From: Ilex aquifolium
Taxonomy: Eukaryota > Streptophyta > Magnoliopsida > Aquifoliales > Aquifoliaceae
Assembly (NCBI GenBank): GCA_951799425.1
Contig: OX637405.1
Location: 30,525,135-30,589,134, forward strand
DNA length: 64,000 nt
Direction: 5' to 3'
Below are positions 1-64,000 of this stretch, one piece after another. Position 1 is the first letter of the stretch. Each line of letters begins with the position of its first letter. Below the pieces are notes generated by a model that was not told where the DNA came from, searched no databases, and was given only the letters and a program-made list of their open reading frames with translations. The position numbers and the translations under genes are program-made.

Positions 1-510
1 AAAATTATCTCAATTAAAGATAGAAAATATTGTGTCCATTACACTTTGACCTTTTATTTGATTTTTTAATTTTATTCCAATAGATAGTATAATTGTATAC
101 TAATTATAATTTTTTTTCAATAAATGACATAATAGAACATGAATTTTGATTGTAAAATTTCAAATATTTAATATTCTATCTCTGATTGGAGTATTTATGG
201 TCTAAATATAATATTTTGAACTTGAAGGGTCTAAATATTACACATTTACAAACTTCAGGCGGTCTAAGTATAATTTATTAATGGATATACTAACCAACAT
301 TGATGACAGGGGTCTAAGTGTTACACGCGCACAAATTAGAGGGTTTGTGTGTAATATTTTAAATATCACGGGTGTAAGTGATTAAGTGAAAACTTCATGA
401 AGTCTAAATGTAATTATCCCTTCAATCTATTGCGCTGACTATTGGGACAAATACTTAGATCCAAAGATAATCAGCATTTTGTGCAAATAGTAAACTTCTT
501 TCTTTTCTAA
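1..510. other. AT-rich non-coding DNA, probably 5' intron of the PLC gene
   Basis: No coding exon is recognisable here. From about 195 to 420 there are several imperfect 'ggtctaag/ggtctaaat' phrases spaced 40-70 bases apart, as in degraded plant intergenic repeats. Because the first PLC exon in view starts at 1599 in mid-codon and the preceding exon is not found between 1 and 1598, this stretch probably lies in an intron of at least 1.6 kb. Confidence 0.5.
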
Positions 511-523
511 GTTATATGAAGAA

Positions 524-879
524 GGGGCTATTCCACATCGATAGCCTTGGGGTGAGTTTGTGTGTGTATAAGGCCCTACTTCACTACCACTTTAAGTGGC
601 GGTGTAGTAGTGGTCTTGTGTGTGTGTGTGTTGTGTGTTTCTTGTCAAAAAAAAAAATCATTTCTACGCGTATGTGGGAACTGTGCTCGCGCGTCTGCCC
701 CACGCTGTCTGTGTGAGCTCGGTCTGTGACGACGATGTTGAGACTGGGGCTATCCCACATCGATAGTCTTGGGGTGAGTTTGTGTGTGTATAAGACCCTA
801 CTCCACTACCACTTTAAGTGGCGGTGTAGTAGTGGTCCTCTGTGTGTGTGTTGTGTGTTTCTTGTCAAAAAAAAAAAAG
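524..879 (+). mobile_element. Dimeric poly(A) retroposon with snRNA-type promoters
   Basis: Two related monomers lie in direct order (about 524-657 and 743-878), each ending in cttgtc followed by 11-12 A. Both carry a plant Upstream Sequence Element: ttccacatcg at 531-540 and a perfect atcccacatcg at 752-762. In both, a TATAAG box (567-572; 789-794) follows after exactly 26 nt. The downstream region can form a hairpin, with CCACTAC pairing to GTAGTGG around an inner CCAC/GTGG. The whole dimer is flanked by a perfect 13-bp direct repeat, gttatatgaagaa, at 511-523 and 880-892, as expected for target-primed insertion. There is no protein-coding capacity; short open frames crossing it are mostly TG-repeat translation. 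USE plus TATA at this spacing is the known layout of plant Pol III-type U6/U3 genes; that this element is transcribed is inference. Confidence 0.75.
752..794 (+). promoter_or_regulatory. USE + TATA snRNA-like promoter, monomer 2
   Basis: Perfect match to the plant snRNA USE (RTCCCACATCG) at 752-762, then TATAAG at 789-794. The 26-nt gap resembles the Pol III class (U6, U3) rather than the longer gap of Pol II U snRNA genes. Predicted start is about 23 nt past the TATA box, near 818, inside the hairpin. No run of four T is seen between there and the poly(A) tract at 867-878. Confidence 0.6.
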
Positions 880-892
880 GTTATATGAAGAA

Positions 893-1598
893 AAGAGCAG
901 CACCTCGAGTTTGATTATAGTGATAATAATACAACAGATTCGAGGATAGCATAGGCACCCTGCATCAGCTTCAAGTTGATTTACTAAACGACAACTGCAG
1001 AGTAGCGTGAATAAGAAACGAGATTAAACAACAAAAACTTCAATTTCTTGATTATCTCAATAATATCATATTAAAGTCGTCAAGAGCCTTGTTGATTCAC
1101 GAAAAATATCAAGTCAATTGGAAGGGAAAAAAAAAAGAATTTGTCTCTCAGTTTATTTCGAATAATCAAAAACTGTTGAATCAGTTTTCAAAACACAATA
1201 GAAATACGAAACCCTAATAGTTCTAAATTACTAAAAAAATCAAGCAAATAAGTAATATTACGATAATACCCCAAATAATAGGATAAAATAGAAAAATGTC
1301 TAAAAGGTGTCATAAACGTTGTTTTTTGGCTTAAAAACAACAGGTTTAAAGATACAATTTCAATTTTGCTCAATCCTGATTGGCGAGTGCCCGATCAGCG
1401 CTGCTTTCAGCGGTCTTTATTTACTACGTAGTTCTATGCTATAGGTACTGCATCAATATCGGAGAAACTATAATTTCTTGGTTCGAAATGAAAAATTAAT
1501 TTATATCTGTCAACCAGTGCTGACTGTTTTGGAAGGAAAATTATGCTTTATAGTTCCTCTATATATGTGCACACTGATTAGTCTTCTTTATGTTTTAG
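893..1598. other. Non-coding, probable PLC intron
   Basis: AT-rich sequence without a recognisable exon or intact element. It ends in a pyrimidine-rich stretch and AG at 1597-1598, the acceptor of the first PLC exon in the window. Confidence 0.5.
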
Positions 1599-4500
1599 GA
1601 CACTAACAACTCCAGTAGGGCTCATCAAGTGTTTAAGATCAATAAGAGAATATGCTTTTGTTGCATCTGAGTATCCAGTGATAATAACTCTAGAAGACCA
1701 TCTTACTCCAAATCTTCAGGCTAAAGTGGCCGAGGTGAGTTTTATGTTTCAATTGATTTATTTAGAGTAAATTACACTTTGCCCCTCTGAACTATTATCT
1801 GTATTTCACTTTGTACCCTCAATTATAAAATTTCTTATATTATACCCTAAAGTATCAATTTTGTTTCATATCATTCCGATAGATAACGACAAACTTGAAA
1901 ATCTGTCAAAAGATGGAGGAAAACCCCAAAGAGTTTTCCGCCAAGTGACTAGAAGTCTAGAACTACTTTATTTTACCTCTTTTACAACCAAATAAATGGT
2001 TGCTGGGAAGAAAAAAAAGGTTGGTCAGGGGAAGAAAATTTAGAGCTTAAGAATGACAAAGTCATGGATGGATATTTTTTTTATATTTTTGATTTGCACA
2101 TATGCAATAGAGAGTTGCTTATTGACAGTATAGACCACTAACATGCACATTTACCGTCAAAAAATTGACAACTATTATCTATTGAAGTGATATGAAATAA
2201 AACTGATACTTTGGGTATAATATGAGAAATTTTATAGTTAAGAGTACAAAATGAAACATAGATAATAGTTCAGGGGGTAAAATATAATTTACCCATTTAT
2301 TTAAAGGTTTGAAAATTGTCTACTCTGTGACTACATCACTAAGTTTCATTTCTAGATGGTCACTCAAACCTATGGAGATGTACTGTTTTCCTCTGGATCA
2401 GAATGCTTAACAGAATTTCCTTCTCCGGAGTCATTGAAGAGGCGGATTATAATATCAACAAAGCCACCAAAAGAATATCTTGAAAGTAAGACAATTAAGG
2501 AGAAGGATAATGGTTCCCACAAGGTGAAAGATTCATCAGAGGAAGATGCATGGGGAAAAGAAGTCTCAGATCTTAAAGCTCAATTTGAAGTCTTTGATGA
2601 GGTACCTTATTGTATAAAGGGTGGGGTTATTTACACCCCATAAATCTTCATTCCCACCCATTAAATTATAAATAATATAATTATTAAGTCCACCCCATTC
2701 TATACCCACCCTATTAATAACTAAATTTATCTCAATATTCAACTTTAGGGTTTTTTTCTATATCCATCTCACAGTCTATACACAAAAATATACTCAATTG
2801 GATTCCACTATGAGTTTCTTTCATACAAATTACTTCAATTGTCGTCATTCAATCTCTATCTTCTCCGATCTCATCGTCGAAATAGTACTTTGATTCTTCT
2901 CTGCGCTTCTCTTTCTTGTTTTCTTAATCGCCAGTTGAAGGAATTCGTAACTTCACAATCAATTTCTCAATAAACAAAAAGAAATCTCTTAGAATCTTCA
3001 TTGTAAGTCGCATCTGAAACTAAATTTCTTGAAAAGGAAAAGAAAAAGATCATCAAGTCTCTCTCCTCGAATCACACGGTCTATACATAATTGTTTGTTC
3101 AGTTTTAATAAATAATCTAGTTGAGTATATTTTGTATAAACTATGTGAGATGAGATATAGAAAGAAACCTTAAAAGTGAAGATTGAGATAAGTTTAATTA
3201 TTAATGAGGTGGGTATAGAATGATATGAACTTAGTTACTGGTGGGGCGGGAATAGCCCCACCATTGTATAAATTGCCTTGCACAAAAGTCCAAATGAAGC
3301 ATATATATTGAATTGTTCTGTAGTATGTACACCAAGTGTTAACTTAGAATTTGAATTACCATATTGGATTAGAATGACCCAGAGGATGGAGAATATCAAG
3401 ATGATCATGAGGAATATCGCAATGAAGAGGATCAAAACGTGCAGCAGAAACCTGATTCTGAATATAAGCATTTGATTGCAATTCAAGCTGTAAAACTGAA
3501 AGGTGGAATCAAAGACTGGCTTACTGTCGATCCTGATAAAGTAATTAGGATCAGCTTGAATGAACAGAAGCTTGAAAAGGCTGTTATAAATCACGGAACA
3601 GATGTTGTCAGGTAGTTATTGAAAAGTTTTTACAGGCTTGTTTTGTTTAGTTGTTTTTTTTTATTGAAAAAAAAGGTGTGCGGCAAAGGAAAGCGTCCAG
3701 AGACCATCCCGATAGACTTTTACTAGTGGGATTATGAGACCCTTGATAGCGCCCGTTACTCTTCTCGGGAATAAACCTAGCTAGACTAGCATATCGGTCA
3801 ACCACCGAGCCCCAATGTGGACTCCAAGACTCGAATCTTCAACCTCAAATAAGAAATTTGACCGATATCCCACTAGATCACCGCACTCGGTGGTCTGTTT
3901 AGTTGTGTTTGATGACAAGTGTAATAGAGTTCTTGTTGACACTTAACTATGTCTTGTCTGCTTCTTGAATCGGTGTATGTGTTCTTACAGGTTTACCCAG
4001 AGAAACTTGCTGAGGGTATTTCCGAAATCTACACGATTTGACTCATCAAATTATAATCCCATACTTGGGTGGATGCATGGAGCTCAAATGGTAGCATTGA
4101 ACATGCAGGTTGACTGCCTTATCAATATTAATTTTTTTTTATATTCCTAACTATTGTTTTAATTATCCGTCAACCCCTTGCATGGTCTGATCTGCATTAT
4201 TATCATTTGCTCAAAATACCAGGGTATGTTTATGTTAAGGGGAACGATGGATGGGATTAGAGTGTTATTTTCTGTCCTCCTATGGGTATGAAAGACATAA
4301 TTTAATGTCTTTTTTAATCCTATACTATGTTTGGCTTATGACTTTTGCAATTCATGTGGGTTCCACATAAAAGTAGGAGTGTTAATCGAGTCGAACTTTT
4401 TGAGTTTAAACCCGAATCTGACGAACTTATTTTTTTAAACGAATCTAAAAAATTGTTCAAGTTCGACTCGTTTAGAACTCGAGCCGAGCCCGAGTAGTTT

Positions 4501-6606
4501 GACTATTTTACATATAAATAAGCCGAGATTTGTGAGCTTGAGTCGAATGAGTCGAACTTTTTAAACTCGTTTCTCTAAACAAGCCTAAAAAATTGTTTAA
4601 ACTCTTTAGAACACCTAAAGATTTTGTTTTATATAAATTGACTTTAATGCCCTTGTCTTGAATTTGAATATTAAGCAAGGGTTAATACCGTAATTTATTA
4701 ATCTAATACCATTGTTAGTTTTCTACCTCATTTTAATACCATCTCCCATGTGATATTAGATATACCCATGTAGATGGGTGTAGCACCACTGTTCATACTG
4801 AATTGGTATTAGGATCCGAAAATTAGTATTTTATTAAAAATAGTTAACAAACAAAGTATATGTAGGAACCATGTACTAATAAACACTATCCGGCCACCTC
4901 TTTATACCCCACTTATCCCCCAAACAAACACACCCCCAACTGTATGTATCGTGGATTGTTGGGTATGGTGTTCTTGCTTCTTATAAAAATTAAACGAAGT
5001 CAGGTGGATGATTTCATTCAATGGGGTGTTCTATTACATTTAATTTCTTTGATTAGCTTCTCTGAATTCAGATTTGTATGATCAAGTTGCCATACATTTG
5101 ACTTACTAAGTACAAGCTTGTTCGTTCCCATGACAGGGCTATGGAAGGTCCCTTTGGTTGATGCATGGACTGTTTAGAGCCAATGGAGGTTGTGGTTACG
5201 TGAAAAAACCAGATATGTTACATGAAGTTGGACCTCATAATGAAGTCTTTGATCCCAAAAGGAGTTTACCAGTTAAAAAAACTTTGAAGGTTTGTGAAAT
5301 TTTACAAGGAATTCTCATTTTTGTATCATTGAAGAGCCTCTCCATTAGAATTCGATGGTACTGTGCAGGTGAAAGTATATATGGGGGAAGGCTGGTATAT
5401 GGATTTCAATCACACGCACTTTGACTTGTATTCCCCACCAGACTTCTATACAAAGGTAAATGAGTTTTGCACAAAACATACAAGTGGATTTCTGAGCTAA
5501 AAGATTGTATTTGGCTTTGTGTTTACAATGAGTTTGGACGAATGTGGTCCTTTTGTCGAGTTCATAACTAAAGGAGATCATGAAATCAGGGGTGCAATTT
5601 GGGCGGGCTAACTCGAATTCAACCCAAACCCAATTTGAAAAAAACAGGAGTTGGGTTGAAGTTTTTAATACTTGGGTTGAGCCTTAGTTGAAAAACATCA
5701 ACCTGAATTGAATTTGGATAATACCTGAATTGAGGTATCAGGTTACTAGGTTCAACCCGACTATATAAATCGGGTTCAACCCAAATCTATATTTGTGTTC
5801 AACCCAAATATTAAATCGGGTTCAAACCGAATATTATGGTTAAACATTGAGTCTGGTATGTTTTTTTATGTAAATTTGGCTATTATGACTATTATGTCTT
5901 TATATTAAGAAAAGTGTAGTTTAATTTTTATTCGGTATGTTTTTTAATACTTTAAATACTATGGTGTTTATGTAAAACATTTGATTGAAGTTGTTAGTTG
6001 TTATTTCACGCGAATAGTATGTAGTATCAAGTATGTACTAGATTTAGAATAACAGACTGATTTCGGGTCTGAACAAACTCAACTTGAATTCAAACCCGAA
6101 AGCAGCCCGAATTGAGTTGGGCAATACTCGTGTTGAGTACCTCGGGTTAAGATCGGGTTAGAGTTACGGTTGGAGATTTTATACTTAAGGTTGGGCTGGA
6201 GTTGACCTCTCAACCCGTCCAATTCGCCCAAGTTGCACTCTCAGATGAAATTGGCAACCACAAAGATCTATGGTCATATATCTGTATGAGTGAACGATAG
6301 ATTTATACGCAGGTTGGAATTGCTGGAGTCCCTGCTGATTCAGTGATGAAGAAAACAAAGCCAATAGAAGACAACTGGATACCAACATGGGATGAAGAGT
6401 TCGAGTTCCCATTGACTGTTCCAGAGCTGGCATTGCTTCGGATTGAAGTTCATGAGTATGACATGTCAGAGAAGGATGATTTTGGAGGACAAACATGCCT
6501 TCCTGTTTCAGAGTTAAGAACTGGAATTCGAGCTGTGCCTCTATACGACCAGAAGGGAGAGAAGTACAAGTCTGTAAAGCTACTCATGCGCTTTGAATTT
6601 GTTTGA
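1599..6606 (+). CDS. Phosphoinositide-specific phospholipase C (5' truncated by window edge)
   Basis: Hydrolyses phosphatidylinositol 4,5-bisphosphate to inositol trisphosphate and diacylglycerol, normally at the plasma membrane under calcium control. Exons: 1599-1734, 2356-2601, 3373-3611, 3991-4108, 5137-5289, 5369-5455, 6313-6606, all GT-AG and frame-consistent (423 codons in view; first base completes an off-window codon). Exon 1 reads [15 protein letters not shown] and [11 protein letters not shown], the second half of the X catalytic domain. An acidic linker follows, then the Y domain ([49 protein letters not shown]). The last two exons form a C2 domain ([30 protein letters not shown]). 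Plant PI-PLCs are usually about 580-600 residues, so roughly 160 are missing: the EF-hand-like region and the start of the X domain. Several introns carry MITEs or a SINE. The stop TGA is followed by AT-rich 3' UTR. Family is clear; the paralogue is not. Confidence 0.93.
1765..2294. mobile_element. Mutator-like MITE in PLC intron
   Basis: The termini are inverted repeats of about 110 bp (left gagtaaattacactttgccc; right end, reverse complement, gggtaaattatattttaccc), both continuing into 'ctgaactattatct' and 'tatcaattttgtttcatatca'-like sequence. A perfect 9-bp direct repeat atttattta flanks the element at 1756-1764 and 2295-2303. Long TIRs with a 9-bp TSD are typical of Mutator-like elements. 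No transposase is encoded. Confidence 0.8.
2618..3262. mobile_element. Second Mutator-like MITE in PLC intron
   Basis: About 180 bp of inverted repeat on each side (left gggtggggttatttacaccc; right, reverse complement, ggtggggctattcccgcccc; both continuing through 'ttctatacccacc' and 'tttatctcaat'). It is flanked by a 9-bp direct repeat attgtataa at 2609-2617 and 3263-3271. The left TSD starts only eight bases after the donor site at 2601/2602, so the insertion sits almost on the exon edge without disturbing splicing. Confidence 0.8.
3655..3895 (-). mobile_element. tRNA-derived SINE in PLC intron
   Basis: Read on the minus strand it begins near 3895 with a box A-like tgatctagtgg followed by a box B-like gattcgagtct, and ends in a T-rich tail near 3660. 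An 11-bp direct repeat tgtttagttgt flanks it at 3644-3654 and 3896-3906. This is a SINE with an internal Pol III promoter, antisense to the host gene. Confidence 0.75.
4378..4620. repeat. Word-array repeat in PLC intron (gtcgaactcg type)
   Basis: Contains many scattered copies, on both strands, of a short word around gtcgaac/gagtcgaac/aactcg, with partial symmetry between its two halves. It resembles the termini of hAT-like elements elsewhere in the window, but the ends and TSD are not clear. Confidence 0.45.
5587..6243. mobile_element. hAT-like MITE in PLC intron
   Basis: Left end caggggtgcaatttgggcg, right end (reverse complement) tgagagtgcaacttgggcg. Flanked by an 8-bp direct repeat with one mismatch (catgaaat at 5579-5586, gatgaaat at 6244-6251). 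Subterminal DNA is full of variants of the word gggttcaaccc/aacccga on both strands. An 8-bp TSD with a cagggg-like end suggests hAT; no transposase is encoded. Confidence 0.7.
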
Positions 6607-8145
6607 TAGGTGATGCTGTTGCAGACCATCTCTAGTTTAGCTCCTTTATGGTTGGGTGACCAAGTTTCATGGCATATGCTACCTGAATTATCATTTGCTT
6701 GTAACTAGTTCTTGGAAAATTAAGCTATTACACTTCTTGATGTAGGCTATGTAATTGTATGCACATAGGTTGTATTCTCCTAGCATTCTGCCTTTTTTTT
6801 TTTTTTTTTTAAATATAAGCAGTTCTGAGTCTGCTTCACCACCTTTAAGTTTGTTGGTGTAATTGCATAAATTGAGAAGAAAAGTACTTGATGCAAAATT
6901 AAAACAGGCTGAGGTGCAGATATCTCACTTTCTTTAAAGAGATTCAAGCCATTTGCGGATGGCAAAGCCAAAATTTGAGGTGCGGATACGATACGATAGC
7001 TCAACAATTTCGTTTTATGACACTAACCAACTCTGTACAAGTTGTTAAGTCCAAAGTTTCATCATAGAAACACCCTTTTTGGCCTGAACTCTCAAGTATT
7101 TGCAGTATGTTATGAAGTGTTGTAATGTATTGGATGATATTCCAAAGATCTACAAATGCCCAACTTAGGGGTCTTATTTATAGGTTTTGAGAACATTCTA
7201 GAGTTCATGTATCTAAGTCATGGATGTATACATAAGTACATGTATGTAGTAATGATCAATTCATGCATATAAGTCATGAACATAGTTTATATATGCATCT
7301 AATAAATATGATTAATGTATAGAAGTGAATAAAAGATACATGTATGCATCAAGTTCAAGTTCATGTTCATGTATGTGGGATTGAGATCCTTCCCATTACT
7401 TTTTTACACAATTTCACTCAATGGTAGATCACATACAATATGTTCACGTGGGACCCATTATTTATATGTGGACCCCTTACTCATACACGGTGAGTGATTT
7501 ACCATTGAGTGAAATTGTGTGAAAAAATAATGGAGATGATCTAGATCCAGGTATGTGAATTATAAATTCATCTCATAAATATCATTCATGCGTAAGAGCA
7601 AGTATGATACATGTATTAATAGATCTATATATAAATGTATACATATAGATGAATGAATCCACGTTGGTACAATGAATTATATATAAATATTAAAATATAC
7701 CAAACAAACACATCATGCAAATCGAACCACATTATTCTTTTGAAGTTTTTTCTCAAGGAAAATGCAAATGAGAAACTCAAGGAAAATGCAGATCTTCATT
7801 CACCTTCAAGCTCATAGAAGGGTGTCCCATTCTGTTGGAAAATAATGAATTATTGTAACAAAGTTCAAACAATTTGTGCACTAAAACAACTTGAGTGCAT
7901 TTACAAAGTTAAAAAATATGACAACGTCGAGAGTTTGTACTTACTGAAAATTGAAGAAACCAAAACGGTATTGGTTCATTTGCCGTTTCTCTTACAACAA
8001 CATATGATAAATATTGAACTCAAACCCATGGAAATCTTGGTGTGTTTATATGCTCAAAAGCAAAACCATTGACAGCTGACTCTGCTTAGTTTGGTGAGCA
8101 CAAACTGAGAAAGAGACTACCATATTTATTTCATCTGATCAATGT
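6607..8145. other. Intergenic region between PLC and the rhodanese gene
   Basis: Holds the 3' UTRs of two convergent genes. There is a T-run at 6791-6810, dense atgtat/catgcat-type simple sequence at 7200-7380 and 7590-7690, and a small palindromic MITE at 7375-7556. Short open frames (for example 7845-8072) show no protein family and are not called. Confidence 0.6.
7375..7556. mobile_element. Short palindromic MITE
   Basis: Two arms of about 55 bp are inverted copies: the left arm runs through acacaatttcactcaatggt, the right arm is its reverse complement near 7500-7525. The loop is about 60 bp. Flanks share gtatgtg. It is too small to code. Confidence 0.6.
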
Positions 8146-9907
8146 TTAGCTTCCCACAGCTTTTAATAGAATAAGCAATTGAAGGAAGTAGTATGAGACA
8201 CCTCCAATTGTGGCATACTGTAACTTTTCAGTACCTTCAACATCTGGGAAATCACCATCTCCGGCACGATTGAATCCTCCGGCCAACCATCCCAATTTCC
8301 GGTATCCTCCCTCGTGTAGCTTTGAAACTGCCATCACGGACCTGCAGGTATAGCAACAAAATTAGCAGCAAATTTAGTCATATTACTTGTGCTAGATGCA
8401 GAGGAATCATACATGAGAACTGTGCTGCAACTTGAGATTGGGATAAAATCACTGAATTGCAACAAATCCACTATAAAACGAGCAAAATATAGAGGTGAAT
8501 ATTGAGGAGGCTGCCACGTGCCTCATCCAACGTAAACTTCAGTCACATGTCCAATACTCTTAAGTTTTACACAACCTTACAAATACCATGATCAATATAA
8601 CTCTTATTCTCATAAAAGCTCTAATAAAGGTTTTTTTTTTTTGCTTCCAAAGCTTTTCCAGACCTTTTCATTATAGACACGAGCATGAGGATATCATCTG
8701 TGATAGCATATGAAAACTAGTGAACAAAATAATTATTCCCCTGCATTTGTGAGAGAGTGTCTTGTATACACAATAATGGTTCCTTTCAGACTATAGCTCA
8801 CTCTTTTCTTTTCTTCTTTGTTTTGTTTTTTTTATATTTCAACGGTCAAAGGTGTTCGGACCAACTTATACGTGCACCTCCAACTAATCCCCTCTCCAGT
8901 CTAGCCAAATGCAGATCATCCATATTGGGATTAGGGTATTCATGAGGGATAAATCTCTCATGGCCTAACTCCAAGGAGTTGCCAAGATTCGAATTCAGAA
9001 AAACTGACTTTACAACTCGTCTCTGTTATCATTTGAGCTATCCCTTAGTGTTATAAGGTAACCAATAATTCGAATTTGGAGAAGATTGGAGAAAATATCA
9101 AATGTAACAGTTACACTACGTCATCACCATTATATGGTATAATCGACCAATTATGAATAACCATTAAGGACTAGTGAATCCCACCAAATTAAGGTTGAAA
9201 AAAATATCCAACGTAACAGTTACACTACGTCATCGCCATTATATAGTATAATTGATCAATAACTTCTAAATTCCAAACTAGCTATCATGTATGATTAGTG
9301 AAGTTCACTTATCCTATTTGTTTGTTTATTATTAGTTGGTTACATCATATAGTGGTGGTGGCATGGTATAACCGTTACATTGATGACCGTCATAAGCTGA
9401 TTAGTGTGGTAATACACAATTTGGCAAAACATGAGCTTTAAAATTCAAATTGTACCTTAATCCTTCCCCACAAGCAACAAGAAGCTTAGTGTCCTTATCA
9501 GGAACCTCTATCTCCACTTGCTGAAGAAAATCAGGGTTTATCATGGTGAAGTTTTGGCCAGTCCAAAGCCCAATGTATCCAAAATGTACCCACTTCTTCA
9601 ACAGTGTAATGGGACTGCTATCCATGTCCTTGACGAAGAGTGGCACGTGCAGTGACCCTGAAACACGTGCCTTCTCCCACTCCCACTCAGGCCTGATGTC
9701 CACCAGTTTGTAGCCTTCGGACTTCATGGCTGAGGCCGCTTCCTTCGCCAGTATTGGCCGGACCTCGCCGGACTGTATCAGTTGCTGGGCTTTTCCGGCG
9801 ACTGCATTGACTTGAAAAGTCGCCGAACGTTGAGGACTGGCGGAGAGGGGTGGTTTGAGTTGTTTGACATGCTTCAGAGTTGGTGTGTGAAGCTGGTAAT
9901 TCAGTTG

Positions 9908-9916
<9 letters not shown>
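8146..9916 (-). CDS. Rhodanese-like domain protein, plastid-type (STR10-like)
   Basis: Two exons on the minus strand, 9916-9456 and 8341-8146, with a GT-AG intron of about 1.1 kb, give 218 residues. The start chosen is the ATG at 9916 (MAIQLNYQLH), just downstream of a GA-repeat leader (CT on the plus strand); the frame stays open upstream only through GA-repeat codons. Residues 1-50 are basic and hydroxylated, like a chloroplast transit peptide. The single rhodanese domain follows (EGYKLVDIRPEWEWEKARV, then SGSLHVPLF). The active-site loop VACGEGLRS carries the expected cysteine, so sulfurtransferase chemistry is possible. The intron falls exactly in this loop. The C-terminus (YYFLQLLILLKAVGS) is hydrophobic and may contact a membrane. 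It looks closest to Arabidopsis rhodanese-like protein 10, recalled by family resemblance only; the substrate is unknown. Confidence 0.88.
8835..9046 (-). mobile_element. tRNA-derived SINE in rhodanese intron
   Basis: On the minus strand it starts near 9046 with gggatagctcaaatgataac (box A-like) and has gaattcgaatcttgg (box B-like) about 45 nt later. It ends in ggtccgaacacc and an A-rich tail near 8835. It belongs to a different family from the SINE at 3655-3895. No convincing TSD was found. Confidence 0.6.
9090..9262. repeat. Two-copy direct repeat in rhodanese intron
   Basis: About 65 bp containing gtaacagttacactacgtca occurs at 9105-9155 and again at 9210-9260 with few changes. A degenerate inverted copy lies near 9340-9385 (tggtataaccgttacattga). 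Confidence 0.6.
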
Positions 9917-9941
<25 letters not shown>

Positions 9942-10723
9942 ACACCCTCTCTCACCCTCTTATCTTCAACTAACTTGTCTTTGCATTATAGGCCATCCTT
10001 GAAGGCAATTTACATACGCCCCCTTGATTTTCATAATTTTACATTTTCATCCTTAAATTTATAAACCTCTGCCCATCACACCCTAATTTTGCTTTGGTTG
10101 ATGAATGTCATGCTTTGTTTATTTATTTATTTTTTAATGGGTGGACAGAATCTTTTCATTGCAATCTCAAGGACTCCTGTCTACGAGTAGAACATTAAGT
10201 TCAACAGGTGGATATCTAACCCAATTATATGGTACAATGGACGTTTGATCTAATGATATTCCTTATATTGGATTCAACTCTCCATCCCTAAAAAAAACCC
10301 GTAAATGGCATTCTTTATTTAAAGTAGGTCATTGTGCAAGAATGCTCACATAGGGAAATGAAGTTTGAGTAAAGTATGTTTGAATTGAACTCATCTATTT
10401 ATAATTAATGTTATCTGTTGAGGGGAAGTCTAAATTGATCAAATGAGGAGTGCTTATAAGATTGTTTTTTCTTTTTCGGAAAATTTGCTTATAAGATTGT
10501 TATTTTTTGTTTTACAAAAAAAATACTTGATCCATATTGAAATTCGTTTGAGCAAGAGATCAACCAAGATGGTAGGCTGGATTTTTGGTTTTGATGATGA
10601 TGAACTTTCTTGTTAACAAGTGCTGTCAATGTTGATTAATTCATCACATATTGTTCTCAAAATCCCCAATGCTGGTTTGTATTTTAAACTAAAAAAGTTT
10701 TCAATTTCTTATGATATCCTTAA

Positions 10724-11976
10724 GGGCTCGTTTGATTATCGTATTATAAAAGAATGAATTGTATTATATACTATAACATAATTTTGTATAAACGGATAAA
10801 ATATAAGATTAAATATGAGATAAAAATACTAAGCATTGTAATTCAGTGTTTGATAGAACATGAATTAAGAGTGAGATAATGGAGTATTAATTACATATTG
10901 ACCATAAAACTATCAATTTTGTATAGTTATTAATTTTTTTTAATTTGGTGGGTAAAATAGTAAATTTATAGTTTAATACGCTTGAACTGGACTATAATAC
11001 CACATCCTCATGTAGTTTTCTAATCGGATCAATAGTACAATATAGTGTATCATTTGGATAAACATTTGAAAAAAGACTACATATAATACAAAGTGTCTTT
11101 TGCAACTGATGGTGCTCGAAATTTCTTAACCCAAATGTAGAACAACAGTTGTGCAAGACCTAGTGGGGGGTAGTGTGAATGTTTAGGTTAATAAGGGAGT
11201 AAGAGATGACGTTGGACCAAAAATAAGATATAAGTGGTTCACCTTAGCTGAAATACCAATGCTACATCCATTGCAATAGAGACTCTTGCTCATTGGAATT
11301 TATATTGTTGAATAAGAATATTACAGTGGGTTTCTTGGCTTAGAGCCTTTGTATACAGTGTCTTGTGAATACAATTTTCTAGAACTCCCTTATACAGTGC
11401 ATCCGTATTCTATTTATACATGTGGTCATCTAGGATTTTCTGCGATTCTTTTCTTTCCTTGGCTGATTCTGTAGTCCCCTTTTCTTTTTGTCATGTAGTG
11501 ATGCTAGCCACCCTGACGCAAGTTGTGCCCACGATCCTCAAAACGGAACGTGTACCAATATTCTTTTTACTAGGGAGTGTTTGTTCGTTAGGGTCACCAA
11601 AAATTGTCCCCTTGTCTCCTGGACACGTGGTGCGATGGGAGTGGCTTGGGGTCTATCGCGCACTGAGCTCCTAATTCCCGAACTGGTCTACTCCACCGAG
11701 CTTGATACGACCGGGCAGACATATACCAATTTGGACGTCATTGGACTCACTTCCTTAGATTGTGGCCCACTCTTATGGTGGGGTGGGCATGCTGCGAATG
11801 GATCGTTTAGGCTGTCATGTAACCAAGGGGCTCATCGGATGTTTTGAGCTTCGAATGGGTAGCCCAAGGCATAATCCATCATTATCAACAACTAATGAAA
11901 TAAAAGATTATATTAAAGAGTTTTAATCTGTTGTGCTTTTGTAATTCATCATTTAATACTATAACCAAACGACCTC
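10724..11976. mobile_element. Tourist-like (PIF/Harbinger) MITE with nested LTR
   Basis: Left end gggctcgtttgattatcgta; right end (reverse complement) gaggtcgtttggttatagta. Both ends are flanked by TAA (10721-10723 and 11977-11979), the 3-bp TSD typical of PIF/Harbinger elements. Subtracting the LTR nested at 11107-11887 leaves roughly 0.47 kb of MITE. Confidence 0.7.
11107..11887. mobile_element. Solo LTR nested in the MITE
   Basis: Starts tgatggtgctcg and ends cattatca, so it has TG...CA termini. Flanks are gcaac (11102-11106) and acaac (11888-11892), a 4/5 match. Internal features include agtggttcacc followed by ttgaataagaatattaca, a layout shared with the LTRs at 54834 and 61100. No internal retrotransposon genes or second LTR are present. 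A 119-codon open frame inside (11488-11847) resembles no protein. Confidence 0.55.
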
Positions 11977-12391
11977 TAAAATTTTCAATAAGTGCTTTCC
12001 TTCGGAAAATCAATGAAATTTTGACAGAAATATCAAATTGAAACCCAATTGAAAATTGCATTGTTTTGTGTTAGTCTTATCGAAAGTCATAAGTTTAAGG
12101 TGTTCATATTTATAATATAGAGATCAAATCACAATTATTCTCAACTATAGGGGTAAAAAGTATAATTTACCAAAATTAATGTGGCCACTTAGGCTCCAGA
12201 CTCCAGAGTCTCCTTTCGGGCGTTGTGGTCGCGATCCGGCGGAGGGCTATTTCTCTTCGAACACTCTTGTCTCGTGTCTCTCGATATGATACATAAGCTT
12301 TGCCCCTTCTAGCTCTCTCTCTCTCTCTCTCTAAGACAGCCGGTCTCATGAGAGCACTCTGAAGCTCAAAAGTTAGGGTTTTACAATCACA

Positions 12392-15300
12392 ATGGTGGGA
12401 ATCATGGCGGCGAATTCGAGAGAGAAGGTCGCGAGTCTGATCAGCGCCGTCAAGTTCGACAAGGACATACCTTCGAAGCTCGACCACTTGCGCCAGCTAA
12501 AAGACGAGTTGTCTGACGCAGACACTGTATTGCTCTCCGAGTTCCTCTCTCCTCTCCTTGACCTCCACACCGATTCCTTCAGTCCCGTTCGCAAGTTCAT
12601 CATCGAGTACGCACAATAATTACCATTTTATGCAGAAATTGATGAATTACGCACAATAATTATCATTTTATGCAGAAATTGATGAATTACGTATATATTT
12701 AACGAGCGTTGGATAGAACAAGCGCGACATTTAGTTGATGTTCATTATTAACATTTATGGTGTCAATGTGATTTGTTGTTTCAGCGATACGCCATTTGAT
12801 ATTACTGTGTCGAGTTTGGTTTTAGTTTTGTGAATTTCATTCCGTTGTTGGAAGAATGAGAGAAGTGAAATGAAATGCTCCAGAAACATAGCTTCCCCAC
12901 CTCCTAAAAAAAAAGAAAAAAATTTCAGACCATACACCCACACCCCATAGGTATACAGGTATATGATTTTTTAGAACAGCGTAGGCACTATAACTAGTTC
13001 ATGTTCCGATTCATAATTTTTACAGTATTTATGGAATTGCATTTCAATTGCATTTTTTTTATTGTATCAGACCCTCCCTAGATCTGGTTGGAGCCTTGTG
13101 CATTAGGCTACCCTTTATGGAATTGCTTGTGTAGAGTTACATATTTTATTGCATTGTGTTCAGCCTGGCTTCCAGTGCCCCGCTTCCGTTTTTTAACCTT
13201 GAGTTTGGTTTGTGGGAAAGAATTAAAGGCATGACAAGAAATGCTTGAGAAAGAAGGCATCCTTTTACCCTTTTTAATGTTTTCTTTTGTAATTTTTCTC
13301 AGTTTTTTAAGAACCAAACGGAGACTTGATAAAGACTATCTGTGTTTGCTTTCTATAGCTTGGGTTTGCTTGTTCAGCTGAGAATGTGGTTTACTATTTG
13401 ATTTAGTGCGAACCATAATTGTTTTAAATGGCGCGTAGTCTCTGATCTCCCTCTCTTCGTGACAAGATCATAGACTGTAGTATATATCACCTGGAGGTCT
13501 TCAATAGTCTTTTTCTCCTTTCTAGAAAGCAAAGGTAGATCGGAAAGTAATCTTTGACCTTCTCTGTAAAGCAATGACTGTCTAGGACCAAAATGAAAAT
13601 AGCAATGACCGGCTGTCACTTTTGGGGACTGGTAGTAGCCTGCTCACATATGCTGTATGTGATCTCATGGTTTGGATATTTTGTTTGCTGTTACAACGTG
13701 CCCTCGGTTCATTAATTGTATTAAACTGGAGGAATTGTGTAATAGTTTACACAGCTGGGGCCAAGGATTCTTGTAGTCTATATCATATCAGGGAAGTAGC
13801 TTTAATGACCATCCCTTTAGAGTCCTTGGGTTTTGTGGCCTGGTGACTGGAGCCAAGGTGAAGCCGCCTACCTTATGCACTGCATCACAGATCAAGTCTC
13901 ACTCAACTTAGTAGTTTTGGCTAGTACTGGGAATTTTATTACCTTTGCTAGCCTTTGTTATGGAAACCATGCTGTCTGTGCCTGTACTAGCTCTCTTTTT
14001 TTTCTTTGTTCCTTCATTCGTACCAAATGGGCTCTGTTCTCGCTTGGGCTCATTCCTCTATTCTGCTGACCAGGTTTCATGAGCACTGCCTTTGCGAGGG
14101 CCTACTTTGACTATTACCATCACATTTCATGATATTTTGCCAATTTAGTTCATATATGGTAATGTTTTTTGATCTTAAGTCTTAACTATATCTTTCCTTT
14201 TCTTTTGGACATATGGACACTGTATCAGTTTGTGGAATTTTGTGTAATTTTAAGGTGCTATTTGATATGTGATGTTGATCCCAATAATGAGGGGTGCTTG
14301 GAAGGGTGAAATGATACAAACCTAACTTCAACATCAGCCGTACGAAGTGGTTGCATTATGTCTTGAAACCTTATTCTAATGTTTGCCAGGCTGAGAGTCA
14401 CCAGTCCATGAACTGAGTTTTCCATGTTTTAAAGAGAAAGTGCAGCTTACGCAAGTTTTCCATTTTTTAAAGAGAAAGTGCAGCTTATGTGTTTTGTCCA
14501 TTATTTCACTGCAGGATAATTGGCCATATTGGATTGAAGCATGTGGAACTCTTACCTGAAATTGTACCTGTGTTGATTATTGTTTTGCGAGATGGTACAC
14601 CAGCCGTTGCTCGACAAGCCATCACTTGTGGAATTGATTTATTTCGCTGCACTCTTATAAGAGTTGCAATCCAGGTAAGTTTGTGTATCTTGAATATATT
14701 ATGTGGATTTGAGATTTCACAGTATCAGTTTGAAGTCAACCTTATTTAAATACTATAGTCATCTGCACAGACTACCTTTATCTATTCGGAGGCATATCTA
14801 TATTTGTCTTTCATCTGGTGCATATCATTATCATCTTTCTTGTTAATCTTGCATGGGCTCCATGTGTTTTGGCTTTAAACAGATAGGTTTTCCTTGCAAA
14901 AATTAAAAAGAATAAATTTATTGCTCAGCGGTCTCCATTTTTTGGTTGTAGATTTAAAAGTGCTTCACCATGGAAGCCATTTGCTGAACTTTTGATAGCT
15001 ATAGTTCCAGACTCACTCAACCCCTATAGGAACTGAAGGGGGATAGAGGCCATATGGTATTTCTTGCCCAACTAAACTTGCATTAAGTTGATAGCTTGAA
15101 CTGTGCAGAATTTCTAAACCTTCACAAAAAAGAAGTCTTCATTGACGTGGCCTGGCCTTTAACGTTGTTGTTAAATCCCAACTTAGTCGTAGATCCCTAC
15201 AGAGATTGGATTACATGATAATGTCTAACTAAAGAGAAGAAATTTTTAGTTATTCCATAGATATAGGTAGCTCACATTGTTCATGCTATTTTCATCTTTT

Positions 15301-18300
15301 CCGACTCATTTGATGAAATCAGAATTGGTTTATGGGCAAATATTAATTTTTTAGGAAGAAAGTCTCTTCTAAATAGAAAAACAGAAACTATATAGATTAT
15401 AACAGTTCTAGTGGTGTAATAAATAGGGCTCTTTGGTTTTCATTTGTTTATCTAAAATTCTAAATGATTTGAAGTTTATTGCTTCTGCAATGGTGATTTT
15501 ATCTATTGATTGAAAAATTTATTTTATTTTAACAGTGTAGCAGTGTGTATCTGAATTCAGCCATATGTTACTATGCATGACTCTTCATCTCTGAGATACC
15601 AAGCTGCGCTACATCCCTTTCTACATTACATCTCTTCATCTCTGAGATACCTGCTTTGGATATGTTATTTATTATGCATGACTCTTTGCTATAATTTTCA
15701 GGGTTTATACTCAAGTGAGTTGGACGATTTACTTGTAACTTCATGGTCGTGGGTGCTAAAGTTTAGGGATGAAATATACTCGCTAGCCTTTCACGTGAGC
15801 AGTTGATTCTCTCATGAACACTCTATTGAGATTCTGTTTTTGTTCTAACTCTTTGTAACATGTCTAGAAGCTGGGAACTGACGGGAGAAGGTTACTTGCA
15901 CTTAAATTCATTGTAGCAGTTATATTTCTTTATACACCTGATCCTACTGGCCCTTCAGAGCCACCTACTGATCAAACCTTTGAAGGTAATGCTACTTAAT
16001 TTGGCAGTATAGGCCTGAAATGTTGCTATATTTCATTTGTAGATATGTTATATAATAGGTCTGGAGTGGTTGTTCATGCTTAGAGCATGCTCACCTATTT
16101 TGCAGGGATGTTCGAGGAATTCAACATGTCTTGGCTTCGTGGAGGTCATCCTTTACTCAATATTGGAGATCTATCTACTGAAGCGAGTCAAAGTTTGGGT
16201 CTACTGCTTAATCAATTAAGGTTCCCAACCGTAAAATCTCTTAGTAACTCGATGATTATCGTGCTTATCAATAGGTATGGAGTCTCTCTCTCTCTCTCTT
16301 TCTCCCCCCCCCAAAAAAAAAAAAAAAAAAACACTAATTGCAGTTTTTTGTCATATAATTAAGCTATTAATGCTAGTTACTGGGAATATTTTATTGTTGT
16401 CTTTTTTGTTGACTATGCACTTTTTTTCTTCTTGTTTCACTAGTCTTTCAGCAATAGCAAAGAAAAGGCCCGCTTTTTATGGTCGTATTTTGCCAGTTCT
16501 ACTTGGCCTGGATCTTTCGAGCACTGTTAGCAAAGGGTTGCATGTTTCAGGGGTGCATCATGCTTTAAAGAATGCATTCCTCTCCTGCTTGAAATGTACA
16601 CACCCGGGTGCTGCACCGGTATAAAATATATTTTTGTCTTTAAACTTATATGTTTATAGGCGCCTGGTTTCAGGAAAATTTTCCAGTCTCATCAATTATT
16701 TCAGTCTTTTGATTGCTGCTCCTGTTGTTGTAATTATTCATTTACTTCATGTGCTGACTATTATTTATTTATCTGTTAATCAACTGCAACATCAAAAACA
16801 ATAATATTTCCTATGAGCTAGTTGTGTATACTTTTTTTTGGCCCCTTTTTATACCTCATGTTTACATGGGTTGAGTTCCCTTTTTCTTCCACCTTCTAAT
16901 ACTAAATTATTGTTTTAATTCAGTAACTGATATGGAAGGCTTGTTGTGCACATGTACAACCGTACTTTTTCATTCAACTCAACTTAACAAAATCTTGACC
17001 TAGTAGTTTTAAAGCATAAGGTTAATCTGTAGTTATACATGGAATGAGTTTGTTGTTAATCATATTCTAGAATACTTCCCCTTTTGCAAACATACAACTC
17101 AATTCAACAAAGTATTGTACCAACATTGTTAGGGTTGACTACATGAATCCTGTTTCGTTATGGTGCGCTATTATGGGTCATATTGTATGTTAAACTATAA
17201 GCTAAGCCTTCGATCACCGTCAATAGCTATGGCATAACTCTTTCCTACTGGTGCAGTATTAGGTCATCTAAACATAAACTTTAACCACTTAAGTTGATTC
17301 TTCCTTAATTTATCCCCAATATGTGTTCTTTCCACTTTTTCATATTTTCATTTCTAATTCTATCACCTTACATGTATCTTACGAGTCTCATTTCCCCCAC
17401 AATTTTTGAACGTGTTATTTCTTAGTTGCCCAACACTTAGTACCATGACATAAAGGATAGCCAGTCTTATGACTATTTTATAGAGTTTTTCTTTTTTAAC
17501 TTAAGGGGTATGCTCCTGTCAAACAATATACCTGATGCTTTTCTCCATTTAGTCCATCATGCTCTAATTCTATGAGTAACACTGTCACCATTCTCAAACT
17601 CCCCTTTTACAAGCATAATGGACCATCTCATCTTCCCTCACAAACTGAGCCACTTATTTTTTGGATTTTCTTGTCCTTGTGCTTCCTTCAGCTTAAAGTA
17701 GACATTTTCTCTAGTGCAACTGTGCAAGTGTTTGTCTTTCCTGCGCTTGGAAACAAATACAAGGACGTTTTCTGATCCCAATTTTCATTCCTGCACTTTT
17801 AAATGAGCAGGAAGTTGTACTAATGAAGTCTAGCTGCCCAATATAAAGATTTCTTAGCTCAGAGCTCAGCCCTATTTTAGGTTACTATTCTCAGCCCATT
17901 CTGTTGGACAAGCTTCTTACCTGTTTGGCGTGGGCCGAATGAATGCTGTTATTGTATTTTCCATAACACGGTAAGAAAGCAGTAAAATCAGACTATCCCT
18001 AATCCATGACCCGAACCAAGACGTTAGGTAAATTTCAGAAGGTCAACAATCAAAGCAAAACTAATTTCATGACTAAAAGAGGAGTTATACTGTAGAACCT
18101 TTATTCTTTGAAGAAATACTTTATAACCTTTGTAGCCAAACACATGGCGACTCCATTGGCCTGCAGAAGTGGATTAAGCAGCTGGTTATATTTTGTACTA
18201 TTAAATAAATTATTTTGGCTGTGTGGTGTAAAACCAAGTTTCAGTGTTTTTCTAGGTGTGGTGACCACTCTTTAGGGGGTAGGAGAAACGGACGTGAGCA

Positions 18301-21300
18301 TAAGAGGTGGTATGGCCAATGATCAAAATTTCATTTCGGTGAGCTTGAAAATAGAAACGTTTTGATAATGTTTCGAAAACATTTCGGAAATAAGATGGAA
18401 ACAATGAAAAATTCGAAAATTTATTTCCGCAATATTGTTCGAAACATACCGAAACATAGGTCGAAACACCTCAAAACCTACCGAAACACCTCTCAACATC
18501 TCATAACATAGGAATTTTGATATTCAATTAATGATAGAAACCGAAACGTTTCGGATGTTTCGACTGTTTCGAAAGGAAATTTAGTTCATTGGTATGGCTG
18601 AGAAGAACATTTTGCTTTGTTAAATTCTGTGGTACCTGCATTTGTACATCCTTGTTCATCCTTGTGTTGTTCAGTTTTGAACTATAAATTGATTGCTATT
18701 CTCACTCACTCTCCTCCTCTCACAGCCTTCTCTCTCTCTCTCTCTCTATGTGTGTGTGTGTGTGTTTCACATGAAGGAATTGTGAAATATTCATCAATTT
18801 TCAAGTTGTTTTTGAAGTTTCAGAATTTTATCTAGTTTCGGTTGTTTGCTTATGTTAGTTCCTTATACATTCTAGTTTAATAATTGTTGATTGTTAATGT
18901 AGGAACTGTCTATATGCCACCAAACAATCTTATCTAGCTTGTAGTTGGATATAGAAATGACGTGCCTAATGTCATAATGTTGTACCTGATATTTTAAATT
19001 GATGGTCTTCTTGATTTCTGCAGTGGCGGGATCGATTAGTTGGTGCGTTGAAAGAATTAAAAGTTGGACCGTTGGCAGAAGAAGCCTTTCAGCAATTATT
19101 CCAGATAAATGGTAGAGTAGAGTGGAAGGATGATATATCAACTACTCAGGTATGTGCCATCTTGCCATGATACATCGTGAGATCCATTACACATGTATAT
19201 GTAAACCCAAATACGATTTTTTATTACACCCAGAAAGACGAGTATGCTTCTTGATGATCCCTGAACTTTGTACAGGAGGAAAAGCCCTCAGCTAAAGCGT
19301 ATGATGCTGTGCACATTAATGCTGGAAGGAAAAGATCAGGAGTACAGGATAATAGTGATCTGGTTGAAGAGGATGACATGTCTGGAAAACGTGTTAAACC
19401 AACACCTATTGTCTCAGAGGCATCATCAGAAGAGTTAACTAGGGATCAGGATGGAGTTCCTTCCAGTGGATTAGCTACTTCCAGAGGAGATGGACATAAT
19501 GGAACTGTGCAGCAACTTGTTGCTATGTTTGGTGCATTGGTTGCTCAAGGTGAAAAAGCTGTTGGATCTCTGGAGATTCTTATTTCTAGCATTTCGGCTG
19601 ACTTGCTAGCAGAAGTAGTGATGGCTAATATGAGAAATCTTCCTCCAAATCGCCCCACAGCTGAGGGAGACGAAGATCCACAGCTGAACTTGAGTTCTTA
19701 TCCTGGTTTAGTCGGTAGTGATGCCCATTTTAAACATCTGTCATCATTGTTGACAGACATTCTTTCGCAGTCCAGTGCTTTCCCACAGGTGGGTTATGGT
19801 TTACATGCTCAACAGTCAACGTCCAATGAGCTTGAGGTGAGTGTCTGTCTTCTTTAAACCCTCAAATAATGCTTTATTTTTTGACAGTTGTCTTTGTTTA
19901 GTACAAGCCATTACCCAGTGTTGGTCCTATTCATTTAATAAATTGTTAAAACTAGTAATGATAGAATTTGGAATGTGAAAAAGTAAAGGTAGATCAGATA
20001 AACTAAGGGAGATTTGACTTAGGTGGTTTGGACATAGTTCTATCCTGCCTATTACGGCACTGATGAGAAAAAGTGATGTGATAACTATTGACAGTAAGCA
20101 AAGGAGTAGAGGAAGACTAAAATTAACTTTAAGTGAAATAGAAAAGAAAGATGTGATAACATATGGTTTAATAGAAAATATGAAGAGCACAATTGCAAAA
20201 CAGGATTTATGTAGCTGACTCCAAAAATATTGGGATAAAACTTTGTTGAGTTGAGTTTCTTTTTTATTCACTATGCTTCCCACTTTGGTATTGAACTTCA
20301 TTGAGTTTTTTTTTTTTTTTGTATATTAACGGGTAAACTTACTGAAAACTGCAGCAGCCTGAAGGAGAGGAGGAACACCCTATGGTGACTCTGGTTGATG
20401 ATGATGTAGCACACAGTGACCTAAATTATGCAGCTGAACCAGCACTAGTGCCTGCAGTTGTATCTGGTTCTTCATCTGAAGATGTTGCATCTGTCATGGA
20501 GGATGGTTGTTCAATCATTCCCTCTGAAGTGGTTGATGTGGGGAATTTAGAGAGTGAGATACCTGGTCTGGTTACATCTTCTCAGAGTGATGGATTGTCA
20601 GAAACACTTATTGTTTCCACTGATTTAGAAGATGCCAGCCAAGAGCAAGTCTCTAGTTTAGGCAGGTCACCACTGCAACTGCTTCCATCTATGTCAACTG
20701 ATAGGTCTGAGGAGCTTAGCCCAAAAGCTGCTGTCTCCGATATGACCAGCATTAACTCCTCGATGACAGCTTCTGTTGGTTTATCCACTCAGTTGGTACT
20801 ACCTAAGATGTCAGCGCCCGTTATTGACCTTACTGATGAAGAGAAGGACCAGTTACAAAAAATGGCTTTTATGCGCATCATTGAAGCTTATAAGCAAGTA
20901 GAAGTTGCCGGTGGTTCTGATGTTCGCTTTTCTATACTTGCTGATTTAGGGGCTGAGGTACAAACTCTGAACATACGGATATTCATTTTTGGTTTTGTAA
21001 TGCTGGTGATGAAGTGCTTCATATCACAATCTTCTATTCTGTAATGCAGTTTCCCTTGGATTTAGACCCATGGAAACTACTCCAAACACATATATTGTCG
21101 GATTATATAAATCATGAGGTATGTCAATATTCTTTGTTTATATATTTTTGTATAGAGATGGCATGATTCGTTGACTGATCATTTGTCTCTCTACCAGCTT
21201 GTATTTATGTTCTGTCCTTCTCACCAACAGCAAATTTCTTACAAAAATATTGTAATGTTAAACGAAGAACATCAATTTGGCTTATACGTTTCTTGCGCAT

Positions 21301-24300
21301 GCTTGTTTTGCTGCTGGTGTTTGTATGTCTTTTCAATGTGGCAATGTGCTAGCCATGCATTTGAGATTCTGTAGAGTGACGTATTTCCTTGCTAAAATCT
21401 TGTGCATGTTCCACTCTCTGGTGGTGCTAATGTGCTAGATATTGGATTTTGCTTATTTTTTGAAACGATGGTCACTAACACATGTTGGAGGACGTTGGCA
21501 GTGATATTTAAGATTTGTGTTGTATTTATTCTGTAAGTGCTTATGGGTGGAGTTTCTCCATTTCTGGTTTTTCTCTTCTCTTCGTTGCCTCAACATGATT
21601 GTGTATAGTTAATATACATAGTTCCTGTCCTTTTTTTTTGTTTTGTTTCTATTCTGTTATTTTCAATCCCCCCTCTCTCTTTCCCTCAATTGGATGAAGG
21701 CTGTCTTTTATATTGACCTGCTTGGGCTCTGCCCGTACTCCATTTGGAAAAAACTATTGCTTAGTAAGGGAATGATTATTGGTCTTATTATTTTTTTCCC
21801 TACTTGCATTTGAATTCAATAGAATGTGACTAATTATTGGTATCTTCAGGGACATGAGTTGACATTGCGTGTCCTCTACAGATTATTTGGTGAGGCAGAA
21901 GAAGATCGCGACTTCTTTTCTTCAACAACTGCTACTTCTGCATATGAAATGTTTCTTCAGGCTGTGGTGTGTAGACAATATCCTATTTAGAGTTTACCTT
22001 TTGAGAGGAAAATCTTTAGAAGTTTTCTTTTCTTTTGTTATTTTTAAATACAGGCGGAAACACTTCGAGATTCTTTTCCAGCTTCTGACAAATCTTTAAG
22101 TAAATTGCTTGGTGAAGTTCCGTACCTGCCAAAGTCAGTTTTAAAGTTGTTAGAGTGCTTGTGTTCTCCTGGAAGCAGTGACAAAGATGAGAAGGAGTTT
22201 CATAGTGGAGATCGAGTTACTCAAGGTCTCAGTGCTGTATGGAGCCTGATTTTACTGAGGCCTCCCATTCGAGAAGTCTGCCTGAAAATTGCTTTGCAGG
22301 TTTGCTTCTTTGCAATTTGAACTTGTTTTTCTGGTTATTCCTATCTACTTATCTACTTGCACTTTATTCTACAGACATCGTATACGCGGAGGAATATTTG
22401 TGTTTCCATTTTGATCTATCAAAACATATTATCTATCAGTCATTGATTTGCTGAACTTTTGCTTTTGCTTTTCTTTTCTGTTTTTTTTTCTCCTTATCTC
22501 TTCCATGTGTCCCTAAAGGAGCTAGATGATGCATGATTCTGTCCTCTTTTTTTCTTTGTTGTTGTTGTTGTTGGGGGAGGGTTTGGGTGGTTAGCAAGTT
22601 TTAGTTCCAGCATTAAGTGGTAGGTATTCCAACCAAGGCTGGGATTTGAGCTTATGTATGCAGTACAGGTAGGATCCTCAATGAACACTGTTACCTAAAA
22701 ATTTAATGCAGCAAAGGGCAAAATTTTGTCCTCCATTTCTGATTAGAGCACTCGAAAAATCAATCTGTAGTTAGAAATTCATGACAATAGTTCATTGGTA
22801 CTTGAAGGGAACCTATTCCCTTCTTCCATTTTTATATTCTGCTAATTATGTTCATTTCTACTTAAAAAAGAGTGCAGTTCATCACTTGGAGGAAGTGCGT
22901 ATGAAGGCAATACGTCTGGTATGCCATGCAAACCTTTCGTTTAGCTGAATGGAATCAACCTATAGTTGTATTTGAAGTTATAAATTTTGGAGGGCTATCT
23001 TTGTAGGTGGCAAACAAGCTTTATCCTTTACCATCAATCTCCCAACAAATTGAAGATTTTGCTAAGGAAATGCTGTTCTCTGCAGCAAATGCTGATCATA
23101 CTGTGGACACAACTAATGCTGATGGATCTAATGCTGAAATACTGAAGGTATTGTTTTATGCCGTAATGATGCGAAGTTAACTCTTATGTTTTTTTATGGT
23201 CCTTGGAGAATTACTGTTTCTCGCTCTGATTTGAATGGGGTTGATTCAGTTTCTCATTCTTGAGAGCTAAACATAGCATGAGAAAGGTTGTAAGGAAGTC
23301 AAGTGAATTCTTCTAGAACAATGGATTTTGAAAACGGATTTCCAAATATCATTATTTTGTTTTCAGATGTAGCAAACTGATTTTGGTTGTAATACAATTA
23401 GAATGTCCACCACATTTGTTGCTGTGTCAGTTTATTGCCACAAGACATGAATTTCGATCTTAAATATTCAGCTGTGTGCTGACAATTATTTCATTCCACT
23501 TCCCTTTTGTTATACCAATTCTAGGTCATGTTGTAGTTAGGAGACGGGTTAGTAGATCTGAAAGATGCTCGGCAACAATGATATTTTACATCAGGGTGAG
23601 GTATAGGACAAATTTGGGTTGACCTCTGACTGATGTCTAATACTTCCTCCATAATTTCTAGTCCCTTTTGGGAATCTAAGAATTTATAGAGACAAGAACT
23701 TACTGTATACGTGCTTGAGTTGGTAAGTTTAGTTTCCAAAACTACCCTAACATCTAGAGAATTGCAGCGTTAACCTGTGCAAAACTTTCCAAAATTACTA
23801 TCCACGGAAGGGAAACTTAGGGAAGTTATAAACTTTTGATGTTGACTTTTCAAAGTGGACTCAGATTTTGGGATGTGCCAGGAAAGAGGCATGAGAACAT
23901 TTGGAGATTGGGGTGTGGCCATTGAATGTTGCTGAAATGGATTTGTTAAGGGTCTAAAATATGATTCAAAATTTCATCTTAAATGCTGATTTAGTAGTAG
24001 TCTGGATAGGAGGTACTCAACTCAACTTAGCAAAGCCTTAATCCTAACTATTTGGGGTCGGTTACATAAATCATGTTTCTCCATTTCGCTCTATCAAGGG
24101 CCATATGTTAGTCTGGATAGGAGATAAACTTATAATTATTCTTGAACGTTCAATTTGGGAGGACAAAAGAGGTGGTTGCAAAAAGGTATTTTCTAGATTA
24201 CAAATTTGTCTGAATCAAGTCTACTCCTCTCATCAACCTTTATAAGTGGGACCACCATTTGTAATGGCCTTACTCTTTTTGGCACGAAACTTTTTTTGAG

Positions 24301-27300
24301 TACTAGAATAGAATAATGCCTTTTTTCAGAGTGAGGGGGATGATTGCTTTTTCTAAGTCACAAAGGGGTACTTTCTTATGTATCTGATTGCTAAGGTATC
24401 CGATTCAAATCCAATGTAATGAGTGAACTGGTCTACGAGGTTTTATATTAGTTCAAGGCCTTATACCACCGATGTGGGTAAACTATAATAATCCCCTTCA
24501 CGTGCAACCTTATGTTCATGGAGGGACCAACACCCAAAAAACATAAACGATTGGGACTTGACCCATGGGCCTCCCATAACATGATACCATGTTAAAGCAT
24601 CCAAGAGGAAACAACTTATTAGGTGCCCCTTACTGGGAAGTGAACAAAGCTTTTTAGTTATCTTGCTATGCTGTTTCTCTTATTTCTATCACTTCTTTCT
24701 GAGTTATAAGATAATCAAACACGGATATTTTCTACATTGGTATGATAGTACAACTGTAAGTATGTGAATGATGAAAGAAAATTTGTTATACAACCATTTT
24801 TTTCTCAGTCCATCCCAATCTCATACAGTGGCTGAAGCAACACCATCTGTATATTTAGTTGAGTGTCATTATTTCCTGATATCCTATCCACAAAACTGCC
24901 CTTTATTTTCTCGTATAGTATTCTTACTAATCAGGTTTCTGATTTCCTAGGTTCCTTTAGTATCTGAATTACTTTTGAGTTTGACATGTGAAAGATTTTA
25001 TGCTACTAGCATTCTTTCCTTTCAATTAAGCTTCGGCAAGAGTGCTATATTTTAAGAAAGTAGCCAAGGATGTTTCTAGTCTAATGACCTGTTAGTATTT
25101 AATTGCATACTGGCATATAGCTCTTCTTTTTTTGCTAGAGCGAAATCCTATCATTAAATCCTGCTAGTTATACTTTTTAGTTCTCACTTTATTCTTTAAA
25201 ATAACTGGTTGCATTAAAGTGAAAGGAAAAAAAGACATCTATAAGTTGCTTGTGGGTGAAGAATGCATCCTTTGTTGTTTAACCAATATGTAAACTGGCT
25301 GCACTAAAGTAAAAGAAAGTGGGAAAAAGAAATCTATAAGTTGGTCGTGGGTGAATCAAGCATCCTTTAGTGTTTAGACAATCTGTACTCTAATTTATTG
25401 ATGCATGACTTCTGGGCACTCTGTCTCTGTGATTTGTTTGGGATCTTGTCATTCTACTGCATGCTCTGTGGTGGAACTTGATGCTTCACTTGTCTTTGTT
25501 CTTTTTCCAGGATTCCAATTTGGAAAAACCTTTAGATGAAAATCAATCGTTGAGTGGCATCACCAAAGATATATCTTCTGACACTCGTCAATCATCCACA
25601 TCTGAAAGCATAGCGTCCTCTTCAGTGACCGAGGTGCAGCGGTGCATGTCACTATATTTTGCTCTATGCACAAAGGTATCAATTAACTTAATTTCTTAGT
25701 TTTTAACTCTGATAGTACCATCAGCATAGTTCTTTAGTGGAACCTATTTTCTAGACCTAACTAGATAACTTAATGGTGTATACTGATTCACAGAAGCACT
25801 CCCTTTTCCACCAAATATTCGTTATCTATAGCAGCACGTCAAAGCCGATAAAGCAGGTTTGATTTAGTCATCCCCAATACCGTATAGTAATCAACATAGT
25901 TTTCACCATTGTTGCTATCAGCTTTTTGGTTTAAGCGGCTATATGGTGCAGGCAGTTCATCTCCAAATCCCAATACTGGTTCGCACTATTGGTTCATCGT
26001 CTGAGCTTCTTGAAGTAATTTCAGATCCACCGAATGGGAGCGAGAGCCTTCTCATGCAGGTCTTTTATGTCTTTATATATTTCGTTTAATTTGCATGAGA
26101 TGAAAGATGTAATATTACCTATTTTTTCCTGTGACAAATTCAATAAGATACCATTCATGTCCTTTTCCTTCATAGGTTTTGTGTACACTGACAGATGGCA
26201 CAATTCCTTCTCCAGAATTAATATTTACCATTAGGAAGTTGTACGATACAAAAGTAAAGGTATGGAATATAACACTTTTTGATGTTTGATACAACTTGAT
26301 TGCTTTGGCTTATCAATTTGTTGGCTGTCTCATTATAGGACGCTGAGATTTTAATTCCAATATTGCCGTTCCTGCCGAAAGATGAGGTTGTGATCCATCT
26401 TCCTATTTGTTTGTCATTCTCTGTTTCTCCGTTGACATATTCTCTGTGTATATAACTTTTGCTTGCGTGAAACCTTTCTCATTTTGGTAAAATAACTGCA
26501 GCGTCTTATTAGGAAGAGACTCTTGTCTATGATACTCAAAATTGTAAATCTATGATTAGTCATCAGCGATATTTATGCTTTTCATTTTATGCAATTTTCT
26601 TTTGGCAGGTAAACGTCATAACTCAATTTATATTACTTCATTGCATACTGTGAGAGTTATCTCAGTGCTTTTCAATTGTTTCTTTTGCAATTGATAAAAT
26701 GAGAACATTTTGCATGGAGTGTTCTTATTCTTTCATAGATGGATTAAAACTGAGAATTTTGATCCTGTCATATAGTTTTTCCTTTACCTAACCCTGAAAT
26801 AGAGTTGAACTTCCTATGTTATTATAAGTTGCTCAAGGCCTGTGTGTTTTGATAAGCTTTTGAAGGTATCACTGTTTATTTTCTTGCCAGTGATCCAACA
26901 ATTGGTTGCACGGTTTCTGGGGCTCTTCTGTCTATCCTGATCACCATGTTGAAACTCTAATAGTTTACACCAGGAAACTTCATCTGTACTTGTGACAAAT
27001 CAATGCATTCTTAACTACGTTCTCTTTCAGTAGCAAATTTTATTGAGCAACACAATGAATAGAGAGACCGTAGATTGCTAGATGCTTTATTTTAGCCTCT
27101 TGTTTGTGGTGTTAAATACAATATTAATTTGAAAAATCCATGTGATAGGCCCATATACCCTTTAGTATTCACTTGCATCTTTTAAACAATGATGGCGAGA
27201 AAGGACATGCAAGAAAACCTTGAAATATTCTGGCGACAAATCTGCCAAGACTTGAAAAGAACTCCAGATCAAAATTATTAGTACTTTATTTTCCCATCAC

Positions 27301-30300
27301 CATTCATTTTGAGCCCAAGGAAGTTTCCTGTCGATACCTAAGGGTTAACTAAATCACAGGTATAATCCTTTACTATGACTTTGATGAGGAATTTATAACA
27401 ATAAATCACTGCAAGACCAAGGCACCAGTTGGAACCATTTTATATATTTGCAAGGACTATGAACTTCAACATAAAATATTGATATCCTGATGTATAACAC
27501 TTTACATTAATTTTGACCTTTATTGCAAGGCTTTTAGCTCCAAAGTTTGCCAGATTAATTTATAATTAGTACGTGTGTACCTCTACCAGTCATTACTTCC
27601 TGTGTAGATGTATTAGCACGACACCTGTCCATCCAGGATTGTGGTTCGTTTGTGGAAGAAGCCTTATCCTGAAAATTGTTGTAGCACTGATTTATTTTTT
27701 CTTTGTTTTCCATAAGCTTCTCCCACTTACCCCTTTGCTTAATTTTTTATTATAATATTTCTTCAGAAATGCCATTTTGATTGGTGTTTGTCTCTCTCAT
27801 TCTTCCTCTGTAAATGCTTATATCTTCTATCTTCTGTTTGTCAGGTGTTGCTGATCTTTCCCCAACTTATTAAACTTCCTCTGGATAAGTTACAAGGTGT
27901 AATTACACTAGCTGTACAGGTATCTGTCTTCACCTGGATCTGCTTGATCTCTTTTGTGTTGAGTCTGTTGACATGTCACATACATACAAGTATATTTACG
28001 ATATACATTGCCCACTATTGCTATGTGAATATGTGATGCATGCCAAGTGCGGCACATTTTCAAAGTTGTATGTGGTAAATTGTGATACAAAACTTCATTT
28101 ATGATCCCTTTCCTGGTGCAAGCTGGGCTTTTTAAGTTGAATCGTTCCGGTAATGTTACAGAAATGCAAGATGCTTGCAGTTGAACCTTCTCGCGTGTGC
28201 TATTCCCAACTGCTTGATGACATACAATTGTAATTGTCTGCCGTCAATATGAATAAAAACTGTGGCCCAGTGCATGAGGCTGCTGCCAATATGAATAATT
28301 TTGCAAATTCATCAGATTGCTAATGCTAATCTGACTTATTTGCTCAGGCAGTCAGTTTCTTATAAATGAATTACTTCTCTGATCGCACAGATTTTCATAA
28401 ATCTTCCAAGCTGTCATACGTCATACTTTGTTCTTTCATCTTACACCTTATTTTTATCATTGTCTATTTTTTAGTTTGTTCTTCATTTGCCATTTGACAT
28501 GCCCTTCCTCAAAAGAACATCTCTGTCAAGTGATCCAACAGTTGTAACAGTAGCATAAAACCACATGCTCAAGTTCAACAGTGTGTGTTCATCTCCAACC
28601 AGATTCTTCTGACATTTACTGGACATGTTATTACCCAGGGATCATCTCATTCTGGCCCAGTGCTCACCCCCGCTGAAGTATTAATTGCTATCCATGGGAT
28701 TGATCCCGACAGAGATGGAATTCCCTTGAAGAAGGCAAATGTTCTTTTCCTTCTTTTTTTTCACTCTCCCTTGTATTCTGCACCAACTTTCAACTAAAGA
28801 ATTTCATTATATCATCAGGTTACAGATGCGTGCAATGCTTGTTTTGAGCAACGGCAAATATTCACTCACCAAGTTCTTGCAAAGGTCTTGAATCAATTGG
28901 TATGATGAACCTGAAACTTGTTATCCCTTCTTATATTTTGCGCTGTGTGAAGTTCACATAATTGTGATCGATTATGCAGGTTGAGCAGATTCCTCTTCCC
29001 TTATTGTTTATGCGTACAGTATTACAAGCCATAGGTGCTTTTCCATCCCTGGTAAGATATTAAATACGATATTTGCTTCCTGTCAAATAATGATAGCCAT
29101 TTGGTTGCTGTTGAGAGCATACCCCATATGTGTTACATTATCTGCAAGACACCGAGCTTCTGTACATCATGAGCCACTTTGATACTCTTTAATTGCCACA
29201 TAGATCGTGCCTATTTCCTTATATGTGCTTCATATCAAGCATGGAGGCCTAAACGATGACAATTAATTACTCTCATGTCCCTTTCAGTATAGAGTTGGAT
29301 CCAACTTTGCAAGTCCATCTCTATGCCATCCAAACAAGTCACCCATTCTGATGCCAAAAATAGTGTTACCACATGTAGTTGCAATATCTATAATTGAAAA
29401 ACCTTACCAATCTGAAATACAATCCTGCCAGAGAGTCTTGGCATGACAGAACTTTTTCTCATCAATCATAGCATGCGCATATACCTTGTCTTCCTTAATG
29501 TCCTATCTTTTGATATTCACTATACGGTTGGTTGAGTTGTCTGGGTCACTTTTGCAGGTTGACTTTATAATGGATATCCAGTCTCGTCTTGTAAGCAAGC
29601 AGGTGACTGTACTTAATGTCAGAACACTGCCTGTATGTTATTCCTCTGCCAGGACTCGTGTGATATTGTGTGTCATATGCAGATATGGAAGTATCCAAAG
29701 CTGTGGGTAGGGTTCTTAAAGTGTGCACAATTGACCAAGCCCCAATCTTTTGGTGTGTTGCTTCAGGTGTGCTCTATTTTGGTACACCAGGCTAGCACTT
29801 GAGGTTTTAAGTTAATGCTGTATCTACAGCTTCTTGACCTGTTGCACTTTCAAAGTTTTGGTCACGACCCTCATATGCATCATTCTCTTGTCAATTTTAT
29901 AATTACATCTGTTTCTCTTTGGGCTTTGGATGTTTAGTATGCCTTTTTCCCACAAGAATTATGACTTACAAACTAAACGGCCCATAATAACCATTACCAT
30001 GAAAGGTATGATGAGGTTAAAAATAATGAGATTTCAATTAAGGGCATCTTAGCCCTTATTTTAGAATATAATCTGTGGAACAATACCATGCTTTTTTTGT
30101 TTCCTGATTCATATTTTGTGGATAAAGTTGAATCTCATTATTTTGTCCATATATGAGCTACATTTCATGGTTCTGTTACCGTATGCCTACATCCCTCTAA
30201 ATCCAAATCCTATCACTCTTCTAGGAAGTGATGTAATTTTAAAGTTAGGGTAACGGCGTATCAGACAATACTCAAGACTCTTGATTATGCTTTGACCTAA

Positions 30301-30936
30301 TGAGGACTGGGTGAGGCATCTTATGCTTTGACCTAATGAACCTCTGGTGAACATTGTTGTGCTTTGGCTTAGTGAGCCTTTGGCGAATATCTTTCCCCTA
30401 TATTGTCACATCCTGATTCCCTCTATGTTCTTTAAAGTTTTTTGCCCCCAAAGCATTGGATGCTTGCTGTAGATACTCTTGTCGTGAACTTGTTTTGTTT
30501 GACTATATCGCTAGAGTTGACGGATTCAATGTCATGATTTCTTAAATGTCATTTGGTAGATGAGAGAAGTTTGATTGTTGATGTGTTGTTAACCATGTCT
30601 TTGTCTTTCAGCTACCTCCTGCACAACTTGAAAATGCCTTGAATAGAACGCCAGCACTCAAGGCTCCCTTGATTGCACATGCAAACCAACCCAACATACG
30701 GTCTTCACTTCCAAGGTTCATTTAAAATTCACTTTCATGTATTTGTCTTGCATAATCTTGCCTATATCTTCTGATTAAGGAATTATTTTAGGTCTGTATT
30801 GGTGGTTCTTGGAATTGCATCAGATTCTCAAAATGCTAGCCCGGTACAAACGACTCAGGCTCAGACAGGAGAAACAGGCAATTCGGCTAAGGATGCAATG
30901 ACTGAAAAATCCAAAGAATCATCTAGCGCCTGCTGA
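12392..30936 (+). CDS. ESP4: Symplekin/Pta1-like 3'-end processing scaffold
   Basis: Scaffold linking cleavage/polyadenylation factors during nuclear pre-mRNA 3'-end formation. Twenty-seven frame-consistent exons: 12392-12606, 14515-14674, 15702-15794, 15868-15985, 16106-16274, 16444-16618, 19024-19149, 19276-19836, 20355-20957, 21050-21118, 21850-21966, 22054-22299, 22871-22918, 23007-23147, 25511-25675, 25794-25856, 25952-26059, 26176-26259, 26339-26386, 27845-27919, 28639-28734, 28819-28899, 28980-29051, 29558-29602, 29683-29766, 30612-30715, 30792-30936; total 1336 residues. The ATG at 12404 (MAANSREKV) is an alternative start. Residues about 70-310 are the Symplekin/Pta1 N-terminal helical repeat region ([36 protein letters not shown]). 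A charged, Ser-rich middle (about 350-680) contains SGKRVKP, a possible nuclear signal. Residues about 990-1270 form the symplekin C-terminal domain ([56 protein letters not shown]). The intron after exon 21 is GC-AG. The name follows Arabidopsis ESP4 by family resemblance. Confidence 0.93.
12607..14514. other. Symplekin intron 1
   Basis: T-rich intron of about 1.9 kb. It starts with a two-copy tandem of about 46 bp (tacgcacaataatta... at 12608-12690), one copy overlapping the donor side. No element with clear ends was identified in the rest. Confidence 0.5.
16960..17790 (-). mobile_element. RTE-type LINE 3' remnants in symplekin intron 6
   Basis: Contains two diverged copies of the phrase 'caactcaa(t/c)tcaacaaagt...ttgaccta/gttgactacatgaatcctgttt', the reverse complement of the 3' terminus common in plant RTE-like non-LTR elements. 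Downstream sequence (cccaacacttagtaccatgacataa, ctctaattctatgagtaaca) fits decayed antisense reverse-transcriptase C-terminal DNA. No open frame survives. Confidence 0.5.
18317..18589. mobile_element. hAT-like word-array MITE in symplekin intron 6
   Basis: Flanked by a perfect 9-bp direct repeat tggtatggc (18308-18316 and 18590-18598). Ends caatgatcaaaatttc and, reverse complemented, (c)aatgaactaaatttcc. The interior is largely permutations of cgaaacatttcgg, present on both strands and therefore self-complementary. Confidence 0.7.
19955..20262 (+). pseudogene. RTE-type LINE reverse-transcriptase 3' remnant
   Basis: Within the symplekin intron between exons 8 and 9. Conceptual translation gives RWFGHS-like and then [19 protein letters not shown] followed by a stop, matching the typical end of plant RTE reverse transcriptases (LRWFGHVQRR ... 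GRGRPKKTW). It ends in the characteristic tattgggataaaactttgtt-gagttgag tail. It is sense to the host gene and truncated at its 5' end. Confidence 0.65.
23995..24115 (-). mobile_element. RTE-type LINE tail in symplekin intron 14
   Basis: The phrase actcaactcaacttagcaaa, followed by gccttaatcctaactatttggggtcggttacataaatcatg, is the reverse complement of the RTE 3' end. Only the terminal ~110 bp are recognisable. Confidence 0.55.
24410..24610 (-). repeat. Dispersed repeat with CCCACATCGG motif in symplekin intron 14
   Basis: The minus strand reads acatggtatcatgttatggg, then a stretch with 'gttggtccctccatgaacataagg' and finally cccacatcggtggtataagg. This resembles a widespread plant repeat with a tggtatca start. 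The TATA-like box is only four bases from the USE-like motif, so it is not laid out as an snRNA promoter. Confidence 0.4.
28735..28818 (+). other. GC-AG intron in the symplekin gene
   Basis: Exon 21 ends ttgaagaag and the intron begins gcaaatg, ending atcatcag. Joining at this point gives [16 protein letters not shown], which reads through in frame in the conserved C-terminal domain; no GT within a few bases gives an equivalent join. GC-AG introns are a known minor class, usually with a strong AAG|GCAA exon edge as here. Confidence 0.8.
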
Positions 30937-32446
30937 CTTGAGAAGTTGATGTGTTTCTGCATGCATGGTCATATATACTAATTTCCCTGACTCCGTTGCG
31001 AGTTCTTTCAGTTTTGCAGATGACAATGCCAGTTTGTTTTTGCTTTTCCATCTCATGGTTCCAGATGAAGTCATGCTTCAAATGTGAATTTGTTGAACCT
31101 GCTGGAGGAGTTTGTCGCTGATCTACTGGGTCAGCTGCATTCAGGAATGACAATTTTACCTGAAGTTTTCCGGTTAGATAGAAATGTGTATGTAAGCAAA
31201 AGAAGCTTCTGTTGGATCAAGATCTCAATACAAGGATCTGACTGCAATCCGAGGAGAAATTGCCGCTGCTCTTGCTGGAGATCTTTACCATCCGAGGAAG
31301 TTCATTGCAAGTTTATCAAAGTACCCAGATGCTACCAACTACCCAAATTGTATACAGCCAACTGTTGAATTTTTTTAATTTTGTAATCTTTTAATTACCA
31401 GCTGCAGTGTATTCTAAGATGGTATGATATTGCTATAATTTTAGAAGTAAACCAGGAATAAGAAAAACGAGAATTCTGCATCTTTTTTTGATAGTTTAAA
31501 GCTGGAATTGATCGTCTGTTTTGTCCAATTGATGGGGAATGTTTTCTCTCACATCCTTTCAGCCATCATCTGAACATTGTTTGTATCATATGTATTAGAG
31601 ATGAAAGGTGATAGATCCAAGAGGTCAGGCCTTTTTGTAACCTTTGCAAAGAAGGATGTTTTCTTTCCACACCAGAAATAAGGGTATTGGGATTGTGGAC
31701 AATGTTACCACCACTCCGGGGCCAACAGTCGTGTGCCAGTTTTATTTGGCTACCCGACAATGGTACCACTAGAACCTCAGGACAATGCTTGAAACTTGGA
31801 CAATGTTCGAAACTTAACCCTCAGGGCAATGGTCAAAACTCAAATGCCAGTTTTAGCATGCTAATTTCTAGGTCACACTTGTCTACTTTCCTTGATGCCT
31901 TGGTAACCGCATGAAGGGGTTGTGGCAAATTGTGTTGTCCTCGCATGTTTCATTAACTATGACTTCTGAACGAAGAAATAACAGATTAAACAATATTTGC
32001 AATCAGGTTATTTAAACCAGGTATACTAGGAACATTTGGAAACGAACAACCATGGAATTATTAAGTTGATGGCAGCTAATTGTAACAAGAGGATTGAACC
32101 AACATAGCAGGTAAGAATCTGCAGGCTAGTGATAACTAAATGGAGCTGCTATCAGAAACTATTTGCATTATAAACTCAATAATTTCTTACATGCGCCCAA
32201 TAGGTAAAGGAATTATGAAAGAATTGGAGCAAGAACATACTTCATATATCTTGAACGGATATACCCCAGATGAATACAGCAACCACCCTTGCAAGAAATT
32301 GATGAATCAGTAGTTTGGTCAATGGCACCTGTTCACACTAGGATAATATACAACACAAACAGGTTTAGTGAATGAGTGCAGCCACATGAAATGTGATCAG
32401 TGCAGGTGCCTTGAAAAGAATTAGCTCGCCCGTGTATAACTTCATT
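30937..32446. other. Region between convergent symplekin and phosphatase genes
   Basis: Contains both 3' UTRs. A protein-like segment at 31081-31378 is described separately. The remainder (31400-32446) has no recognisable gene or element; short frames such as 31687-31914 look random. Confidence 0.6.
31081..31378 (+). pseudogene. Possible frame-shifted coding remnant after the symplekin stop
   Basis: From 31084 one frame reads NLLNLLEEFVADLLGQLHSG and continues to RLDRNVYVSKR. From 31205 a second frame, displaced by one base, reads ASVGSRSQYKDLTAIRGEIA, then ALAGDLYHPRKFIASLSKYP and DATNYPNCIQPTVEFF before TAA at 31376-31378. Both look protein-like in composition, and one inserted base would join them. 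No family was recognised. It could equally be symplekin 3' UTR that happens to read well. Confidence 0.3.
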
Positions 32447-35400
32447 TTAAACCGGTAAAACAGATGCAGGGATTCCATGCATTTGAAACCATTCTGGCAT
32501 GTGAAACCTTTCATAGAGTACAGGCCGGACATCCTTCTGCACAGAGAGGTGCTTGAGGAGTGGAAGGAGGACCTTCAATAGCTATTTATTAACCAGATGA
32601 AATAACAGAGAGGTATTAAAATTAAAACCAGAAGTCATGTATCTATAAATTCTTCATTGCAATTGAAAAAGGTCTGTACCTGCTCATCGTATGGTTGTGC
32701 AGCAGAGAACGGAATGCATGGTATACCATTAAGTGGTTGCAGCAGGAAACTGAAAGGGTTGTTATCAACAATAACAATTCGACAGAGATTCTTTGATATA
32801 CAAGACAGATCCTTCACATGGTCTCGAAATTTCCTGTGGTTTACACAATTTGTCAATGTATGTTAAACTTGGTAGTTCTCCGAATCCAGTTTAGTTCACT
32901 ACTGATATTACAAATGAAAAACAAATTCCAATTTCAGATCTTCAGTATTGATATTATATGCAAGAAATCAGAACCATTCTACATGTGTATGGGCGTGTTC
33001 TCATAATGACATGGTATGTTCATGACCGGTCGGCACACACGCAAAAATGCATGCATTGACTCGTTCGCTCAGAAACAGATTTTTGGGGGGCAACTTGACT
33101 CAATTCAACAAAGTCTTACCCAAACAATTTGGATTAGCTGCATAAATCATGTTCTTCCATTGCTCTATCAAAGGCCAATGTAGAACATAACCCCATAATA
33201 GTGAGATTAAAAAATAGTGATACTTTGACCATGGTCAGACTTGCACTTTCAATCACACGGAAACCTATTAGCAAAGTTGGGCTCCTAACAAATAACCAGA
33301 CCAATTATGGCTTCTGATCTAAAGAAATTATTGGCTTCTGATTTCTTTTTCTTTTTTTTCTAAACTGGAAGCATTGCATATAATTCAACTTTGGCTCAAG
33401 AGCTGTATAACCCCAAGGTAACACTTTCAAAAACACAAAGAATGAAGAATTGGAATGAAATCAAAATTGTAAAAGAAAAGGACAAAAAAGGTAAGCAATT
33501 TTATGCTTTTTTCAATTTACTAAAGGAATACTTACGTGTTAACTGTTGAAGGTCGATAAAGGCGAAGGCGAAATTGATTTTCTATGCCTATCTTGTTGAC
33601 AAGGGGTCTAGCATAGTCTGTGTTATTCAAGGAGACCATGAGTAATAGTTCAAAGAGAGAAGGGGAGGGAGGGGGTAGAAATGACGTAATTAAGACCAGG
33701 AAACTGGTGATACAACATGCATACCTTCAAGACCAGCAGTAAACAGAACAAGGTCAGCAAATTCACCAATCTGTTCCAAGAACTCATGCAAACCAGGTCG
33801 CTCAAAGACTGTTACATAACTGACCTTAGGCTTTCCTTCACATTCCTTCAAGCAAAAAGTATTAGTTGAAATTTGAATGATATGCTCATTCATTACGAGA
33901 GAAGGGGAGGTAGGGAGGGAAGTTGCGACTTGGGAGTAAGAGTGAACAAAAGACTGACCTTGTCCGAAGATACACATTCTAACTCAAACCACTTCAACCC
34001 AGCTTCTGTTGCTTGGGCACGAACTGTAGCAGGCAAGCTGGATTTTTCATATGCACAGACTAGGGTCTCATCTAAATCAAGAACCACCTGCATGCAGGGT
34101 GTCCATATGTCAGTCCAACCTATTATTCTGGCATGGTGGCATGTTTGTGTGAAATGGGTATGAGAAAATTCAGAAAAGTGAAAATAAGGTGAATGCTCAC
34201 AATTAATTAAAACGTAATTGCACCAAACAATTATATTCAACATGAGTAGTTAGTAGAGTACCACAATAGAACTTCCAAACCAAATTATACTACACAATGT
34301 TTCATAAATCTAAAATAGAAAATCTATTAAATTTATTCATCAACTTTGAAACACCATAATTAAAGGGTAGTCAGTTTGAACTTGCAGCTCAGCAGTCATT
34401 GATCAAAGGAAAAGTAAAGAGTGTTGGTTAAAATCCAGCTTCATGACTATAGTTATGTAGAGAAGTAACAAATGCCACTTTTGCAAGAGGCTAAAAACTC
34501 TGGTATATCGAAATTTCTATGCTGTAGATTCATGTTCTGCAAGCAATAATAATTCATCTTTTGAAATTCAAGCAAGCTATCATTTTGTTAAAAACCAATT
34601 AATATGAACATGATTTCTCATCTGATCGTCAAATTCAAAAAGCCCTAAAACCGCCTTCTTTGAGAAAACTATGCAAGTCCTGCATCATTTACAATAGATT
34701 TGTTTTGAAGTTTAAACATTCCATTGTTGAATGAAATGCCAAATAAATTGTATATGATATATGGCCCCAAATTCAGAAGTCTATAGGCAATAAACTTAGT
34801 CGGCTCACCCCAAAAAAGCTGATTAATTAAATTCAATTTCCACATCAACGTCTTACTAGCACATGAAATTAAAGAGTCGATAACTTGCCCTATCCACTTC
34901 CATATCAATGTCCCCACTCAATCTAGCCTATTCACACGTTCTCGGAAATAATTTATACAATGCTGAAGCTAGTATTCAAAATACTAAGAATATGAACTTC
35001 ATATATAGACGACTATTGCTCATACATGAATACACGCATACTGATATGCATAAACGCACGTACATACAAAAGACAATTCGCATAATTAACGAAAAATTAA
35101 TTCAAAAATTCCATAATATTCAAAGTTTCAAATCCATCACTATGATCGTACCGTTAGCTTGTCTATGTTATGACCTTCGCTACGTTCGACGGCGTCGTCG
35201 TTTATTGCGTTGCCGATGCTAACTTGCGTAGACGGCGATGATTCGGCAAGAGGGAGTTCGGCGACAGGCAAGGGTATGAAGGAAGGAGGAGAAGAAGAAG
35301 AGAGGATTTGAAGCAAGGAAGGGACGATCTGAAGGAATATTTGAAAGAGAAAGGAGAGCCAATCCATCACAGCTCCCCATACTTGCAGAGACCGAGATGG

Positions 35401-35448
35401 CACGCTCCTTTCTGCCTGCTGTGATGATACTTGCGGAGCCATACGCAT
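32447..35448 (-). CDS. SCP-like CTD phosphatase, HAD superfamily
   Basis: Predicted Mg-dependent protein phosphatase of the FCP/SCP group, whose known members dephosphorylate Ser in the RNA polymerase II CTD or other proteins. Exons on the minus strand: 35448-35152, 34087-33959, 33845-33725, 33617-33536, 32833-32680, 32581-32447; GT-AG introns, 305 residues. The N-terminal ~99 residues (exon 1) are not conserved and include a hydrophobic stretch (VWGAVMDWLSFLFQIFLQIV, about 23-42) that may be a membrane anchor. Exon 2 opens with VVLDLDETLVCAY: Asp103 and Asp105 of DxDET are intact. Exon 3 has FERPGLHEFLEQ and LVLFTAG (Thr178). Exon 5 has NLCRIVIVDNNPFSF, the third HAD motif. The C-terminus reads RPVLYERFHMPEWFQ, typical of plant members. 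A second ATG at 35442 could also be used. The substrate is not predictable. Confidence 0.9.
33090..33185 (-). mobile_element. RTE-type LINE tail in phosphatase intron
   Basis: The phrase caacttgactcaattcaaca, then aagtcttacccaaacaatttggattagctgcataaatcatg, is the same 3'-terminal signature as at 23995, also as its reverse complement. Only the tail survives. Confidence 0.5.
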
Positions 35449-35461
35449 ACAGATATAGATT

Positions 35462-35495
<34 letters not shown>

Positions 35496-35835
35496 AGAGA
35501 GAGGCGTAGGCAAAGTCTTCGAATCTATTTTCCTCTTCAGACAAGTATATGTGGCCAGTGCAAAGAAAATAAAAAGCAGGGTTAATAACAAAAGGGAGAA
35601 TTTCACTTTGAACTCTAACAAATATAAGAATTCTCACTATATACCCTAAAAGATTAAATTTTTTATATTATACCCATAATATATTAAAAATATTGCAATG
35701 TCACCCTTCTGTTACTTATTCATATCAATGTCAATGGGATAATTTTGGATGAAATGAGCAACAAAAACTAATAGAATAATTACATTATAATAATTTTAAT
35801 ACATTAAGGGTAAAATGTAAAATATTTAATCTTTA

Positions 35836-35839
<4 letters not shown>

Positions 35840-35884
<45 letters not shown>
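35840..35884. repeat. (TA)n microsatellite
   Basis: Uninterrupted TA dinucleotides, preceded by an A-run and followed by a T-run. Confidence 0.9.
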
Positions 35885-35889
<5 letters not shown>

Positions 35890-35893
<4 letters not shown>

Positions 35894-36314
35894 TTTTAGG
35901 TTTATGCATTCCCCATAACAAAAAACCCACTTAAACTATAAATTTTATTTCAATCAACTCTCTCATATTTTAGTTTGAATAATTTGTTCCCCTCAAGTTT
36001 CAAAGTGAGCAAAATAAAAAATAATTAACGGCCTCTATCACATGTAACGGTAACATTTTAAAACCTCTCACGTCAAAAAAATATTCATTTAAGACCATTC
36101 TATCCTTATTAGCAAAAAAGTACCAATTCTTTGACACCAATTCATTTACAATTGTCAAGGGTATCTTTGGAATTTCATCATCTCAGTCATGTCTGTCAGT
36201 CTATTTGCTCACTTTGAAACTTAAGGGGGGCAAATTATTCAAATTAAAACTTGGGAGAGCTGACTGAAACAAGATTCGTAGTTTAAGGGGAAATTTTGTA
36301 ATTAATCCTAAAAA
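35890..36314. mobile_element. Palindromic MITE in divergent promoter
   Basis: Arms of about 120 bp are inverted copies: the left holds gaataatttgttcccctcaa then gtttcaaagtgagcaaa, the right is its reverse complement (tttgctcactttgaaacttaag, ggggggcaaattattcaaa). Outer ends both read tttttagg. A TSD is hidden by flanking homopolymer. No coding. Confidence 0.65.
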
Positions 36315-36535
36315 ACCAGAAAGAGAGATGTGGAAATCTATAGCATGATTTGTTGGTGTAGTGATCTGCTGCCGTTGCACCCTACCGATTGGTCAAAAAA
36401 AGGCAATTCTGTACGAAATTGTTGGGCCGCCAAAGCCTTGTTTAACATGGATTTTCAACTTAATCATGGGCCTTTAAAGGGCCATCCAGGCCCATGTGAC
36501 CCACCCTTCGTCGCTGACGGATACCCACCGCAGTA

Positions 36536-36560
36536 GTGAAGTTCCTTGTGCGAACTTCAC
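36536..36560. promoter_or_regulatory. 9-bp inverted repeat upstream of DnaJ
   Basis: gtgaagttc, a 7-nt spacer, then gaacttcac: perfect dyad symmetry about 80 bp before the ATG. It contains GAA and TTC units like those of heat-shock elements but not at the canonical two-base spacing, so heat-shock control is only a possibility. Confidence 0.4.
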
Positions 36561-36638
36561 GACCAACACACAGAAGAGAGAGAAACCAGCGAGAGGGACA
36601 AAGGGGAGGGGAGGGGAGAGGAGAGGAGAGAGAAAGGC

Positions 36639-41956
<5,318 letters not shown>

Positions 41957-42161
41957 AGACTAATGGTAGACCGCCTTATCAAGTCATGTAAGCTTGCATT
42001 TGTTTTATTTGCTTGGTCTTGTTCTGGAGAGCAAAGTCATTTGCTGATTTGTGATTTCATTAGAATGGGTGTTTTGGAGTTCTAACATAATTGTCAATGT
42101 TTATTCATTATAAATATCATGTCCAAGTTGCTTGGTATCTGTTTCCTTTCCTAGTCACTTG

Positions 42162-42498
42162 AGAATCCCAAAAACTTGATGGGTGGAAAATTGTTGGACC
42201 ATTGGCATCTCATCACACATATGCTCCAATTTTTGTGGGAGCTACATGAACAAGAGGTAACCAAGTGGATTTCTACAGATTCGGTGTAATCGGAAGGACG
42301 GCTTGTTTTTCTTCATTTCATGGTATGAGGTGATTTCATTTATGTGTTAATAGAGGAAGGAGGGAGGTGTTGGGGAGGGGCTGTCTGAGGCTTGAACCTT
42401 TTCCATTTGGTGGGTGGCATGGTCCCAATGCAACCAGGCCATCTCCTTGTTATGGTAGCTTGAGGATACATATTACTGCTCCCGTAGTTGACCTTAGA
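42162..42498 (+). repeat. Direct repeat copy A left of LINE
   Basis: Begins gagaatcccaaaaacttgat and ends ctcccgtagttgacctta. It matches 44266-44442 plus 45314-45520 closely, except for a roughly 70-base divergent block near 42390-42440. It carries the uninterrupted site tggtatgaggtgatttcatt at 42321-42340. Confidence 0.75.
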
Positions 42499-44262
42499 CA
42501 AGGGGATCCTTTGTCTCATTTTTTGTTTACTATGGTTGTGGATGAGTTGAGTAGGTTAATGGTGAGGGCAGAATAGTGTAATATGGTGGAAGGTTTTAAT
42601 GTTGGTACGGAGATAGTTACAATGTCACATTTATAATTCGCAGAAGATACTATTTTTTCCTGCTTTAGAGATGTGGGGAAGTTTTTGAATATTAAGAAGA
42701 TTGTTGATGTCTTTGGGTTGGTGTGAGGGTTTAAGGTCAATATGAAAAAGAGTGGCTGTGGGAATTAATTTTAATCAATACAAAATTTCTCGATTGGCTG
42801 GGCTTCTGTATGAGGTTGGCCTCTAAAATATTTGGATCTTCCTTTAGGTGATAATCCTTTGTCTTTGGGTTTTTGGGATCCGGTTATGGAGAAGATAGGT
42901 AGGAGATTAGATGGATGGAATAGGGAGTAGGCTTACTTTAGTCAAGATGGTTTTGGCTAGTATATCCATATATTTTATCTCTTTAAATTGCTTGGTGTTG
43001 TGGCTGAAAAGATTGAAGGGATGATGAGAGAGTTTTTACAGAAGGGTAATGGAGAAGGTAGAAAGGATAACTTGATTAGCTTGAAGGTGGTTTTGAGGCC
43101 TAGAGTTATAGGTGGGTTAGCTTTGGGTAATTGAATGCTAGAAACATAGCCCTTGTTGGAAAATGGCTTTGGAGGTTTCTATTGGAACAAAATTCTTTGT
43201 GACTTATGGTTATTATAAGCAAATATGGTTACAAGCCAATGAATGAGATGCTAATGGGGTTGAAAGAGGTAGTTTTCGAAACCAATGGAAATTCATTTGT
43301 CAAGGACTTCCGTCGTTTTCTCAAAAGGTTAAATTTCTTGTGGTTAAAAGGGAGAGAATGAGATTTTGGGAGGATTTGTGGCTTGGGAATCATGCTCGTA
43401 CTGATTCAATGGTTAGGTTTTTTTTTTTCCTCGGTGTCATGGGATTTTGGGTTTCGTAAAAGTTTCAATGATAGGGAATTGGTGGAGATGATTTATCTTC
43501 TTTCTTTGCTTGATCATGTTATTTTAAACCAAGAGTCTATTGATAGAAGGAATTGGGTCGTTGACTCAACGGGACTGTTTTCGTGCAAATTTTATTTTGA
43601 TTCTTTGATAAATGACACGAATCTCCCAATTTTTTATCTATCATTGAAGATTTGGAAGAGTAAGGTTGTGCATGGGTGATTGGTCATGGGAGAATCAATA
43701 CCAATGATATGATCCAAAGAAGGCGTCTTTATCTTAGTCTTTGCCCACAATGGTGTGTTGTGTAAAAGGGTTAGTGAAAAATGCCAACCACTTATTTTTG
43801 CATTGTTCGGTTGCTTTAAAGTTATGGAATAAATTGTTTGAGTTGGTTGGATGTCTTGGGTGGCTCCAAGTACAATTTCATCTATGTTTTGTGAGGATTA
43901 TGATGGGCTTGGAAGAAGAGCTAAAGGAGTTACTCTTTGGGAATGTGCGATTTTTGCTACTATTTAGGTGATTTGGTTGGAAAGGAATGCATGAATCTAT
44001 GAAGAGAAGTATGAAATGGTTGATGGTTTATAAAATCGTATCTATTTCTTAGCAACTTTTTGAGCATCGATCTCGAAAGAGTTTGCAACTATCTCGCTCT
44101 TTGGCATTTTGGCAAAGCTGGATTGCTTTGTGTGAATGATTGTTTTATACTTCAGTCTTTTTTCAGTTATGTTGTGTAAGCATTTTGTTGGTTTTGGCTG
44201 ATGTATGAACTACTTATCTGTATTTTCTATGTACCATTTATCTCTTTCCTATTAATAAAATT
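42499..44262 (+). pseudogene. 5'-truncated, decayed LINE (non-LTR reverse transcriptase)
   Basis: Broken frames read LRQGDPLSHFLFTMVVDELS, then FAEDTIFSCFRDVGKFLN (the FADDT catalytic box with D to E), further on FRNQWKFICQGLPSFSQKV, and a zinc-binding reverse-transcriptase C-terminus ending ANHLFLHCSVALKLWNKLFE. Several stops and frame jumps separate these. This is the L1-type order of plant LINEs, from the RT palm onward; the endonuclease is missing. It ends near 44262 with ctattaataaaattg. Confidence 0.8.
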
Positions 44263-44265
44263 GTC

Positions 44266-45520
44266 GTTAGAGATTCCCAACACTTGATGGGTGGAAAATT
44301 GTTGGACCATTGGCATCTCAGGACATATATTCTCCTCCAATCTTTATAGGAGCTAAATGAAAAAGAGGTAGACCTAGTGGATTTCTACAGATTCCGTGTA
44401 ATTGGAAGGACTGCTAATTTTTCTTCACTTCATGGTACGAGGCATAGTTATCAGAACCGGACCGCGGTGGAACCGTGAGCCGAGACTTGAAACGGTCCGG
44501 TTATTTAGTTAGACTGCCTAAGGAATTAAACCGCTTGAAAACCATGAAACCGGCCAGTTTTGGACAAGAACCGTGAACCGGACGAATTTTGTAAACCGGA
44601 CGGTTGGGGATCAGATCGATGAGCAGCAGTTCAGGCGACCAGCTCGAAGCTCAGGCGACCTCCACTTAGCAGCTCAGGCCACGAACAACCTTGACTCTCT
44701 CACTCCATCTCTCTTTATCAGGCGACGAACAGTCATGACTCTCAGACAACGAATAGTCTCATGATCTCATATCATCTCTTCTCTCTGTCTATTTCCCTCT
44801 CTCTCCGTCTACTGAACACACACACACCGCTGTCTAATGACGACACACACCCATCGTCTGCTGAAGACACACACACACCCCCCACCACCTAATGAACACA
44901 CCCACACCAACTTATACAAATTTAATATATATATATTTTTTTGCCATTGATTTGAAATTTAAAAAAGTAGTACAACTTTTTTCGTCTTGAGAAGACTAAA
45001 AGACAGATGTGTCCATTCTTTTTCTTATTATACATATTATATACGAGGGAAATAATTTCCTAATATCTTCTATTTTTGTTACTCTATCTACTAATTTACT
45101 TTTTTTTTTTGTTTGATAAGATTATGTGTCAATGGTGTTAATTTTATAGTAAATTATATATGTATTATGGATATGTTTCATATTTTTTTGGTTAATATAA
45201 TTTTTTTATTAGACGACCGGTCCGACCAGTTAACCCAATGGTTGAACCAGTGAACTATTAACCCAATATCTTCAACGATTTGATGTCCGGTCCGATTCTA
45301 ATAACATTGATACTATGAGGTGATTTCATTTATATGTGTTAATTGACGGAGGATGGACGTGTTGGGGAGAGGCAGGCAACGAAAGGCGTCTCGTGGTCCT
45401 TCACGACACCAGAATTGGATTAAGCTTTGGAGTTGATCAAACTCTGGCTCACTTGGAAGCCATCTCCTTGGTATGGTGGCTTGAGGATACATATTGCTGC
45501 TCCTATAGTTGACCTTATAT
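44266..45520 (+). repeat. Direct repeat copy A' right of LINE, split by an insertion
   Basis: Resumes gagattcccaacacttgatg, runs parallel to copy A to 44442, is interrupted by the element at 44443-45309, and continues ctatgaggtgatttcattta to gttgacctta at about 45520. It differs from copy A by point changes and one replaced block. Confidence 0.75.
44443..45309. mobile_element. hAT-like element (accgg word array)
   Basis: Ends catagttatcagaaccgg and, reverse complemented, caatgttattagaatcgg. Subterminal words are permutations of aaccggaccg on both sides. The insertion is shown directly by the empty site in copy A (42321-42340); flanks gtacgagg and ctatgagg look like a mutated 8-bp TSD of gtatgagg. 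The interior has repeated caggcgacgaaca-type units and CT- then ACAC-rich DNA. Confidence 0.7.
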
Positions 45521-45684
45521 AGTGATGTTGCCTTGTTTTTATAATATAGTTTGGATTTTGTATTTGATCTGCACAGCTTTGTATTGAAGACTAATTGATA
45601 TGTATTGTTATAGGGGCATCAAAGAGAGCAATCAATACAGCTTAGCAGTTGGCTGAGAATGCCTGCTCTGGATTTGAACAACTC

Positions 45685-46097
45685 CAAGTTTGTTTGGATG
45701 GATTTTTGGGAAGGGTTTGAATTGACTTTCTCAAATTCTTTCAAACTTAAATCCTTTTTTACAAAGATGAGATTCAACATTGAATCCAATCCATACCCAT
45801 ATTTGGTATGTCCACGGATATATCACTATTATGATTATATATTTATATATAAATGACTATTTTACCCTTTTATCAATCTAATTCAAACTTAATTTTGTAT
45901 ATATATGGGATATAATTGTCTTTTTGTATCTTGAACCTTTTAACCTTCATCCAAAATCCACCTCCCCTCGGGTTTGATGAAACCCATGATCTAGGATTTA
46001 AGGTCCGGGCCAATAACGGATTAAGTTTGGTAACCCAGACTTCCAATTTTTGGTGAAACATGAATTATGTGTGTCATTTAGACTGTTCCAACCCATC

Positions 46098-46129
<32 letters not shown>

Positions 46130-46155
46130 TCCCACTAATCAAACAGCCCCCAAAA
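45685..46155. mobile_element. MITE, copy 1 of a 'cctgtttgg' family
   Basis: Shares with 47450-47852 the ordered phrases tttgggaagggtttgaatt, tactattatgatwatatatt, tgggttt(g/t)atgaaaccc and a terminal caaacag. About 0.45 kb. The right end has a C21A9 homopolymer junction. Confidence 0.6.
46100..46129. repeat. Poly(C)21-poly(A)9 tract
   Basis: Homopolymer C run immediately followed by an A run near the right end of the MITE. Tracts like this often vary in length or are assembly-prone. Confidence 0.9.
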
Positions 46156-47449
46156 GTGTTCACTTTGGAGACCTATTGCTGGAAATTTAGAAAACTCCTC
46201 ATTTGTGTTCTAGACAAAGTAATAAGATATGGTTGTCATGTTTTTCTTGTAAAACTGATGGGTATGCGGTGCGTCAATTTTATACATGTACTCGAACCCC
46301 ACACAAACTTAATTTGACACAAAGCCCGAAATGATCTGATTAATTGACATGTAAAATAAATAGGTCAAATTAAAGTTAGACGAAAAATATGTATTTAATG
46401 GGTACTATAGATAGAAAATAATTATTTTATAAATTTTATAAATAATATTGTATTACTTGTTATAAAATTAAATAATTTTTTATTAATACGTTGAAAATGA
46501 CATGACACTGACATTTTTGACATTCCTAGGCATGCAGATGTGTCGGCTTCATTAAGGGGTTCCCATTGGATTGGATGAAAGTTTAAGCAAAAATACTCGG
46601 GAAACAACTGAAAGAGCTACTATAGCATAATAGAGTAATGCTACTACTTGCATCAAGTTTATTGACCAAATTTCTAATCAAACCGAATGTTTCTGTTGGA
46701 TTAGCACTAGACACTCACACACTGCATGGGTTTTCTGTTGATCCAATGGTACCGTCCCACGAATCGGGATCGTATGATTCGAAATGGGGTGATTTTTGTG
46801 ATCTAAATTACTTAAATTCTCAATTCCAAATTGTAACTCAAATTTTAAAATAAATATTAATTATATATATATATAATCGTATATAATAGAGAAAACAATC
46901 TTATAAAAAAAAATACGATCCAAAACAGTGTATCAATTAAATATATCTTCATCGCATCGCTTGTCAGAATATATATCGTACTGCATATTTGTACTGTATT
47001 GTATCACATGCCAATATTTTTTTCTGGTACATAAAATAGATATGGGAGCATTATTCCTCAGTATCACACAACTATCTGCAGGAAATCTCCCACACTTATA
47101 TTGGGGTCGACGTTAAGGTTCCACCTCGTGCTCTGGCGTTGAAGAGTAAGTTTAACCCTAATAAATTATCGTAACTACGAAGACTTGAACTGAAGCATTG
47201 AACGAAAAAATTTAAATTTTTACCCATTAGACCAACGGCTCGTTGATCATACCAATACTTATATCTAAGTACCAAATTAACCAATGATTCGTGTACCATT
47301 GAGTTGGACATTCAGTGAAATAACAAATATTATGATGTACTTAAGTGTAAAAAAAATAAGAAAGAAAGAAACGTAAGCCGCAAAACCGGTCATAGCAGCA
47401 CCCCCTTTACTCTATCAACGGTCCAGGAGCCTGTTTGGTATGTTTTTTG

Positions 47450-47852
47450 GGAGAGGTTTGGATTAACTTGTCCAAACTCTTTCAAATTCAAAGATGAGAT
47501 TAAACATTTAATACTATTCATACCCATGTTTAGAATGCACAATGATATATGACTATTATGATAATATATTTATATATAAATAACTATTGTGCCCTTTAAC
47601 CAATTTAATCCAAATATGGGTATAAATATATGGGGGTATAAATGTCATTTGAATGTTAAACCCATTAACCCGCATACGAAACTCATCCCATGGGTTTTAT
47701 GAAACCCATGAACTTGAGTTTCATGACCGGGCTTAAATTGAATTGAGTTTCAAATCCTGAACTAGATATGTATTTACCAAATATAGGTTTAAGAGGATTT
47801 ATTTTCCAACCCATATTCCAAAACCCTCCAAAAATCACGTACCAAACAGGTC
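47450..47852. mobile_element. MITE, copy 2 of the 'cctgtttgg' family
   Basis: Left end ggagcctgtttggtatg; right end, reverse complement, gggacctgtttggtacg. Interior parallels 45685-46155. It lies about 280 bp upstream of the Alfin-like start codon, so it may form part of that promoter. Confidence 0.7.
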
Positions 47853-48128
47853 CCACATGCTCACCCCCTCTCTCTCACGCACGAGAAAACGTCACCAATT
47901 ACTCAAATAGCAATTTCGCTACAAAACCAATAGCAAAACGACAGCGTAATTTATACACTCCTTTTCTTCTCTCCGTTTTGGTTCTCATTTTACATGTTTT
48001 TCTCTCTCTCCTCGCGATCTCACAATACTCTGATCTGCAATTCGGATCCACTAAAAAATATCAATCTCGATACTTGTGTGCATGTAGAAGGAACTTTGTA
48101 ATTGAATACTTTCAGATCTCAAATTTCG

Positions 48129-50902
48129 ATGGAAATGGCTTCGGTCTCTTCCAGTCCGCGATCTGTAGAAGAGATCTTCAAAGAACACAGCAGTCGACGA
48201 GCCGGCATAGTTCGTGCTTTAACTTACGGTATTCTTCTCGTCGTTTTGTATTTTTCTATATATATATATATAAATATATATATTGGTTTTGTTTTTTTTT
48301 GTTTCTTTAACTGTAATTTGGGGAAAAATTATAACTGCGATGAGTTCTTTTTTCCTCAGATGTGGACCAATTCTATGGACTCTGTGATCCAGGTAAATTT
48401 TCGATTTTTAGTAGTAATTTGTGTGCAATTGAAGATCACAGTTCTGGTTTGACTCGGTGGCAAATTGTATTAGTTTGTCCGTTTTCTGTTGTCCTTTGAT
48501 TTGTATGTCTTGCGATCTTGTATATGCATATGTATGTAGATGTGTTATTAATTCACCTTTTTCTTTTATGGAAAAGTGTAATCAGGGTAGACGTATGCTC
48601 TGTTTGGTTGGAACTAATTGAGGGGATTTTTTTTTTGGATTTCCAATGGCAGCTTGGATTGATAGCTTAGCTTAATATAGTTAAACCATCATCTGTAATG
48701 GCAGAGAGAATTTTTCTAAATGATATAGTTGAATTCCTTTCAGTTTGGCCTTAAAATGAGAAGGGAAGCTTTGGATTTTTATGGTTTTCTATAGTTGTAA
48801 GTAGTTAATTACTAATTATCTGGCTTGAAAGGTATGTCGGCTTCTTGGAAGGTGGAAAATTTAACTTAACCAAATGATTGTTCAAAAGATTAGATTTAAT
48901 TATCGTCATTTTCTTGTAATTTGTTTTTTTATTGAACTAAGAAGGCACTACTGATAGTGGAAGTTCAGTTTTTCTTTCCTCTTGTTTTCACCATTTCTCT
49001 ACCTTAGGGAGGTTTATACTCTTTGCTTCTTTTCTGTTTTTGTTAATTCTTTTAATTTTTGGTAAGATTTCCACTTGTTGTATACATTGTTTTAGAGAAG
49101 GAGAATTTGTGTCTTTATGGACATCCAAATGAAACTTGGGAAGTCAATCTTCCTGCAGAGGAAGTTCCTCCTGAGCTTCCTGAACCGGCTCTTGGGATCA
49201 ATTTTGCTAGGGATGGCATGGATCGTAGAGATTGGCTTTCACTGGTCGCTGTTCACAGTGATTGTTGGTTACTTTCTGTGGCTTTCTATCTTGGTGCCCG
49301 GCTTAACCGGAATGAAAGGTACTATATCATATTTAAGCTATTTCTTTGCAAATGTGGCATATTGTGTTTGCTAAATCGACCTACAAGAAGGTTATACTAT
49401 GCGGTCAAATCCCATTTGCTCCCACATTGAAATACATGGGTGGATTAAATTACATGAGAGAAAGATCACTTGGTATATTCCAGGCCATGCTGGACAAAAT
49501 GACACCACTTAGTGACTACGAGTGCAAAGCTTGTCGCATTTTTCATCTTTGACCAGCCTGCCTTCTTTCTCTAAGCAAGCTTCCATTGACCCTCCAGCTA
49601 AAACAGCTGCTCGAAAGCTTTAGGAAGAAGCAAAAGAAGTCTATGCATTGTATTTCATTAGTGAAGGGCTGTTACCTTAGTATAAGGTGGTAAAGTAGGG
49701 CACCATTCGATGAAGAAAACAAACTCTAGCGAAATGGTTCAAGTAGCTCAGCTCCATTTTTTCCCTTGTTTCTCACTGCTTCCAAGCTTTGAATGTTTCT
49801 CACTATGTTATTATTGTCTTGTGCTTCTTCTGATATTAGTATTTTGAAAGTTCGTTCTCAACTTCTCATAGTGAATCGTTTTTCATCTTCTGGGTCTGTT
49901 GTTTGGGTTATCTTTTCTGGAACCAAAATGTCCTCATCTAGTATGGACTGGGGATCATTGATGGCTTCCAGTCTCCTAGTGATCCAGACCTTAAGCACAG
50001 TAGTATGAGGCTAGGAAAAGATACTGTCACCACCTTGTTAAGGTCCATTGTAGTTGTGATCTTAAACTTGCAAATGTGCTTATGTTTTGTGATTTATGCT
50101 CCCTCTCTCTCTCTCTCCCTCCCTCTCCAGAGACGGGAATAGCTTGGTTTTCTTTGAGCTAGGCTTACTATGTTTGTTTATTCATGTACAGGAAGCGCCT
50201 ATTTAGCTTGATCAATGATCTGCCCACAGTATTTGAAGTTGTGACGGACAGAAAGACTGTAAAGGACAAGCCTAGCGCCGATAGTGGAAACAAATCTAGG
50301 GGCAGCACGAAGGTAGGAGTAGGATAGATTAGAAGTTCTTATTTTTTTCTTTTGGACAGTTGAATAGAAGTTGATTTTGAGTTACTCCTCATCCTCCGTC
50401 TCTGTGGTCTTGTTTTTTACACAATGAGAATTGGAGGGTGATTTTGCCGAGAGGAAATATTGTTGAATTATGTGTATATGGCCTAATGATGGTCTGAAAT
50501 CAATCACTATATAAGAGGAAGAGGGAAGAGATTGATTTCCGAATATTGACTTCCTGCAATGAACATGCATTCTGGATTTACTTTTCTTCATGCCAAATCC
50601 ACTTTTATTTCTGTTGTAATTAAGTTAATATGATCTCTCTTTATTTGTAGAGATCAAGTGATGGACAGGTGAAAACCAACCCCAAGTTGGCAGATGAAAG
50701 TTACGAGGAAGAAGAAGATGAACATAGTGAAACCCTATGTGGGAGCTGCGGCGGGAATTACAGTGCAGACGAGTTTTGGATTGGGTGTGATATCTGTGAG
50801 AGGTGGTTCCACGGAAAGTGCGTGAAGATCACACCTGCCAAAGCTGAGAACATAAAACAATACAAATGCCCATCTTGCAGCATGAAGCGGAACAGGCAGT
50901 AG
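48129..50902 (+). CDS. Alfin-like PHD-finger protein
   Basis: Plant nuclear histone reader; Alfin-like PHD fingers bind H3K4me3. Five exons: 48129-48228, 48360-48392, 49096-49318, 50192-50312, 50651-50902 (242 residues, usual length about 240-260). The conserved N-terminal Alfin (DUF3594) domain spans about residues 8-135: [40 protein letters not shown], and later FLARLN-equivalent [21 protein letters not shown] variable acidic linker follows. The C-terminal PHD finger (about 185-237) has all eight C4HC3 ligands: [27 protein letters not shown], with the aromatic FW and W residues expected for methyl-lysine binding. An ATG at 48135 is an alternative start. The leader is CT-rich. The subfamily member cannot be assigned. 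Confidence 0.94.
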
Positions 50903-51351
50903 TAGTCACGGTAACCTACAAAGGGAGAGGGGAGAGAGGGGAGGGGGAAGGGGGGGATACAGTTGATTTGGTGACTAACAAAGTAGTACAGCAGTATTAC
51001 ATTTTCTGTGTTTGCAATGACTATGTTGTTGTGATGTTTGTTTATACTATACCATAAGCTGTTGATGAGGTTGATGTTTGGCTTCTTCCTATCATCAAGT
51101 CCTTACTTGAATGCTTTGCTTATGTTTATGAAATACTTAATTTATTTTAGTTGCTTCTATATTTTTATCATTTGCCATGGGCTTTGTATGAAGCCCTCTT
51201 TGTGTTTTTCGGGCAGCTGTTACTATTTGAAAAAGGCAAATATTGTTGGGTCATTGGGAGGCCGGTACCTCCCAAAAAACTTAATAGGATAAAAGTACAC
51301 TTTTTAAAATAATTGGGATAGAAGTAAATGTGCTAAAAAAAAGTCATAAAA

Positions 51352-51974
51352 GCCATTTTACCCCTACCATAAATAGTGCATATCTAATTGAATGTGAGAC
51401 TTTCAAGATTCTTTTTGATATTTGTGTATCATTTGAATTTTGAAATTTTACATATATATATATATATATATAAATCGTCATGCAAACAGTGTCACCAAAG
51501 AGAGACACGATATAATGACAATGAGGGTTCAACCAGTGGCATCATGGCATTTTTTCGATTCCCTCTTTAGGTGAAACTCTTTGAGTGGGCAAAATATATA
51601 TTGTCATCATTTAGGTACAATCTACTGTTGTCACTCTTTACTGACACTGTTTGGACACTATGAAGGGGCATTCCATGATGCCACTGATTGGACCCCCATT
51701 GTCATTATATCGTGTCTCTCTTTGGTAACACTGTTTGCATGACAATTTATATCGTGTCTCTCTTTGGTGACACTGTTTGCATGACGATTTATATCGTGTC
51801 TCTCTTTTTCAACTCCCTATATATATATATATCTGTGTGTGTGTATGTATATATGAAATTTCAAAATTCAAATGATACACAAATATCAAAAGGAATCTTG
51901 AAAGTCTCACATTCTAATCTTGAAAGTCTCACATTCAATTAAGTATGCACTATTTATGATAGGGGTAATTATGG
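51352..51974. mobile_element. Large palindromic (foldback) element
   Basis: Outer arms are inverted copies of about 110 bp (taccataaatagtgcatatc and its counterpart near 51940; both with gaatgtgagactttcaagat). They lead into a second inverted pair around cgtcatgcaaacagtgtcac. The right half carries three tandem copies (51705-51810) of a ~42-bp unit containing atcgtgtctctctttggt, and a duplicated ctcacattc/cttgaaagt block. No coding capacity. Confidence 0.75.
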
Positions 51975-52933
51975 AATACAATTTAGAAAGAATTTGAAAA
52001 TGTTTTAAAATGTGCACTTATTGACAACTATTTAATGAAAAAGAGGACTTAAAGGAGGATAAGTTTGGAGGTGGTACTTAAAGCCAAATAAGTTTTGAAA
52101 AAGGTACTCACATCTCATTATCTCAATATTGTTTGTAACTACAATGAAGATCTAATCAATTGTAGCTATTAAATTAAAAGTGACTTCCAAAGTCACCTAA
52201 TATTGAAGTTTATAGTTAATCAAATTACCGACCCCCCCCCCCCCCTCGGCCTTCACCCCCCACCCCCACGCAAGCCCGACCCCAACATAATAATCTAACA
52301 TTTTAAATAATTCAACATAATTATACAATATCATAACATAATTAAAAACTTGAACTCTATATATCACAACCAAGCCAAGTTTCGGTATATTCTAGTTTGA
52401 CAAACTTCACTCAATTAATACTCCAAAAAAAAAAAAAAAAAATGAGTAAACATAAAGCATGAAGAGTTTTGATGAACGATGAAAAAATATAAATAAATTA
52501 GTAATTGTCCGTGCCTGAAGGCACTATATTACTTGTAAAAAATTGTAAATATTTGTTCATAAATAAAGATAATGTATAATATAATTTTAATAATATAACG
52601 ATCAAATTGATATAGTTTTACCTTTATATAACGAAAGTCATGTTACAATTACTGCAATATATTAATTTAAAAATTTGAGAAAATATAATTATTATTGATC
52701 AAACATCCACGATTTTAACATTTTTAATAAATTTTATCTCAAATGTTAAAAATTATAACTATTTGTTTTTTTGTAGGTTTCACCTAAAGTACATAACATT
52801 ATCTCTACACTATTTTTTCAATGTGAGTTCGTGTAATTTTTGTGAGGAAAATATCCAAAAGTTTCATGCGAATTCTCGTAAATGTAAAAAATTTTGTTGA
52901 GAACATCAGGTTCCATTTCAGTTCAACCTAAAT

Positions 52934-53310
52934 ATTCGTAAAATTCAATCGAATTTAAGTTTAAGTAAGAATTTATACTTTATACTTGACAGTCAAATTC
53001 AGCGCACTTCGAGTCTTAATCATAATTACGTCAAATCGAGAATTGAATTTAAGTTCAACTCAATTAACACTTTTATCTTAAATTTACAAACTAATTCTTA
53101 TTTATTCATGTTCACAGTGACATCATAATTGTTTTTAATTTAATTATTCTTTATTATTTTTTCAATCAATTTTAATTTGACTTCATCTTTGAATACTTGT
53201 AAAATTCAAGCAAAGTTAAGTTTAAGTAAGAATATATACTTTATACTCGACAATCAAATTCAGCTCAATTCAAATCTTAATCATAATCACTTCGAATCAA
53301 TAATCGAGTA
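52934..53310. repeat. Two-copy direct repeat, ~115 bp each
   Basis: Copy 1 at 52934-53050 and copy 2 at 53194-53310 share agtttaagtaagaatttata then ctttatact(t/c)gaca and further matched blocks. The repeat offset is about 260 bases. Confidence 0.7.
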
Positions 53311-53397
53311 AAATGAAAGGATTCTTTTAATTTTTTGACGGGAAAATTTTTTGGAAGAGTAGTTTCGATCGTTTAATCAATAATCTTAAAATAATTT

Positions 53398-53816
53398 GAA
53401 CCGCGAAAAGTTCAAGACAAACAATGCTAGCTCCCTTGGTATATATATATATATCACAAATTATATATATATTATTCGTCCATTATATCATTCGAATAGT
53501 ATAATATTTTTATTTCAATAGAAAATATGACCTATATATAGTCATTCGACTCGTTTTGACGCAAATAATTTGTATTTAAGGTCCATTTATTTATTTAAAA
53601 ATTCTAAAAATAATCCTTAATTATATAGAATCATAATTAACGACTTAATTAATGTGTAATATGAGATAGAGATAGAAAGTTATAAGAGAGATAAGAGTAT
53701 TAGAATTGTGGAAAGAATGAAAGTCTTGTTCAAAAAATTGGGGGAGGAAATGTTGCATTAAGACATCGGATTAATAATCGTCAAGCGATCTGAACCGCGA
53801 AAAGCTCAAGACAAAC
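53398..53816. repeat. Short direct repeat gaaccgcgaaaag
   Basis: gaaccgcgaaaagttcaaga at 53398-53417 recurs as gaaccgcgaaaagctcaaga at 53789-53808, each preceded by a related aataatc segment. These may be the two flanks of a decayed element. Confidence 0.5.
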
Positions 53817-54833
53817 TTTTCTAACTACTTTATTATATAGATAACTAAATAAATATATACATATATACATAAACTAACATGTTTAGCGGAGGCAGGGAGA
53901 GGTAACTGTCAGTCCATCCTTGCCTCTATCCCCACACGGGTTTATACGGGTATCCCTATATACGTCCACTGTCCAATACATATAGTCTATTATCGGTCTA
54001 AACAGGATGGGTTTGGACGAATTCCCTTTTCTATCCGGTCTACTGTCATCCCTATCAACCAACCACATTTTTTGTCGCCCAAGAAACTTGAATTATTAAC
54101 CTCAAAAAGATAAAATATTTACAAGATAAGGGATACAATGAACCAAAACCCTTAATTACTCAATTAAGTGCTCATTTAAAAACAGTGGCATCAATGATAC
54201 CAGCTAAAAGTGCGGAAGGATCTAACGGATCAAGGGCCTACAGATTAATTGCCTTGCAACTGTCTAGGTTGGTCTAGATTGTAGGGATGCAAATTGAGTG
54301 GTGTTTGGACAGTGTCATTTTCGTTTTGCATCAAGTACCAATAGACTCCGATCCTCTTCGATTAATTAATCTTGTCAAATATCTTAATATTTATCTAATT
54401 TATAGATTAATCTCCTTATATTTAGTGTGGAGAACACAATGTATGAATATTCTTTTTTCATTCAATTAAATTATCATACATAAATCTCTATGAAGTAAAA
54501 AAATCATTTTCATCCATATGATACCAAAATAAAGTTTTTTTTTTAAAATTTTCTTAGAATTCATTCAATACTTGTTACAAAAACGAAAAATTAGACATTT
54601 TTATTAGACAATACCAGTAACACGGTTTCTGGCGTCAAAATCAAGTTATTCAAGTTTGATACTATTTTAATACATTTATTATTCATTAACAAAATATGGT
54701 ATAATAAATTATTAATTAATCTTAACTTATTAATTTTTTAGCAATACTATTAGGAGCTAATTTACTGATCTAATTCACTATAGTCATTAGATTAATTGTA
54801 ATCTAATCAAATATTGAAATTTGGTGTTAATCC

Positions 54834-55636
54834 TGATGATGCACAAATCGGTATTGCGCAAGATCAACAGTCAAGTATATAAACGAGTGCAATTAATAGA
54901 CAATAATGATAGATCAATGAAAAAACAGTAAATAATAGCGAACACAAAAATATATAGTGGTTTGGTCCGGTTAACCTACTCCACTCTCGGAAACGGCAGC
55001 GGTGGCCGAAAGTCTTTATTGATGAATAAAGTAACCGGGAAAAGTATACTCCGGCAGTATTACAATGCTTTGGGAGAGATGAACAATGTGTGTAGAGAGG
55101 TGTAGTGTGTGTAGGGATCTCAAATTATAGAGGTCTCAAGGTCCTTGGACATGCCCTCTATGTGGAGAGGGCTTACATTATATAGGTATGGTGAGACGGT
55201 GAGTTGAAGCTGTCACCACTATTTTGGTAAGTACAATTAAGGTAGGACTCTACCACTTTGGTAAGTATAATCATTGTAGGGCTAGATCTTTGTGCGTATC
55301 CCGATATTCTCTCCTTCGTGCTCCTATTCTGTCGGGGGAGAATCCTGAGCTGGACTGGACTTGAGCTGGAGTGACAAAGTCAAGAGGGCGAAGGAGGAAC
55401 AAGAGGAACATGGGTCAGCCCTTGGGTGGCGCCCCCTTGGGCGGCGCCTAGGCTTGGGTGACCCTTGGGCGGCGCCCCTTAGTGCTCCCTTAGGCGTTGG
55501 CTCCTTGGTGCTTTGGGCGTTGGCTTCTTGATTTCTTTTGGACATGGCGAGTTGGGCTCCTTTCTTGATACTTATGATTTGGGCCCCTCTTAGTCTATTT
55601 TTATTGGGTCTAGCCTAGTTAAATTCGGGCTCATCA
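54834..55636. mobile_element. Solo LTR
   Basis: Starts tgatgatgcac and ends gggctcatca, giving TGATGA...TCATCA termini. Flanks aatcc (54829-54833) and aatct (55637-55641) match 4/5. Shares with 61100-61682 the phrases tatatagtggttt.gtccgg, acggcagcggtggccg and tctttattgatgaataaagt. No internal domain or second LTR is present. A 73-codon minus-strand frame within it is GC-rich repeat translation. Confidence 0.65.
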
Positions 55637-55744
55637 AATCTAACAATTAAAATAAAATCACATCATTAGGTTAACATATTAGAGCAAAATTTTAGGTCCC
55701 AATAGCACTACTCTTAATTTTTTGTACAGTTCTCAGTTTAGGAA

Positions 55745-56056
55745 AAATGACCCTTAAACAATAACCATTTTTCACTTTGCCAACTCAATTATTATATTTT
55801 TTATATTGCACTCTTCATATTATCTCAACTATTAACATTCATTACATATTTACTTGAATATTATTTTATTTTATCACCTAAACTATTTAATTTTTTTTAA
55901 TTTGTCCTGATACGTTAGTAATTTTTGTTCAAAAAGATAACGAATGTTTGCGATTCAGAGTAGTAGTTGAGGGCACAATGTAAAATAATTAATAGTTAAA
56001 AGGACAATATTAAAAAAAATCATAGTTGAGAGAGTCAAAATATAATTTACCCAAAA
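55745..56056. mobile_element. Probable MITE
   Basis: Weak inverted repeats: the right end, reverse complement, begins gggtaaattatattttgac, very like the TIR of the Mutator-like MITE at 1765-2294. The left end around 55749 is more diverged. A TSD was not found. Confidence 0.4.
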
Positions 56057-56473
56057 AAAACAAAAAATAGCTCACTGCCTCCAAAACCTGGCTTGACCTT
56101 GTGCGGGTGCATTATATGTACGGCCTCACTCGGCCTATTTGATCCTTGATCGGGTCAAACGCTATTGATGATTGGGTCACAATCGAATCTAGGTTTCTTC
56201 GCTAAAGGGATGAGATCAAGAGAAATTAAGAGTTTTGAGTTTGACAAGCTTTGGACTCTCTTTCTTCTTCGCTTGGTTTATTCCGAAAATTGCAGACATA
56301 TAAGGGCATCTCCACCTACCTCTTTTTCCTTAGTGCTCATCGCCTGCATGACTTTTTCTTTGCAAACACAGTTACACAGCTGTTTCTTTGTTGTTCCTAC
56401 CTCTATAACCCTCCTGAGAGCGTCATTGTTCAGTGCCCGGAAGGGTTGCTGACTTGCAGTTGTCAGTATCAAA

Positions 56474-58691
56474 ATGGGTTCGAGTCGCGCTGATGGCTCG
56501 GGAAAGGATCGGTTGAAGTGGACACAAGAGTTGCATGATCTTTTTGAGAAGGCAGTGAATCAACTTGGAGGGCCAGATAGTAAGTAGAGTAGTGTGATAA
56601 AAGTGGTGCAATTTAGCGTGCATGAATTAGTTTGCATGGTTTCTTTCGAGTGCCTTTGTTGCTCATGTCTCTTGTGGTTTAATGTAGTTCGGAAAGATTA
56701 TGTTTGATGGTTTGTTTTTGATGTTTATGTGTGTGGTTTTAGGGGCTACACCAAAAGGTATCTTGAAGGCTATGGGCATTGCTGGACTAACCATTTACCA
56801 TGTCAAAAGCCACTTACAGGTTCCCCCCTCTCTCTCCATCTCTCTCACACACAGGGTGTCAAAATTCGACACTGAGTTGGTAAAACGACACGAAATTAGA
56901 GGACTTGATTTTTTCATAAGTCACCTGTTTAGTAAATAACACGATTAATAAACAAATCACATATGAGTGAAATCAATTAGAAGAAATACACGACATGATT
57001 CATTTATATATCAATTATACAAAGTTTATACAGGACATGAACTCGATGTTAGACTAATAAATGAGGATTTTTGTTTAACACGAACCCGCTAAGACTCGAT
57101 ACAAACTTAACTCACTTGACACGATTAACAAACCTCCACACTATGAATCCACTGTAATTGATCTCTCTTTGCAAGAGATATGAATTTGTTTTTGCTTTTT
57201 GAAGTGTTTAAAAATCCATTAGATGGTTATGCCAAAGTCTCTAAGTTGTGGTATGAGTTTTATTTATTGGATTTTCTTCTTCCAGAAATACAGGATGTCA
57301 AAATTTATTCCAGAATCGTCCACTAGTAAGTTTAAATCTCCTTTATTGGAAGATCTTACCCTTTGATGTTCTTTGATAATAATTTTTTTTTCGATTATTT
57401 TTTGAAATATGCAGGAGGCAAGTTTGAAAGAAGAAGCATCTCAGAAATTCTGCCCAACTTCAGCACCACATCGTGAGTTGCTGCTTTTTTCCTTGATTAA
57501 TTTCCCAAGATTCTGATGCAGGAAAGCGGGTAAAAATATGAATACAATGAACGAAAAGTGGATAATAAAATTATACTGTTGATTTGTGTACAAATACCGA
57601 CTTAGATTCCTATTCTAGAGCTGTTGATTCACAAAAATACCAGTTGTACATAGTTCAATCAATCTATTAATTCTTATAAATACTAGAATAATTGAAAAAA
57701 AGAGAGACAAGCCTCTTCTATAATATTATTCATCCAACGCTCCTTTTGCTCTAAGGCTTACAAGAGTTTATATAATAGTAGAAACCCTAAAACCAATTAA
57801 GAAAATAGAATCTAAATTAAATTAGGAAATTAAATAAGATAAAATCCTAAATGAATCAAAAAAAATAAAATAAAATAATGTTCTATACAATCTTCTAAAA
57901 TTTTCTAATTGAACGGGATTAATCACATTCAAATACAATACCAAAATTATCGTCACCCATACTGTATCAGATTCCTTAGAACATTTAATTGGTTTTCAAT
58001 ATTTCCTTTCGTAAACTTACTCTCGCGATAATTCGTGTACATTTTTGTAGGGGTGCTCAGCTCAACGAAGCACTTCAAATGCAAATGGAAGTGCAAAGAC
58101 GCTTGAGTGATCAATTTGAGGTATATCAATGTATTTTTTTACATGACAATGCTGATGTGGTATAACCGTTACACCTAATATTTACTTCGATTAACGGAAA
58201 TTAGGGTGTTGACCCTTAGAAGACAAAAGTTGAACATTGTTCTATAATAAGCACATTTTTCATCCTTGAAGGTTCAAAAGAGCTTGAAACTTAAAATTGA
58301 AGCCCAAGGAAAGTTCCTAGACAAAATTGCAGAGGAATTTAAAACCCGGCCAAACATCACAAATCCTAGCAGGCCTTTCTCTCCTCTATCACTTCCTTCC
58401 CTTTGCGATGATTCTGAATCAAATATGAAGGAATTTGAATCCGACTCTGAGGCTGACAAGAACGAAATACGTTGTGAAGAACTTCGAGCTACAAAGAGGC
58501 TTAGGGTGGAGGAAAATATTCTGCAACAAAGATATAAACTCGCTTCACCCGACTCAGGATCTTATAATCCAAACTTGGTTCTGTCAAAAGGAGGGAATTA
58601 TCCTTATTCTGCCCATGAAATCAGCTTTCCATGGAGTGTTTCAGCCTGTCAATCGCCTCTACTGCCAGCTTCATATGGTTCTTATAATTAG
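56474..58691 (+). CDS. MYB-CC (PHR1-like) transcription factor
   Basis: GARP-type single-MYB regulator of the family that includes PHR1, the phosphate-starvation factor. Six exons: 56474-56579, 56743-56819, 57286-57325, 57415-57472, 58051-58120, 58272-58691, giving 256 residues. The MYB domain (about 12-66) reads RLKWTQELHDLFEKAVNQLG, then TPKGILKAMGIAGLTIYHVK and SHLQKYR, the family hallmark. The coiled-coil CC domain (about 95-140) reads QLNEALQMQMEVQRRLSDQF and KSLKLKIEAQGKFLDKIAEE and mediates dimerisation. The C-terminus is variable and Ser-rich. The chosen ATG has no in-frame alternative before the MYB domain. Intron 4 carries a solo LTR; intron 2 carries a repeat with ttcgacac/acacga words. 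Role in phosphate response is a family inference; the short length fits the PHL subgroup rather than PHR1 itself. Confidence 0.9.
56850..57145. repeat. Word-array repeat in MYB-CC intron 2
   Basis: Begins cagggtgtcaaaattcgaca and ends near taacaaacctccacac. Copies of a (g/t)acacga word occur on both strands. It resembles a decayed hAT-like MITE; no TSD was seen. Confidence 0.45.
57514..57969. mobile_element. Solo LTR in MYB-CC intron 4
   Basis: Starts tgatgcaggaaagcggg and ends catactgtatca. It is flanked by a perfect 5-bp duplication gattc (57509-57513 and 57970-57974). 456 bp. No retrotransposon gene or second LTR is present, so recombination between LTRs has probably removed the interior. 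Confidence 0.75.
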
Positions 58692-59005
58692 AATGGAATT
58701 TTACTCAAATAAAGTGACATTGTTGTGGGATTGCCTATGGCAATTCTACTATATGTAGTAGAAGATTGGGTGGTGTGTATTGGTCATACTGTATTCTAAA
58801 TGTGTCTAGACTCATTATTATAGTGTATTGTATTGATAATAAGAATATGACCATATCCATCTTGATCAGTAAGCACAGATCATATATATATGTGATTTGT
58901 ACTTGGTCTTCAAGATGGGATTGCTTTGTGCTTCTCATGGTCTTTGATATCGAGCTTTTTTCTAATGTATTTTCATCAAAATTTGGGTAGTTAATTACCA
59001 AAAAA

Positions 59006-59352
59006 TGTTGGATCAGAAGTTAACAAGCCGTGAACTCTGGTTGAAATTTGAAGTTATGGGTGCTAAGGTGATGCAGCGGAACAAGGAACATAAAGAAAAA
59101 TATCGTTTTTAAGTGTATAGAACAAAAATATTCTGAATTTACGGAGAAAGGAATAAGAGAAATATATCTGAAATTGTATATTATTCAATGCCTAATTCGT
59201 ATTACATAAAAGAATATATATAGAACGGCCAAAACCCTAATCGTCCACATAATAAAAGAAAAATTCTTAATTATACGAAAATTACCAAAAATGAAAAATT
59301 GTAATCTAACTATTTAATATAAAAGCACATGTCATCTAGATTCTAACAACAC
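59006..59352. mobile_element. Possible solo LTR remnant
   Basis: tgttggatcagaag at 59006 and ttctaaca at 59345-59352 would fit TGTT...AACA termini. Alternatively an LTR begins tgatgcagcggaac at 59070. Composition resembles the LTR at 57514. Flanks do not match, so boundaries are uncertain. Confidence 0.35.
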
Positions 59353-60427
59353 TGATGACGCTGAATTCAAAATCTCCCATGATTTATTATCAATTTCTGA
59401 ATTTTTTTTAAAACGACAAAAACGAGGTTTTGAAGGCCTAAACGATGAAATTCAACCCAAAACTTAAAGGAGTTCATGGTAAAGTCATGAGTTTTGATAG
59501 TTGGCCCGAGCCGAATCAAACGTCACTGATCTCAATTAATTTTAAGTCCGACTCATTTTCTCAATACTATCACTTTTTGACTTTTAAGTCTTGAACGTGC
59601 GACGGTTTTCCTTCTTTAAGTAATCAGCTGGCACCTATTTTACATCATAATGGCATTTAACTTGATGCAAAGTGAAAAGAGGAGCTTATATATTGATGCT
59701 TTCCATTAAAGTTATGATACTGATCTGCCGTCTATTAACAAACTTTTGTTGGCTTTTTTTTTTTTTTTTCTTACCAGTGCATAAAGCCAAGGGGAGCCTA
59801 TGCCTTTTATACTATCTATTTATATCGTGGGAGTTCATTATCTACGCCAAATGTCGATCCCATTTTGGCCAAGAGTTACATAAAATACCGAACTAATGCC
59901 TTATCAAACACAATTTTACTTTCCAAGGCTCTCACGGGCAAGTGTAAATGATACCAGACAGTTTCCAACCATCTTTGTTTATGAGACCAAGGCGAGCTTC
60001 TAATAAACGAGAGAGAAGTTCACATCTTTAGGGTCGGTCGTAGCTGTATCTATATCCTAATGTGTATTGCTTACATTTTTGATTTTATTTTCAATTCGAA
60101 ATTCATACTACAATCTCAAAGACGAGGAGAGCACAAAGGGAGCTAGGGAATAACAAGAGCAATGGAGAACCAAGTTGATAAGAAGACTCACTATAAAGAA
60201 CGACTGAATGACAATTATCAAAACTTTTCGTGACTTGCAAATAAAAGATAAGTAATTAATGACTGATGATGCTCAAAGCCTTCAATTAATGAACTGTAAG
60301 ATTTGATGGTAGCCAGGGAGTATTAGTCGTTGTAGATAGGATTGATAATCAAGCCGAGTTTTGTGAGTCAAGTCTGTTGAACTTGTTTTTTCAGTGTGTT
60401 AGTAATGAGGGGGAAGGTTCACCAGAT

Positions 60428-60733
60428 TAAGAGGAGAGGTAGCTTGGACAAAGTCTTCTAGATTTCTACGTTATTGAAACTGCCAATTACAAAGGTTCTC
60501 TACACTAGGAGGAGAGATAGTTTGGACAAAAAGTCTGCTACCTTATTGAAACTGCCAATTACAAAGGTTCTCTACACTAAGGGAGGAGAGATAGTTTGGA
60601 CAAAATCTGCTACTTTATTGAAACTGCCAATTAGAACGTAGTTAAAAGCTTTAGAATTGTCTCCAGATTAATAGTAGAGGTAGCTTGGACAAATAGTCTG
60701 CTTCCTTTCTACTGTACTGCCGATTACTATAAA
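60428..60733 (+). repeat. Tandem repeat, ~75-85 bp unit, about 3.7 copies
   Basis: Units share gaggagagatagtttggaca, then agtctgctacc(t/a)ttattgaaactgccaattacaaaggttctctacacta. Copies begin near 60428, 60508, 60581 and, diverged, 60664. The second and third are nearly identical, so part of the expansion is recent. Confidence 0.8.
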
Positions 60734-61099
60734 TAAATAGTCTGGTCCCTCTCTCTCTCTCTCTCACGCACACACACATTCACACTCAGACACACACATA
60801 AAACAGAAGCAGATCCAATACCCACGGCTGAAACCCACAACCACTGCTAAAAACCTAACAACACTGTGTGTGTTTGCGACTGAGAGAGAGAGGGAGAGAG
60901 GAAGACGGAGGTTCTACAGAACAAAGGTGATTCTGTGTTTGGGTGGTGATTCAGGACTGAGTATTCTATCTATATCTATACTTTTTTTTTTTTTTTGTGT
61001 GCTACAAGTTGTGGAGATTTATGCAGACTACTCAAGATCGGCTGGACATAAATGGAGGTCCTATGCAAAAACTTTAAATGGGCCCTTTTAAAATTTAAA

Positions 61100-61682
61100 T
61101 AATGTCGTGCAAGATTAACAGTCGAGTGTGTGATAAGGTGTAATTAATGGACAATAGATAAAGTAATCAATGACAATAATATAAATATTGAGTCAACAGA
61201 TAGATATATAGTGGTTCAGTCCGGGTGATTTACTCTACTCTGAGAAACAGCAACGGTGGCCGGGAGGGTCTTTATTGATGAATAAAGTAAGAGAGAGAAA
61301 ACTCCGAGAGAGATGTGCTCCGGGAGAGGTACATTAGCTAGGCATTGTGAGAGATATAGAGGAAAGAAAGTGTGTAGAGAGATATAGATGTGTAGTCTCA
61401 TGTGAAGAGAACTTACAATTTATAGGCATTGTGAGGCGGTGACGTGAATGTGAGGGTAATAATTCTTCGGGGAGGATAGTTACAAAAGGTAAGTACAATT
61501 ATGATAACCTTGATCTTCGAGAATATGTATCCCGATGATCTCTCTCCCACGTGCTCTTTTCTTCATGGACTCCTTGGATTTTGGACTGGGTCGGATTGAT
61601 GAACTAGACTTAGGCTGCCTTCCTAGTGGATCTTCACTTACTTGATTTACTGGGTCTAGCCCGGTTAGATTTGGGTTCATCA
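61100..61682. mobile_element. Solo LTR, same family as 54834-55636
   Basis: Parallels the other copy in order: gtgcaagattaacagtcgag, atatatagtggttcagtccg, agcaacggtggccgggag, tctttattgatgaataaagt, then cccggttagatttgggttca and tca. Flanks ttaaa and ataaa match 4/5. It is shorter by about 220 bp through internal deletions. Confidence 0.6.
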
Positions 61683-62637
61683 ATAAATATATTATATAAT
61701 TAATATTTTTTTAAAAATCATTCTTGTTGCTTTTTATGACACAAATTTAGTGATTTAATTTTTACATTCAAGTTTCATTAATTTTGAAAAACTTCTTTCA
61801 ACAGAAGTATTTATTACGAGTATTGTCAATACTATTTTATAAGCAATGCATGCATTTAGAAAAGAATATAACCTTTTGATATAACATAATATTTCTATTG
61901 GAGTGTTGCAATCTAACTTAATAACTTAATATTTTTTATATAACTTAATAAATCCAATCCATCGATATCGAAAAATTGGTCATGTTTTAAGAAGTTATCA
62001 AGGTTAAAACAATATTTTTTTAAACTCTCATCATCTAATAATTTTAATTTTTTAAAACTAAATAAGGAATTAAAAATATTTTAATATGATTTAAATTCTT
62101 TAAATCTATTTTCAATTGAAGAAATAACTTGACATATTATATATAAAAAATAATTATTTCTAAAAGATGTTTTAAGAGAAGAGAATAGATCCGTAGGTGG
62201 GTAATTTAATATTTTTTTTGTTTGTGTACAATAAGAATTGTAGAGAGGATGAAATTTTTTTCTGTGTAAAGAGTACAATAGGTTCAATGGGAGAGAGAGA
62301 GAGAGAGAGAGAGAATTTCCTGTCACGATGTAGGTATTAATTGTGTTCCGTGGTAAAAATTGGACAAGAGAGAGTTTCTTAAAAGCCAAAGAAAATAAAA
62401 TATCGATTAAAAAAAAAAGATAATTGAATTTTTTTTTTGATATATGTTTAATTAGCCTTATACAGACTAAATTTTTTGAGTCATATATAATATTAATTCT
62501 CAAAAACTATAACATTATTTGAGACTCTTTTTTTGGGGGGCCCTATGCAAACATTTAAGTTACCTACCTATTGAGTCGGCCTAGGACTACTCTCTTGAGT
62601 TTAGCTACTGACCACCGTGACTCTATATATATATCTA

Positions 62638-63353
62638 TCTATACTACTTATAAATATTAGCATTTGTGAAAAAAAAATTAATTTCTTATTTTATCTCTAA
62701 TTATTATTTTAAAGTCAATTATACCCATATATTTACTTTAATCAATTTTTTTATTTTTTATATCTATTTAACTTTTAAATTCTTTTGAACTCTTTTAATA
62801 GTATTTGAGTTTTAAATTCTTTTGGTTCTTTTGAGCTCATTTATTAGTAATATACTTACATACAATTTTCTACGAGGTCTATATTTATACGAAAAAATAA
62901 AGTTCAATCTATATTCTATTATTATATATATGTAGTTTTCAGAGTAAATTTTACGGTCAAATATATGCCATATTTAATTTTTTGATACACAACTTTATCA
63001 TAATATTATAATATAAATAATAGTATTACAATTTAATCAATCTCTTTGAAAAAAAATAATAAATTTATAATATACTTAGATATAAAAATACTCAAAAATA
63101 AAAATCTTACAATGAAGTTTTATTATAAACAAAAGAGAAAATGGCTGAAAGAGTCGGTGAGATATCTAAAAAATGACAAATTAGTTAAAAAGAGAGGTAG
63201 AATATATCTATAATTAGGTTTAATAATAATTAAAATAAGAATTAATTATTTGACATGTAATTTATTATTCAATTTAATTAAAAATATAATTATATTTTTA
63301 TGTAAAATATTATTTGAATATATTCAGGTGCAACACACATCATGCATGCTAGT
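62638..63353 (+). mobile_element. Possible non-autonomous Helitron
   Basis: 5' end tctatactacttataaa after an A and 3' end catgcatgctagt (CTRRT type), with gtgcaacacac upstream that looks like a decayed terminal hairpin. The interior is very AT-rich and has no Rep/helicase. The 3' flank is A rather than the expected T, and the hairpin is imperfect. Confidence 0.4.
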
Positions 63354-63763
63354 AATGTACCAAAAGAGCAATGCTATTAGAATATAATTTGGGGACATAA
63401 TGGTATGAACATTAAGGTAGCATTTGATAACCTGGGTGTTTTTTTTTTCGTTTTTTTTTATTTTATAGCTAAAAAAACAAAAAAAGTGTTTGGTGAATAT
63501 TTTTATTTTTTATTTTTAACTCCTCCGTTTTAAAAATAAGGCTAAAATATGGAAACATCCAAAAAAATAAAATAAAATAAAATAAACGCGCGGATCTAAA
63601 AGGGGATTTAATGAGATCTTGATTTCTATCCCCCTTAACAACAAAAAATTAATTTTCTTAGTTGAGTATATAAAAAGCCCCCTTCACTTCATTTTTTTTT
63701 TTCCAGATCTCCTCCTCCCCCCCCCCTCTCTCTCTCTCTCTCTCAACCTTCTCTGTTTTGGTG

Positions 63764-64000
63764 GTGATGATGGGTTTTGGGGGGGTGGTGCTGGGTGGTG
63801 CTGGGTTTCAGGGGATGAGGGTGGGTTTCGAGGATGGGGATGGGTTTCGGTGATGGTGGATTTCAAGGGATGGGGGTGGGTTTCATGGATGAGGGGGTGG
63901 CTTTTCAGGGGGTGGTGGTGTGTTTCGGGGATGGTGGTAGGGTTGGGTGGTGCTGGGTTTCAGGGGATGAGAGTGGGTTTCGGGGATGGGGGTGGGTTTC
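63764..64000. repeat. G-rich minisatellite, cut by window edge
   Basis: Irregular tandem units of gggtttc(a/g)rggatgrgggt, alternating with ggtggtgctgggt, downstream of a tatataaaaag box (63666) and a CT tract (63730-63744). Runs of four or more G are frequent on this strand. Frames contain stops, so no protein is claimed. Confidence 0.75.

Follow-up and report, generated by a model that had tools for sequence, protein, structure and literature searches.

The 355-bp dimer at positions 524-878 of the window (the whole stretch of 64,000 nucleotides of Ilex aquifolium DNA analysed here) belongs to a family of non-autonomous retroposons which probably, though by no means certainly, combines LINE-type (TPRT) insertion with the rebuilding of two terminal repeats on moving, as in LTR elements. 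The parts of this interpretation that can be read from the DNA itself are the hallmarks of TPRT, the fixed dimeric layout, the conserved USE-26-TATA arrangement, the joint evolution of both repeats and a variable T-run shared by them; from these we infer a unit-length RNA, the joining of its ends and a second transfer. The whole survey covered one genome, that of the host (800 Mb), as DNA sequence alone, and the family counts given below refer to the best-scored copies, all family searches but one having scored a part of their candidates.

Anatomy and promoter of the dimer

The earlier note on this DNA had described two monomers, each with a USE, a TATA box, a hairpin and an A run, enclosed together by a perfect 13-bp target duplication. 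This anatomy holds and the duplication is indeed perfect (511-523 = 880-892). The direct repeats 524-657 and 746-878 share 94% identity over 134 columns (89% without gaps), and both M1 and M2, which are separated by the 88-nt linker and each followed by an A run, contain a USE, 26 nt, a TATA box and a palindrome. The USE announced for both monomers is exact at 752-762, but at 530-540 it has one mismatch. The coordinates of all the features are collected in Table 1.

Table 1. Features of the dimer and its target site in the window
Feature	Position	Strand	Remarks
Left target site duplication GTTATATGAAGAA	511..523	+	Perfect 13-bp match to 880-892
Terminal repeat M1, LTR-like	524..646	+	U3-like 524-593, R-like from 594; 94% identity to M2
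M1 5' stem GGGGCTATC ... GATAGCCTT	524..548	+	Loop overlaps USE
M1 USE ATTCCACATCG	530..540	+	One mismatch to RTCCCACATCG
M1 TATA box	567..572	+	26 nt past USE
M1 T-run at the U3/R junction	591..593	+	T3 here; same in M2
Predicted Pol III start AAG	594..596	+	TATA+27 to +29; by host U6 start positions
Internal A tract behind M1, proposed priming site	647..657	+	A run of 6-17 in the 30 parsed copies
Linker, 88 nt	658..745	+	G-rich right ahead of the second GGGG
Proposed unit-length Pol III RNA (R, A tract, linker, U3, T-run)	594..815	+	Fold and scarcity of inner T4
Terminal repeat M2	746..866	+	94% identity to M1
M2 USE, exact RTCCCACATCG	752..762	+	
M2 TATA box	789..794	+	26 nt past USE
M2 T-run, proposed terminator	813..815	+	T3 here; T4-T6 in 26/38 family units
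3' A tail	867..878	+	Read from the sequence
Right target site duplication GTTATATGAAGAA	880..892	+	Perfect match to 511-523

Regarding the surroundings of the dimer, a protein-like stretch at about 1601-1735 resembles, by eye, what we take to be a phospholipase C exon, so the insertion may be intronic or located upstream of the gene. Positions 1756-2307 contain a MITE-like element whose inverted ends are 85% identical over 74 nt and which has a 9-bp direct repeat, ATTTATTTA. A G-rich tandem repeat of period 19, with overlapping periods of 35-36 and 97, occupies 63802-64000 and reaches the end of the window.

In the plant snRNA consensus, as described in PMC9845283, the USE RTCCCACATCG lies at -70 and the TATA box at -28 to -30, both elements are one helical turn closer in Pol III than in Pol II genes, and in dicots the sequence upstream of the USE is reported not to matter (PMC9845283). 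The spacing of 26 nt between USE and TATA, noticed beforehand in both M1 and M2, was confirmed and is kept by the distant subfamilies; it was 26, 26 and 28 nt in three host U6 genes and 34 and 33 nt in two host U2 genes, these genes coming from searches in which the best candidates alone were scored. Seventy repeat units of the family were recognised by a USE with no more than three mismatches. The USE was exact in 51 of them, and the first TATA lay exactly 26 nt past it in 50 and at 24-32 nt in 17 more, the remaining 3 having none within 40 nt. The repeat units have, then, the USE and the TATA at Pol III spacing that characterize a type 3 Pol III promoter. The USE alone is weak in the window, since TCCCACATCG with at most one mismatch appears five times where 1.76 are expected, and five or more are also obtained in 5 of 100 shuffles. 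The genome-wide search for USE-N20-40-TATA gave 3063 counts against 12 in the reversed control, in a count where variable gaps may register one USE repeatedly.

The U6 RNA starts at TATA+29 in two of the host genes and at +26 in the third, from which the M1 RNA is predicted to start near 593-596, beside the AAG that comes after the T-run. As for internal promoters, no exact B box was present in 38 units of the family and the best combined A+B score was no better than that of shuffles; one A-box-like stretch, with one mismatch, lies at element position 19.

Three TRIM-like LTR elements (own genome, C1: L133, L134 and L135), picked from the genome-wide USE-TATA list, have LTRs with USE-26-TATA, and L133 and L134 carry the primer site TGGTATCAGAGC. 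The USE-TATA unit appears, on these sequences, to be common to the retroposon and to TRIM-like elements of one genome, and L133-L135 are possibly U6-type TRIMp3, which we did not find described in the literature searched. In L134, CCTCTTCT is followed by AAGAGG at TATA+28/29 (counted by eye), a junction design as in the retroposon. A further element type, at C1:2086315-2086869 of the same genome, twice shows a pair of USE-TATA units in opposite orientation, separated by about 120 bp.

Family copies and the joint change of their repeats

The earlier note had taken the dimer for a retroposon, and many genome copies with A tails, TSDs and the same layout bear this out; the dimeric form is a trait of the family. 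The dimer as query gave at least 41 matches in its own genome (best 40 of 169 candidates scored) and the query 655-760 gave 33 matches from 33 candidates, several of them to its 3' part only; in each of the more distant family searches the best 40 of 173-341 candidates were scored. Linkers are very different in the distant subfamilies, and the plan GGGG-M1-A-linker-GGGG-M2-A is kept.

The 3' end and the A tail were common to most of 39 copies, and the 5' ends were scattered along the element. By an automatic rule, a TSD of at least 11 nt with no more than one mismatch was assigned to 25 of these 39 (including L032, which sits in a TA repeat), and left and right flanks taken from different copies passed in 4 of 300 control pairs. 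Such a TSD was also found in 21 of 30 parsed copies. These were picked as long matches and, because the parser looked for an A run, the A tract in them is partly there by design; the element starts with GGGG (524), or within one base of it, in 26 of the 30, 70-72 nt upstream of the start site. Two copies, L019 and L107, have 5' inversions. The truncated copies L013 and L015 begin at 595, which is not convincing alone because three truncated copies begin at element position 200. Judging from the poly(A), the long TSDs, the 5' truncation and the 5' inversions, the family inserts in the LINE-type manner (TPRT), and the A tail and long TSD by which SINEs reveal this type of insertion were both found.

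Regarding the number of repeats, the survey of monomers versus dimers that had been suggested revealed 29 dimers and one trimer, L123, among the 30 parsed copies, together with two single repeats with TSDs, L036 and L040, the GGGG of the latter being supplied by the target itself. In L123 a mutated USE is common to repeats 2 and 3 and both linkers are nearly identical, a pattern that fits what would be expected from unequal crossing-over. M1 and M2 of several C copies do not have the same base ahead of the A tract (GAT|A, GATC|A), unlike what a fully copied repeat would show. A related form, L136, has a linker of 7 nt. In L156 the U3 and the 3' part of the linker are missing twice, and the R-A-partial linker segment is repeated at the T-run.

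Both repeats were compared in 25 full dimers, with microsatellite columns masked and without the trimer and L119, L120, L126 and L132, in which M1 is cut or deleted. Own-pair differences totalled 130, whereas re-paired repeats averaged 496 and never fell below 335 (0 of 20,000 trials reached 130), and the nearest unit was the own partner in 34 of 50 cases, 3 ties among them. Subfamily membership makes a part of this contrast, and this is itself the point, as each subfamily has changed both repeats in step. Within subfamilies, an excess of own-pair similarity was detected in A, where the T-run accounted for nearly all of it (a share of 0.003 of the trials did not exceed the observed value), and in C1 (0.001), and own-pair similarity was not significant in C3 and C6, with 3 copies each (0.17). 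The R part and the first 29 columns showed little or no excess of own-partner similarity in A and C1. Terminal repeats that are equal at insertion and co-evolving, as those of LTR elements, were found, the identity at insertion being judged from five young family-E dimers only. The two terminal repeats evolve together like LTRs.

The T-run, of 3-6 nt and sometimes with one other base, lies between the arms of the palindrome at the predicted start. Of 52 dimers, 48 carry matching T-runs in their two repeats (by group, A 12/12, B 7/7, C together with L136 25/28, and E 4/5, with the trimer counted once), a count that leaves out L013, L015, L033, L111, L118, L132, L146, L147 and L156, in which one run is missing or unreadable. 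When the repeats were re-paired within groups, 18.1 agreements were obtained on average and 32 at most in 100,000 trials. Eight of the 48 concordant dimers have a C/T difference between their repeats at the pairing base beside the run; under a strict rule that counts it, 40 of the 52 agreed, whereas re-paired repeats averaged 14.8 agreements and never exceeded 26 (0 of 100,000 trials reached 40). L113, L116, L154 and L155 were discordant under both rules. The M2 T-run of L154 looks inverted with respect to that of M1, and the inverted copy L019, outside the count, has TTTT in both parts.

In family E, 24 copies were read among 28 matches of at least 95% identity. Their 29 repeats, two units being compared in R only, showed 10 differences from the common sequence in 2253 sites outside the T-run (0.44%). 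The T-run itself took the forms TTTT, TTTTT, TTTAT, TTTGT, TTCTT and TTT, with 4 of 5 dimers concordant. Some forms are recurrent: TTTT is found in A, B, C and E, TTTGT in A, C and E, and TTTAT in C and E. Such varied T-runs in copies about 99.6% identical, and their recurrence, suggest that the T-run is remade often and that the new forms enter both repeats, and the remaking perhaps takes place in each jump.

Putative unit RNA, proposed cycle and rival explanations

The segment that begins right after the M1 T-run and closes with that of M2 was read in 38 units, with the window copy included and L120 absent; the lengths read were 203-232 nt. All of them resemble Pol III genes in that they start with AAG (AAC in one), have complementary ends and finish with the T-run, a common form which is partly due to selection because the search pattern required AA after a T-rich run and the known stem arms. 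An inner T4 run was absent in 33 of the 38, compared with 32% of shuffles, and the other five have inner T4-T6; among hand-picked family representatives, 12 of 15 were without it, against 4.8 expected. The last 7 nt of the unit contained T4-T6 in 26 of the 38, T3 in ten (the window copy among them) and T2 in two, the T3 and T2 endings being weak terminators.

Two units were folded, those of the window and of L150. The window unit (595-815) gave -78.8 kcal/mol (z -3.72) and the L150 unit a z of -4.00, and in each of them the ends pair, leaving a 3' UU overhang; the z values of a single repeat and of the linker were -0.77 and -1.02, respectively. Among the rotations of the L150 unit the true ends were not singled out by energy (rank 23 of 70), so folding alone is no proof of the RNA ends. 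In the two stems of 57 repeats, 94.2% of the cells pair, versus 35-51% in slid versions, and 59 cells are doubly changed, versus 20.7 in shuffles. The 5' stem (524-548 in M1) is paired in 96.9% of the cells of these 57 repeats, with double changes at one of its 9 pairs, in 19 repeats. Two of five covariation measures were at the level of shuffles, namely doubly changed pairs (7 versus 6.8) and pair types (25 versus 24.6), and these are the two least misled by relatedness. The stem structure is likely to be real, though short of proof by covariation because these two measures do not exceed shuffles.

In the cycle that we propose, Pol III would start just past the M1 T-run, in R, would read the A tract, the linker and U3, and would stop at the M2 T-run, giving a unit-length RNA with its two ends paired. 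The nicked target DNA would prime on the A tract, which would account for the A tail, the long TSD and the 5' truncation. The RT would then copy R to the RNA 5' end and pass onto the oligo(U) 3' end, either by a template jump or because the RNA had previously been ligated into a circle. Since such an RNA has R at its 5' end and U3 at its 3' end, a dimer whose left end is U3 could be obtained from it only by joining the two ends. This joining would create a new U3/R junction with a few variable bases, and the junction would be T-rich and variable because the template jump or ligation occurs at the oligo(U) end; U3 and the linker would be copied next. Priming at the G-rich stretch ahead of GGGG, together with matching across the A tract, would allow a second transfer that brings the same U3-junction-R into M1 and restores the external promoter upstream of the start site. 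Entry of one junction into both repeats is also the outcome of the LTR cycle. By analogy, the A tract may be considered to stand at the position of the LTR primer site and the G-rich stretch before M2 at that of the polypurine tract; by eye, the stretch before the second GGGG is G-rich and interrupted, with no clean polypurine tract.

A simpler scheme had been put forward in the earlier note, in which transcripts initiated at the M1 promoter cross M2, reach the final A tail and are inserted as they are, with no regeneration. Its idea that the dimer serves to keep an external promoter looks right, but simple copying to the A tail would make new copies start near 594-596, unlike the GGGG starts observed in 26 of the 30 parsed copies, and a single round would remove the M1 promoter, leaving no way for dimers with a GGGG start to form. 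The truncated copies L013 and L015, which start exactly at 595, would suit this scheme, as would the reported lack of TTTT across 596-878; this is true of the window copy, whereas 26 of the 38 family units end in T4-T6, a possible Pol III stop within M2. Neither these runs nor those shared by M1 and M2 are explained by direct insertion, which we consider highly improbable, and LTR-like regeneration of the promoter fits the data better. From the original interpretation, the retroposon, the dimer as a trait and the conserved promoter remain, but not the simple copying of RNA to the final A tail.

The main rival of LTR-like regeneration is an ordinary dimeric retroposon mobilised by L1, whose RNA, from GGGG to the A tail, would be copied as is, and whose repeats would be kept alike at the source locus by gene conversion or unequal crossing-over, with breakage at the palindrome around the T-run as perhaps the trigger. 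The starts at or within one base of GGGG are what this rival predicts; recombination between repeats would be expected to produce the monomers L036 and L040 as well as the trimer L123, the unequal recombination that fits L123 could also homogenise them, and breakage at the palindrome might give an inverted-looking T-run as in L154. However, family E has at least six types of T-run at a difference of 0.44%, with concordance in 4 of 5 dimers, so that conversion would have to be faster there than every other kind of change. In addition, the scan for A and B boxes, which covers promoters of that type only, found no internal promoter for a start at GGGG, and the USE and TATA would be retained for no reason. 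Taking both sides together, we regard this explanation as rather unlikely.

That the element is a TRIM (a small non-autonomous LTR retrotransposon) moved by an integrase is extremely improbable. The direct terminal repeats, the promoter near the left end and the presence in the genome of TRIM-like elements with the same promoter (L133-L135) would agree with it, but the element starts with GGGG and ends in an A tail instead of having TG...CA, its TSDs measure at least 11 nt (25 of 39 and 21 of 30 copies) instead of 4-6, it undergoes 5' truncation, and the primer site TGGTATCA, the one motif searched, was absent from all 38 units. Within the reach of these tests, TRIM or LTR membership is ruled out by the ends, the TSD and the primer-site motif. 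Other identities were also discarded: an A/B-box SINE, by the box scan of the 38 units; a retrozyme or ribozyme, as no CTGATGA core was present in the 38 units and no Rfam match was obtained in the window or in five loci tried; a known RNA family, with no match in the window or these five loci and six sub-threshold matches in another search; and a tRNA, none being found. The bacterial match L001 consisted of 19 letters only, with flanks unlike the element, and two element patterns searched against viral contigs found nothing.

Relation to known systems and meaning of the family

SINEs are short, non-coding and inserted in an L1-like manner, and dimeric SINEs exist in plants. The Ilex family is like them, the dimeric ones included, in these properties as well as in its A tail, long TSD and possibly Pol III transcription; it differs by its external snRNA-type promoter, by the lack of any detected A or B box, by its co-evolving repeats and by frequent 5' truncation. 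Penelope-like elements also combine terminal direct repeats with TPRT, but they are autonomous and use another endonuclease. In U6-LINE chimeric retrogenes and in the end-to-end template jumping of R2 and L1, an oligo(U) 3' end is joined to the 5' end of another RNA; this joining is accidental there, whereas in the Ilex family it is proposed as a regular step.

The TRIMp3 elements described by Kojima (Cassandra, Helenus and Ajax) are LTR elements with tRNA or 5S promoters (PMC10886601). As in the Ilex family, their terminal repeats carry a Pol III promoter, which is hence regenerated, but TRIMp3 elements have LTR ends, a primer-binding site, a PPT and TSDs of 4-5 bp, and the words "snRNA" and "TATA" appear nowhere in the main text of that paper (PMC10886601). 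Retrozymes are a precedent for the unit-length RNA proposed here: their RNA is described as having unit length without a repeated R, and cDNAs of one, two or more units have been proposed for them (PMC4918200). Retrozymes differ in that hammerhead ribozymes set their RNA ends and LTR machinery integrates them (PMC4918200). Although the Ilex family shares features with TRIM, SINE and retrozyme alike, it fails the tests made here for TRIM (ends, TSD and one primer-site motif), for SINE (A/B boxes) and for retrozyme (hammerhead). In the searchable literature, outside which lie Repbase and most subscription journals, we found no plant retroposon described as combining co-evolving repeats with a USE/TATA promoter, and absence from print is not claimed.

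Reverse transcription should lose external promoters, and the known escapes from this are the internal promoters of SINEs and the strand transfer of LTR elements. The Ilex family appears to join LTR-style regeneration with LINE-type insertion. We tentatively propose, with the balance close to even, that it may represent a third mode of retrotransposition, in which a Pol III RNA with each part in single copy is end-joined in the course of a LINE-type insertion and two promoter-bearing repeats are regenerated. If this is true, an external promoter would be kept without an integrase, a tRNA primer or LTR machinery. The T-run junction would be a readable scar in each copy, making the RNA ends, the template jumping of plant LINEs and Pol III termination testable from genomes alone. 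Finally, the family suggests a route by which LTR-like and LINE-like life cycles may be interconverted.
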